Part shown: positions 1-41,900 of the stretch, piece by piece
Layout of the letters: each line of letters begins with the position of its first letter
Position numbering within the stretch: the first letter of the stretch is position 1
Origin: Thermoanaerobaculia bacterium
GTDB lineage: Bacteria > Acidobacteriota > Thermoanaerobaculia > Multivoradales > JAGPDF01
Assembly (NCBI GenBank): GCA_018057705.1
Contig: JAGPDF010000041.1
Location: 1-41,900, forward strand
Length of the DNA stretch: 41,900 nt
Direction of reading: 5' to 3'
The notes under the pieces: model-generated
What the model was told of the DNA's origin: nothing
The model's input: only the letters and a program-made list of their open reading frames with translations
Databases searched by the model: none
Position numbers and translations under genes: made by a program

Positions 1-1055
1 GGGTCGAACTCGATCGGGTTGACGATCTCCGAGAAGACGTCGCGCAGGGCGCGCGCGCCGGTGCGGTTCTCCTGCGAGGCCCGCTCGGCGATCATCGCCG
101 CGGCGATGTCGTCGATCTCGAGGACGATGTCGAGCGACTCGAAGTAGCGCTGGGTGCGCGCCAGGGGGGAATCGAAGCTGCCGAGGAGAATCTCCTTGAG
201 GATCGCGGTGTTGAGGTCGTTCAGCACCACGACCTTGTCGAACCGGGCCATGAACTGTGGCACCATGCCGTACTCGAAGAGATCCTTGATCTTCAAGAAG
301 TCGGCGAGCGAGAAGCGCGTCTCGAGCCGGACGCCGCCGTCCGCCGTCTTCACCGCCTCGGTCTTGATCCGTTCGCCGGAGCCCGAGCGGCTGACGCGGT
401 TGTAGACCTGGTCGTAGAGCCCTTCGAAGGCGCCACCGCAGACGAACATCATCTTGCGGGTGTCGATCTCGACCACCTTCTCACTGTCCTTTTCGCCGTC
501 GAAACCGTGCAGACGATAGGGCACCCGCTCGCCCTCCATCAGGGTCAGCAGGCCCTGCTGCAGGACGACGCCGATCGGATTGGGCTTGCCGGCGATGACG
601 GTCGACATCTTGTCGACTTCGTCGACGCAGACCGTCGCGCTCTCCATCGTCGCCTTGAGCGCCTCGAGTGTCGGGCGTTCGCCGAGGATGACGCGGGCGC
701 GCTGCTCGATCGCGCTGAACATCCGGTCGGGGCGAAACTCGGTGCGGTCGCTGTCCACCAGGAGGTTGGCGTTCAGGATCGTCACCGCCCGGAAGTGCTC
801 GAAGCCGGGCACGGTGTCGTAGAGGCGCTGGATGTTGTTCATGATCGTCGTCTTGCCGGTGCCCGACGATCCGATGAGCAGGATGTTGCCCGAGACCCTG
901 CCCAGAAGGTGCTTGTGGATGGCGACCGAGACGAAACGAAGAGCACGGTCCTGGCCGAGGACGCCGCGTCGCAGCTCCTCGAACAGCATCTTGGGGTTCA
1001 CCACCCCATGAACTTCGGTCAGGGTCTCCGGACTCTTCGTCATCGCCTCGATCAT
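1..1055 (-). CDS. ClpX-like AAA+ ATPase, C-terminus cut by window edge
   Basis: Reads leftward from an ATG at 1055 and leaves the window, so about 351 residues are visible. Walker A is GSSGTGKTT (about residues 62-70) and Walker B is CVDEVDKM (about 143-150). The stretch with YGMVPQFMARFDKVV, followed by RTGARALRDVF, matches the ClpX large-to-small AAA subdomain layout. The N-terminus enters directly at the IGQ-type element (GVLGQDRAL, about 31-39). The four-Cys zinc-binding domain of standard ClpX, used for adaptor and substrate binding, is absent. Known for the family: ClpX unfolds proteins and feeds ClpP. Inferred: a specialised or ClpP-independent unfoldase, since no clpP is adjacent. A second in-frame ATG at 1043 is a weaker start because its GAGG lies only 2 nt upstream. 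It is divergent from the ABC operon, and the 124-nt gap holds an 8-bp GC hairpin (arms 1111-1118 and 1130-1137). Confidence 0.85.
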   Translation of the reverse strand, partial: MIEAMTKSPETLTEVHGVVNPKMLFEELRRGVLGQDRALRFVSVAIHKHLLGRVSGNILLIGSSGTGKTTIMNNIQRLYDTVPGFEHFRAVTILNANLLVDSDRTEFRPDRMFSAIEQRARVILGERPTLEALKATMESATVCVDEVDKMSTVIAGKPNPIGVVLQQGLLTLMEGERVPYRLHGFDGEKDSEKVVEIDTRKMMFVCGGAFEGLYDQVYNRVSRSGSGERIKTEAVKTADGGVRLETRFSLADFLKIKDLFEYGMVPQFMARFDKVVVLNDLNTAILKEILLGSFDSPLARTQRYFESLDIVLEIDDIAAAMIAERASQENRTGARALRDVFSEIVNPIEFD

Positions 1056-1167
1056 ATCGGTGGAACCCCCTCGGACGGTCGGTCTACGGACGGAAGCTCT
1101 CCGGCGTCTAGGCCGCCCGAGGCGGTTTGGGGCGGCCGGGAGCCGGATTTCCCCGGGGCACCCGGCA

Positions 1168-1173
1168 TAGGAT
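1168..1173 (+). promoter_or_regulatory. Candidate -10 (TAGGAT) of a leaderless ABC transcript
   Basis: TAGGAT ends 6 nt before the ATG at 1180, which would put the transcription start at or next to the start codon. No Shine-Dalgarno sequence precedes this ATG. No good -35 hexamer is visible, so this is a weak call based on one hexamer and its position. Confidence 0.3.
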
Positions 1174-1179
1174 CCCCTC

Positions 1180-1880
<701 letters not shown>

Positions 1881-1884
<4 letters not shown>

Positions 1885-3128
1885 AGTTCGCTCTCTTCGC
1901 CCTGCGCAACCTGGCCCGCAACCGGCGGCGGACGGCGATCTCGCTCGCCATCGTCGCCGCGGGCACGATCGGCCTGCTGCTCACCGCCGGCTTCATCCGC
2001 TTCTCTTTCGACGGTCTGCGCGAAGCGATGATCCACGGCGGCCTCGGACACCTGGAGATCGCCTCCCGGGCGGCGGTCGCAAGCCGCGGCGAGGCGGCGC
2101 TCGACCGCTCGGTGCAGCAGGGGATCGACCACTGGCAGGAGGTCCGCGTGCAGGTCGAAAAGTTGCCGCACGTCGTCGCCGTGCAGGCGAACCTCCACCT
2201 GATGGGAATGATCCAGAAGCCGGGCGGCGACTCGGTGTCGTTCGTTGGCGTCGGCGTCGAGCCCGAGCTCGAACGCCTCATGGGCTTCGAGACCAAGGTC
2301 CGCGACGGCCGGGCCCTCGCCGACGCGGTGCCCGCCGAGGGCGAGGACGAGGTGGTGCTCGCGCTCGGTCTCGCCGCGGCGCTGGGTGCGAAACCGGGCG
2401 ACGTCGTGACTCTCCTCGCGGCCAGCCCGGACGGCATGCTGAACGCTCTCGACGTGCGCGTCGCGGGGCTCTCGACCACCGGCGTCCAGGAGCTCGACAC
2501 GCGCTTCCTCAAGATCCACCTGGCGAGCGCGCAACGCCTGCTGGGGACCGAACGGGTGTCGAATCTCCTCGTCGGCCTGGACGACACCGGCCGGACCGCC
2601 GCCGCCCAGGGCGCGGTGATTCAGGCTCTCGCCGGCGGCGAGCAGGCGCTTGCCGTGACTCCCTGGGAGAGGCGCGCCGCCTTCTACAGCCAGGTGCGTG
2701 GCCTCTACCTCGGGATCTTCTGGTTCCTCGGCGCGATCGTCTTCGTCCTCGTCGTCCTCGCGACCTCGAACACGCTGGTCATGACGGTCATGGAGCGCGT
2801 GCGCGAGATCGGCACGCTGCGCGCCATCGGCACAGCGCCGGGCCAGATTGCAGCGATGGTGCTGTGGGAGGCCCTCTGGCTCGGTGTGCTCGGTGCCCTG
2901 CTGGGCAACGCGCTCGGCGCCGCCGCCATCGCCGGCATCAACGGGCTGCATCTCAAGATGCCGCCGCCGCCGGGTGCCGTCGACCCGATCGACCTGCAGC
3001 TCGCTTTCGTGCCCGAAGCGTTCGCAGCGATCGTCGTCGTGATGGCCGTCGTGCTTCTCGTCGCCGCCCTCGCCCCGGTCGCTCGCGCCACCCGCATCTC
3101 CGTCGTCGAAGCGCTGCGGCATGTCTGA
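1881..3128 (+). CDS. FtsX-like ABC transporter permease (LolC/E or MacB-like)
   Basis: A 415-residue permease starting at GTG 1881, which overlaps the ATPase stop. The N-terminal ALRNLARNRRRTAIS plus a hydrophobic helix (about residues 18-40) is the usual MacB/LolE entry. A large extracytoplasmic domain follows (about 45-265). Then comes an FtsX-type block of three more membrane helices (about 275-400) containing the conserved MERVREIGTLRAIG coupling segment. Known for the family: mechanotransmission rather than a classical transport channel. Together with the ATPase upstream and the LolA-like protein downstream it probably moves lipoproteins or lipids out of the inner membrane. The next gene begins 7 nt before its stop, suggesting translational coupling. 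Confidence 0.92.
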
Positions 3129-4077
3129 GCATCGCGATATCTCGGAGAACCGCGGCATGCTCGAGCCCGTCGATAAGCCCGCGATGGGCGCCACGTCCCG
3201 CTGCGGTGCCGCTTCCTCTCGACCGGGCAGCGCCTCCACCCCGCCGGCGACCAGGCGCGTCGGGGCTCTCACCGCGACCCTTCTTTTTTCCTTTACCAGC
3301 AGCTTTTTTCTTTCTGTCGGGCCGTCCGAAGCGGTCGTGAGAGCGGGCGAGAAGACCGGCGAGATGGCGCCTGCGGCGCAGGTTGCCGCCGCCGATCAAG
3401 AGCTCCTCGCGGCGAGCGATCTCTTCGCCGCCGCGCCGCCGGAGTTCCGCGTCGAGCTCGAGGTGCGCCCGACGACGGCCGCGAGCGGCTTGCCGCTCGA
3501 GATCTGGCGGCGCGGCGACGAGCTCGCGCTCGTCCGTCTGCTGGCCGAGAAAGACCGCGGCAAATTCCTCCTGCGCCGCGACCGCGAGCTCTACTTCATC
3601 GCCCCGGGGAGCGCCCGCCCGGTGAAGCTCGCGCCGTCGTACCGGCTCCAGGGGGCGGCGCTCGACGAGCTCCTCGGACTCCGCCTGGTGCGCGACTACC
3701 GCATTCAGCAGCTCTCCGAGGCCGGCGGTGTCGTCACCTTCGATCTCGTTGCGAACGACAAGGGGGCCGCGACACCGCGTCTGCGCTGGGTGGTCTCCCG
3801 CGGCCGGCGCCTGCCGTTGCGCGCCGACCTGCAGGCGGGCGACGGCAAGGTCTTGCGCGTGATCGAGTTTCCCGAGTGGAGCGACCCCGGGCGCGGCATC
3901 CCGAAGCGCATGGTCGTGAAGGAGGTTCTGCGCGGCGGCGCGCCGCTCGAGATCCTCTTCGGCAGGTTCGCAACGGTTCCGGTGAGCCTCGAGCTCTTCG
4001 AGCTCGGGGACGCCGGGAAGGCCGCGCGCGCCGCCCTGCCGCTCTCGGGAGCGGCCGCAAAGCCTACGGTGCCCTGA
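3121..4077 (+). CDS. LolA-like outer-membrane lipoprotein-sorting family protein
   Basis: 318 residues from the ATG at 3121. A hydrophobic run (about residues 49-65, after ATRRVGAL) looks like a signal sequence, but the N-terminus before it is long, so an internal ATG such as 3184 could be the true start; neither has a clear ribosome site. The body (FRVELEVRPTTAASG, then GKFLLRRDRELYFIAPGS and RWVVSRGRRLPLRADL) has the beta-strand pattern of the LolA-like fold seen in sorting proteins next to LolD/FtsX transporters. Expected in the periplasm, shuttling a lipoprotein or lipid. Third gene of the ABC operon. Its 3' end overlaps the convergent glycosyltransferase by 14 bp, so no terminator separates them. 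Confidence 0.75.
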   Translation: MSEHRDISENRGMLEPVDKPAMGATSRCGAASSRPGSASTPPATRRVGALTATLLFSFTSSFFLSVGPSEAVVRAGEKTGEMAPAAQVAAADQELLAASDLFAAAPPEFRVELEVRPTTAASGLPLEIWRRGDELALVRLLAEKDRGKFLLRRDRELYFIAPGSARPVKLAPSYRLQGAALDELLGLRLVRDYRIQQLSEAGGVVTFDLVANDKGAATPRLRWVVSRGRRLPLRADLQAGDGKVLRVIEFPEWSDPGRGIPKRMVVKEVLRGGAPLEILFGRFATVPVSLELFELGDAGKAARAALPLSGAAAKPTVP

Positions 4078-6271
4078 CCTCGATCTCGCCGCTCACGAGC
4101 GGCGCGCCGACCTCGTCGGCGAACCAGGCCAGGTCCTCGACGACCAGGTCGAGGCTGACCCGATACCGGCCCGGAACCGAAGGCCAGTCGAGAACGATCT
4201 CGGTTTCGAAGCTCTCCCCCGGCGCGATCTTCCGTGGCAGGAGGAATCGCGGCTCGCTGGCCGGTCCCTGGCCGGCGACGAGCGGCACGATCCGGGCGCC
4301 GATCTGCACCGGCAGCGAGGCGGCAGAGCTCCAGGTCCAGCTACCGGTGTTGCGCAGCCCGATCCTGAAGACCGTCCGCGATCCGGCGGCGACCGCAGCC
4401 GGCAGGGCGACAGGAGTCACCTCGCGCGCGAAGCCCGCGGTCGGCGGCGCCGTTCTTCCGAGGTAGCGCAGGCGTAAGGAGGCGCGCTTCGCGCCCACGG
4501 TCTCCGCCGAGAAACGGACCAGCCTCGCGCCATAGCTCGCCTCCGGCGACCACCAGAAACGGTGGCGGCGCCACGGTCGGGCGGCCGCGTGCACGACGAC
4601 GCCGCCGGATCGGCCGGGCGCGAAGCTGGCGAGGGGATAGCGCCGCGCTCCCCGCCAGTCGGAGATCACCAGGGTGACCGGCTCGGTGTCGGCGACGACC
4701 GTCAGATGCATCGGCGCGTCGGGAAAGCGGGTCGCGATCTCGAGCTCCGCGGCCGGCCGGCCGCTCTCGATCGTGAAGCTCCACTCCCCGGCCGCCGCGA
4801 ACGGATCGACGAAGCGCACGAAGTCGTTCGCCCAGTAGCGATCGCGCCGGCCGTCGAGATTCGTCGCCGTCGATTCGTAGGGCAGGAGGCGGAAGAGACC
4901 GGCGTTGGCGTGCGCCTGGCTCGTCGGGTCGAGCGCGCCGAAGCGGATCTGGGAGGCGAGCGCCGAGATTCCGACGACCGCCGAAAGCGCCCAGATCGTG
5001 AGCAGCAGGCGGCGCGACGGGAGGCGCGGCAGGGCCACCAGCAGGCAGGGATAGGCGGCCAGGATGTACCGGTTGCCGAGAAAGGTCTCGCCACCGAAGA
5101 AGTTGGCCGGCATCCAGACGAGATAGAAGAGCGCCAGGCCGGCGACTCCGGCGAGCGCCGCGACACCATCGGGGTGCGGCCGCCGGAGAGCGAGGGCAGC
5201 GAAGAACAGCGCTGCGGGAAGGTAGATGGCGAGACCGGTGTGACGGCCAACGAAAAAGTAGAGCGTGGCGTACGCCGACAGTCCGCCGTCGAAGAGCGGG
5301 GTGAGAACGAGCGAGGAGGTCGCGAGCTCGTCGGTCGAGTCGAAACGGGCGGCCGCGAGGAGGCTCCCCTCGCCGACCGGATAGCCGGTCTCGGCGTTGA
5401 AGGTGGCGCGCGCCGCCTTGTACGGATTCACCGCGCCGGTGAGCACCCAGGTCAACGCCAGCGCCGCGAAATAGGCGACGGCGATGGCAGCGCCGACCCG
5501 CGCGGCGCGGCGCAGGTCGCGCGAGAGGAGCGCCCCGAGGACCGGCACCCCCGCGACCAGCGCGTTCGGTTCGCGCAGCGAGATGAGGAGGCCGAGGAGC
5601 ACGCCGCCCAGAAGATCGGCCCACGGCTGCGCGAGGAGGCGCTGCGCCCACCCGTCACCCGCGGGAGCAGAGTCCACCGCTTCCGGGGCGCTGCGTCCGG
5701 CCAGCGCCAGCACGAGACCGGCGAGCGCCAGCGCGACCTGCAGTGACTCGGTCATCCGCCAGGCGACGTAGGGCAGGACGATGCCGGTGGCGATGAACGT
5801 GAGCAGGGTGTTTCGCGCCGCGGTCCGCTCTCCCAGGCGCTCGAGCCAGGCCCGCGCCAGGGCGAGCGCCAGGAGCATCACGGCGAGATTCGCCAGTGCC
5901 GCGCCCCAGTCGCCGAGCAGGCCGACGAACGGTGCCGCGAGCAGCGGGTAGAGGACCGGCTTCGAGTAGGCGAATCCCTGGCCGGTGCGCTGCAGGATCA
6001 GCGCGACAGGCCCGCCGGCGTGATTCTCGGCCCAGGTTCGGTCTGCAGCGGCGAAACCGAGGTCGAAGTCGCGCGCCAGCGACGCAGCCATGGCGACGTA
6101 GGTCCCTTCGTCGCCGCGCAGGTCGTCGCTGTCGACGCGCAGCAGAAAGAGCGTCGCGAACAGCAGAACCGCGAGGCCTGCGAGAACGGGGATGAGCGAG
6201 CGGGGCGACCGTGCGGCGGGGTCCGGTGGGTGGGCCGGTGGGTGGATCGATGGGTGGAAAGTCTGCGGCAT
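4064..6271 (-). CDS. GT-C membrane glycosyltransferase with C-terminal Ig-like domain
   Basis: 735 residues. A cytoplasmic N-terminus rich in His and Pro (HPSIHPPAHPP) precedes the first membrane helix (about 26-45). The first outer loop has the GT-C acidic motif DEGTYVAMAASLARDFDL (about 54-71), as in PMT/ArnT-type enzymes using polyprenyl-phosphate sugars. About ten further hydrophobic segments follow to roughly residue 430, then an extracytoplasmic part. The last 110 residues (NTGSWTW... and SVPGRYRVSLDLV) resemble a CARDB/NEW3-like Ig fold. The gene at 7651-9930 is a clear paralogue with the same plan. Expected role: transfer of a sugar to a surface glycan on the periplasmic side. Donor and acceptor are unknown. 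It diverges from 6430; the 158-nt gap holds a possible plus-strand -10 (TAGACT, 6362-6367). Confidence 0.82.
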   Translation of the reverse strand: MPQTFHPSIHPPAHPPDPAARSPRSLIPVLAGLAVLLFATLFLLRVDSDDLRGDEGTYVAMAASLARDFDLGFAAADRTWAENHAGGPVALILQRTGQGFAYSKPVLYPLLAAPFVGLLGDWGAALANLAVMLLALALARAWLERLGERTAARNTLLTFIATGIVLPYVAWRMTESLQVALALAGLVLALAGRSAPEAVDSAPAGDGWAQRLLAQPWADLLGGVLLGLLISLREPNALVAGVPVLGALLSRDLRRAARVGAAIAVAYFAALALTWVLTGAVNPYKAARATFNAETGYPVGEGSLLAAARFDSTDELATSSLVLTPLFDGGLSAYATLYFFVGRHTGLAIYLPAALFFAALALRRPHPDGVAALAGVAGLALFYLVWMPANFFGGETFLGNRYILAAYPCLLVALPRLPSRRLLLTIWALSAVVGISALASQIRFGALDPTSQAHANAGLFRLLPYESTATNLDGRRDRYWANDFVRFVDPFAAAGEWSFTIESGRPAAELEIATRFPDAPMHLTVVADTEPVTLVISDWRGARRYPLASFAPGRSGGVVVHAAARPWRRHRFWWSPEASYGARLVRFSAETVGAKRASLRLRYLGRTAPPTAGFAREVTPVALPAAVAAGSRTVFRIGLRNTGSWTWSSAASLPVQIGARIVPLVAGQGPASEPRFLLPRKIAPGESFETEIVLDWPSVPGRYRVSLDLVVEDLAWFADEVGAPLVSGEIEVRAP

Positions 6272-6429
6272 GAAACTGCTCTGAGCCTATCGCAGGCAAG
6301 GTTCCCGGGCGGTCCCGAGGCGGCAGCATCCGGCCGCGCCGGGCGCCGCACACGTGCGCGGTAGACTGGAGTCGCCGCCATCAGCCGTCCGGCCTTCGAT
6401 CCCCCGGCCGGCATCTCTCAGGAGAATCC

Positions 6430-7533
6430 GTGCTCGACACATCGCAACCCCGCAGATTCACTCTCGCCGGGCTCCTCGCCCTGGCCGCTCTCGCAACGCC
6501 ACCGACCGCCTCTGCCACCGTCCCCCTCTGCACCGCCGACGCCACCACGCTGTGCATCGATCAGACGCCCGGCGACGGCCGTTGGGAGATCAAGCTCGAC
6601 TGGGAGACGACCCTGAACGGCGGCTCGTCGGGTCACGCCCACGCGGTGCCACTCACCAGCGTCGGCGTCTCGCGCGGCGGACTCTTCTGGTTCTTCTCCG
6701 CCGACAACCCGGAGCTGATCGTGAAAGTCATCGACGGCTGCGGCTACAACAACCGCGCCTGGGTCTACTACTCCGCCGGCACCAACGTCGGCTTCACGAT
6801 CACGGTCACCGACAAGCTCTACCCGGCCCACGTCTGGACACGCACCAACGCCGACCTCCATACCGCCGAATCGGTCGCCGACATCTTCGCCTTCACCTGC
6901 GACGGCTCGGAGGTGCCCCTGCCGCCGGACGACGGCCCGTGGATCCTCACCACCCGCCCGGGGCTCTTCTTCACCCCCAGCGAAGCCGAGCCGATCCACC
7001 GCATCGACATCCCCGTCGCCGCCAACGAGGAGTTCTACAAGATCGTCGTGGAGGTCGAGGTCGACATGGACGGCTACTACCCGGCCGACCCGGGCGGCAA
7101 GCACAATCTCTTCACTCTCTGGCGCGGTGACGACGACCTGCGCGGCGACCTGGTCGGCGAGCTCGGCCTCTACGGGCCGCCGGTCGGCGAGCTCGAGGGG
7201 GTCTCGAGCCTCGACCTGCCTGCCAACCAGCGCGAATACCGCTCGATCTTCCACGAGCTGGATCCGCAGGGCGTGTACTCCTTCCTGTACATCTACGACC
7301 TGGCGAGCAACAGGATCAAGACCTACGTCTACGAGGGCAGCGTGGTCGGCGAGAACCGCATCTACCTGATGAGCGGCGACACGACGGCCGAGTACCCGAT
7401 CCGCCCGGAGGACGACGGCTTCACGATCACCTTCGGCAGCACGCAGGGCGGCAGCATCGGCGAGAACGGAGTGCCGACCTACGGCTGGGAGTACAAGAAC
7501 CTCAAGGTCTATCTCGAGCGCACGACGGAGTAG
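6430..7533 (+). CDS. Secreted protein of unknown function
   Basis: 367 residues from a GTG at 6430, chosen because GGAG lies 6 nt upstream. A standard signal peptide (FTLAGLLALAALATPPTASA, cleavage near residue 29) shows export. The first mature domain (about 30-155) contains GGLFWFFSADNPELIVKVID and NVGFTITVTDK, a pattern I recall from many secreted Acidobacteriota proteins, which is knowledge from memory and not a search. The second part (about 180-367) is rich in acidic residues, Tyr and beta-strand sequence and may be a jelly-roll or lectin-like fold. Six or so Cys residues are N-terminal. It sits alone between two GT-C paralogues on the plus strand, followed by a hairpin terminator. No enzymatic motif is recognised. 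Confidence 0.75.
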   Translation: MLDTSQPRRFTLAGLLALAALATPPTASATVPLCTADATTLCIDQTPGDGRWEIKLDWETTLNGGSSGHAHAVPLTSVGVSRGGLFWFFSADNPELIVKVIDGCGYNNRAWVYYSAGTNVGFTITVTDKLYPAHVWTRTNADLHTAESVADIFAFTCDGSEVPLPPDDGPWILTTRPGLFFTPSEAEPIHRIDIPVAANEEFYKIVVEVEVDMDGYYPADPGGKHNLFTLWRGDDDLRGDLVGELGLYGPPVGELEGVSSLDLPANQREYRSIFHELDPQGVYSFLYIYDLASNRIKTYVYEGSVVGENRIYLMSGDTTAEYPIRPEDDGFTITFGSTQGGSIGENGVPTYGWEYKNLKVYLERTTE

Positions 7534-7572
7534 CCCGCCGCGGGGCACCCGCACGAACCGTTCCGTTCCGCC

Positions 7573-7606
7573 GGGGCCGGCCGCGCCGAAAGGTGCCGCC
7601 GGCCCC
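7573..7606 (+). terminator. Candidate intrinsic terminator after the secreted protein
   Basis: A perfect 9-bp stem (GGGGCCGGC at 7573-7581 with GCCGGCCCC at 7598-7606) and a 16-nt loop lies 40 nt after the stop at 7533. It is followed by GCTTCTTT, a weak T-rich tail. Placed between two separately promoted genes on the same strand. Confidence 0.5.
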
Positions 7607-7637
7607 GCTTCTTTCCGGCTCCGGGCGGCAATGCGGA

Positions 7638-7643
7638 TAAACT
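7638..7643 (+). promoter_or_regulatory. Candidate -10 (TAAACT) of a leaderless transcript
   Basis: TAAACT ends 7 nt before the GTG at 7651, placing a start of transcription at or beside the initiation codon. No Shine-Dalgarno sequence is present. No convincing -35 box is seen, so confidence is low. Confidence 0.3.
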
Positions 7644-7650
7644 CCGGCGC

Positions 7651-9930
7651 GTGTCCCGCACGGTTCGACTCACTTTCGCCGGCCTCGCGCTGTTCTTCGT
7701 TCTCTTCCCGCTGACGCTCCAGAAGCCGGGGCTTCCGCAGGATCTGAAGTCCGACGAGCCGGCCTACTACCTGATGGCGCTCTCGCTGGTGCACGACTTC
7801 GACCTGCTCTGCGAGACCCAGGACATTCAGCGCCTGACCAACGAGTTTCCCTACAACAACGCCAACAACCTGATCCTCATGACCGACGACGACTGGCAGA
7901 CAGTCTGGTTCGGCAAGCCCTACCTGATCTCGCTGCTCGCGGCACCCGCAGTCGCGCTCTTCGGCGCCAACGGCTTCCTCGGCACCAACATGGCGCTGCT
8001 CATGCTCTGCGTCTGGCTCGGCGCGCTCTACCTGCGGCGGTTCAACCCGGACGGCCTGGCGCTGCTCTTCTCGGCCGGCTTCTTCCTGATCTCGAACGCC
8101 TTCGCCTACGTCTTCTGGATCCATACCGAAGTGCTCTGCATGGCCTCGGTCACGATCTGTCTCTACCTCGCCTTCACCCCCGCCTCGACTGCCGTGCCGA
8201 CCGGCCGCTGGGGACGTTTCCTGCGCTCGTTCTGGAACGCCGCCAGCCGGCCGGCCTGGTCGGGAGCGGCGATCATCGCCGGGGCCTACAACAAGCCGAT
8301 CCTCGCCCTCCTCGGGCTGCCGGCGCTCTACCTCGCCTACCGGGCGGAGCGCCTGCGCGGCGCGGCGAAGTGGCTCGCTGGTGCCGTGGCCGCGGGCGTG
8401 CTCGTCTGCGGCATCTCGATCGGCTTCACCGGCCACCCCTCCGCCTATCTCGGCGTCGAGCGTTCGGGGGTCCGCGTCCTCGACTTCACGCGCATGCCCG
8501 ACCTGCCGATCGCGCGAGGGGAGGCGTACAAGGAGAAGGTCCCCGAAGCGAGCGGACCGCGCAACTCCTGGTCGTGGATCTTCCGGTTGCCCGAAGTCGA
8601 CCGGCGGCTGCCCGAGAACACCGCCTACTTCTTCGTCGGCCGGCATACCGGACTCCTCCTCTACGCGCCGTTCTCGGGGATCTGCCTGCTGCTCTTCGCG
8701 CTCTACAGCCGGCGCTCTCCGGAGCGCTGGGGGGTCCTCGCCGCGCTCGCCGGCGTGGCGTTCTTCTTCCTGACGCTCATCCCGTTCAACTGGCACGGCG
8801 GCGGCGGCTTCATCGGCAACCGCTATTTCGTCAACGCCCTGCCGGCGCTGCTCTTCCTGGTCACCCGGATCGCGCCCGCGTGGCTGGCAGTGGCCGGTTT
8901 CGCGCTCGGCGGAGTCTTCGTCGCTCCGATCCTCTTCACGCCGTTCGGCGCCCCGGTGCCCAGCCCGACCCTGCAGGCACACGTGCGCAACTCGCCGTTC
9001 CGCTTCTTTCCTTTCGAGCGCACCCTGGCCGGCCAGATCCCCGGCTATCGCGGGCAGATCGGCAGCGGGGTCTACTTCTTCGGCCGCCGCGACGTCCTGC
9101 AGTCGGTGGGCGAGAGTCTGTGGGCGGTCGGGGGGAAGCCGGTCGAGCTCTGGGTGCACACGGACCGTCCGCTCACCCGGCCGGTCTTTCAGATCGCGAC
9201 CGCGATCGCGCCCAACCGGGTCTCGGTCGAGCTCGGCCGCGACCGCAAGGAGATCCACTTCGAGTCTGCGACAGCGCCCGGCAACACGACGCGGATCACG
9301 CTCGCTCCCGGCGCCCCGAACGAAGAGCGCGCCGACGACGGCAGCACCTACTTCGCTTACAAGATGTGGATCGAAGCCTCGGCCCAGACCTTCCGCACCG
9401 AGGTGGTCCAGGCGAAGCCGCCGACCGAGGAGGAGGCGGAGGAGCTCGCCCGCCCGGGTGCCGCGCCCCGGCAGGAGTTCGAGGAGGTCACCTTCCTGGT
9501 CGGCGCCGCGGTGACTTACCTCGGAGAGGAGGGCGACCTCGAAGCCGACGTCTATCAGCTCGAATGGCAGGGCGGGAAGCCGCCGGCCGAATGGCGCGCC
9601 AACCGGCTGCTCCGTGTCCCGGCGACGGTGAAGAACACCAGCCCGGCTGCCTGGCCGGCACGCGGCGCGACGCGGGTCGCGCTCGCCTACCACTGGCTCG
9701 ACAGCGCCGGTCAGCCGGTCATCTTCGAAGGCCTGCGCAGCGCTCTCCCGGGCGACGTCGCCCCGGGCGAAAGCGTCGAGGTGGTGCTCGAGATCGCGAC
9801 ACCCAGGAAGCCCGGCGAGTACATTCTCGAGCTCGACGCGCTGCGCGAGCAGCTCGCCTGGTTCTCGGGCAAGCGGCCCGGCTCGACGCTGCGCTTGCCC
9901 GTCACCGTCCTGCCAACCGACGCTCCGTAG
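7651..9930 (+). CDS. GT-C membrane glycosyltransferase, paralogue of 4064-6271
   Basis: 759 residues from GTG 7651. The first helix (about residues 5-25) is followed by the acidic GT-C loop LKSDEPAYYLMALSLVHDFDL (about 33-53), aligned in position and sequence with DEGTYVAMAASLARDFDL of the gene at 4064-6271. Multiple membrane helices run to about residue 440, with the shared FFVGRHTGLLLYAPF and GGGGFIGNRYFVNALPALL segments. The extracytoplasmic tail ends in an Ig-like domain (about 645-755; PAAWPARGATRVALAYHW, then PGEYILELDALREQLAWF) matching that of the paralogue. Likely a lipid-phosphate-sugar-dependent transferase decorating a surface polymer. The flippase gene starts 9 nt after its stop, so the two are probably co-transcribed. 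Confidence 0.85.
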   Translation: MSRTVRLTFAGLALFFVLFPLTLQKPGLPQDLKSDEPAYYLMALSLVHDFDLLCETQDIQRLTNEFPYNNANNLILMTDDDWQTVWFGKPYLISLLAAPAVALFGANGFLGTNMALLMLCVWLGALYLRRFNPDGLALLFSAGFFLISNAFAYVFWIHTEVLCMASVTICLYLAFTPASTAVPTGRWGRFLRSFWNAASRPAWSGAAIIAGAYNKPILALLGLPALYLAYRAERLRGAAKWLAGAVAAGVLVCGISIGFTGHPSAYLGVERSGVRVLDFTRMPDLPIARGEAYKEKVPEASGPRNSWSWIFRLPEVDRRLPENTAYFFVGRHTGLLLYAPFSGICLLLFALYSRRSPERWGVLAALAGVAFFFLTLIPFNWHGGGGFIGNRYFVNALPALLFLVTRIAPAWLAVAGFALGGVFVAPILFTPFGAPVPSPTLQAHVRNSPFRFFPFERTLAGQIPGYRGQIGSGVYFFGRRDVLQSVGESLWAVGGKPVELWVHTDRPLTRPVFQIATAIAPNRVSVELGRDRKEIHFESATAPGNTTRITLAPGAPNEERADDGSTYFAYKMWIEASAQTFRTEVVQAKPPTEEEAEELARPGAAPRQEFEEVTFLVGAAVTYLGEEGDLEADVYQLEWQGGKPPAEWRANRLLRVPATVKNTSPAAWPARGATRVALAYHWLDSAGQPVIFEGLRSALPGDVAPGESVEVVLEIATPRKPGEYILELDALREQLAWFSGKRPGSTLRLPVTVLPTDAP

Positions 9931-9938
9931 CGCGCACC

Positions 9939-11474
9939 GTGAAGGATCGGCCGGCTCCAGGTCCCGCGCAGAGTTCGCCCCCGCCGCACCCTCCGCACCC
10001 TCCACACCCTCCACACCCTCCAATCGCCGCGCTCGACACCCCCACGGGCCTCTTGCGCTCGAGCGGCGCCGCGACTCTCGCCCAGTTCGTGCGGGTCGCG
10101 GCGATCCTGCTCACCCACCTCGCGCTGCGCCGTCTGATTCCCCCCGCCGACTGGGGCCTGCGCGACTGGACGGAGGCGCTCTTCCTCCTCCTCGCCACGG
10201 TGCGCGACCTCGGCATGCCGAGCCATGTCGTGCGGCTGCGCCCGATCCCGCTCGGCAACCTCCTGCGGGTGCAGCTCGGCTGGGGAGGCGCCCTGGGCCT
10301 CGCGATCCTCGCCGGCGCCCCTTTCCTCGCCACGACCTTCCGCACGCCGCGGCCCGACGTCGCCCTCGTCCTCCAGGCGATGGTCGTCTACCTGCTGCTC
10401 GAGGGCCTCGCGAGTGTGCCGCTCACCCACTTCGAGGCCGGCCTGCGGATCGGGCGCTCGGTCGTCCCCGAGCTCGCCCGCACGCTCTCCTACTGCACCG
10501 GGGCGCTCGCTTTCGCGCTCGCCGGATGGGGCGTCTGGTCGTTCGTCCTCGCCATGATCGGTTCGCAGGCGCTCTACGCCGCGCTCCTCTGGTGGCGCGC
10601 GCGGCCGACAATGGAGCTGCGCTACGAGCGCGGCGGGACACTCACCATGCTCGCCTCCAGCATCCCCCTCGGGAGCATCTGGCTGCTCGCTTTCGCGGTC
10701 ACCTACGCCGACGCGCTCATCCTCGGCAGCCGTTTTCCGGACGCGGTGGTCGGCGGCTACATGTTCGCCTACGTCTGGGCGTTCTTCGCCTCGCGCGTCC
10801 TGCAGCAGCCGATCGGCCGGGCGCTCTATCCGGCTCTGGTGCAGTTCGGCGACCAGCCGGCACAACAGTTCCTCGCCTACCGTCTGGCCACCAAGGTGCT
10901 GCTCGCAATCGAGGTTCCGGCTGCGCTCTTCCTTTTCCTGAACGCCGATCTCGTCGTGCAGATTCTCGGCGGCGTGCGCTATGCCGACCAGGCGGACCTC
11001 CTGCGCCTGCTCGCCTTCGCCCCGCTCATCGATCCGCTCGGCCGTTTCGGCGGCGAGCTTCTGGTCGCCCGCAATCGCGATCGCGACCGGATCCTCTCGC
11101 TCGTCCTTCATCTCACGGCACTGGTCGCCGGCGGCCTCTACCTCGCCCACCGCTTCGGCCCGGTCGGCATGGCCTGGGCCAACTTCCTGGCGCTCGGCGC
11201 CCCGGTCCTGATCTGGTCGCTGGCACGGATCGACCGCCCCGGCCTGGGCCGGCTGCTAGTCGACCTGGTCGAGGTCTACGGCGCTCCGCTGCCGCTCTTC
11301 GCCCTCGCCTGGTGGGCCTCTGGCGACGAGGCCTGGCTCCGTTTTGCCCTCTCCGCCCTGGCCGCGCTCGCCAGCCTCGCCTGGTTCTGGTGGCGCTTCG
11401 GCGGCCGTTTCCTCGAGTTTTTCCGTGCGCCGCGCGTTGCCGACGCCACCCCCGGGACTCAGCCGGTAGAATAG
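9939..11474 (+). CDS. Polysaccharide flippase (Wzx/MATE-like)
   Basis: 511 residues from a GTG at 9939, 8 nt after the previous stop. The first 35 or so residues are Pro/His-rich (a 9-bp tandem repeat encodes PPHPPHPPHPP). Twelve or more hydrophobic segments follow from about residue 40, beginning LLRSSGAATLAQFVRVAAILLTHLALRRLIPPADWGL, which is the usual entry of oligosaccharide flippases (PST family). The segment AYVWAFFASRVLQQPIGRALYPALVQF is typical of the family's middle. Role: moves undecaprenyl-linked oligosaccharide across the inner membrane for O-antigen or exopolysaccharide assembly. No Wzy-type polymerase was recognised in the window, though the GT-C proteins could be confused with one. 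Confidence 0.85.
   Translation: MKDRPAPGPAQSSPPPHPPHPPHPPHPPIAALDTPTGLLRSSGAATLAQFVRVAAILLTHLALRRLIPPADWGLRDWTEALFLLLATVRDLGMPSHVVRLRPIPLGNLLRVQLGWGGALGLAILAGAPFLATTFRTPRPDVALVLQAMVVYLLLEGLASVPLTHFEAGLRIGRSVVPELARTLSYCTGALAFALAGWGVWSFVLAMIGSQALYAALLWWRARPTMELRYERGGTLTMLASSIPLGSIWLLAFAVTYADALILGSRFPDAVVGGYMFAYVWAFFASRVLQQPIGRALYPALVQFGDQPAQQFLAYRLATKVLLAIEVPAALFLFLNADLVVQILGGVRYADQADLLRLLAFAPLIDPLGRFGGELLVARNRDRDRILSLVLHLTALVAGGLYLAHRFGPVGMAWANFLALGAPVLIWSLARIDRPGLGRLLVDLVEVYGAPLPLFALAWWASGDEAWLRFALSALAALASLAWFWWRFGGRFLEFFRAPRVADATPGTQPVE
9985..10020 (+). repeat. Four 9-bp tandem units coding a Pro-Pro-His run
   Basis: Four in-frame units: two of CGCACCCTC and two of CACACCCTC, at the N-terminus of the flippase. 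Being a multiple of 3, unit gain or loss would lengthen or shorten the tail without frameshift. The GT-C protein at 4064-6271 has a similar, more diverged run at its N-terminus. Confidence 0.85.
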
Positions 11475-11547
11475 ACCCTGCGGTGTATCCGGAGCCCCGG
11501 CTTTCGGATCGACGTTCGCCCACTCACCCGTTCGAGGTCTTGCTGCC

Positions 11548-12654
11548 ATGAGCGATTTCAACTGGAAAGGCAAGCGAGTCCTGATCACCGGCCACACCGG
11601 GTTCAAGGGCAGCTGGCTCTCCCTCTGGCTCCAGGCCCTGGGCGCCGAGACCTACGGCTACGCGCTCGCCCCGTCTACCGAGCCGAGCCTCTTCGAGCTC
11701 GCCAACGTGGGGTCCGGAATGGAGTCGATCCTCGCCGACATCGGCTCCCTCGACCGGATGCAGGCGGTCTTCGATCGCGTGCGGCCGGAGGTCGTCCTGC
11801 ACCTGGCCGCGCAGGCGATCGTCCAGGTCGGCTACCAGGAGCCGGTCGAGACGTTCTCGACCAACGTGATGGGAACGGTCCACGTGCTCGAGTGCGTGCG
11901 CCGCACCGCGAGCGTGCGATCCGTGGTCGTCGCAACGAGTGACAAGTGCTATCGCAACGAGGAGTGGCACTGGTCCTACCGCGAGAACTCCGAGCTCGGC
12001 GGCCGCGACCCCTACGCCGCGAGCAAGAGCTGCGCGGAGCTCATCGTGCACTCCTATCGCGCGTCGTACTTCAACCCGGAGGAGAGCGGCAAGCCGACCG
12101 CCCTCGTGGCCTCCGTGCGCGCCGGCAACGTCATCGGCGGCGGCGACTGGGCACCCTATCGCCTGATCCCCGACATCGTTGCGACACTGCGGGAGGACCG
12201 GCCGCTCGTCCTGCGCCATCCGACGGCGATCCGCCCGTGGCAGCACGTCCTCGAGCCGCTGCGCGGCTATCTCCAGGTCGCCGAGAACCTCTACAACGGC
12301 GACCTCCCTTCAGCAGGTCCCTGGAACTTCGGCCCGGTCGACGAGGACTGCCTGCCGGTCGCCTGGCTGGCGCAAGAGCTCTCCCGCAAGTGGGGTCGCG
12401 AAGCGCAGTGGCAGTCCGATCGCATCCCCCACCCGCACGAGGACACTTTCCTCAAGCTCGACTGCAGCAAGGCCCGGGCGCTGCTCGGCTGGGCACCGGT
12501 CCTGCGGCTCGATGACGGCCTGCAGTGGATCGCCGACTGGTACCAGGCGCTGGATCGCGGCGAGAACATGCGAGCGGTGACGATCGCCCAGATCGAGAGC
12601 TATCGCGCGCTCGCCGCCGAACGCTCCGAGCGCGCCCTCAACGCCGCCGTCTAA
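11548..12654 (+). CDS. rfbG: CDP-glucose 4,6-dehydratase
   Basis: 368 residues, normal for RfbG. The NAD-binding motif is the diagnostic GHTGFKGSWL (about residues 15-24). Other family signatures are VLHLAAQAIVQVGYQEPVET, ATSDKCYRNEEW (catalytic Thr/Ser region), DPYAASKSCAEL (catalytic YxxxK) and RAGNVIGGGDWAPYRLIPD. It converts CDP-D-glucose to CDP-4-keto-6-deoxy-D-glucose in the cytoplasm, the entry to 3,6-dideoxyhexoses and related sugars. The partner cytidylyltransferase (rfbF) is 5 kb away at 17657-18508, an unusual split. No RfbH-type dehydrase was found. The 73-nt upstream gap contains TAGAAT (11467-11472), a possible -10 inside the end of the flippase gene. Convergent with the methyltransferase gene, 4 nt apart. 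Confidence 0.95.
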   Translation: MSDFNWKGKRVLITGHTGFKGSWLSLWLQALGAETYGYALAPSTEPSLFELANVGSGMESILADIGSLDRMQAVFDRVRPEVVLHLAAQAIVQVGYQEPVETFSTNVMGTVHVLECVRRTASVRSVVVATSDKCYRNEEWHWSYRENSELGGRDPYAASKSCAELIVHSYRASYFNPEESGKPTALVASVRAGNVIGGGDWAPYRLIPDIVATLREDRPLVLRHPTAIRPWQHVLEPLRGYLQVAENLYNGDLPSAGPWNFGPVDEDCLPVAWLAQELSRKWGREAQWQSDRIPHPHEDTFLKLDCSKARALLGWAPVLRLDDGLQWIADWYQALDRGENMRAVTIAQIESYRALAAERSERALNAAV

Positions 12655-12658
12655 TCGA

Positions 12659-13582
12659 CTAGTAGCGCTTCTCGACCGGCGGCAACCGGCGCGGCAGGAG
12701 TCGCTTCAGCCGCTGCTTCCACTCCTTCATCCTCAAGAGAAAATTGGGGACAGTCCCCAATTTTCTCAACTCCTTTGCTTCCAGCGCTTTGGCCAAACTG
12801 GGGACTGTCCCCAATTTTCTCTGCTCCGAGTGGAAGCGGGCGAAGTAGCTCTGCTGGGGGATGCGGTCGGCGGTGGCGCCGGGCGTTTTGGTCGCGACGA
12901 CGAAGAGCGCCATCTGGCGGGCACCGAAGCCGCCGTAGGCGAGGTGGTCCAGACAGCCGGGGGTATAGCGGCGGATCTTCCACACGGTCGAGTGAAACCG
13001 GCCGCGGAACCAGTAGGGGAAGAACTCGAAAAAGTAGCAGGCTTCGATGCGCCAGCCGTTCGCAGTGTAGAAATCGTGGAACAGGGTCGGCGAGAACATG
13101 TAGAAGCCGTGGTCGACATGGTTGGTCGACGGCGCCATGCCGTGGATGACACGGCCGCCCTCGTGGACCAGGGCATGCAGGTTGGCGAAGACCTGCGGCA
13201 GGTCGAACACGTGCTGGAGCGTGCCGGCCTCGAACACGGTGGCGAAGCGGCCGTGGAGCGCCGCTGGCACCGGTAGATTGAGATCGAGGATGTGGTCGGC
13301 GCCCTCCCAGTCCGAGACGTCGCTGCTCTCGACGCGCTCGCAACCCAGCAGGCGAAAGAAGCTCCGGTCGTCGAGGCAGCCCGCCGCCGCGAGCTCCGGC
13401 TGGTGCGAGAGCGCCAGGTCGTCCGGCCGGGCGAGGGGCGTGCCCTGCTCCCGGGCCCAGCGCTCGACCTCGCCCAGGGTGGCGTAGATCGACATGCGTC
13501 CGAGCTCGAGGAGGCTGCCCGAGAACGGCCGCGCGCGCGCCTCGTCGAGCAGCAGGCGGACCGTGCCGCGCGGAACGCCCAT
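12659..13582 (-). CDS. SAM-dependent methyltransferase-like protein with inserted palindromes
   Basis: 307 residues; its ATG shares one base with the stop of the upstream SDR (TGATG). N-terminal LLELGRMSIYA and WEGADHILDLNLPVPAALHGRFATVFEAGTLQHVFDLPQVFANLHALVHEGG fit the later strands of a class I methyltransferase, although the classical GxGxG loop is not obvious. The acceptor is unknown; context suggests a sugar or glycan. The C-terminal 60 residues hold two KLGTVP segments 18 codons apart, each encoded by a short palindromic repeat (12737-12767 and 12795-12817). They look like in-frame insertions that extended the tail; the basic end (RMKEWKQRLKRLLPRR) could contact membrane. Confident as a gene, moderate on the activity. 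Confidence 0.7.
   Translation of the reverse strand: MGVPRGTVRLLLDEARARPFSGSLLELGRMSIYATLGEVERWAREQGTPLARPDDLALSHQPELAAAGCLDDRSFFRLLGCERVESSDVSDWEGADHILDLNLPVPAALHGRFATVFEAGTLQHVFDLPQVFANLHALVHEGGRVIHGMAPSTNHVDHGFYMFSPTLFHDFYTANGWRIEACYFFEFFPYWFRGRFHSTVWKIRRYTPGCLDHLAYGGFGARQMALFVVATKTPGATADRIPQQSYFARFHSEQRKLGTVPSLAKALEAKELRKLGTVPNFLLRMKEWKQRLKRLLPRRLPPVEKRY
12737..12767. repeat. Perfect 31-nt palindrome (REP-like), copy 1
   Basis: Arms of 15 bp around a single central A, with core GGGGACAGTCCCC flanked by AAATT and AATTT and by GAGA and TCTC. Lies inside the 3' end of the methyltransferase gene. A second, imperfect copy is centred exactly 54 bp away. Confidence 0.9.
12795..12817. repeat. 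Imperfect palindrome (REP-like), copy 2
   Basis: Core GGGGACTGTCCCC with 11-nt arms and one mismatch (C against A). The right flank CCAATTTTCTC is identical to copy 1. It encodes a second KLGTVP in the same reading frame. Confidence 0.85.
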
Positions 13583-14556
13583 CAGAGCCGGGTTGTAGGT
13601 GGCGGGGAGCGAACGGCGGCGCCTGCAGCCGTCGCTGCCTGGGCCGCAGTCGCCGCGAGCTCGCCGCGCAGGCCGACGATCGTCCGGTGCAGACCCTCTT
13701 CGAGGCCGACGCGCGGCCGCCAGCCGAGCCGGCTCCCACTCCGCGCGATATTCGCCCGCCGCACGGCTTCGAGCGGCCGGTCGGCGAGCGCGCCGATCTC
13801 GGGCGGCGGCGCATCGAGGGCATGACAGATCTTCTCGACGACCTGGCGCACGGTGACGAGCTCGCCGCTGCCGAGGTCGAACGTCTCCCCCTCGATCCCC
13901 GGCGCCTCGGCCAGGGCGAGGAGGCCGGCGATCACGTCATCGATGTAGATCCAGTCCACCGGGCGCGTCCCGCTCGTCAGCTGCGGCGCCTTCTTCTGCA
14001 ACGCCTGGAGGATCGTGTACGGCACGACCTTGCCGTGATCCACCTGCCCCGGGCCATAGACCATGAAGACGCGGGCCGAGACCACCGGCGTGCCGTAGAG
14101 CGAGCGGAAGAAACGTGCATAGAGCGTCGCGGCCGCCTTGGCCACCGCGTAGGGCGAGCCCGGAGCCTCACCGGACGAGAGGTCGGGCTCCTCCATCGAC
14201 CCGGTCAGCACGATCCTTCGGCAACTGCCCGCGGGGGCGGCGGTCGCCGCCGCCAACAACTGGACGGTGCTCTCGAGATTGGCGTGGAAGGCCGGCAGAA
14301 TGAGGTCGCGCTCGCGCCGGCCGGTCACCAGACTTGCGAGATGAAAGACGACCTCGGGAGTGCTACCGGCGAAGACCCGCTCTGCCTCCCCGGAGGCCGC
14401 GAGGTCGGCCTGCCACCAGCGCAAGTTCGGCGAGCTGCTCGTGCGCGCCTGACGCGAAACCGCGTCGACGCGGCAGCCGGCCGCGAGCAGAGCGTGGACG
14501 AGATGGCCGCCGAGGAAGCCAGTGGCGCCGGTGACGAGAACGGGAACGGGCCGCAA
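13582..14556 (-). CDS. NAD-dependent epimerase/dehydratase (extended SDR)
   Basis: 324 residues with a TTG start at 14556: an in-frame TAG lies five codons upstream, there is no nearby alternative start, and AGGA lies about 10 nt before. The NAD(P) motif is TGATGFLGGHL (about residues 9-19). The catalytic Ser region is LTGSMEEPD and the YxxxK is YAVAK. RPVDWIYIDDVIAGLLALAEAPG is the usual SDR sugar-enzyme block. Acts on a nucleotide sugar; the product is not decidable. Since rfbG and rfbF are present and no downstream CDP-sugar enzyme is recognised, it is a candidate for the step after CDP-4-keto-6-deoxyglucose (a C4 reductase of RfbJ type), by inference only. The Ala-rich last 25 residues are low complexity. 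Divergent from 14618. Confidence 0.85.
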   Translation of the reverse strand: MRPVPVLVTGATGFLGGHLVHALLAAGCRVDAVSRQARTSSSPNLRWWQADLAASGEAERVFAGSTPEVVFHLASLVTGRRERDLILPAFHANLESTVQLLAAATAAPAGSCRRIVLTGSMEEPDLSSGEAPGSPYAVAKAAATLYARFFRSLYGTPVVSARVFMVYGPGQVDHGKVVPYTILQALQKKAPQLTSGTRPVDWIYIDDVIAGLLALAEAPGIEGETFDLGSGELVTVRQVVEKICHALDAPPPEIGALADRPLEAVRRANIARSGSRLGWRPRVGLEEGLHRTIVGLRGELAATAAQAATAAGAAVRSPPPTTRL

Positions 14557-14617
14557 GAGACGGAAATCCTACCGCAAAGCCCGGGCATCAAACCCCTGTG
14601 ATACCTTGCCCACCTGC

Positions 14618-15841
14618 ATGCGTGTGGGTGCCCTCGCCGGCCGCGGCCGGCGCCTCCTCGAGCGGCTGTCGCGACGGATCCGGCGGGTGGAGAGCCGGGT
14701 GGTGACGATTGTGCCGCCACTCTCGACCGGTCTACCGGTCGGCCGCGCGCTGCTCTCCTACATTCTCGATCCGTATCTCCTCGCTCCGGAGCGCCCTGCA
14801 CCCCATTCGCACACCCATTTCTGGGAGTCGCGCGAGATCGGAACGGTTCTCACCGCCCTCGGCTTCGAGCTCGACGTCGTGCACTGGACCAACCGGACCT
14901 TCACGCCGCGACGCCCCTACGACCTCTTCGTGGACGTGCGTCTGAATCTCGAGCGCCTCGGCCCCCGGCTCGGCCCGGACTGCCTCAAAGTGATGCACAT
15001 CGAGACCGCGCACTGCGACTTCTACAATCCGGCGCAGCAGCGCCGTCTGGCGGAGCTCGAGGCGCGACGCGGGATTCGCCTGGCACCCTACAAGATGCTC
15101 GAGCCGAACCGCGCCATCGAGCACGCCGACGCCGCCACGATTCTGGGCAACCGTGCGACGCAGGCTACCTACGAGCACGCCGGAAAGCCCCTCTGGCCGG
15201 TGCCGATTTCGCAACCGTTCCTCTACCCCTGGCCGGAGGGGAAGGACTTTGCGGCGGCCCGCCGCCGCTTCCTCTGGTTCGGCAGCGGCGGGCTCCTGCA
15301 CAAGGGGCTCGACCGGGTGCTCGAGGTCTTCGCCGGGCTTCCCGAGCTCGAGCTGACCGTCCTCGGCCCGATCGATCGCGAGCCCGAGTTCGAGCGCGCC
15401 TTCCATCGCGAGCTCTACCAGACGCCCAACATCCGTACCCACGGCTGGATCGACGTCGCGAGTCCGGAGTTCCTCGCCCTCGCCCGCCGTCATCTGGCTC
15501 TGGTCTACCCTTCCTGCTCCGAAGGCCAGAACGGCGGCGCGGTGACCTGCATGCACGCCGGGCTCATCCCGGTGCTCTCGCGCGAGAGCGGTGTCGACCT
15601 CGATCCGGAGTACGGCCTGGAGCTTTCCTCCTCCACGCTCGACGAGATTCGCGCCCGGGTGCTCGCGCTCTCCAGCCGCCCGGCAGCCGACCTCGAAGCC
15701 ATGAGCCGCGCCGCCTGGGAGTGGGTCCGCGCCCACCACACGCGTGAGCAGTTCTCGCACGGCTACCGCCAGTCGATCCTCGAGATCGTCGCGCGCTTCC
15801 GGCCGGCGCTCGCCCGGAAGATCGGCGAGCGCGGAGCATGA
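14618..15841 (+). CDS. Glycosyltransferase, GT4-like (GT-B fold)
   Basis: 407 residues from ATG 14618; the reading frame stays open upstream, but 14618 clears the divergent gene and has a TACCTT -10-like hexamer at 14602-14607. The N-terminal half contains the acceptor-side HTHFWESREIGTVLTALGFELDVVHW. The C-terminal half has FLWFGSGGLLHKGLDRVLEVFAGLPELELTVLGP, then SCSEGQNGGAVTCMHAGLIPVLSRESGVD, the E-x7-E-like donor-binding region of GT4 enzymes. Cytoplasmic transfer of a sugar from a nucleotide donor to the growing lipid-linked glycan is expected. First of six genes joined by five 4-bp overlaps, so strongly a single operon. Confidence 0.85.
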   Translation: MRVGALAGRGRRLLERLSRRIRRVESRVVTIVPPLSTGLPVGRALLSYILDPYLLAPERPAPHSHTHFWESREIGTVLTALGFELDVVHWTNRTFTPRRPYDLFVDVRLNLERLGPRLGPDCLKVMHIETAHCDFYNPAQQRRLAELEARRGIRLAPYKMLEPNRAIEHADAATILGNRATQATYEHAGKPLWPVPISQPFLYPWPEGKDFAAARRRFLWFGSGGLLHKGLDRVLEVFAGLPELELTVLGPIDREPEFERAFHRELYQTPNIRTHGWIDVASPEFLALARRHLALVYPSCSEGQNGGAVTCMHAGLIPVLSRESGVDLDPEYGLELSSSTLDEIRARVLALSSRPAADLEAMSRAAWEWVRAHHTREQFSHGYRQSILEIVARFRPALARKIGERGA

Positions 15842-16719
15842 GCCCCACTCACCCCACCACTCCGCCGGGCGCCCTCGTCGATACGAACCCGGACCGCCGG
15901 CTCTACCTTTCACCCCATCTCGACGACGCCGTCCTGTCCTGCGGCGGCCAGATCGCGCGCGCCACCCGGGCCGGCGCCACGGTCGACATCCTCACGGTCT
16001 TCGCCGGCGACGAGCCCGGCCCCGGGTTCGCGGCAGCCTCTCCCCTGGTCACCCGGATCTACGACCTCTGGCAGCTCTCGCCGGGGGAGGTCATGCCGAC
16101 GCGGCGCCGGGAGGATCTCGCCGCCTGCGGCGTGCTCGCGGCGCGGGCGCTCCACTGGGACCTGCAGGAGGCGATCCATCGTCTCGATGTGCGGAGCCGG
16201 GAGGCTCTCTATCCCTCCCTCGAACGCCTGTTCGGCAACGTGGCGCCGCAGGAGGAGGGCCTGATCGCAGGCCTCGCCGAACGTCTTGCCGGGCTCGCGG
16301 GCGACCTCGGAAGCACCCGGATCGTCGCGCCGCTGGGGGTGGGCGGACATGTGGACCATCGCATTGTGCGCGCCGCTGCCGAGCGCGCCTTCGGTACCTC
16401 CCTGCTCTACTACGAGGAGTTTCCCTACATCGTCTGGAAGCTCTTCGCGCTGGCGCGCGCCGGCATCTACGGACGCTCCTGGCGGAGCTTCCGCGAGCCC
16501 CTCGCCGCCGAGGAGATAGCGGCACGGATTGCCGCGATCGCCTGCTACGCTTCGCAGGTGAATCCCCTCTTCCGCACTCCCGCCCGGATCGGACGCCTGG
16601 TCCGGCGGCATGTCCGCCGGGCGGGCGGCGAGCGCCTCTGGCGCCGGGTGTCCGCGGCGACCGCAGGGACCGCGGCTTCTGCGGCATCGGATGGCCACGC
16701 CGGCGGGGCGCCCGTATGA
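15838..16719 (+). CDS. PIG-L/LmbE-family deacetylase
   Basis: 293 residues, starting at an ATGA overlap with the GT4 stop. The zinc site is recognisable: SPHLDDAVLSCGG (residues 25-37, the PHxDD motif with Leu in place of the usual Pro) and GVGGHVDHRIVRAA (the HxDH motif). Known family members remove N-acetyl groups from sugar amines in GlcNAc-lipids, mycothiol and bacillithiol precursors, and antibiotics. Within a glycan operon, deacetylation of an N-acetylated sugar intermediate is the simplest inference. The last 35 residues are Ala-rich and not conserved in character. The N-terminal THPTTPP echoes the Pro/His-rich starts of two other proteins in this locus. Confidence 0.88.
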   Translation: MSPTHPTTPPGALVDTNPDRRLYLSPHLDDAVLSCGGQIARATRAGATVDILTVFAGDEPGPGFAAASPLVTRIYDLWQLSPGEVMPTRRREDLAACGVLAARALHWDLQEAIHRLDVRSREALYPSLERLFGNVAPQEEGLIAGLAERLAGLAGDLGSTRIVAPLGVGGHVDHRIVRAAAERAFGTSLLYYEEFPYIVWKLFALARAGIYGRSWRSFREPLAAEEIAARIAAIACYASQVNPLFRTPARIGRLVRRHVRRAGGERLWRRVSAATAGTAASAASDGHAGGAPV

Positions 16720-17660
16720 CGCGCGACCGGAAGATACGGGTCGTCGTCACCGGCGGCGCCGGGTTCATCGGCAGCCACCTCTGCGAGCACCTGAGCGGTG
16801 CCGGGCACCCGGTGCTCGCGATCGACGATCTGTCGCGCGGCCGGCGGGAGAATCTTCCGCCGGGATTCCCGCTCGAGACCCTCGCCATCGGGGCGCCAGA
16901 GATCGGAGCGCGCCTCCGGGCGTTCGCTCCGCAGGCGCTGGTGCACCTGGCAGCGCAGGTCGATGCCCGCCGCAGCCTCGAGGATCCGGTCTTCGACGCC
17001 CAGGTGAATATCCTCGACACCGTCCGGCTCTTCGCCGCGGCGGTGGCGGCAGGGGTCGAGCGCATCGTGTTCGCCAGCAGTGCAGCGGTCTACGGGGATC
17101 CGGAAGAGATCCCGACTCCCGAGGATTCGCCCCTCGATCCGCTCTCGCCCTACGGTGTCGGCAAGCTCGCCGGCGAGGGCTACCTCTCTTTCTTCGCCCG
17201 CCGACACGGCATCGCCGGCGTCGCCCTGCGCTTCGCCAATGTCTACGGACCGCGCCAGGAGTCGGTCGGCGAGGCCGGCGTCGTCGCGGTCTTCTGCCAG
17301 CGCCTGCTCACCGGCCTGCCGGTCACCATCCATGGCGACGGCCGCCAGACCCGCGACTTCGTCGACGTCGCGGACGTCGCTCGCGCCTGCGAGCTCGCCC
17401 TCTTCGGCCGTCCGGGCGTCTACAATGTGGCGACGGGGATCGAGACCGATGTGCGCACGCTCCTTGCCCGGCTGGCGGCGGTCCTGCAACCGGGGGCACC
17501 CCCGGTCCACGGTCCGGCGATCGCCGGCGAGCCGCGACGTTCGGCTCTCGATCCGTCGCGCGCCGACGCCGTTCTCGGCTTTCGCACCACGCAGGAGCTC
17601 GCCCGCGGCCTCGTCCGCACCGCCGAGTGGTTCCGAGATCGATCCAGGGAGGCACGATGA
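16716..17660 (+). CDS. GalE-like NAD-dependent nucleotide-sugar epimerase
   Basis: 314 residues from the ATG at 16716 that overlaps the deacetylase stop. The NAD motif is TGGAGFIGSHL (about residues 12-22). The catalytic region is FASSAAVYGDPEEIPTPED and the YxxxK is YGVGK. The segment ALRFANVYGPRQ and the HGDGRQTRDFVDVADVARA block are standard for UDP-glucose 4-epimerase-type SDRs. Length is slightly below GalE (about 330-340) and typical for WbpP- or Gne-like relatives. The substrate, UDP-Glc, UDP-GlcNAc or another sugar, is not decidable. It lies directly upstream of rfbF with a 4-bp overlap, so a CDP-sugar substrate is a possible alternative. Confidence 0.9.
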   Translation: MTRDRKIRVVVTGGAGFIGSHLCEHLSGAGHPVLAIDDLSRGRRENLPPGFPLETLAIGAPEIGARLRAFAPQALVHLAAQVDARRSLEDPVFDAQVNILDTVRLFAAAVAAGVERIVFASSAAVYGDPEEIPTPEDSPLDPLSPYGVGKLAGEGYLSFFARRHGIAGVALRFANVYGPRQESVGEAGVVAVFCQRLLTGLPVTIHGDGRQTRDFVDVADVARACELALFGRPGVYNVATGIETDVRTLLARLAAVLQPGAPPVHGPAIAGEPRRSALDPSRADAVLGFRTTQELARGLVRTAEWFRDRSREAR

Positions 17661-18508
17661 AGGAAGGACGCACCGACAGTTCCCGACCGGCCGCTTCCGG
17701 AGACTCGGCGGGGCAGTTTGCCGACATGCCGGTCGTCATCCTCTGCGGCGGCCAGGGAACGCGTCTCCGCGAGCACACCGACAACGTGCCCAAGCCGATG
17801 GTGGAGATCGGCGACCAGCCGATCCTCTGGCACATCATGAAGCTCTATGGGCTGCGCGGCTTCAAGCGCTTCATCCTCTGCCTGGGCTACAAGGGCTGGG
17901 TCATCAAGCAGTACTTCCTGCGCTACCACGAGATGCGGCGCGACTTCACGGTCTCGATGAAGGGCGACCCGCCGCAGGTCCGCTTCCACAACCAGGTCGG
18001 CGAAGAGGACTGGCAGGTCACCTGCGCCGAGACCGGAGCCGACAGCGGCACCGGCGGCCGGCTGAAACTGGTGGAGAGCTACGTCGACGCCGAGCACTTC
18101 TGTTTCACTTACGGCGACGCGGTCGGCACGGTCGATCTCGACGCCCTGATCGCCTTCCATCGCACCCAGGGTCGGATCGCCACGGTCACCGGCGTCCACC
18201 CGACATCGCGCTACGGCGAGATGAAAGTCGAGGGCGGCAAGGTCGTCGAGTTCAACGAGAAGCCGACCGTCGCCGAAGGCGTCGTTTCGGGCGGCTTCTT
18301 CGTCTTCCATCGCCGCGTCTTCGACTACTTAGGCTCCGACCCGAAGACCTTCCTCGAGCTCGAGCCGCTGCAGAAGCTGGCGCGCGACGGTGAGCTCTCG
18401 GTCTTCGTCCACGAGGGCTTCTGGCACCCGATGGACACCTACCGCGACTGGCTGCATCTGAACGAGCTCTGGAAGTCGGGCCGCGCGCCCTGGAAAGCCT
18501 GGGAGTGA
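17657..18508 (+). CDS. rfbF: Glucose-1-phosphate cytidylyltransferase
   Basis: 283 residues, ATG within an ATGA overlap and GGGAGG 4 nt upstream. The nucleotidyltransferase motif is VVILCGGQGTRLREHTDNVPKPMVEIG (from about residue 25). RfbF-specific features follow: QPILWHIMKLYGLRGFKRFILCLGYKGWVIKQYF, the long VETGxDSGTGGRL-like loop (CAETGADSGTGGRLKLVESYV), and TYGDAVGTVD. It makes CDP-glucose from CTP and glucose 1-phosphate and supplies RfbG. The N-terminal extension of about 24 residues before the core is longer than in the enteric enzyme. Fourth gene of the overlapping operon. Confidence 0.95.
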   Translation: MKEGRTDSSRPAASGDSAGQFADMPVVILCGGQGTRLREHTDNVPKPMVEIGDQPILWHIMKLYGLRGFKRFILCLGYKGWVIKQYFLRYHEMRRDFTVSMKGDPPQVRFHNQVGEEDWQVTCAETGADSGTGGRLKLVESYVDAEHFCFTYGDAVGTVDLDALIAFHRTQGRIATVTGVHPTSRYGEMKVEGGKVVEFNEKPTVAEGVVSGGFFVFHRRVFDYLGSDPKTFLELEPLQKLARDGELSVFVHEGFWHPMDTYRDWLHLNELWKSGRAPWKAWE

Positions 18509-19275
18509 CCCCGGAGACGGCGCCCCACCTCTCGCTCGTCGTGCCGCTCTACAACGAAGCGGAGAATCTCCCCATCCTCGCGGCGGAGATCCGCCAGGCG
18601 CTCGCGCCGACCGGACGGACCTGGGAGACGCTGTTCATCGACGACGGCTCCGACGATGGCAGCTTCGAGGTCCTGGCGGCGCTCGCGGCAGAGGATCCGA
18701 CGGTGAGGATCCTCCGCCATCGCAGGAACGCCGGGCAGTCGGCCGCCCTCGCCGCCGGCTTCGCGGCGGCACGCGGCGCGATCGTCGTCACGCTCGACGC
18801 CGACCTACAGAACGATCCCGCCGACATTCCGGCGCTGCTCGCCCGGCTCGGCGAGTCGGCCGCCGCGAGCGACTGCGACGCCGTCTCCGGGGTGCGCGGG
18901 CTGCGCCGGGACAGTTGGGTGCGGCGGGCCTCGTCGCGGGTGGCCAACGCCGTCCGCAACTGGGTCACCGACGAGCAGGTCAGCGACGTCGGCTGCTCGC
19001 TGAAGGCCTACCGCCGCGAGGTCCTCGCGGGGTTGCCGATGTTCCATGGCATGCACCGCTTCCTGCCGACGCTGGTGCGCTGGAACGGAGCGCGGTTGGC
19101 GGAGATTCCGGTGAACCACCGGCCGCGCCTCCACGGCACCGCCAAGTACGGCATCGGCAACCGGCTCTTTCGGGCGCTGGCCGACCTCATGGCCGTGCGC
19201 TGGATGGGCACCCGCTGGATCGCCCGCGGCAACGTCGAGGAGATCGCAACCCGCACCGGGGCGCTGCCGCGATGA
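18505..19275 (+). CDS. GT2 glycosyltransferase, dolichyl-phosphate mannosyltransferase-like
   Basis: 256 residues from GTG 18505 (GTGA overlap with rfbF). The GT-A core shows LSLVVPLYNEAENLPIL (about residues 9-25), FIDDGSDDGS, then VTLDADLQNDPADIPALLARL with the DxD metal site. The downstream VNHRPRLHGTAKYGIGNRLFRALADLMAVRWM is the membrane-interface end of DPM1/ArnC-like enzymes, here without the usual two C-terminal helices. Expected to load a sugar from a nucleotide onto undecaprenyl phosphate. The ArnT-like gene that follows with a 4-bp overlap could be the user of that lipid-linked sugar, as ArnC and ArnT are paired in lipid A modification. Confidence 0.9.
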   Translation: MTPETAPHLSLVVPLYNEAENLPILAAEIRQALAPTGRTWETLFIDDGSDDGSFEVLAALAAEDPTVRILRHRRNAGQSAALAAGFAAARGAIVVTLDADLQNDPADIPALLARLGESAAASDCDAVSGVRGLRRDSWVRRASSRVANAVRNWVTDEQVSDVGCSLKAYRREVLAGLPMFHGMHRFLPTLVRWNGARLAEIPVNHRPRLHGTAKYGIGNRLFRALADLMAVRWMGTRWIARGNVEEIATRTGALPR

Positions 19276-20915
19276 GCCTCTTCGAACGCCTGGGCCTCCT
19301 GATCCTCGCTCTCGTTCTCTTCCTGCCCGGCATCGGCGGACGCGATCTGTGGAATCCCGACGAGCCGCGCTACGCCGAGGTGACGCGCGAGATGCGGGAG
19401 GGCGGCGACTGGTTCGTGCCGCACCTCAACGGGAAGGTCTATTCCGAGAAGCCGCCGCTCCTCTTCTGGATGATCGCCGGCGCCTCGCTCGCGACCGGCG
19501 AGGTCGGACCCGTCGCGGCACGGCTGCCCTCGCTCCTGGCCGGCATCGCCACCCTCTTCCTGCTCTTCGGCATGGCCCGACGGCTCTTCGACCGCCGCGT
19601 GGCCTGGTGGTCGGTCGCTATCCTTGCCACCTCGGCGCGGATCCTCTGGCAGGCCCGGGTCGGCCAGATCGACATGCTGCTCCTCGCCCTCGTCACACTG
19701 GCGATGTACTTCTTCGTGCGCGGCTGGCTCGAACATCGACCCGGGTTCTTCCGACTCTTCTTCCTCGCCGCCGGCTTCGGGACGCTCGCCAAGGGACCGG
19801 TGGGTCTCCTGCCGCCCCTGCTCTCGATCGTCGCCTTCGCCTTCTTCTCGGGCGAGCGCGCGCGGCTGCGGGAGATGCGCATCGCTTCGGGTCTGGCGAT
19901 CTGGGCCGGGGTCGTCCTGCTATGGCTCGTGCCGGGGGGCATCGTCGGCGGCATGAGCTATCTCGAAACGATGGTGGTCAAACAGAACGTCACCCGGTAC
20001 GCCGATCCCTGGCACCATTTCCAGCCGTTCTACTACTACCTGACGACCGTGCCGGCGGACTTCCTGCCCTGGATCTTCTTCCTTCCCGGCGCTCTCTGGC
20101 TCGGCTGGCGCCGCGCCACCGCCAACGAACGGCGCGGCTGTCTCTTCGCACTCTGCTGGATGGTCGTGACGGTACTGTTCTTCAGCATCTCGCCCGCCAA
20201 GCGCACGGTGTATGTGCTGCAGATGTTCCCGGCGATGGCGATGCTGGTCGCCTGGTCGTTTTCCGAGATCGCCAACAGCTGGAGTCGGCTGCGGCGCTTC
20301 GCGCTCGTGCCGGCAGGCCTGCTCACGGTCCTTTTCGCAGCCGTTCCGGTGGGCTGGCTGCTCTTCGAGCGCGAGCGACCCGACCGTGTCGCGAAGCTCC
20401 TCGCCAGAATCGAGCCGCTCGGGCCCGGCTTGCTCACGGAGGTCGCGATCGTGATCGCGCTGATGTTCGCGGGCTCCCTCCTCGCCTGGCTCCTCGGGCG
20501 TCGCGGGCACCCGGGGCGCGTGGTCGCGGCGCTCGCCACCGGCATGGGCGCCGCCGCCCTCACGGCGGTGCTCCTGGTCCTCCCGCGTTTCGACGTCGTG
20601 AAGAGCGCCCGGCCGCTGTCGCAGAGGATCCTGGAGGGGGCCGCGCCCGGCGAGCCCTACGCCATTTATCCGCGTCTCGATCCGCGGTTCGTCTTCCACA
20701 CGCGGCGCTATGCCGAGACGCCGTCCTCCGAGGCCGAGCTGCAGGCGTTCGTGCGGCGCCCCGGAAGAGTCTGGCTGCTGATCACCCGGCCGGCGCTCGC
20801 GCAGCTCGAAACACCGCTGGCCCTGGCCGAGGTGGCGCGGGATGCCGAGCGCGAGGACGGCTACATCCTGTTGGCGAGCGGCCCACCGCTTGAGGCGGCC
20901 CCTCTCTCAGAGTAG
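19272..20915 (+). CDS. ArnT-like GT-C glycosyltransferase (GT39/GT83 type)
   Basis: 547 residues, ATGA overlap with the GT2 gene. The first outer loop has the hallmark GRDLWNPDEPRYAEVTREM (about residues 22-40) with the catalytic DE pair, and KVYSEKPPLLFWMIA follows as in ArnT. About 11 to 12 membrane helices run to roughly residue 440, then a small extracytoplasmic domain (RPLSQRILEGAAPGEPYAIYPRLDPRFVFHTRRY). It transfers a sugar from a polyprenyl-phosphate carrier to a glycan or lipid A on the periplasmic face. It is more typical of the ArnT family than the two paralogues at 4064-6271 and 7651-9930. Its end overlaps the convergent GT2 gene by 9 bp. Confidence 0.9.
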   Translation: MSLFERLGLLILALVLFLPGIGGRDLWNPDEPRYAEVTREMREGGDWFVPHLNGKVYSEKPPLLFWMIAGASLATGEVGPVAARLPSLLAGIATLFLLFGMARRLFDRRVAWWSVAILATSARILWQARVGQIDMLLLALVTLAMYFFVRGWLEHRPGFFRLFFLAAGFGTLAKGPVGLLPPLLSIVAFAFFSGERARLREMRIASGLAIWAGVVLLWLVPGGIVGGMSYLETMVVKQNVTRYADPWHHFQPFYYYLTTVPADFLPWIFFLPGALWLGWRRATANERRGCLFALCWMVVTVLFFSISPAKRTVYVLQMFPAMAMLVAWSFSEIANSWSRLRRFALVPAGLLTVLFAAVPVGWLLFERERPDRVAKLLARIEPLGPGLLTEVAIVIALMFAGSLLAWLLGRRGHPGRVVAALATGMGAAALTAVLLVLPRFDVVKSARPLSQRILEGAAPGEPYAIYPRLDPRFVFHTRRYAETPSSEAELQAFVRRPGRVWLLITRPALAQLETPLALAEVARDAEREDGYILLASGPPLEAAPLSE

Positions 20916-21809
20916 ACGCGGATCCTCTTCGACGGGCGCATCGGACGCGATCGGGCGCTTCCAGGTCGCTTCGCTGTCGTCGAATGCCGGCAGATCCACC
21001 TTCTCGCCGCGGGCCTCCCGGATACGGTACTCCCAGAGACGCGCGTACTTCAGGAAGACCCCGAACGACTGCAGCGAGCAGAGCACCAGGCCGTGCATGC
21101 CGTCCAGGACGCCCAGCTGGAGGAAGTAGGTGCGCATGAAGCGCCACCAGGGCCGCGCCACGAGCTCCACCAGCCCCGCCCTGCGACCATCCCGAAAGGC
21201 CTGCGCGGCGCCCCACTCGGCGTAGTTGAGGAACTTCCCGAAGTACTGGTCGAACGTGCGGAAGGTGTAGTGCAGGAAGGGGTTTCTGAGCACCGGCACG
21301 GGACCAGCGATCTCCAGATCGGCGTGCACGCGGCGGTTGGGATAGCGCCCTTTGGCGCGCCGGAAGAGGCGCACGACTTTGTCGGTCGACCAGCCCGAGT
21401 GCCGGATGACCTTGTCGATGAAGATGTTCTCGCGTCGAATGTAGAAGCCGTCGATCGCGGGATCGGTGGCGAGCAGCGTCAGAATCTCGCGCGCCAGCGG
21501 CTCGGGCACCCGCTCGTCGGCGTCGATGATCAGCACCCACTCGTGCTGGACCCGGTCGAGCGCCCAGTTCTTCTGCGCCGCTGAACCGAAATACTGCCGC
21601 TGCAGGACGGTGATCGGGAAGGTCTGGGCGATCTCCACCGTGCGGTCGTTCGAGAAGGAATCCACGAGCACGATCTCGTCCGCCCAGAGCACCGATGCGA
21701 GGCACTCGGCAACGTTGATCTCTTCGTTGAACGTGGTGACGATCACCGACAGCTTCTTGCGCCCGGGTGCGGCGCGCAGTTCTTCGATAGCAGCGGGTTT
21801 GGCGGCCAT
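20907..21809 (-). CDS. GT2 glycosyltransferase, WaaE/KdtX-like LPS core type
   Basis: 300 residues. KLSVIVTTFNEEINVAECLASVLWADEIVLVDSFSNDRT (about residues 19-57), then QKNWALDRVQHEWVLIIDADERVPEPLAREI, is the characteristic opening of WaaE-type beta-1,4-glucosyltransferases, with DADE as the metal-binding DxD equivalent. GFYIRRENIFIDKVIRHSGWSTDKVVRLFRRAKGRY follows as in that family. Likely adds a hexose to the LPS inner core from the cytoplasmic side. It is transcribed away from the glycan operon and toward it, with a 5-nt gap after the YmdB-type gene's stop side, so it may be read with the rny block. The acceptor is unproven. Confidence 0.85.
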   Translation of the reverse strand: MAAKPAAIEELRAAPGRKKLSVIVTTFNEEINVAECLASVLWADEIVLVDSFSNDRTVEIAQTFPITVLQRQYFGSAAQKNWALDRVQHEWVLIIDADERVPEPLAREILTLLATDPAIDGFYIRRENIFIDKVIRHSGWSTDKVVRLFRRAKGRYPNRRVHADLEIAGPVPVLRNPFLHYTFRTFDQYFGKFLNYAEWGAAQAFRDGRRAGLVELVARPWWRFMRTYFLQLGVLDGMHGLVLCSLQSFGVFLKYARLWEYRIREARGEKVDLPAFDDSEATWKRPIASDAPVEEDPRLL

Positions 21810-21814
21810 GGCTC

Positions 21815-22603
21815 TCAGGCTCCTCCGTCCGGCACCAGAAAGCGATCGATGCCGCGGGCGCGGCCCGTGGCTTCGTCGATGTCGATCAGCGCGGCGGCGA
21901 GCCGGACGTCGCGCTTGGCGACTTCGAAGGCGGCCGGCATCTGGGTGAGAAAGCGCTGCAGGACGCGGTCCGAGCGGAATCCGATGACGCCTTCGTAGGG
22001 TCCGGTCATTCCGGCGTCGGTCAGGAAGGCAGTCCCCTGCGGCAGCACCCGGTGGTCGGCCGTCGGCACGTGCGTGTGTGTGCCGACGACGCCGCTCACC
22101 CGGCCGTCGAGATAGATGCCCAGCGCCTGCTTTTCGCTCGTCGCCTCGGCGTGGAAGTCGACGAAGACGACCTTGATCTTCTTGTCGAGCTCAGCGAGAA
22201 GGCGATCCGCAACGCGGAAGGGCGAATCGAGGTTCTTCATGAAGACCTGGCCCTCGAGGTTGATCGTCGCGACCCTGACCCCCGCCGCCGTCTCGCCGAC
22301 GTGGATGCCGCGCCCCGGCGTACCCTCCGGGTAGTTCGCCGGGCGCACCAGCCGGGGCTCGTGCACCAGCATGTCGAGGACCTCCTTCTTGTCCCAGACA
22401 TGGTTGCCGGTGGTCAGGGCATGGATGGGCAGCTCGTCGAGCTCGGCCAGGGTCTCTGGCGTGACGCCGAAGCCACCGGCCATGTTCTCGATGTTGACCA
22501 CGACGTAGTCGACCCGGTGCTCGTCGACCATCCTCGGCAGCAGGCGTTTCAGCGCCTGACGACCGGGCTTGCCGATCACGTCGCCGACGAAGAGCAGCTT
22601 CAT
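21815..22603 (-). CDS. TIGR00282/YmdB-type metallophosphoesterase
   Basis: 262 residues from ATG 22603, which overlaps the rny stop (ATGA). Metal-binding motifs in order: [11 protein letters not shown] (N-terminus), [31 protein letters not shown] and [12 protein letters not shown]. These are the calcineurin-like residues of the YmdB family, which hydrolyses 2',3'-cyclic nucleotides in Bacillus and sits next to RNase Y there as well. The reading frame continues upstream through rny, but only the segment from 22603 resembles the family and its length is right. Co-transcription with rny suggests a shared role in RNA turnover or signalling. Confidence 0.92.
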
Positions 22604-24165
22604 CGCGCGAACTCGACGGCGCGTGTCTCGCGGATGACGGTGACCCGGATCTCGCCCGGGTAGGTGAGCTCCGCCTCGATCCGCTTGGCGATGTCCTTCG
22701 ACAGCCAGATCGCCTGTTCGTCGCCGATCTTGCCGCTGTCGACGATGATGCGGACTTCGCGGCCGGCCTGGATCGCGAAGCTCTTCTGCACCCCCTTGAA
22801 GCTGTTGGCGATCTCCTCCAGCTTCTCGAGCCGCTTGACGTAGGTCTCGAGGACCTCCCGCCGGGCACCGGGGCGGGCCGCCGAGAGGGCGTCGGAGGCG
22901 GTCACCAGAACCGCCTCGACTGTCTGCGGGTCGAAGTCGCCGTGATGACAGGCCATGGCGTGCACGACCTCTTCCGACTCGCCGTACTTCCTGAGCAGCT
23001 CGATGCCCAGCTGGACGTGGGTGCCGTCCACCTCGCGGTCGATGGCCTTGCCGATGTCGTGCAGGAGCCCGGCACGCTTGGCGATGGTGACGTTCACCTT
23101 GAGCTCGGCCGCCATGGTCGCGGCGAGGAAGGCGACCTCCTTCGAATGCTGCAGCACGTTCTGCCCATACGAATAGCGATAGCGCAGGCGGCCCATGAGC
23201 TTCACCAGCTCGGGGTGCATGCCGGGGATCTTGAGCTCGAGAAGGGCCGCATCGCCCTCCTGCTGGATGCGCTGCTCGAACTCCGCCTTGACCTTCTCGA
23301 CGACCTCTTCGATGCGCGCCGGGTGGATCCGGCCGTCGGCGATCAGACGCTCGAGCGCGACGCGCGCGATCTCGCGACGATAGGGGTCGAAGCCCGAGAG
23401 GATGACCGCTTCGGGAGTGTCGTCGACGATGAGATCGATGCCGGTGGCGAGCTCGAGGGCGCGAATATTGCGTCCTTCGCGGCCGATGATCCTGCCCTTC
23501 ATCTCGTCGCTCGGCAGCTCGACGACCGAGACCGTGGTCTCCGAGATGTAGTCGGACGCCAGACGCTGTACGGCGAGTCCCATCAGCCACTGCGCCTTGC
23601 GGTTGCCCTGTTCCCGGGCCTCGTCTTCGATCCGCTTCACGAGGTGGGCGGCGTCGATCCGGGCCTCGTTCTCGAGCCCGCGAGTCAGCTCGTCCTTGGC
23701 CTGCTGCGCCGTCAGGCCGGCAATCTGCTCGAGGCGATTCCTCTGCTCGGCGACCAGCCGGTCGGCCTCGACCTCCTTCCCGGCGACCTCCCTTTCACGC
23801 CCGGTGAGGGTGCGGTCGCGACCGACGAGCTCTTTGTCGCGCTGGTCGAGCTCGCCCATCCTCTTGTCGAGGCTGTCTTCCTTCTGGGTGAGGCGGCGCT
23901 CCAGGGTCTCGAGCTCGCCGCGCCGCGCCCGCGAGGCGGTTTCGAACTCGGTGCGGGCCTGGAGCAACTTCTCCTTGGCCGCGAGCTCGCCCTCCTTGAG
24001 CTTGGCTTCGCTGTCCCGCCGCGCCTCTTCGCGCATGCGGGCGGCTTCGCGCTCGGCCTCGGCGAGGCGCTTCTCGCCGACATGGCGAATCCTCGACCAC
24101 CCGTAGACCAGCACGGCTGCAGAGACGACGACCGCGGCGACCGCGATCCATAGAGCCGAAATCAT
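22600..24165 (-). CDS. rny: Ribonuclease Y
   Basis: 521 residues. The ATG at 24165 is preferred over the TTG at 24180 because a GGGGTGAG ribosome site lies just upstream and the protein then begins with the membrane helix (residues 1-22, [21 protein letters not shown]). A long charged coiled coil follows (about 25-190), then a KH domain ([17 protein letters not shown], about 220-236) and an HD domain (LLHDIGKA and ACHHGD). It is a membrane-anchored endoribonuclease initiating mRNA decay. Its gene lies 68 nt downstream of the 6S RNA and overlaps the YmdB-type gene. Full length and intact. Confidence 0.96.
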
Positions 24166-24232
24166 GAGCTCACCCCACAATCATGATGCGTATCGGGGCG
24201 AGGCCGTGATGCTTGAGTGCCGGAAGGAAAGT

Positions 24233-24424
24233 GGCACCCTCTGAGGGAACCGCGCGAGACGCTGCGTTTAGAACCTGAAACGCGTCAGGTGGGTGTCCTC
24301 ATGTGCGGCCTTCAGCGTCCCGGTCGGAGCCGGGCAGGCACGGGCCGCGCGGATATCGGACTCCCTGAGTAGCAATGTTGGTTCTACAGTGCGTCGGCTC
24401 GTCACGGTCCCCTCAGAGGATGCC
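24233..24424 (-). ncRNA. ssrS: 6S RNA
   Basis: 192 nt between zapA and rny, the classical 6S position next to zapA. The ends form a 15-bp closing stem (24410-24424 with 24233-24247) with a single G-U pair. Inside, on the transcribed strand, GGGAGTCC pairs with GGACACCC with one internal mismatch. GCGGCC pairs with GGCCGC, and CCCGG-N6-CCGGG caps the terminal arm. A small 3' hairpin, CCTGA-N6-TCAGG, sits where 6S RNAs carry one beside the central bubble. Total length is close to the usual 180-200 nt. Known role: mimics an open promoter and sequesters sigma-70 holoenzyme. Seen: structure and context; not tested by a covariance model. The adjacent ygfA gene of enterics is absent. Confidence 0.85.
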
Positions 24425-24476
24425 GCTCGGTATCGCTTGTGTTGCCCTTCCCAGGCTGCTCGGAGTCTCGCGAAAG

Positions 24477-24776
24477 TCAGGCCTTCAGGACTTCCTCGAG
24501 CCTCTCCGCGAGCTCCATCACCCGCATCTCGATCTCGCTCCGCTCCCCGGCTGCCTGCTGCTCGCGCCGGGAGAGTTCATCCGCCAGGTTCAGCGCCACG
24601 AGAATGGCCAGTTTGCCGGTGTCCGCCGTCACGGCGTGACCCGCCAGCTCGCGCATCCTGCGGTCGACCTGGGCGGCCAGTTCGGCCAGGTTGCCCCCGC
24701 CATGGCCCCCCCGGATATGGTACGTGGCTCCGAAGATCTGAACTTCCGTGGTGCTGGAAGGTACGGATTCGGACAT
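24477..24776 (-). CDS. zapA: Cell division protein ZapA
   Basis: 99 residues, standard ZapA length. VQIFGATYHIRG (about residues 12-23) is the N-terminal strand pair. GGGNLAELAAQVDRRMRELAGHAVTADTGKLAILVALNLADELSRRE contains the conserved helix with the KLAILVALNLADEL motif. The C-terminal part (to VMELAERLEEVLKA) is a coiled coil for dimerisation. ZapA cross-links FtsZ protofilaments at the division site. ATG 24776 has GGGGTGG and AAGG just upstream; ATG 24791 in the same frame is an alternative. A TATAGT -10 lies at 24832-24837 on this strand. The 6S RNA follows 52 nt after its stop, and the two may share a transcript. Confidence 0.9.
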   Translation of the reverse strand: MSESVPSSTTEVQIFGATYHIRGGHGGGNLAELAAQVDRRMRELAGHAVTADTGKLAILVALNLADELSRREQQAAGERSEIEMRVMELAERLEEVLKA

Positions 24777-24831
24777 CCTTGCCACCCCCATCCCGTTTCG
24801 GGTGCCCTTTTGGGAGCCTCCGCCAAGGTGA

Positions 24832-24837
24832 ACTATA
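24832..24837 (-). promoter_or_regulatory. Candidate -10 (TATAGT) for zapA
   Basis: TATAGT on the minus strand, about 56 nt before the zapA ATG, in an otherwise very GC-rich stretch. A CTCGAC with a short 13-nt spacing is the only -35-like hexamer, so the -35 is doubtful. Confidence 0.4.
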
Positions 24838-24925
24838 CCATCGGGTAGGGGTCGAGCGGCCTCCCGAATCGTCCGGAAACCCCTGTCAGCGAGACCTTTA
24901 CGCCGCAGTGCGGCGAGAGTCCGGG

Positions 24926-25354
24926 TCAGAGTACGACGAGGTTCGCCGCACGCGCCCCGACGACCGATTCGAGCGCGATCGTCCGGTCGAAGGTCACGAG
25001 TCGGCCGCCATGGGCGACCGCCAGCGCGAGGAGGTAGGCGTCGGTGACCTGGCGGGGGCCGTGAATTCGCGACCGGTCGAAAACCTGTTCGTCGAGCAGG
25101 CTCAAGGCGCACGGCCAGAACTCATGGTGCTCGCTCTGCGTCGCGCGCGCCAGGCGGGCGATCGCGAGCGCCGTCGGCACCGGGCTCGGATAGCGTGGCT
25201 GGCTGACCACCCGCGCGAAGCCGTTCTCGGTCAGAGCGCACGAAGCCCAGCCGTGCTGAACTTCCGCCCCGAACCATCGGCGGGCCCGGGCGTGATCGAT
25301 GTGATCCGAATCGAAAAGCGCGATGAGGACGTTGACGTCGAGGAGCGCCCGCAT
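24926..25354 (-). CDS. VapC-family PIN-domain toxin
   Basis: 142 residues from ATG 25354, chosen because GGAG lies 9 nt upstream and the protein then starts directly at the PIN strand MRALLDVNVLIALFD, as VapC toxins do. The GTG at 25411, in a 4-bp overlap with the antitoxin stop, is the alternative and would add 19 residues. Acidic site: Asp in ALLDVN, Glu in CALTENGF, Asp in QVTDAYLLALA and Asp in LVTFDRT. Known family activity: metal-dependent RNase cleaving tRNA or rRNA. Its close coupling to a small ribbon-helix-helix-like gene marks a type II toxin-antitoxin pair. Confidence 0.88.
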   Translation of the reverse strand: MRALLDVNVLIALFDSDHIDHARARRWFGAEVQHGWASCALTENGFARVVSQPRYPSPVPTALAIARLARATQSEHHEFWPCALSLLDEQVFDRSRIHGPRQVTDAYLLALAVAHGGRLVTFDRTIALESVVGARAANLVVL

Positions 25355-25407
25355 GACGAAGCTCTCCGGGCTGGCCGGCGTCGCCCGGCGCCGGAACATC
25401 GCGCTCG

Positions 25408-25650
25408 TCACTCGGGCTCGTCCTCGCGCAGTTGGTCGATGACGGCATTCGAGATCGCCGGACCCCGATGCGGAAACGGCTCGAAGCCGTAGAAGCTCGG
25501 AGTCTCGGCGATCTCTCCACCCCGCAGGCTCCCGGTCAGCGCCTCCCGCGCGAGCTCCGACAGAACCTCGCCTGCGCTGCGCTTTTCTCGTCGGGCGCGC
25601 TCCTTGACGGCCCGCAGAACATCCTCATCGATATCCAGAGTGGTGCGCAC
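25408..25650 (-). CDS. VapB-like antitoxin (ribbon-helix-helix)
   Basis: 80 residues. The N-terminal MRTTLDIDEDVLRAVKERARREKRSAGEVLSELAREAL is a ribbon-helix-helix DNA-binding pattern: one beta strand and two helices. The C-terminal tail (YGFEPFPHRGPAISNAVIDQLRED) is the type that wraps into PIN toxins. It precedes and is translationally coupled to the toxin. A TGATG-N6-CATCA inverted repeat (25656-25671) just upstream of its start is the likely operator for autoregulation. Confidence 0.85.
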   Translation of the reverse strand: MRTTLDIDEDVLRAVKERARREKRSAGEVLSELAREALTGSLRGGEIAETPSFYGFEPFPHRGPAISNAVIDQLREDEPE

Positions 25651-25655
25651 GCATC

Positions 25656-25671
25656 TGATGCTAGCACATCA
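25656..25671. promoter_or_regulatory. Candidate antitoxin operator
   Basis: Inverted repeat TGATG-CTAGCA-CATCA, 6 nt before the antitoxin start codon, in a short AT-richer patch. TAGCAT within it on the minus strand could be the -10, so repressor binding would block the promoter. Confidence 0.45.
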
Positions 25672-25795
25672 AAACTGGCCGGCTGCGAGCTGCTCCTGCG
25701 GCTCGGCGGGCGCAGCGAGGTGAGGGTAGGATCGCCGCCGCCGTCGTTCGATCGCTCGCAACGCAGCCAAGAAACTGACTTCCGGAGAACTGTCC

Positions 25796-26551
25796 ATGGA
25801 ATGGATTTCCGACCCGCAGATCTGGATCGCCTTCGCGACGCTCTTCGCGCTCGAAGTCGTTCTGGGGATCGACAACGTGGTCTTCATCGCCATCCTGGCC
25901 GACAAACTGCCGGAGCACGAGCGCGGCAGGGCGCGCAAGCTCGGGCTGGGCCTCGCGATGATCATCCGCATCCTGCTGCTGCTGTCGATCGCCTGGATCG
26001 CCAAGCTGACGGCGCCGCTCTTTGCCGTTGTCGGGCACGAGATTTCCGGTCGCGACCTGATCCTCATCCTGGGTGGCCTCTTCCTGATCGCCAAGTCGAC
26101 GTTCGAGGTGCACGACAGCCTCGAAGGGGGCGAGGAGCACCACCGCGTGACGAAGGCGAAGGCGGCGTTCGCCGGCGTCATCACCCAGATCCTGCTGCTC
26201 GACATCGTCTTCTCGCTCGACTCGGTGATCACGGCGGTCGGCATGACCGACAAGCTCGGCGTCATGATCGCGGCGGTGATCGGCGCGGTGGCGGTGATGC
26301 TGTTCTTCGCCGGCTCGATCAGCGAATTCGTGCGGCGGCATCCGACGGTCAAGATGCTGGCGCTCTCGTTCCTCATCCTGATCGGCGTTTCGCTCCTCGG
26401 CGAAGGGCTCGAGTTCCACATCCCGAAGGGGTACGTCTACTTCGCGATGGCGTTCTCGGTCGCCGTCGAGATGCTGAACCTCCGCCTGCGCCGCGGCAAG
26501 GCGGTCGAGCTCCACCACCGGATCACGGGCGACGGCCAGAGCGGATCGTGA
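25796..26551 (+). CDS. TerC-family integral membrane protein
   Basis: 251 residues with seven hydrophobic helices. GGAG lies 8 nt before the ATG. The two conserved acidic motifs of the family are present: EVVLGIDNVVFIAIL (about residues 19-33) in helix 1 and DIVFSLDSVITAVGMTD in the second half. Members (TerC, Alx, YkoY/MeeF) export or handle metal ions, mostly Mn2+; tellurite resistance is the historic name. No ter genes or yybP-ykoY-like leader are visible nearby, and the upstream 125 nt has no recognised riboswitch. The 198 nt after its stop (26552-26749) contain no gene I can support. Confidence 0.92.
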   Translation: MEWISDPQIWIAFATLFALEVVLGIDNVVFIAILADKLPEHERGRARKLGLGLAMIIRILLLLSIAWIAKLTAPLFAVVGHEISGRDLILILGGLFLIAKSTFEVHDSLEGGEEHHRVTKAKAAFAGVITQILLLDIVFSLDSVITAVGMTDKLGVMIAAVIGAVAVMLFFAGSISEFVRRHPTVKMLALSFLILIGVSLLGEGLEFHIPKGYVYFAMAFSVAVEMLNLRLRRGKAVELHHRITGDGQSGS

Positions 26552-26749
26552 CCTCGGCGGTGCAAGGGCAGCTCCCCGCAGCCGGGGACATGCTGAAGCC
26601 CGTCGACCCCGCCACGATCGCGCATCTCAAACCTGCCGGGCTGGAGCGTGTCCCCGGCGTACTCATCGAGCTCACGGCGGCCACCGGCAGGCAGGTCGCG
26701 ACGACTTCGAGTCACTCGACCCGCAGGGCGAGGCGGTCTTCAGGCGGAG

Positions 26750-27148
26750 CTACTCCTTCGGCTCGGCCGGCGCAGCGGCGCCCGCCTCCGGAGCTGGCGC
26801 TTTGGGATGGTGCTCCTGCATCCAGGTGCCGAGCCCCTCCATGTCCTTCACGAGGCCCTGGAACTCCTTGCCCTTGGCGGTGAGCTTCTTCGAGCCGGGC
26901 TTGGTGACGTGGCAGCTGGTGCAGGCACCGAAGGTCGCCTTCAGATCCTCGAAGCCAGCGAGGGTGCGCATCGTCTCGTAGTACTTCCCCTGATCGGTGA
27001 GGAGCTTGCTGCCCGGCTTGTCGTGGCAGACCGTGCAGGAGATGCCCTCCTGCTTCCCGACCTTTTCGCTGCCCGAGGCGAGGGTACCGGCGAACAGAGC
27101 GGCGGCGGCCGTCATTGCTGCTGCGGCGAGGATTCTCGATCGTTTCAT
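26750..27148 (-). CDS. Small periplasmic diheme cytochrome c
   Basis: 132 residues from ATG 27148 with a strong GGAGG 6 nt upstream. Signal peptide RSRILAAAAMTAAAALFAGTLASG (cleavage near residue 27). Two heme-binding motifs: CTVCH (about residue 38) and CTSCH (about residue 76), spaced by about 38 residues within a repeated HDKPGSKLLTDQGKYYETM / HVTKPGSKKLTAKGKEFQGL pattern, so the protein is an internal duplication. The tail is Pro/Ala-rich. Likely a periplasmic electron carrier. It lies 11 nt after the FadL-like gene in the dsrC-like operon, so it probably serves the sulfur-redox island. No specific partner can be named. Confidence 0.88.
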   Translation of the reverse strand: MKRSRILAAAAMTAAAALFAGTLASGSEKVGKQEGISCTVCHDKPGSKLLTDQGKYYETMRTLAGFEDLKATFGACTSCHVTKPGSKKLTAKGKEFQGLVKDMEGLGTWMQEHHPKAPAPEAGAAAPAEPKE

Positions 27149-27159
27149 GGCGTCCTCCG

Positions 27160-28467
27160 TCAATGGCTCGACCGCGACTTCGCCCACGAGATCCCGAAGG
27201 CAACCGTCCACTGGCTGTGGTCGACTCGCGCTCCGGGGCCGAAGGGGTTCACCATCGGGTCGGTGTTGTTGTTGGTGTTCGAGGCGTTCAACGCATGCTC
27301 GAGGGCAAACTCATAAGTGACGCTGCCCCTGAGCACGCTCGCGCCGACCGACAGGTGATGCTCGGTCGTCGCCGGGAAGAGCGGCGTCAGGGTTTCGTCG
27401 GGGACCGGGTTCTCGCCGTAGTTGTAGCCGGCACGCAGCGTCCACTCGTCGCTCGTCCGCCATTCGCTGCCCAGCGCGAAGACCCAGACGTCCTTCCAGT
27501 TGAAGACGAACGGCAGCTCGACGCGAGCCGGCGCCCCCGCCACTGACGGATCGGTGCCGATGACCTGGATCGTGTCGATGGCGCTGTCCCAGAAATAGCG
27601 CTTGACGTCGACCAGCAGCTGCCAGTTGTCGGTCACCCGCACCGCCGTGCCGACGCCGGCCTGGGCGGCGAAGGTGAAGCCGTCCATCTCGGCCTCGTAG
27701 TCGACCTTCTGGCCGAGCCCCGGCATCTGCTGGAAGTTGACCCGCAAGGTGCCGCCGTCGAAAGTACTGCTGGTCTTCGTCTGGTAGATCGCGCCGAACG
27801 ACCAGCGCGGATTCGGGCGCCACCAGCCGCCGAGCCGCAGGCTCGTCTGCAGGCCGCCGGCATCCTCCATCTTCGGTCCGAAGAAGCTCATCTGCGGATT
27901 CTGGGTGTTGAAGAAAGAGGTGTCGGGGAAGAAGCGGAACGCCGCGTCGGCATAGCCGAGGTTGAGCGTCGCGCCGATCGCGAGGTCCTCGGAGAAGGAG
28001 TAGGCGACGGTCGGCGAGATCGTCATGAATCGCACCTGGGTATAAGTCTGGTCCTGGGTGCCGAAGAAGGTGTTGAGGTCGTCGAAGGTCGCTCCCATTC
28101 CGCCCTGGGCGATGAACCCGACCCCCCAGGCCCACGGCGTCTCCTTCCCCGAGCGCACCCAGGCGAAGGCGGGCAGCGGGAAGTAGCGGCTCGACGCGTC
28201 CGTCGGTTGATTGACCATGTTCTCGAACTCGAGCGTCGGCGCGAGTACCGCCAGGCTGGCCGTGAAGTGGTCCCCCTGGAGCTGCGCGATTCCGGCCGGA
28301 TTCGAGTTCAGGCCGAGCGAGCGGTCCGACACGGCGAGGTTGGCACCGCCGCGGCCGAGCTCCTCGGGGCCGTAGCCGGTGAGATAGAGGCCGTTCGTCG
28401 CCTGCGTGGCGACGGCGGCGGCAAGGAAGAGCGTGATCCCGATGCAGGCATTGCGGTAGAGGTTCAT
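27160..28467 (-). CDS. FadL/OmpP1/TodX-family outer membrane channel
   Basis: 435 residues with a signal peptide (RNACIGITLFLAAAVATQA). The mature start TNGLYLTGYGPEELGRGGANLAVSDRSLGLNSNPAGIAQL is the diagnostic FadL opening, with the NPAG motif. The body alternates as a beta barrel with aromatic-rich strands and ends WTVAFGISWAKSRSSH; the terminal His in place of Phe or Trp is slightly off the usual outer-membrane end signal. FadL proteins move hydrophobic compounds laterally through the outer membrane. Lying between a DsrC-like gene and a cytochrome c gene, its cargo could be hydrophobic sulfur species or a hydrocarbon. This is inference, and fatty acids remain possible. Confidence 0.9.
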   Translation of the reverse strand: MNLYRNACIGITLFLAAAVATQATNGLYLTGYGPEELGRGGANLAVSDRSLGLNSNPAGIAQLQGDHFTASLAVLAPTLEFENMVNQPTDASSRYFPLPAFAWVRSGKETPWAWGVGFIAQGGMGATFDDLNTFFGTQDQTYTQVRFMTISPTVAYSFSEDLAIGATLNLGYADAAFRFFPDTSFFNTQNPQMSFFGPKMEDAGGLQTSLRLGGWWRPNPRWSFGAIYQTKTSSTFDGGTLRVNFQQMPGLGQKVDYEAEMDGFTFAAQAGVGTAVRVTDNWQLLVDVKRYFWDSAIDTIQVIGTDPSVAGAPARVELPFVFNWKDVWVFALGSEWRTSDEWTLRAGYNYGENPVPDETLTPLFPATTEHHLSVGASVLRGSVTYEFALEHALNASNTNNNTDPMVNPFGPGARVDHSQWTVAFGISWAKSRSSH

Positions 28468-28501
28468 CCGATGACTCCCTTCGACGTTTGAAGCGGAATG
28501 G

Positions 28502-28828
28502 TCATGGCTCGTGGTTGCACTGAGGAGGCTTGGGAAGGCCGGCGATCTTCGTCATCAACTCGAAAGGGCGCTGCCGGAAGAGGCGATGGAGCTCGAGGAT
28601 CGGCAGGCCGGCAAGCCGGACGACCGCACAGAGGTCAGGAGAGTGCCCCTCGCGCGCCGCCGCCTCGCGGCAGCAGAGAAGTACCCGCCAGTGGCGCGGG
28701 CTGAGCTCTTCCAGGCCGCTCTCCCGGGCCATCTGCTCGGCGATCTCCGGGGTCCAGGCGAGCGAGTCGACGAGAAAGCCGCTGTCGTCGATCTCGACCT
28801 CGCGTCCCGGCAGGGTGCGTCTCGGCAT
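28502..28828 (-). CDS. DsrC/TusE-family sulfur-carrier protein
   Basis: 108 residues. EIDDSGFLVDSLAWTPEIAEQMARESGLEELSPRHWRVLLCCREA and the C-terminal KIAGLPKPPQCNHEP are the family core. DsrC has two Cys on its flexible C-terminal arm. Here the outer one is Cys104, but the inner position before KIAGLPKP is Thr93, so a DsrC-type intramolecular trisulfide or disulfide cannot form at that pair. That resembles TusE-like members. Four residues (NHEP) follow Cys104, where DsrC normally has one. Known role: carries persulfide sulfur. No dsrAB or tus genes are in the window. First gene of a unit with the FadL-like and cytochrome c genes, behind a sigma-54 promoter. Confidence 0.9.
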   Translation of the reverse strand: MPRRTLPGREVEIDDSGFLVDSLAWTPEIAEQMARESGLEELSPRHWRVLLCCREAAAREGHSPDLCAVVRLAGLPILELHRLFRQRPFELMTKIAGLPKPPQCNHEP

Positions 28829-28856
28829 CTTCGACCCCTTCCCGCAGAGTCGGATC

Positions 28857-28871
28857 GCAGCACTCGTGCCG
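28857..28871 (-). promoter_or_regulatory. Sigma-54 (-24/-12) promoter of the dsrC-like operon
   Basis: On the minus strand CGGCACGAGTGCTGC fits the TGGCACG-N4-TTGC consensus with two substitutions and has the exact GG-N10-GC spacing (GG at 28869-28870, GC at 28857-28858). Expected transcription start near 28845, about 17 nt before the dsrC-like ATG at 28828. A sigma-54 activator gene is in the same island. Confidence 0.72.
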
Positions 28872-28947
28872 GAACGTCAACCCGCTGAAAACACAGCCCT
28901 TGCCCGGTCCCCATCGACTTCGCCCGAAGAGAAAGAAACGCGGCGTT

Positions 28948-28962
28948 GCAACGGGCCGTTGC
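28948..28962. repeat. 15-nt palindrome upstream of the dsrC-like promoter
   Basis: GCAACGGGCCGTTGC, 7-bp arms around one base, adjacent to the GTTTC/GAAAC repeats. It may be a regulator site or the remains of a terminator for the YeeE-rhodanese gene; there is no T tract. Confidence 0.4.
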
Positions 28963-28963
28963 G

Positions 28964-28986
28964 CCCTGAAACAGTTTCTGAAACAG
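28964..28986. promoter_or_regulatory. Candidate sigma-54 activator sites (GTTTC/GAAAC)
   Basis: Three 5-nt half-sites at 11 to 12-nt intervals: GAAAC (28968), GTTTC (28974) and GAAAC (28980), forming two overlapping 11-nt palindromes. They lie about 120-140 nt upstream of the predicted transcription start, the usual distance for a sigma-54 enhancer. The same half-sites recur at 40310-40338. Confidence 0.5.
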
Positions 28987-29016
28987 GGTCAGCCGCAGAC
29001 GCGAAGTGACTCGTCT

Positions 29017-30213
29017 TCAGCAACCGCCCTTCACCGTCTTCGGCGCCGCGCGCGGCGCGCTCGGCGCTTCGCGCTCCAACCGGATCCGCTCGAGAAGGGT
29101 CGCCTGCGCCTGTCCCCGGAAGCGTGCGACGTCGGGCGCGTGGCGCCCCTCATCCGCTGCGCCCGCCGTATTCGCGAGGATCGTGCGCTCGAAGGACTCG
29201 TAGCCTCCGGCCAGGATCGCAAGATTCTCGTAGCCGGCCTCGCCCAGAAGGTACGCGGAGAAGCGCGCCTCGTCCTCGGTCGCCGCGATCAGGATCTTCC
29301 TCACGTGGCGGGAGCCAAACTCGGCCTGCCACTGCTTCTCGAGAATCGCAGCGGCTGGAACCGGCGTCGCGCCCGGCATGGGATGCGCCGCGCGCGCGGC
29401 TTCGTCGCGCAGGTCGAAAACGCGGGTCCGGGGATCGCGGTCGACGAGCCGGAACGCCAGTTCGTCGGGCGTCATCGACCGCACCGCATGGCGGGGGACG
29501 TACCCTTCGTTCTTCACCTTCGCCTCCAGGCGCGCCGTTCGCCCCGGGAGGAGGGCCGCGAAGAGGGCGATGGTGAGCAGGCTCGCCGCAGCAACGGCAT
29601 GTCGCCTTGCCGGAAAGGCGATCGACGGCGCCGTGGACGGAGCGATTCTGCGCTCGATCCTGCCGCCGACGGCGAAGATGAGCACCGCCGCCGCCGCCAA
29701 CAAGAGGACGAAGAGCCCGGGCGAGATCCCGAGCCACTCAGGGACCTGCAGGGGTCCCAGGGCCGTCGAGTCGGCAAAAGCCTGAAGCCTCGGGAAGAGC
29801 TCCGCATAGGCGAAGATGCCGAGCAGGCCGCCCGCCGAGAAGACCATGGCGTCGATCTTCCCGATCGCGGCACCGCAGAAACTGGTGCCGGGGCAGTAGC
29901 CGCCGAGGAGAAAGCCGAAGCCCATGAGAACTCCCCCTGCGATCGCGGGCCAGAACCAGGTCGGATTCACGAAGACCGCGCGCAGATCGAGCAGGCCAGC
30001 CGAAGCGAGCAGCAGCACGCCGAGCGCGGCGGTGACGGCGGCGGTGAAGAAGACGCGGAGGACCGTCAGGTCGTAGCCGTAGAAAACGCCGACGAGGCGT
30101 CGCGACGACGAGAATCCGGCCTGCTCCAGCACCCAGCCGAAGAGAAACCCGAGAACGAGCGCGACAACGAGGTTGAGCTCGTCGGAGATCAGATCCGGAA
30201 CCAGGGGCCCCAT
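29017..30213 (-). CDS. YeeE/YedE (large half) fused to Cys-less rhodanese-like domain
   Basis: 398 residues from ATG 30213. Membrane part (about residues 10-225) with the YeeE signature GGYCPGTSFCG (Cys107, Cys113), preceded by EQAGFSSSRRLVGVF. A final helix (about 205-222) leads to a rhodanese-like domain (about 245-345). This contains RVFDLRDEAARAAHPMPGATPVPA and the strand KILIAATEDEARFSAYLL, where the catalytic Cys expected after the strand is Ala. The only Cys outside the membrane part is the last residue, in KTVKGGC. Known: YeeE/TsuA proteins import thiosulfate through conserved Cys. Inferred: the terminal Cys tail handles sulfur next to the channel. It pairs with the small YeeE encoded 4 nt upstream. 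Confidence 0.87.
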   Translation of the reverse strand: MGPLVPDLISDELNLVVALVLGFLFGWVLEQAGFSSSRRLVGVFYGYDLTVLRVFFTAAVTAALGVLLLASAGLLDLRAVFVNPTWFWPAIAGGVLMGFGFLLGGYCPGTSFCGAAIGKIDAMVFSAGGLLGIFAYAELFPRLQAFADSTALGPLQVPEWLGISPGLFVLLLAAAAVLIFAVGGRIERRIAPSTAPSIAFPARRHAVAAASLLTIALFAALLPGRTARLEAKVKNEGYVPRHAVRSMTPDELAFRLVDRDPRTRVFDLRDEAARAAHPMPGATPVPAAAILEKQWQAEFGSRHVRKILIAATEDEARFSAYLLGEAGYENLAILAGGYESFERTILANTAGAADEGRHAPDVARFRGQAQATLLERIRLEREAPSAPRAAPKTVKGGC

Positions 30214-30217
30214 CGCG

Positions 30218-30748
30218 TCACCGCTCCCCGTTGCGCTGCAACCAGAGGCCGCGGGTGGCCCAGGAGAACGCGAAGCCGGTGCCGAAGATGGCAAACATGG
30301 TGAGGAAGCCGGCCACCGAGAGCACGGCCATACCCGAGAGCGCCGCGCCGCTCGTGCAGCCGCGCGCGAGCTGCGCCCCGACGCCGAAGAGCGAGCCGCC
30401 CAGGAGTGCGAAGGTGAGCCGGCTCCAAACGGCGACGCGCGGACCGCGCTCGGTCACCAGCTTCAAGCGGTCGGAGGCCAAGCCGGAGACGAAGGCCCCG
30501 AGCAGGACGCCAGCGATCTCGAAGACCAGCCAGCCTTTCAGCGGGCTCTCGTGGCCCGGCCCCAGGACCTTGGCATAGAAGGGGTTTGCTGCAGCATGGT
30601 CCGGGGCCACCGCGCCGACCGCGGCGACGACGACGTTCTTCGACGCACCGCTCGCGCCGAGGCCGCGCCCGGTGACGAAGATCGTCGCGAGGAGCACCAG
30701 GCCGAGGAGGAATCCGGCCAGGTAGGGATTCATCGGTCCGTTGTTCAT
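30218..30748 (-). CDS. YeeE/YedE-family membrane protein (small half, PmpA/B-like)
   Basis: 176 residues from ATG 30748, which overlaps the cytochrome b stop by 4 bp. About five hydrophobic helices, with MNPYLAGFLLGLVLLATIFVTGRGLGASGA at the N-terminus. The signature is LARGCTSGAALSG, the second Cys motif found in full-length YeeE/TsuA. It and the large half downstream together would rebuild the two-repeat TsuA-type channel. Probable role: uptake of thiosulfate or a related sulfur compound. Its counterpart at 36000-36542 is similar throughout. Confidence 0.88.
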   Translation of the reverse strand: MNNGPMNPYLAGFLLGLVLLATIFVTGRGLGASGASKNVVVAAVGAVAPDHAAANPFYAKVLGPGHESPLKGWLVFEIAGVLLGAFVSGLASDRLKLVTERGPRVAVWSRLTFALLGGSLFGVGAQLARGCTSGAALSGMAVLSVAGFLTMFAIFGTGFAFSWATRGLWLQRNGER

Positions 30749-31425
30749 GGATGCACCTGGTGTTCTGCCTTCGTAGACGAGTCGGTGGATGAGGGTGAGG
30801 AAGATGCGACCGTGGGCGCGTCTTCTTCGATCTCCTCCCAACCCGTGACCATCGCCTTGAGGTTGGAAGTGATCGTGCGGCCGGTGGTCGTGAGATAGAG
30901 GTGGGCGACGAGGAAGGCGAGCAGCGCGAACGCTCCCGCCGTGTGAATCAAGGCGATCGGTTCGAGCGCCTGGACGTCCAGGGCGAGCACTTCGTAGCGC
31001 TGGGGATAGCGGAAGAACATGTAGAGCAGACCCGAGACGACCACGACCGGGATCACGAGGATCTTCAATCCAGCGTAGGTGAGCTTCTGGAGGGGATTGA
31101 GTTTCTGCAGCCGGCTCTTCCGGGTCGGATGCGGAGCATCCTGGAAGATCCCGAACAGGTAGTACTCCGCCTGCGCCCGGAGGTTCTTCCAGGTCGGCAG
31201 GTACTGGCGCCATTCGTCGGTCGTGAAGTGCCAGAAGACCGCGAATGCGATGAGGACGAGGAACGCCGTCGCGGCCGCGCTGTGGAGATGCACGGCCTGC
31301 CCGAATCCGAAGAACGAGATCGAGCCGTGGATTTCGAACCCGGTGATGGCCAGGAAGAGAATCAGGAGGGCCTGCGTCCAGTGCCAGAAGCGGCCGAAGG
31401 CAGGGTAGACGAGCTCGCGTTTCAT
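30745..31425 (-). CDS. Membrane cytochrome b (b561/FdnI-like)
   Basis: 226 residues from ATG 31425. YPAFGRFWHWTQALLILFLAITGFEIHG (about residues 6-33) with His in helix 1, VHLHSAAATAFLVLIAFAVFWHF in helix 2, then LVIPVVVVSGLLYMFFRYP and LIHTAGAFALLAFLVAHLYL give four helices and paired His ligands, as in di-heme b561-type quinol subunits. It should exchange electrons between the quinone pool and the octaheme cytochrome encoded 1 nt upstream, whose own C-terminus is membrane-anchored. The Ser/Thr-rich tail after residue 195 is low complexity. The small YeeE gene overlaps its stop. Confidence 0.87.
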   Translation of the reverse strand: MKRELVYPAFGRFWHWTQALLILFLAITGFEIHGSISFFGFGQAVHLHSAAATAFLVLIAFAVFWHFTTDEWRQYLPTWKNLRAQAEYYLFGIFQDAPHPTRKSRLQKLNPLQKLTYAGLKILVIPVVVVSGLLYMFFRYPQRYEVLALDVQALEPIALIHTAGAFALLAFLVAHLYLTTTGRTITSNLKAMVTGWEEIEEDAPTVASSSPSSTDSSTKAEHQVHP

Positions 31426-31426
31426 C

Positions 31427-32995
31427 TCAGTTCTCTCCCCGGCGCCGGCGCCGGAACCAAAGGCGTGCCCCGCCATGAAGAACGACGGCCACCAGAGTCG
31501 AAAGCAGCATTGTCGCGCCGAGACCGTCGAGCCAGCGACTGCGATCCCTCCCCGGCAGGTAGAAGCCGCCGAGAGTCGCGAGCCGTCCACCCTCGCGCCG
31601 GTGGCACTCGTCGCACGCGACCGCCTGCTCCTTCGGCGCGACCATGTGATTGACCGGCCAGTTCATCTCGGTCGCAGCGAAACCGTAACTGCCGCTGTAC
31701 GCAAGTCCGACCTCGTTCATGCCGGCGGTGGCCGCCCTGTCCCAGTCGAACTCCTTCCAATACCCGCTGTCGCCTGCTGCTGCGGAAAAGAGCTTGGGCT
31801 GGATCAGGATCCGGTTCAGGACGTCGTAGATCTGCCGAGCGCGGTGGATCTTGACCGGAACGATCCTGGCGTCCGGGTCTTCGTAGTCGCCGAAGAGGGG
31901 GTTGAGGACGAGGGGCTGGGAAGGATCGAACTCGTCCCCCAGCAGGTAGTGCGATGCGGTGCCGTTGAACCAGGTGTACTCGGGACGCACGTCCTTGCCC
32001 CAGACGAAGCTGCCCTTGGTCGACATGTAGGTCGGATTGCCCGCCTCGTCCACCTCCTGGTAGGGCTTCCCGTCGCGCAACGAACCGGCGGTCGACCAGT
32101 CCCACCGGAGCTTGGTAGCGGCGACCTTGGCGTAGCTCGGAATGTGACAGGTCTGACAGGCGACCTTGTAGCCGTGCTGGTTGAGGATCTTGTCCTCGTG
32201 GGGCAAGGCGCCGTGGCAGCTTTCGCACTCCACCCGGTCGCGGTTCATCGACGAAAGCGAGTAGGCCTTGCCGAGCATCTGGTGGTTCTCGGCGCGATGA
32301 CATTCGACGCACGACATGTCGCCGCCATCGGACGCCATGTGAACGTCGACGTCCCGGCTGGTGTCGAGAAGTGCTACCTCCAGATCGCCGTGCTTGACGT
32401 TGTTGCCGCCGCCGCCGAGAAAGTGGCAGGCGCCGCAGTTGGCCCGCTGCGGTCGGCCAACAGCCCGCGCCACCTTCGCCAGGTCGAGGTCGGGAGCGGG
32501 CATGCCTGCGCCTCCGCTCTTCTTGGCGTAGTCGCCGCCGTTGTCGTGACAAGCGAGGCAATCGACGTTCCGCGGGTCGGTGAGGTCGAAAGAGGCATCA
32601 GCCCAGCCGTAGCCGACATGACAGCTGTCGCAGGTCTGCTGGCTCCCGGCGACTCCGATACAGAAGTTATTGAGGATGTTCTTCTTGCCGACCGCCCGGA
32701 TCCCCTTGCCCTCGATGTACTCGAGACGCTCCCAGTTCCAGTGCGACGACGCCATGACCTCGGTGTGGCGCGAGTTGTGGCAGCCAATGCAGGCTGCAGT
32801 GACCTCCTGTGGCCGCTCGAAGGGCCCCGCGAGCTGTTCGAAGCGGGCATGATCGACAGCGGGACCGGACTTGACCTTGTGCTCCTCTCGCAACTTGTCG
32901 AGCGGCTTCGGGGCCGGACCGGCCGGACGCAGAGTGAGAACGGAGAAACCGATTGCCGCTGCCAGCGCCACCAGGATGACCAGGATCTTTCTCAT
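31427..32995 (-). CDS. Octaheme c-type cytochrome, tetrathionate reductase family
   Basis: 522 residues. Eight CxxCH motifs at about 69, 122, 146, 187, 229, 257, 280 and 461; the seven-plus-one spacing matches the octaheme tetrathionate reductase (OTR) family. An N-terminal hydrophobic helix (about 4-21) is a signal or anchor. A C-terminal helix (about 491-513) followed by RRRRRGEN forms a membrane anchor, which would place the enzyme on the outer face of the inner membrane. Known OTR-type proteins reduce tetrathionate, nitrite and hydroxylamine in vitro; the physiological substrate is uncertain. It heads the module with cytochrome b and two YeeE genes, favouring a sulfur substrate. A CRP/FNR-like dyad lies 42-57 nt upstream. 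Confidence 0.92.
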   Translation of the reverse strand: MRKILVILVALAAAIGFSVLTLRPAGPAPKPLDKLREEHKVKSGPAVDHARFEQLAGPFERPQEVTAACIGCHNSRHTEVMASSHWNWERLEYIEGKGIRAVGKKNILNNFCIGVAGSQQTCDSCHVGYGWADASFDLTDPRNVDCLACHDNGGDYAKKSGGAGMPAPDLDLAKVARAVGRPQRANCGACHFLGGGGNNVKHGDLEVALLDTSRDVDVHMASDGGDMSCVECHRAENHQMLGKAYSLSSMNRDRVECESCHGALPHEDKILNQHGYKVACQTCHIPSYAKVAATKLRWDWSTAGSLRDGKPYQEVDEAGNPTYMSTKGSFVWGKDVRPEYTWFNGTASHYLLGDEFDPSQPLVLNPLFGDYEDPDARIVPVKIHRARQIYDVLNRILIQPKLFSAAAGDSGYWKEFDWDRAATAGMNEVGLAYSGSYGFAATEMNWPVNHMVAPKEQAVACDECHRREGGRLATLGGFYLPGRDRSRWLDGLGATMLLSTLVAVVLHGGARLWFRRRRRGEN

Positions 32996-33036
32996 GGGAC
33001 TTGCCTCGCACTGAGTTTCGCTGTCGCTGTGGGACG

Positions 33037-33052
33037 GGTGACCCGTGTCACC
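33037..33052. promoter_or_regulatory. CRP/FNR-family-like operator upstream of the octaheme operon
   Basis: Perfect dyad GGTGA-N6-TCACC, sharing the GTGA-N6-TCAC core of CRP-type sites, centred about 50 nt before the ATG at 32995. A second GGTCACC half-site occurs about 100 nt further upstream. No sigma-54 -24/-12 motif with correct spacing was found here. Confidence 0.45.
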
Positions 33053-33255
33053 AGGAGCCGGGCCGCGGCGCCGGGGCGCAATCCTCCAAGGTGCGGAAGC
33101 TCTCGGAGCTCAGGCGTCGGGGCGCTCGGATCTGCGGCAGAGTGGGTCACCAATGAGGAAGAGACCCGAGGCGGGCGAACAGTTCCCGGAAGCAAGCCGC
33201 AGCCCGCGAGCCGACTTCGCCGGGCGGCGCCGCAATACGGGAAGGAAGAAGGCGG

Positions 33256-34689
33256 TCAGGCGACGAAGCCGTGCTCGCGCATCTTGCGCCAGAGCGTCGT
33301 GCGGCTCATGCCGAGCGCCCGCGCAGCCTCGGCGCGCCGCCAGCTGTGCGAGTCGAGCGCCCGGCGAAGCTCTTCGGCCTCGAGCCGTCGTCGCGCCAGC
33401 GCGATGCTCCCGGCTGGAGGCGGCGCGGAGTGCTCGACGCTCTCGGTGTGCGGCTCCAAGCGAGCTCCCGGCAAGGCCACCTCCTCGAGCGACGCGCGGC
33501 GGGCCAGAGTCGGAAGATCCTCGGGGAGGATCGTCTGGCCGTGGCAAATCGCCACCGCATACTCGAGCGCGTTCTCGAGCTCACGGACGTTGCCCGGCCA
33601 GTCGTGGGCAAGGAGGTCGCGCAGCGCGTCAGGCGACAGACGCAGCGCCCGGCCCTGGCGCGCGGCGACGCGAGCGAGAATCGCGCGCGCCAGCGGCTCG
33701 ATGTCCTCGCCGCGGCGGGTGAGGGGCGGGATGTCGATCGGCACGACGCGCAGGCGGTAGTACAGATCTTCGCGGAAGCGGCCTTCGCGCACCGCACGCG
33801 CCAGATCGATGTGGGTGGCAGCGATCACCCGCGCCCGGCTCACCCGCGTGCGGTTCTCGCCGACGCGCTCGAACGAGCCGTCCTGCAGCACGCGCAGGAG
33901 CTTCACCTGCAGCGGCAGCGGGAGATCGCCAACCTCGTCGAGCAGGAGCGTCCCCTCGGAGGCGACCTCGAAGCGCCCCATGCGGTCGCGCAGGGCCCCG
34001 GTGAAGGCGCCCCGCACATGCCCGAACATCTCACTCTCGAGGAGCTCACCGGGCAGGGCGCCGCAGTTGACCGCCACGAACGGCTTCCCGCGGCGCGGCG
34101 AGTGCTCGTGGATCGCCCGTGCCACGACCTCCTTCCCCACCCCGCTCTCGCCCGAGAGCAGGATCGTGGCATCGCTCTCGCGCAGGTTCTCGATCAGCGC
34201 GAAGATCTTCTGCATGGCGGGCGAGCGCGCGACGATCCCGCTGAACGCCGACGGTCCACCGAGCACCGCCGGCAGATCCTCCTCGGCTGGTCGCAGGATG
34301 ACCGCGAAGGCGACGCGCGGATCGCAGGCCACCTCCGGCGGCGGACAGATCGGTGCGGCCGAGAGGGCCGCGAGGCGCTGCAGCCCACCGGCGCCGGTAA
34401 CGACTGCCCGCCAGCCCTCGCGCCGCTCGCCCGCGAGGAGCGCCGCGCGCAGGGCGCCGCCCTCGGCGAAGAGCTCGCCGCCGATGAGCTCGTCGATCGG
34501 CCGCTCGACGACCGCGGCCGCCGTACCCGCGCCCGCCAGGTCGTCCAACACATAGGAGGCATGCACGACGCGGAACTCGCGGTCGAGGCAGAGGAAGACC
34601 CGACCGAACGCGGCGAAAGAGGTGGCGACACCGCTCCAGGCGATCTCCTCGGGCGTGGGCGACATCGGCTTTCGAATCGTCTCGGTCAT
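33256..34689 (-). CDS. Sigma-54-dependent activator with PAS-like sensor and Fis-type HTH
   Basis: 477 residues from ATG 34689. An N-terminal PAS-like domain (about 20-135) carries Cys34, Cys115 and Cys122. The AAA+ domain (about 150-385) has GESGVGKE (180-187), the sigma-54-contacting GAFTGA loop (227-232), LLLDEVGD (248-255), the FREDLYYRL arginine-finger region and WPGNVREL. The C-terminal HTH (about 430-477, ALDSHSWRRAEAARALGMSRTTLWRKM) is Fis-type. No phosphoacceptor receiver domain is present, so the signal is probably sensed directly. Located between the two redox modules. Likely target: the sigma-54 promoter at 28857-28871 with the GTTTC/GAAAC sites. The stop-to-start gap from the rhodanese gene is 22 nt, so it may be co-transcribed with module 1. 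Confidence 0.93.
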   Translation of the reverse strand: MTETIRKPMSPTPEEIAWSGVATSFAAFGRVFLCLDREFRVVHASYVLDDLAGAGTAAAVVERPIDELIGGELFAEGGALRAALLAGERREGWRAVVTGAGGLQRLAALSAAPICPPPEVACDPRVAFAVILRPAEEDLPAVLGGPSAFSGIVARSPAMQKIFALIENLRESDATILLSGESGVGKEVVARAIHEHSPRRGKPFVAVNCGALPGELLESEMFGHVRGAFTGALRDRMGRFEVASEGTLLLDEVGDLPLPLQVKLLRVLQDGSFERVGENRTRVSRARVIAATHIDLARAVREGRFREDLYYRLRVVPIDIPPLTRRGEDIEPLARAILARVAARQGRALRLSPDALRDLLAHDWPGNVRELENALEYAVAICHGQTILPEDLPTLARRASLEEVALPGARLEPHTESVEHSAPPPAGSIALARRRLEAEELRRALDSHSWRRAEAARALGMSRTTLWRKMREHGFVA

Positions 34690-34711
34690 AGCGGCCGCCT
34701 CGTCTCCAACC

Positions 34712-35401
34712 TCAACAGCCCTCTTTCTTCTTCTTCGCCGCGGCCCCCCCCGGCGCCGGCGCCGGCGGCGGCACGACCTTGGGCAGCCCCGGAGCGCTGG
34801 CGCCGATATCGCCGCTGGCGCCCGGCGCTGGCGCCAGCGCGCCCGCGACAGCCGCTGCGCGCGGCGCCCCACCGAAGTACTTGGCGCGCTCCGCCGCTTT
34901 CGCGAAGGCGATGCGCTCGACCGGACCCGCACTCTCCGCCGGCGACTCCGGAAAGACGACCTGCTCGGTCCACTGTTTGAGACCGCCGAGCAGGATGTAG
35001 ACCGCCGGGAACTTCTTCGCCTTGAGGAGAAACCAGGCCTGGGCCGAGTGGATCCCCTCGGCCGAGTAGAGGACGATCTTCTCGTTGCGTGCCAGGTCCG
35101 CATCGGCAAGCGCGGTGATCGCGAGGTTCTCCGCCTGCGGAATCCGGTACTCGGCGTACTCCGCCGCGGTGCGCAGGTCGATCAGGCGGAAGTCCTGCCG
35201 GCCGGCGACGATCCAGTCGGCAAGCTCGTCGGGGGTGACATGGTCGAGCTCCCCTTCGACGATCGCCGCCAACTCGCGCTCGTCGAGCACGATCTTGCCG
35301 CTGCGGGGGGTGCCGATCACGAGCGCGCCCAGCCCCAGCACCACGGCGAGAAGCGCCAGCCTCTGATTGCCCGTGAGGCGGTCGAGCCTCGGAAGGCTCA
35401 C
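34712..35401 (-). CDS. Membrane-anchored rhodanese-like protein, active-site Cys replaced
   Basis: 229 residues from a GTG in a GTGA overlap with the large YeeE stop. N-terminal membrane anchor (about 14-30). Rhodanese-like domain (about 50-150) with LIDLRTAAEYAEYRIPQAENL and KIVLYSAEGIHSAQAWFLLKAKKFPAVYILLGGLKQW; the expected Cys after the strand is Ser113. A Pro/Ala-rich linker (about 185-220) leads to KKKKEGC, and Cys229 is the only Cys in the protein. Ordinary sulfurtransfer via the pocket is therefore unlikely; the tail Cys is the only thiol available. Orientation is probably N-in with the domain in the periplasm. It parallels the rhodanese domain fused to YeeE at 29017-30213. Confidence 0.88.
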   Translation of the reverse strand: MSLPRLDRLTGNQRLALLAVVLGLGALVIGTPRSGKIVLDERELAAIVEGELDHVTPDELADWIVAGRQDFRLIDLRTAAEYAEYRIPQAENLAITALADADLARNEKIVLYSAEGIHSAQAWFLLKAKKFPAVYILLGGLKQWTEQVVFPESPAESAGPVERIAFAKAAERAKYFGGAPRAAAVAGALAPAPGASGDIGASAPGLPKVVPPPAPAPGGAAAKKKKEGC

Positions 35402-36003
35402 GGATTCTCCTTTGCCGGTCGCTTCGCGAACCGGCGCTCGAGGGCGCCCGCGCCCCAGAAGCCACCGACCGCCATGAGCACGACGAGCAGCACGATCAGC
35501 CCCATCGGCAGGTGGAAGACCTCGGGCAGCGTCAGCCGGCCGAGGTTCGACGATTCGGTGAAGCCGGCGATCGACGGCCAGGCCTCGCCGATGACGAAGA
35601 TCCCGGCACAGATTCCGGCGAGATTGACCAGCGCGTCGACCTTGCCGGTCGCCATCGCGACCACGGAGGTGCCCGGGCAGTAGCCGCCGACCACGAAGCC
35701 GACGCCGAGCAGGAGACCACCGACGATCTGCGGCCAGAGGTAGGTCGGCTGGATGTAGACCAGCGAGAGATCGACCCAGCCGATGGCAGCGAGGTAGAAC
35801 AGGCCGAGCATGGCGGTGACGATGGCGGTGAACATCACCCGGAAGACCGCCATGTCCTTGAAGTAGAACTGATCGGTGAGCTTCTTCGCCGAACCGAATC
35901 CGGCCTGTTCGAGGAAGAACCCGAAGCCGATGCCGATGGCGCAGGCGACGATCAGGGAGGTCTCGTCGCCGAACATCCCGAACTTGAAGAAGGGCGCGTT
36001 CAT
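35398..36003 (-). CDS. YeeE/YedE-family membrane protein (large half)
   Basis: 201 residues, ATGA overlap with the small half upstream and GTGA overlap with the rhodanese-like gene downstream. Signature GGYCPGTSVVAMATGKVDALVNLAG (Cys near residue 115), with FFLEQAGFGSAKKLTDQF at the start, closely parallel to EQAGFSSSRRLVGVF of the fused version at 29017-30213. About five to six helices. With the small half it should form a TsuA/PmpAB-type sulfur-compound channel. In this module the rhodanese-like domain is a separate polypeptide instead of a fusion. Confidence 0.9.
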   Translation of the reverse strand: MNAPFFKFGMFGDETSLIVACAIGIGFGFFLEQAGFGSAKKLTDQFYFKDMAVFRVMFTAIVTAMLGLFYLAAIGWVDLSLVYIQPTYLWPQIVGGLLLGVGFVVGGYCPGTSVVAMATGKVDALVNLAGICAGIFVIGEAWPSIAGFTESSNLGRLTLPEVFHLPMGLIVLLVVLMAVGGFWGAGALERRFAKRPAKENP

Positions 36004-36542
36004 TGCCACTGCCTCCTCACCATCCAGGCGGCACCGTAGCCGCCGGCGAAGACCATCATCATGAAGGCCCATCCCCCGGCGGAGAGCAGAGCCCCGCCGG
36101 TCAGGGCCTGGCCGCTGGTGCAGCCGCGCGCCAGCTTGGCGCCGATTCCCATCAGAAGGCCGCCGGCGAAAGCGAGGGCAAAGCGCCCCCGGGTCGAGAT
36201 GCGCGGTCCCTTGTCGACCGTCCGGCGAACCCGGCCGGCGAGGAGGCCCGAGAAGAACCCGCCGACGAGGACGCCCAGGACTTCGAAGACCAGAAAGTCC
36301 TTGAGCGGATGGCCGACGCCGCCCGCGAGGTACTCACTCCAGAAGCTGTTGCCCTGGGCGTGCGCCGGCGCCACGGCGTTGACGGCTACCGCGCAGGCGG
36401 ACGAGAAGGCACCGGAAGCACCGAGCCCGCGCCCCATGACGACGAACGAGGCGAGGAGCACGAGGCCTAGGCCGATGCCGGCGAGATAGGGGTTCATGTA
36501 GGGCGCGGGCGCCCGATGAGCGGAATGCGAATCGGAGGACAT
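36000..36542 (-). CDS. YeeE/YedE-family membrane protein (small half)
   Basis: 180 residues from ATG 36542, with GGAGG 8 nt upstream. MNPYLAGIGLGLVLLASFVVMGRGLGASGA (from about residue 16) and LARGCTSGQALTGGALLSAGG are shared with the small half at 30218-30748. About five helices. One extra Cys is in the SSACAVAVNAVAP segment. It belongs to the PsrABC-like module, 31 nt after the NrfD gene. Role as for its counterpart: one half of a split thiosulfate or sulfur-compound importer. Confidence 0.9.
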   Translation of the reverse strand: MSSDSHSAHRAPAPYMNPYLAGIGLGLVLLASFVVMGRGLGASGAFSSACAVAVNAVAPAHAQGNSFWSEYLAGGVGHPLKDFLVFEVLGVLVGGFFSGLLAGRVRRTVDKGPRISTRGRFALAFAGGLLMGIGAKLARGCTSGQALTGGALLSAGGWAFMMMVFAGGYGAAWMVRRQWQ

Positions 36543-36573
36543 GCGGTCCACCTCCAAGATCGGTGATCGCTGT

Positions 36574-37521
36574 TCAGAGACCTGGAACGCGGGTCCAGTG
36601 ACTGACCTGGCCCGCCTGCACGAGGACGAAACGCAGCGCGAGACCACCCGCGATCACCAGCAGCGGGGCGATCGGCGTGTGTGCGACACGATGCTGCACG
36701 GCGAGAAGCTGGATCGTGAGCGGCAGGACGATCCCGAGGCCGATCACTCCGACCCAGAAGAGTGCGCTGAAGGGTCCGCCGAGGAGGAGTCCGGCAGCCT
36801 GGACGTGCGCATCGGTCGAAGAGACGAGGCCGATGAGGAAGAGCGTGATGAAGACCAGTTCGGCGATCAGGAAGCCGTTATCCGCTTTGGCCAGGAGCTC
36901 GCGCTCGCCGACGTCGGGAGCGATGAGGTGGACGAGTGCGGCGGCAGCCGAGATACCGGAGACCAGGAAGAGCGGACCGAGGAGCGCACTGTTCCACAGC
37001 GGCCGGGCGCCCAGGGCCGAGAGCAGGACGCCGGTGTAGATCCCCAGGAGGCCGCCCCAGATCATGTTCATCGACCCGATCCAGCGCAGCAGCTCCGGGC
37101 GTGCTACGAGGCGGTCGGAGAGCTCACCCAGCGCCGGCACCCGGGCGCGCAGCGGCGCGGGCACGCGCAGCAGAAGATTGGCGACGAGCGCCGGGTAGAC
37201 CAGCACCAGAATCCACGCCCCCCAGGACATCGGCGAGCGCCACTCGAAAGTGGTGTAGAGCCGCCAGACGTAGAGCTTGTGCTCGAGATCGAGGAAGAGA
37301 GCGAACATCCCGAGCGAGAGCAGAACGAGGCTCATTCCCGGAAGTACGAAGCAGGCGGAACGAGTGTTCTTGAAGCGGCCGGAGAAGAGGAAGTAGCCCG
37401 AGATGATCATCATCCCGGCGACCAGGCCGCCGAGGAAGAGGTAGACCGGGATCTGCCAGGCCCAGACCTCGAGCACCGGGTCGACGAGATGGTTGGCGCG
37501 TGTCGTGGTGAGCTCGATCAC
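36574..37521 (-). CDS. NrfD/PsrC-type quinol-interacting membrane subunit
   Basis: 315 residues from GTG 37521, chosen for its AAGGAG 6 nt upstream; the frame stays open further up but overlaps the ferredoxin gene. Eight or nine helices, starting VLEVWAWQIPVYLFLGGLVAGMMIISGYFL (about residues 16-45) as in NrfD/PsrC. The WRLYTTFEWRSPMSWGAWIL segment is the family's second signature. It anchors the molybdoenzyme and ferredoxin and exchanges electrons with quinone. Gene order A-B-C (molybdoenzyme, ferredoxin, NrfD) is the polysulfide or thiosulfate reductase layout. Confidence 0.93.
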   Translation of the reverse strand: MIELTTTRANHLVDPVLEVWAWQIPVYLFLGGLVAGMMIISGYFLFSGRFKNTRSACFVLPGMSLVLLSLGMFALFLDLEHKLYVWRLYTTFEWRSPMSWGAWILVLVYPALVANLLLRVPAPLRARVPALGELSDRLVARPELLRWIGSMNMIWGGLLGIYTGVLLSALGARPLWNSALLGPLFLVSGISAAAALVHLIAPDVGERELLAKADNGFLIAELVFITLFLIGLVSSTDAHVQAAGLLLGGPFSALFWVGVIGLGIVLPLTIQLLAVQHRVAHTPIAPLLVIAGGLALRFVLVQAGQVSHWTRVPGL

Positions 37522-37532
37522 GTCGGTCTCCT

Positions 37533-38072
37533 TCAGGTCAGATAGAAGATACGCGGCTTCGTGCCGGCTTCGGGAATGAGCGCGTGGTGGACGCGCGCGG
37601 CGAGCAGGCGGGAGACCTCCGACTGGGGGTCGTCGAGGTCGCCGAAATGCATGCAGCGGGTCGGGCAGACCGCGACGCAGGCGGGGTCCTTGCCCTCCTT
37701 CACCCGGTGGATGCAGAACGTGCACTTGTCGGCGTAACCCTCCGGGTGGATGAAGCGCGCGTCGTAGGGGCAGGAGGCGAGGCAGGCCTTGCAGCCGATG
37801 CACAGGTCGTGGGTGACGAGGACGATCTTGCCGAACTCTTCGACATGCGAGGCGCCGGTCGGACAGCAGGTCACGCACGGCGGGTTGTCGCAGTGGTTGC
37901 AGCGCTCGGTGCGGGTCTCCATCGAGAGGGTCGGGAACTTGCCGCGCACCTCGGTCGTGATCCAGTCGCGGTTGAACCCTTCGGGCACCTGATTCTCGGT
38001 CTTGCAGGCGACGACGCAATCCATGCAGCCGACGCAGCGCTTGGTGTCGATCACCATGCCGAAGCGAGCCAT
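37533..38072 (-). CDS. Four-cluster 4Fe-4S ferredoxin subunit (PsrB/TtrB-like)
   Basis: 179 residues. Sixteen or more Cys in four blocks: RCVGCMDCVVACK, RCNHCDNPPCVTCCP, LCIGCKACLASCP and KCTFCIHRVKEGKDPACVAVCP, giving four [4Fe-4S] clusters. This is the electron-transfer subunit between an NrfD-type anchor and a molybdenum catalytic subunit. It has no signal peptide and would ride out through the TAT system with the catalytic partner, as is usual. It lies 2 nt after the molybdoenzyme stop and 11 nt before the NrfD start. Confidence 0.95.
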   Translation of the reverse strand: MARFGMVIDTKRCVGCMDCVVACKTENQVPEGFNRDWITTEVRGKFPTLSMETRTERCNHCDNPPCVTCCPTGASHVEEFGKIVLVTHDLCIGCKACLASCPYDARFIHPEGYADKCTFCIHRVKEGKDPACVAVCPTRCMHFGDLDDPQSEVSRLLAARVHHALIPEAGTKPRIFYLT

Positions 38073-38074
38073 GC

Positions 38075-40288
38075 TCAGGCCTCCTCGCCGGCGGCCGGCT
38101 GGAAGGTGACGAAGTTGACGTTCATGCCGGTGCCGCCCATCAGCGGATCGACGGCATAGCGCGAGATCAGCTGCGCATCGGACGCTCCCCTGCCTGCCGT
38201 GCGCTTCAACCCCTTCGCGATATGTCCGAAACCGTGCACCATGTAGACGCAGTCGGTGCGGATGCGCTCGGTCGCCTTGACCTTGACCGGCAGCGACACG
38301 ACGCCGTCCTGGTTCACCAGCCGCACGGGCTTCCCGTTCTCGAGCCCCCAGCGGCGGGCGACGTCGGAATGGATCCAGACCTCGTTCTCCGGCATGGCCT
38401 CATGCAGCAGCGGATTCGTCTGGGTGCGGGAGAAGGTGTGGACCGGAGCGCGGCCGAAGAGCAGGCGGAAGTAGCCGGCCGGCGGCTCGGCGTGCGGGGT
38501 GTACTTCGGCACCGCGTCGAACCCCTTCTCGGCGAGCTGCGTCGACCAGAATTCGACCTTTCCCGAGGGCGTCGGGAACTCGAGAGCGTGGCCCTCTTCG
38601 ACGTTGATCGGGCGATGCGGCCCGACCACGACTCCCTTCTTCTTCATCTCCGCCAGCGTGAGTCCGGTGCCTGCGAGGCGCGCCTCGAGGTACTCCTCGA
38701 CGTTCGTCCACGGATAGAAAGCGCCGAGCCCGAGCTTTCCCGCCAGCTCGCGCGCGATCCACCAGTTCGGGCGCTGGTCGTCGGGGGCTTCCATGACCGG
38801 CTGGCGCAGCGAGACGAAAGGCTCGCGGAACGCCTCGGTGTTGAAATCGTCGTAGCGCTCGAGATAGACCGATTCGGGCAGAACGACGTCGGCCCAGCCA
38901 GCGATCTCCGACGGCACGACGTCGACGACCACCATGAGATCGAGCGCCTGGATGGCGCGGATCGTCTCCTCCTGGTTGGGCAGCGCCTGCAGCAGGTTCG
39001 TCGCGTAGACGAACCAGCCCTTGATCGGATAGGGCGCCCCGGAGATCGTCGCGGCGCGGATGCCGTTGGTCAGCCCGAGGTCCGCGAACGGGTACTTCGC
39101 ATCCGGATTGTCGACGGCGCCGCGCTCGCCGTGCGGGTAGGGGGGATAGGGGTACTTCGCAAGGGCGAACGAGGCCGGAAAGTAGAAGCCGCCCTCCCTG
39201 CCCCAGTTTCCGAGCAACGCGTTCACCAGGGCGATGGCCCGGCTGCGCTGCGCGTCGTCGCCGTACCAGGTGACATGCCGTCCGGGATGGAGCAACGTCG
39301 CCGGACGATGCCGCGCCATCTCGCGCGCGGTGGCGCGGATCGCCTCGGGCTCGATGGTGGTGATCGGGTAGGCCCACTCCGGCGTGTAGGCGGCGATCTC
39401 GGCCCGGAAGGCGTCGAAGCCGAAGCCATGGGTCTCGACGAACTCGCGGTCGTAGAGGTTCTCGGCGACCAGCACGTTCATCCAGGCGAGGAGCAGGGCG
39501 ATGTCGGTGCCCGGCTTGATCGGCAGGTAGTGCTTCGCCTTGCCCGCGGCCACCGAGAATCGGGGGTCCACGACGATCACCGTGGCGCCCGCGCCGATCG
39601 CCTCGGCGAACTCCTGCACCTGGCTGTTGTGCATGTTCTCGCCGAGATGGGAGCCGACGAGAACCAGGCAGCGGGCCTTCGAGATGTCGGTCCGTTCCGG
39701 GGTCGAAATCTCCTCGCCGAACGTCAACTGGAAGCCGACATCGCGCGGCCCGCGGCACTGGGCGTAGGAGGGCGCGACGAGATTCGGCGTTCCGAACGCC
39801 TTGAAGGTGTGCTTGAGAAAATTGCCGCCGATGCCGTGGCTGAAGAAGGCGAGCGCTTCCGGCCCGTGCTCGGCCTTGAGCTTCTGAAGCTTCTCGGCGA
39901 TGAACTCGAGCGCCTCGTCCCAGGTCACCTCGACCCAATCGTCCTCGCCGCGGTTCTTCTTGCGCAGGAGGGGCGAGCGCAGGCGGTCGGTGTCGTAGTA
40001 GGTCCCGACGCCGCCGGTGCCGCGCGGGCAGAGCCGGCCGCGCGAAAGCGGATCGGCCGGGTTACCCTCGATCTTCCACAGCCGGCCGTTCTTCTTGGTG
40101 GCGATCGCGCCGCATTTCCAGAAGCAGAGGTCGCAGTAGGTGGGGACTGTTTCGATGCGATCACCCGGTTGCGCGGGTCCGAAGAAGCCGGCCCAAGCCG
40201 GCGTCCCGGGGGTGAAGGCCGCTGCCGCGCCCGCCCCTGCGGCCCCGGCACCGATCTGCAGAAAACGTCGTCGCGAGAGGATCGTCAT
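38075..40288 (-). CDS. Molybdopterin oxidoreductase, PsrA/PhsA (CISM) family
   Basis: 737 residues. TAT signal SRRRFLQIG (residues 5-13) with a hydrophobic stretch to about 33. The [4Fe-4S] site is Cys52, Cys55, Cys59 and Cys87. Cys178, in SYAQCRGPRDVGF, sits where PsrA/PhsA-type enzymes place the Cys ligand of molybdenum. The C-terminal molybdopterin dinucleotide domain starts near residue 610 (FRLLFGRAPVHTFSRTQTNPLLHE). Candidate activities: polysulfide, thiosulfate or tetrathionate reductase, or the reverse. It could also be an arsenate- or selenate-type relative; the neighbouring YeeE and rhodanese genes favour sulfur. The start has no strong SD (GGAG 9 nt upstream). GTTTC/GAAAC repeats lie 22-50 nt before it. 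Confidence 0.93.
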   Translation of the reverse strand: MTILSRRRFLQIGAGAAGAGAAAAFTPGTPAWAGFFGPAQPGDRIETVPTYCDLCFWKCGAIATKKNGRLWKIEGNPADPLSRGRLCPRGTGGVGTYYDTDRLRSPLLRKKNRGEDDWVEVTWDEALEFIAEKLQKLKAEHGPEALAFFSHGIGGNFLKHTFKAFGTPNLVAPSYAQCRGPRDVGFQLTFGEEISTPERTDISKARCLVLVGSHLGENMHNSQVQEFAEAIGAGATVIVVDPRFSVAAGKAKHYLPIKPGTDIALLLAWMNVLVAENLYDREFVETHGFGFDAFRAEIAAYTPEWAYPITTIEPEAIRATAREMARHRPATLLHPGRHVTWYGDDAQRSRAIALVNALLGNWGREGGFYFPASFALAKYPYPPYPHGERGAVDNPDAKYPFADLGLTNGIRAATISGAPYPIKGWFVYATNLLQALPNQEETIRAIQALDLMVVVDVVPSEIAGWADVVLPESVYLERYDDFNTEAFREPFVSLRQPVMEAPDDQRPNWWIARELAGKLGLGAFYPWTNVEEYLEARLAGTGLTLAEMKKKGVVVGPHRPINVEEGHALEFPTPSGKVEFWSTQLAEKGFDAVPKYTPHAEPPAGYFRLLFGRAPVHTFSRTQTNPLLHEAMPENEVWIHSDVARRWGLENGKPVRLVNQDGVVSLPVKVKATERIRTDCVYMVHGFGHIAKGLKRTAGRGASDAQLISRYAVDPLMGGTGMNVNFVTFQPAAGEEA

Positions 40289-40309
40289 GGCATCGACTCC
40301 GTGACGAAT

Positions 40310-40338
40310 CGTTTCAAGCGCGAAACGACCATGAAACG
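40310..40338. promoter_or_regulatory. GTTTC/GAAAC repeats upstream of the molybdoenzyme operon
   Basis: CGTTTC-N6-GAAACG (40310-40327) followed by GAAACG (40333-40338). The half-sites match those in front of the dsrC-like operon but with different spacing. They lie only 22-50 nt before the ATG. No sigma-54 -24/-12 motif with correct spacing and good sequence was found between them and the gene, so they may act as an operator or serve an unseen promoter. Confidence 0.4.
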
Positions 40339-40384
40339 CCCCGGCGGAGGAGTCGCGCTCCCACCCTTCGGGGCGGGAAGAGGC

Positions 40385-40587
40385 TTAGCCTGACCTTCTC
40401 ACCGGCTTCGTCGCGAGGCGTGGCAGATGCCCGTGACGGCAAGGCGTCGCGACCGAGGCCCGCGCAGACGTACTTTCAGTACGTCGAGCAGGCGGGGTAC
40501 CCGTCCTGTGGACGGGTCGTGAGCGCAACGCAGCCGGCATGGGCAGATGCGGCGCCGCAGTAGAAGTCTGGTGAGAATGTCAGGCTA
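40385..40587. mobile_element. MITE-like element with 18-bp terminal inverted repeats
   Basis: The left end TAGCCTGACCTTCTCACC (40386-40403) is the inverse of 40570-40587 with 17 of 18 bases matching. GAGGC flanks both sides (40380-40384 and 40588-40592), a possible 5-bp target duplication. Inside are two perfect 8-bp hairpins with 3-nt loops: 40467-40485 and 40499-40517. There is no open reading frame that could encode a transposase. It fills almost the entire gap between the anti-sigma-like gene and the molybdoenzyme, and its right end supplies the stop codon of the anti-sigma-like gene. No second copy is in this window. Confidence 0.65.
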
Positions 40588-41010
40588 GAGGCCGGTCACC
40601 CGGAGCCGCCGCGAGACACGCCAGAAGGCGACCCACAGCAGGGAGGCAAGGACGAACGACACCGTCGCGGTCGCGGGCGCATCACGCAGGAGGAAAAACT
40701 GGATCCCGTTCTGGTTGCCTTGAACGGAGAACGGCAGAACGGTGGTGAAGATCGCGCAACCCATGAGCCAGGACCGGCGACGAAGGAGCCGGCGGGTGGC
40801 GTCGAGCGCCGACTTCCCGGCGCTCGGCGTCGGAAGAGTGGTGGGCCCACCGAATCGGGAGAGCTCCGGGTCGGAGGCGGCACGCGCCAGGCGCGCCAGG
40901 TCCGGGTTTGCGGCAAGGTGCTCCTCGACGAGCTTGCGCGTCGCCGGACTCGCCTCACCGGCGAGGTAGAGCGGCAGGAGGTCCTGGATCACGGCGGGAT
41001 CGAGGTTCAT
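40585..41010 (-). CDS. Anti-sigma-factor-like membrane protein
   Basis: 141 residues from ATG 41010, one base into the sigma factor stop (TGATG); GTG 41013 is an alternative. The N-terminal VIQDLLPLYLAGEASPATRKLVEEHLAANPDLARLARAA resembles the helical part of anti-sigma domains, with the usual HxxxCxxC zinc motif reduced to EEHLAANP (His kept, both Cys absent). Two hydrophobic helices follow (about 82-100 and 115-132). Position right after an ECF sigma gene supports an anti-sigma role by inference. The last codons lie inside the MITE-like element, so the C-terminus may have been altered by the insertion. Confidence 0.7.
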   Translation of the reverse strand: MNLDPAVIQDLLPLYLAGEASPATRKLVEEHLAANPDLARLARAASDPELSRFGGPTTLPTPSAGKSALDATRRLLRRRSWLMGCAIFTTVLPFSVQGNQNGIQFFLLRDAPATATVSFVLASLLWVAFWRVSRRLRVTGL

Positions 41011-41522
41011 CACGGGGTCTCCATTCTCGAGTCAACCTGGCGCGCCTCGGCGAGGCGAAGGCGCGCGCGATGGATCTTCACCTTCGTGGCGGAAAGACTG
41101 AGGCCGAGGGCGCGAGCGATCTCGTCGTACGGGAGCTGATCCTCGGCCCGCATGAGGAGCGCGGCGCGGTCGACCTCCGGCAGCTTCTGGAGCTCAGCAA
41201 GGACCCGGGAAAGCTCACTGCGCGCCGTGGCCCGGCGCTCGGGCGACACTTCCTCGGTGGCGAGCTCGAGCGAGCCCTCCGCGTCGAGGGGGAGGCCGGG
41301 GCGCGCGCGGTGACGGCGCATCTCGTGCAGGTGGAGGTTGCGCGCGATGGCGAGGAGATAGCCCCGGACGCTCGCGAGATCGAAGCGGTCCTGCGCTCCC
41401 CAGGCTCGGATGAAGGTCTCGGAGGTGATGTCGTCGGCGAGCGCCGGATCGCCCGAGAGAAACAGCGCGAAGCGCTGCACGTCGCGGGCATGTTCGGCGT
41501 AGAGCGTGGCGAAATCGAGCAT
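41010..41522 (-). CDS. ECF RNA polymerase sigma factor
   Basis: 170 residues. Region 2: LYAEHARDVQRFALFLSGDPALADDITSETFIRAW (about residues 7-41), with RGYLLAIARNLHLHEMRRHR following. Region 4: LQKLPEVDRAALLMRAEDQLPYDEIARALGLSLSATKVKIHRARLRL (about 112-158). Typical ECF length with no region 1 or 3. Directs RNA polymerase to a regulon that cannot be inferred here. The anti-sigma-like gene overlaps its end and a small membrane protein gene lies 3 nt upstream. Confidence 0.92.
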   Translation of the reverse strand: MLDFATLYAEHARDVQRFALFLSGDPALADDITSETFIRAWGAQDRFDLASVRGYLLAIARNLHLHEMRRHRARPGLPLDAEGSLELATEEVSPERRATARSELSRVLAELQKLPEVDRAALLMRAEDQLPYDEIARALGLSLSATKVKIHRARLRLAEARQVDSRMETP

Positions 41523-41525
41523 CGG

Positions 41526-41870
41526 CTAGAGAAAGCTCTTCTTCCTCTCGTACAGGCGGAACGTGACCCACAGGATAGCCGTGATGGCCAACGCCTCTGC
41601 ACCCAGGGTCCAGAAGAGCGCCTGCCCCCCCTGGCGCAGGTCGCGGGTGTAGCGGGCGACGGCCGCGAGCCGCGGCCCGAAGAGAAAGAGGCCGTTGCCG
41701 ACGACGAAGATCAGCCCCACCGCCGAAGCCATCGTCCAACCGTGCGACTCCGAGACGATCGCCGTCGCGAGGACGACGGAGAAAAGGGCGAGGAAGCCGC
41801 CGAGAACGAGCCCGAAGTAGGCCGCCCAGGAGGCGAGGTGAGAGAGCACGCCGCGGCCGTCGGCGGCCAT
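41526..41870 (-). CDS. Small hypothetical membrane protein, possibly longer
   Basis: 114 residues from ATG 41870, but the frame remains open to the window edge (10 more codons including VDVFAAMAADG), so the true start may lie beyond 41900. Three hydrophobic helices: about 13-37, 45-66 and 86-102. The basic end is LYERKKSFL. The stop is 3 nt before the sigma factor ATG, so it is probably co-transcribed with it. No family is recognised; a sensory or accessory role for the sigma/anti-sigma pair is conceivable but unsupported. Confidence 0.6.
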   Translation of the reverse strand: MAADGRGVLSHLASWAAYFGLVLGGFLALFSVVLATAIVSESHGWTMASAVGLIFVVGNGLFLFGPRLAAVARYTRDLRQGGQALFWTLGAEALAITAILWVTFRLYERKKSFL

Positions 41871-41900
41871 CGCAGCGAAGACGTCGACCGGCGCGAGGTG

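Follow-up and report, generated by a model that had tools for sequence, protein, structure and literature searches.

A FisR-like sigma-54 activator with its own palindromic enhancers as the probable switch of a dsrC-fadL-cytochrome c operon in a Thermoanaerobaculia bacterium

In classical sigma-54 systems of the NtrC and NifA type, palindromic enhancers occur in pairs some 80-150 nt upstream of the -24/-12 element. The promoter described here resembles them in carrying paired palindromic enhancers upstream of a -24/-12 element, but the palindrome and the signal differ, and the activator has no receiver domain. FisR, described in Cupriavidus pinatubonensis and Acinetobacter baumannii, is a sigma-54 activator that adjoins and activates the sulfide-oxidation genes sqr and pdo (PMC7315123; PMC9774590). 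For the Cupriavidus protein, three conserved cysteines are reported to serve in the sensing of reactive sulfur (PMC9774590); they are lacking in A. baumannii FisR (PMC7315123). In the window analysed here, which is the whole 41,900-nt stretch of contig JAGPDF010000041.1, the best reading of the sigma-54 enhancer-binding protein (EBP) coded at 33256-34689 (minus strand) is that of a FisR-like PAS-domain activator that works with sigma-54 on sulfur operons. We consider it probable, at about 0.8, that this EBP binds palindromes upstream of a dsrC-fadL-cytc operon and opens its sigma-54 promoter, with sulfide or sulfane sulfur as the most likely natural signal.

EBP lies in a minus-strand gene cluster that starts with psrA-, psrB- and psrC-like genes, two yeeE genes and a rhodanese gene, and continues after EBP with genes for an octahaem cytochrome and a cytochrome b, two yeeE-type genes (the second fused to rhodanese), and dsrC-like, fadL-like and cytochrome c genes. 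The otr-cytb-yeeE-yeeE/rhodanese genes (29017-33255), of which otr matches the tetrathionate-reductase family (TIGR04315, above cut-off), separate the activator from the promoter, so that the two are about 4 kb apart; this is not so in the sister species. Like FisR, with which it was compared by description only, EBP has an N-terminal regulatory domain, here a predicted PAS domain with C34 and C122, an AAA+ domain and a Fis-type DNA-binding domain (Pfam PF00158, E 3.1e-68; PF02954, E 3.3e-12). With an intact GAFTGA loop, a Fis-type HTH and no receiver domain, it has the make-up of a bacterial enhancer-binding protein, and domain and sequence analysis thus bore out the first-pass annotation, which had described a receiver-less sigma-54 activator with such an HTH. 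No NCBIfam equivalog scored above cut-off. Plasmid-borne FisR relatives were set aside, since among the matches listed only the AAA+/HTH part matches.

The first gene behind the promoter (28502-28828, minus strand) codes for a dsrC/tusE-like protein of 108 aa (PF04358, E 9.7e-21; TIGR03342 above cut-off). DsrC proper has two C-terminal cysteines. The product here has one, in ...MTKIAGLPKPPQCNHEP, and none at the second DsrC position, so by the two-cysteine criterion its sequence does not classify as DsrC proper and fits the broader TusE/DsrC/DsvC family. The second gene (27160-28467, minus strand) codes for a FadL/OmpP1-like outer-membrane protein (PF03349), and the third (26750-27148, minus strand) for a small c-type cytochrome. 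The suggestion that the circuit may be complete within the window stands insofar as a probable cognate activator, the promoter and the operon are all encoded there.

The gap between the yeeE/rhodanese gene (end 29017) and the dsrC-like gene (start 28828) holds a minus-strand -24/-12 element, CGGCACGAGTGCTGCG, in which positions 28871-28856 read CGGCACG-AGTG-CTGCG. Its GG-N10-GC core is exact, as had been claimed, and so is the claim that it lies near the translation start behind a short leader, because the GC of the -12 box ends 28 nt upstream of the ATG at 28828 and a transcription start about 12 nt past the -12 box would give a leader of about 17 nt. The element departs at 2 positions from an extended consensus built on the relatives and at 3 from the textbook one, with a C at the first T and a G at the last position; these deviations (CGGCACG...CTGCGAT) are identical in the sister species, the position is conserved in relatives and rpoN is present in the genome. 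Taken alone, the element proves nothing, since 45 -24/-12-like sites with up to 3 mismatches occur in the window against 50.6 in shuffles, and it is the comparative evidence below that marks it as a genuine sigma-54 promoter.

Two overlapping palindromes on the minus strand, a proximal one (TGCAACGCCGCGTTTCT, 28934-28950) and a distal one (CGCAACGGCCCGTTGCA, 28947-28963), start upstream of the -24 box by exactly 79 and 92 nt, at a spacing of 13 bp. Each is TGMAAC-N5-GTTKCA with 1 mismatch, and the proximal position is the same in most relatives. Together with the -24/-12 element they form a composite that a single promoter of the window carries; none of 200 shuffles of the window and none of 20,000 shuffles of the 188-nt gap reproduced it. 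Nowhere else in the 5.1-Mb genome does it recur: a search with the 79-nt spacing gave one exact match in each genus member (own and sister genome), both at this promoter, and no further match in either genome when 1 mismatch was allowed, while a wrong-spacing control with a 56-nt spacer did not match the site. The single exact palindrome of the own genome (contig C65) lies within a coding frame and has no -24/-12 element, and was treated as chance. We found no enhancer of this sequence in the literature searched, and a search for terms in the paper on the Desulfovibrio sigma-54 regulome returned no match (PMC4641369).

Comparison of 59 genomes from the genus, family and order of the window showed an orthologous activator in 17, separated from paralogues by a wide gap (56-61% identity outside the genus, with E at or below about 1e-149, compared with about 1e-83 for the paralogues). 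DsrC-like matches were present in 15 of these 17 genomes and in 5 of the 42 others. The dsrC-fadL-cytc genes directly follow the activator in the sister species, and in most other relatives the activator is followed by sqr, dsrC, a DsrE-like gene, fadL and cytc (families checked on locus L056). Behind the activator, nearly all order-level relatives carry TTGGCACG-N4-CTGCTC-type elements and TGMAAC-N5-GTTKCA palindromes, the latter mostly starting 78-82 and 91-94 nt upstream of the -24 box. In a set of 43 activator loci from several phyla, a -24/-12 element lies downstream of the EBP orthologue in 28 (0.72 expected from shuffles), a palindrome with at most 1 mismatch in 28 (0.12 expected), and both, with up to 2 mismatches in the palindrome, in 27 (0.01 expected); the order-level relatives supplied the consensus, so that their share of these counts is partly circular, and those added loci that lie on contigs other than the ones of the order-level set are independent of its derivation. 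The remaining 15 loci have no -24/-12 element at the thresholds used, some being near misses by eye (L096) and others showing none. The equivalents in the 28 loci uphold the first-pass view of a sigma-54 promoter in front of the dsrC-like operon.

Activator and site thus co-occur across phyla as judged from their sequences, also beyond immediate linkage. The 17 genomes with the activator contain 30 exact palindromes, of which 22 lie at promoters of activator, sqr or fadL genes, and the other 8 are about the same background as the 6 found in 17 genomes without it. Promoters unlinked to the activator carry the composite at the usual spacing (sqr in L059 and L065, fadL in L068), and within 450 nt upstream of sqr neither palindrome nor -24/-12 element was found in 4 relatives that have sqr-dsrC and no orthologous activator. 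The first gene behind this promoter type is elsewhere sqr, fadL (directly in L049, as well as in L068), a TolC-like gene, psrA-like (L105 by Pfam check; L081, L084 and L117 by their N-termini) or yeeE-like (L080 and L085, by sequence), which suggests that regulon content varies while control is constant. In genomes G037 and G045 a TolC-like outer-membrane gene, assigned by sequence, comes first behind the enhancer promoter (L059 from 9232 onward, and L058), and sqr has a separate copy of that promoter.

The repeats that the first-pass annotation had singled out exist as described: CTGTTTCAGAAACTGTTTCAG occupies 28986-28966, about 120-140 nt from the expected transcription start. GTTTCNGAAAC occurs exactly once in the window and GAAACNGTTTC in only 2 places in the genome. 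Just one other GAAAC-N-GTTTC palindrome exists in the genome, and its position about 0.8 kb away from rpoN (contig C13 of G000, 43379 and 44169-44645) is probably coincidence. The alternative that EBP or another regulator binds the GTTTC-N1-GAAAC block as the actual operator gains something from the block's being an exact palindromic triplet that is rare in the genome and whose 12-bp register is retained in the sister species, where GTTGCA-N6-GTTTCA stands in the identical register and is followed by GTTGCA and GTTTCA at the same distances. The N1 palindrome is absent from the sister species, however, and none appeared in the further activator loci that were read, while the N5 palindrome is conserved, which makes this reading improbable. 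Repeats had been expected in relatives that keep activator and operon, and what the sister species keeps is the half-site register, not the palindrome. In the sister species the sites of the gap are 73% identical (49/67 positions) and the rest of it 47% (57/121); together with the register, this points to the block (28966-28986, minus strand) as an auxiliary 12-bp-period direct repeat of the half-site GTTTCA, preserved in the sister species only. The proposal of upstream enhancer sites was therefore right, but the core enhancer, as far as sequence conservation can tell, is the pair of N5 palindromes at 28934-28963, and a genome scan with GTTTC-N-GAAAC would have missed the regulon.

It could also be argued that a sigma-70 promoter, a terminator or an RNA structure explains the segment and that its sigma-54 resemblance is accidental, given that the -24/-12 element by itself does no better than chance in a GC-rich window. 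Searches of the segment for sigma-70-type promoters and terminator-like sites found none and its RNA fold is not unusual (z-scores of only -0.6 and -1.1), so we rejected these candidates; the composite, moreover, is missing from all shuffles yet conserved in relatives, and chance resemblance is very hard to credit.

According to the preferred reading, EBP would bind the overlapping TGMAAC-N5-GTTKCA palindromes, probably helped by the upstream half-site repeat, and would loop to the sigma-54 polymerase held at 28856-28871, its ATP hydrolysis then opening the dsrC-fadL-cytc promoter. Sulfide or sulfane sulfur would act on C34 and C122 of the PAS domain, as described for FisR. In relatives the targets of the activator/site pair include genes for type III sulfide:quinone reductase, DsrC, DsrE-like, FadL, PsrA-like and YeeE-type proteins, and these sulfur-gene targets, together with the PAS cysteines and the reactive-sulfur sensing of FisR, make us lean towards sulfide or sulfane sulfur as the signal. 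Both N-terminal cysteines are present in 17/17 order-level orthologues; over 44 sequences, C122 is found in 44, C34 in 36 and C115 in 5. The eight orthologues without C34 but with C122 (L088, L096, L103, L107, L111, L113, L115 and L120), several of them from Anaeromyxobacter or from deltaproteobacterial or myxococcal bins, provide a natural test of which cysteine matters. Their existence means that a two-cysteine switch is not universal, and one or two cysteines in the orthologues contrast with the three of the Cupriavidus protein.

Promoter and enhancer could be real and the signal still not be reactive sulfur, if what the PAS domain detects is the redox state or a small ligand, or if EBP is regulated only by its own expression. 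The predicted fold (pLDDT 86) matches solved structures of PAS and LOV domains, the closest including LOV domains, Aer and NifL, which is consistent with such sensing, as are the lack of C34 in some orthologues and the absence of type III sqr from the window's genus. But C122 is invariant and, across phyla, nearly every target is a sulfur gene, and we regard this possibility as unlikely, though a good deal less so than the two discussed above.

In most relatives the EBP orthologues are linked to type III sqr; no type III SQR above cut-off was found in the window's genus, which to judge by the conserved sites keeps the switch on dsrC-fadL-cytc. Targets that include dsrC, DsrE-like, fadL, psr and yeeE genes set the system apart from FisR. 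In two of the four activator-less relatives with sqr-dsrC (G017 and G046, from one genus), the sqr-dsrC-dsrE-tusA cluster contains a CsoR-family gene accompanied by ATACC-N4-GGGGTAT palindromes (L042, 6126-6141 and 8510-8535; L043, 6284-6299), which we take to be the operator type of CstR. From these sequences the regulator seems to have been exchanged, the same type of cluster appearing to be under a CstR/CsoR-type persulfide repressor with a palindromic operator, unlike the sigma-54 activator here, and this offers a natural case of one gene cluster under either kind of control. We give an even chance to the broader view that these PAS-containing, cysteine-bearing sigma-54 activators, with an enhancer code of their own (TGMAAC-N5-GTTKCA, 79 and 92 nt upstream of the -24 box), form an unnamed class and act as a sulfur switch that is widespread among Acidobacteriota, Myxococcota and neighbouring phyla, has been swapped for CstR-type repressors on the same sqr-dsrC cluster and has outlived sqr in the window's genus, where it runs a DsrC-FadL-cytochrome module. 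The recurrence of activator and site in many relatives, ahead of genes for sulfide oxidation and other sulfur genes, opens an unstudied sulfur regulon to reading and testing. Together the activator, its enhancer sequence, the spacing and the promoter amount to a readable regulatory code for sulfur metabolism in mostly uncultured bacteria, one that ties genes of obscure function, those for the FadL-like porin, the small cytochrome c and the DsrC-like and DsrE-like proteins, to sulfide oxidation by shared control, beyond neighbourhood.

Two further features lie near the start of the cluster. CGTTTCATGGTCGTTTCGCGCTTGAAACG at 40305-40340 (minus strand) has three GTTTC/GAAAC half-sites in 27 nt, about 20-50 nt before the psrA-like gene, and no good -24/-12 element was seen near it. 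Between two genes at 40386-40587 is an element of about 200 nt whose ends form imperfect inverted repeats of 55 nt (71% complementary) and which looks like a small mobile or repeat element.

Follow-up and report, generated by a model that had tools for sequence, protein, structure and literature searches.

A non-coding mobile element with a conserved fold at the stop codon of an anti-sigma-like gene, probably a MITE mobilized by an IS1380-type transposase

The window analyzed here, a 41,900-nt stretch of a Thermoanaerobaculia genome, carries a near-complete palindrome between two genes on the minus strand, an anti-sigma-like gene (40585–41013) and, downstream of it, a molybdoenzyme-like gene (38075–40288). 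What is this palindrome, how did it come to lie there, and does it serve these genes or only itself? The initial annotation had placed a MITE-like element at 40380–40592; an element does exist at this position, with limits that are close to these and are corrected here to 40386–40587 (202 nt), or to 40385–40588 when the terminal YTAR tetramers are included. Its parts are described on the plus strand, which is the family orientation. The terminal inverted repeats, TAGCCTGACCTTCTCACC on the left (40386–40403) and GGTGAGAATGTCAGGCTA on the right (40570–40587), are identical at 17 of 18 positions, as had been noticed at the outset and as sequence and pattern matches agree. The left terminal tetramer is TTAG (40385–40388), the distal copy of the duplicated target, and the right one is CTAG (40585–40588), whose TAG, read on the minus strand, terminates the anti-sigma-like gene. 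Between the tetramers lies the element proper (40389–40584), a near full-length imperfect palindrome. Both of the 8-bp hairpins with 3-nt loops reported earlier (40467–40485 and 40499–40517) were found; together with the repeats they had been taken to define a compact non-coding unit, but the repeats are the tips of an imperfect palindrome that runs across the whole unit. The apical hairpin, GACGTACT-TTC-AGTACGTC (40467–40485), is kept in the family as helix 5, with 94.1% of its cells paired. The second belongs to an extra hairpin insert of about 22 bp (ACCCGTCC/GGACGGGT; 40497–40518, limits approximate) that occurs in only some copies of the window's genus (6 of 33 alignment rows, all six from that genus). 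Terminal inverted repeats, short length and the absence of a transposase gene, by which MITEs are recognized, are all found in this unit, which is a real, non-coding mobile DNA element.

The state of the locus before insertion is seen in the sister genome G001, whose contig C207 holds an empty site with a single CTAG, within which lies the TAG stop of the anti-sigma gene. The empty site reads ...GGCCTCTAG, 7 nt, CCCGCCCCGAAGG, and the window, on its minus strand, reads ...GGCCTCTAG, element, CTAA, 7 nt, CCCGCCCCGAAGG. Since the single CTAG of G001 contains the stop, that CTAG was the insertion target, and the insertion rebuilt the stop codon and left the gene at its original length; both anti-sigma genes finish ...VTGL-stop (TAG) at the same codon. 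The 7 bases by the element's left end in the window also differ from the empty site, so that the exact left boundary rests on the family rule. It had been proposed that the right repeat holds the stop of the anti-sigma-like gene and that the insertion shortened this gene; the first part stands, because the minus-strand ORF at 40585–41013 ends on the terminal TAG, and the second is rejected, because the G001 ortholog ends at the same codon. The GAGGC copies said to flank the element are indeed present (40380–40384 and 40588–40592), but GAGGC was rejected as a target duplication: it does not recur beside other copies, and none of the 118 listed copies has identical 5-mers outside CTAG...CTAG, so that GAGGC in the window is incidental. 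The expectation that the empty site would show a single GAGGC next to a longer anti-sigma gene accordingly failed, the single target copy in G001 being CTAG and the ortholog having the same end. On the other side of the element, the gap to the start of the molybdoenzyme-like gene was lengthened by about 200 bp, from about 97 nt in the empty site to 296 nt. As to the possible effect on both genes raised in the initial annotation, neither a sigma-70-like promoter nor a terminator match was found within 40200–40700, and identity as a terminator was rejected for want of such a match.

Other copies bear on the same target. Among the matches listed, YTAR flanks dominate (n = 118) and the terminal tetramers are CTAG at both ends in 98 of 118 copies, which, taken with the lack of matching outer 5-mers, identifies YTAR/CTAG rather than GAGGC as the meaningful flank. 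In the window's own genome (G000), the copy on contig C1 has a clean empty site, CTTGCTAGGATCC, in G001:C215, and comparison of the copy on C8 with G001:C368 shows CTAG kept on the aligned (left) side. The copy at G001:C70 corresponds in G003 and G007 to an empty site with CTAA, and the one at G001:C60 to a site in G000:C16 that reads CCTGAAGG, contains no YTAR and does not fit. The tally is therefore three empty sites with CTAG (window locus included), one with CTAA and one misfit; the comparisons for L002 and L006 gave no call. We propose that the element would insert into YTAR, usually CTAG, and duplicate that tetramer; as the stop TAG is part of CTAG, and each end of the unit brings a TAG with it, a stop codon at the target would be regenerated on insertion.

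In keeping with the initial annotation, which had called the element MITE-like and pointed to its own genome and relatives as the places where further copies should lie, dispersed copies were found as well as empty sites. The window's genome carries seven strong dispersed copies at seven loci (BLAST), 75–84% identical to the window copy; matches occur in both of the two genomes of the genus; and among 98 relatives, 23 genomes have BLAST matches and 46 have matches to a covariance model built from 51 copies (its per-genome counts cover the best 27 candidates and may tally both strands of one palindrome). The exact end-pair pattern (two ends with 130–160 bp between them, allowed length 166–196) matched at least 119 stretches of genome_contigs, whose labels cover many phyla. 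Although the pattern allowed 166–196 bp, 107 of 120 listed copies measure 180–184 bp. The listed records come from about 50 assemblies (a hand count of contig prefixes), and their taxon names, which are the submitters' record titles, include Acidobacteriota, Delta- and Gammaproteobacteria, Myxococcales, Planctomycetota, Nitrospira, Gemmatimonadetes, Fermentibacteria, Eisenbacteria, Chlamydiae, candidate phyla and others. When the covariance model was applied to 54 of the listed loci, 48 scored at least 90 bits (one of the 54, L095, belonged to the training set). The other six (L098, L110, L115, L155, L186 and L202), which include the Chlamydiae record, reached 40–65 bits only; they seem to have their ends in common with the family and a different core, and may be distinct MITEs that a transposase of the same kind mobilizes.

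In one 6.3-Mb MAG (G098), the end sequence gave 248 matches (about 124 copies) against 0 for a reversed control, and 20 sampled copies average 99.6% identity, with 14 of them identical, which points to a recent burst; the copies in the window's genome may be relics. At positions 1317–1421 of locus L242 (G108:C80) lies an element of 105 bp, far below the family length, whose CTAG ends are the same. A plasmid search with two element copies as query gave no match, and the CTAG-plus-end sequence matched 5 of 2.9 million viral contigs. In four of these viral records (L297, L299, L300 and L301) the distance between element end and contig end is about 105 bp, a pattern seen in many bacterial drafts too; these four may derive from chromosomes fragmented at the repeat. 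In the open-licence literature, no report of this element family was found.

The ends are not all that is conserved. The DNA fold of the unit has a z of -8.7, with 0 of 200 shuffles as good, and its RNA fold has a z of -8.7 on either strand, at -127.9 kcal/mol for the plus strand and -114.7 kcal/mol for the minus strand. Compensatory change is widespread, 42 of 57 predicted pairs being altered on both sides with pairing kept. Paired cells amount to 93.8%, against 77.0% in a shuffle control, which leaves the relatedness of rows in place, and at most 42% with slid partners, which also retain it; the corresponding covariation scores are 0.499, 0.190 and at most 0.092. In 87 rows (96 non-redundant rows minus 9 dropped by locus prefix for ambiguous, short or odd interiors), G-U outnumbers A-C on the family strand by 497 to 90, and the excess of G-T over A-C is found in the outer (53:8), middle (165:15) and apical (50:8) stems. 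Columns with more G-T than A-C number 39 against 3 of the opposite kind in a structure derived from the same alignment; when pairs were chosen by Watson-Crick pairing only, the counts were 206 G-T against 57 A-C and 44 columns against 7, and a structure optimized for the reverse strand still gave 345 against 243 on the family strand. Quasi-palindrome correction could alone keep the arms matched, but would give no preference for G-T over A-C on one strand. The excess on one strand suggests that the fold of one strand, as RNA or ssDNA, is under selection. At the Rfam gathering score, no family was found for the element in the window and 12 other loci, and a search of the element region to an E-value of 5 gave sub-threshold matches only. 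Elsewhere in the window, a 6S RNA gene (Rfam RF00013, 53 bits) lies on the minus strand at 24234–24422.

Under a simple ORF rule rather than a gene caller, 53 of 188 element ends coincide with the stop codon of an ORF that is at least 150 codons long, compared with 74 of 550 other CTAG sites at the same loci (odds ratio 2.5, p 1e-5), and targeting of CTAG explains how insertion at the end of a gene can leave that gene intact. Relative to the gene (at least 150 codons) that ends on it, the element points in the same direction in 25 cases and in the opposite direction in 27. This random orientation makes a service to the neighboring gene unlikely, and the fold would thus serve the element rather than its neighbors. 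When 882 ORFs from 151 loci were compared with one another by BLAST, the top cluster proved to overlap the element and was disregarded; no neighboring gene family recurred, and no transposase was recognized by eye in the remaining clusters.

We consider the element likely to be a MITE, a non-autonomous DNA transposon inserted into YTAR by a trans-acting transposase, putatively of the IS1380 type, and propose that its fold matters to the element itself. The transposase would act in trans by recognizing the element ends (CC[C/T]GNNNTTCTCACC), and the folded single strand, an ssDNA hairpin or RNA, would contribute to the element's own mobility or persistence. IS1380-type enzymes are the leading candidates because IS1380-family elements share parts of these ends and, in some cases, the flanking YTAR. 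Partial end likeness was seen to five IS1380-type elements, with YTAR at both ends in three of the five, the left and right tetramers not being identical. An intact IS1380-family element in G048 has the ends YTAR|CCTGCATTATTCATG and YTAR|CCTGGAAAATTCATA; the other four are plasmid-borne, namely an ISBdi2-like copy (TTAA|CCCGTC and CTAG|CCCGTC), a Microvirga copy (CTAG|CCGC and CTAA|CCCA), IS1380A, with CGCGGATTTCTCACA near its end and no YTAR made out in its flanks, and IS1247 (CCCACATTTCCCAAG; TTAA|CCCACATTTCCC, with TTAA at one end only). The likeness to the element thus comprises the outer end parts CC[C/T]G in some of them, CGGATTTCTCAC in IS1380A (shared with some element ends) and CCCACATTTCCC in IS1247, as well as the YTAR that flanks the copies from G048, Bradyrhizobium and Microvirga. 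Of the IS1380-type elements examined, only IS1380A has the inner end motif TTCTCAC in common with the element. Unlike these insertion sequences, the element has no transposase gene and measures only about 182–202 bp.

An autonomous element with the same ends is known for many MITEs and is not strictly required. Among the genomes and loci scanned, which are draft MAGs, no autonomous insertion sequence with exactly the element's ends was found. PF13701 (IS1380) is present in 5 of 16 genomes searched, all carriers, and gave no match in the window's genome. Unpaired or far-apart element ends in the 119 listed 8-kb loci and 14 further stretches enclosed no transposase recognized among the ORFs inspected; the widely spaced pairs either bracketed ordinary genes or proved to be MITE copies in a degenerate state. 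No consistent carrier pattern emerged for PF01609, PF01797 or PF13701 in the genomes chosen, and a viral search with an IS1380 protein returned one partial relative.

That no partner with the element's exact ends was found in the genomes and loci scanned, and that PF01609 transposases were detected in 7 of the 8 genomes searched, would also suit a MITE moved by another transposase family that duplicates a YTAR or CTAG tetramer, of which the IS5 type is one example and IS701 a further candidate. Such a mobilizer is unlikely, however, as no PF01609 locus is bounded by element-like ends (L252 and L259 merely adjoin one). For IS701, a target duplication of 4 bp and the end consensus ---YACT-Y--YR are described (PMC2266710); this consensus does not fit CCYGNNNTTCTCACC. 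A DDE transposase found by an element end in G108 was rejected as a partner, its own ends (CAATGCCGGTTAGTTA) being different. This DDE element, whose ends we take to be IS4-like, lies at positions 60–2020 of L252 (G108:C148) and directly abuts the GGGCTAG end of one element copy, on which it appears to have landed and which it may have used as a target.

The one-strand G-T bias would also accommodate a fold that is itself the working part, in which case an HUH (Y1) tyrosine transposase of the RAYT/TIRYT type would move the element as an ssDNA hairpin, as for REP, and cleave at CTAG. The high-copy MAG G098 has 13 Y1_Tnp genes and the window's genome 11, and Acidobacteria TIRYT genes with flanking long inverted repeats are described in one study (PMC3733652). 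This mode of transposition is nevertheless improbable: G108, G110 and G040, all rich in copies, gave 0 Y1_Tnp matches, the Y1 loci scanned lack element ends save for three degenerate end-like matches (L277, L281 and L286), and a duplicated YTAR better fits a DDE transposase. Nor did any of the loci scanned hold a Y1 tyrosine transposase gene with the repeat on its flanks, the mark of REP/RAYT or TIRYT membership. A cis-regulatory or structured RNA serving neighboring genes, whether terminator, attenuator or 3' UTR stabilizer, would draw on the strong fold, the position between the end of one gene and the start of the next and the excess of element ends acting as stops, but is very unlikely given the random orientation, the absence of a terminator-like site in 40200–40700, the occurrence of almost identical copies at unrelated positions within a single MAG and the lack of any recurrent neighboring gene family. 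The element is probably an IS1380-mobilized MITE with an unusually conserved fold.

Among described repeats, the TIRYT/TIRtron families are inverted repeats of Acidobacteria and other bacteria linked to RAYT-like tyrosine transposases (PMC3733652), and the element resembles them as an inverted-repeat family occurring in Acidobacteria. It differs in that no tyrosine transposase was found linked to its copies in the loci scanned, none being detected in some carriers, and the GGGGWSAS motif described for them (PMC3733652) is absent from its ends. The TIRYT repeats of Acidobacteria are a fair alternative identity, but one against which this lack of a linked gene speaks. Taken as a whole, the copies might tentatively be read as one mobile family, distributed across many bacterial phyla, in which selection acts on the folded single strand (RNA or ssDNA) as well as on the ends. 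It would then be a transposable structured nucleic acid whose own mobility or persistence requires the 182-nt fold and whose CTAG ends are harmless at stop codons. Bacterial MITEs are usually described one species at a time, and one fold at one length kept by compensatory changes across phylum labels would make the dependence of a MITE on its folded strand testable, while ends of the CTAG kind give a transposon a simple means of entering dense genomes with genes left uncut. The palindromic repeats of the ERIC, REP and Correia type and other bacterial MITEs are short, non-coding, intergenic, palindromic over nearly their full length, dispersed and flanked by a short duplicated target, and the element has all of these traits in common with them; what sets it apart from known MITEs and REP-like repeats is one fold and one length across many phylum labels, with compensatory changes and a one-strand bias, and CTAG ends that regenerate stop codons.
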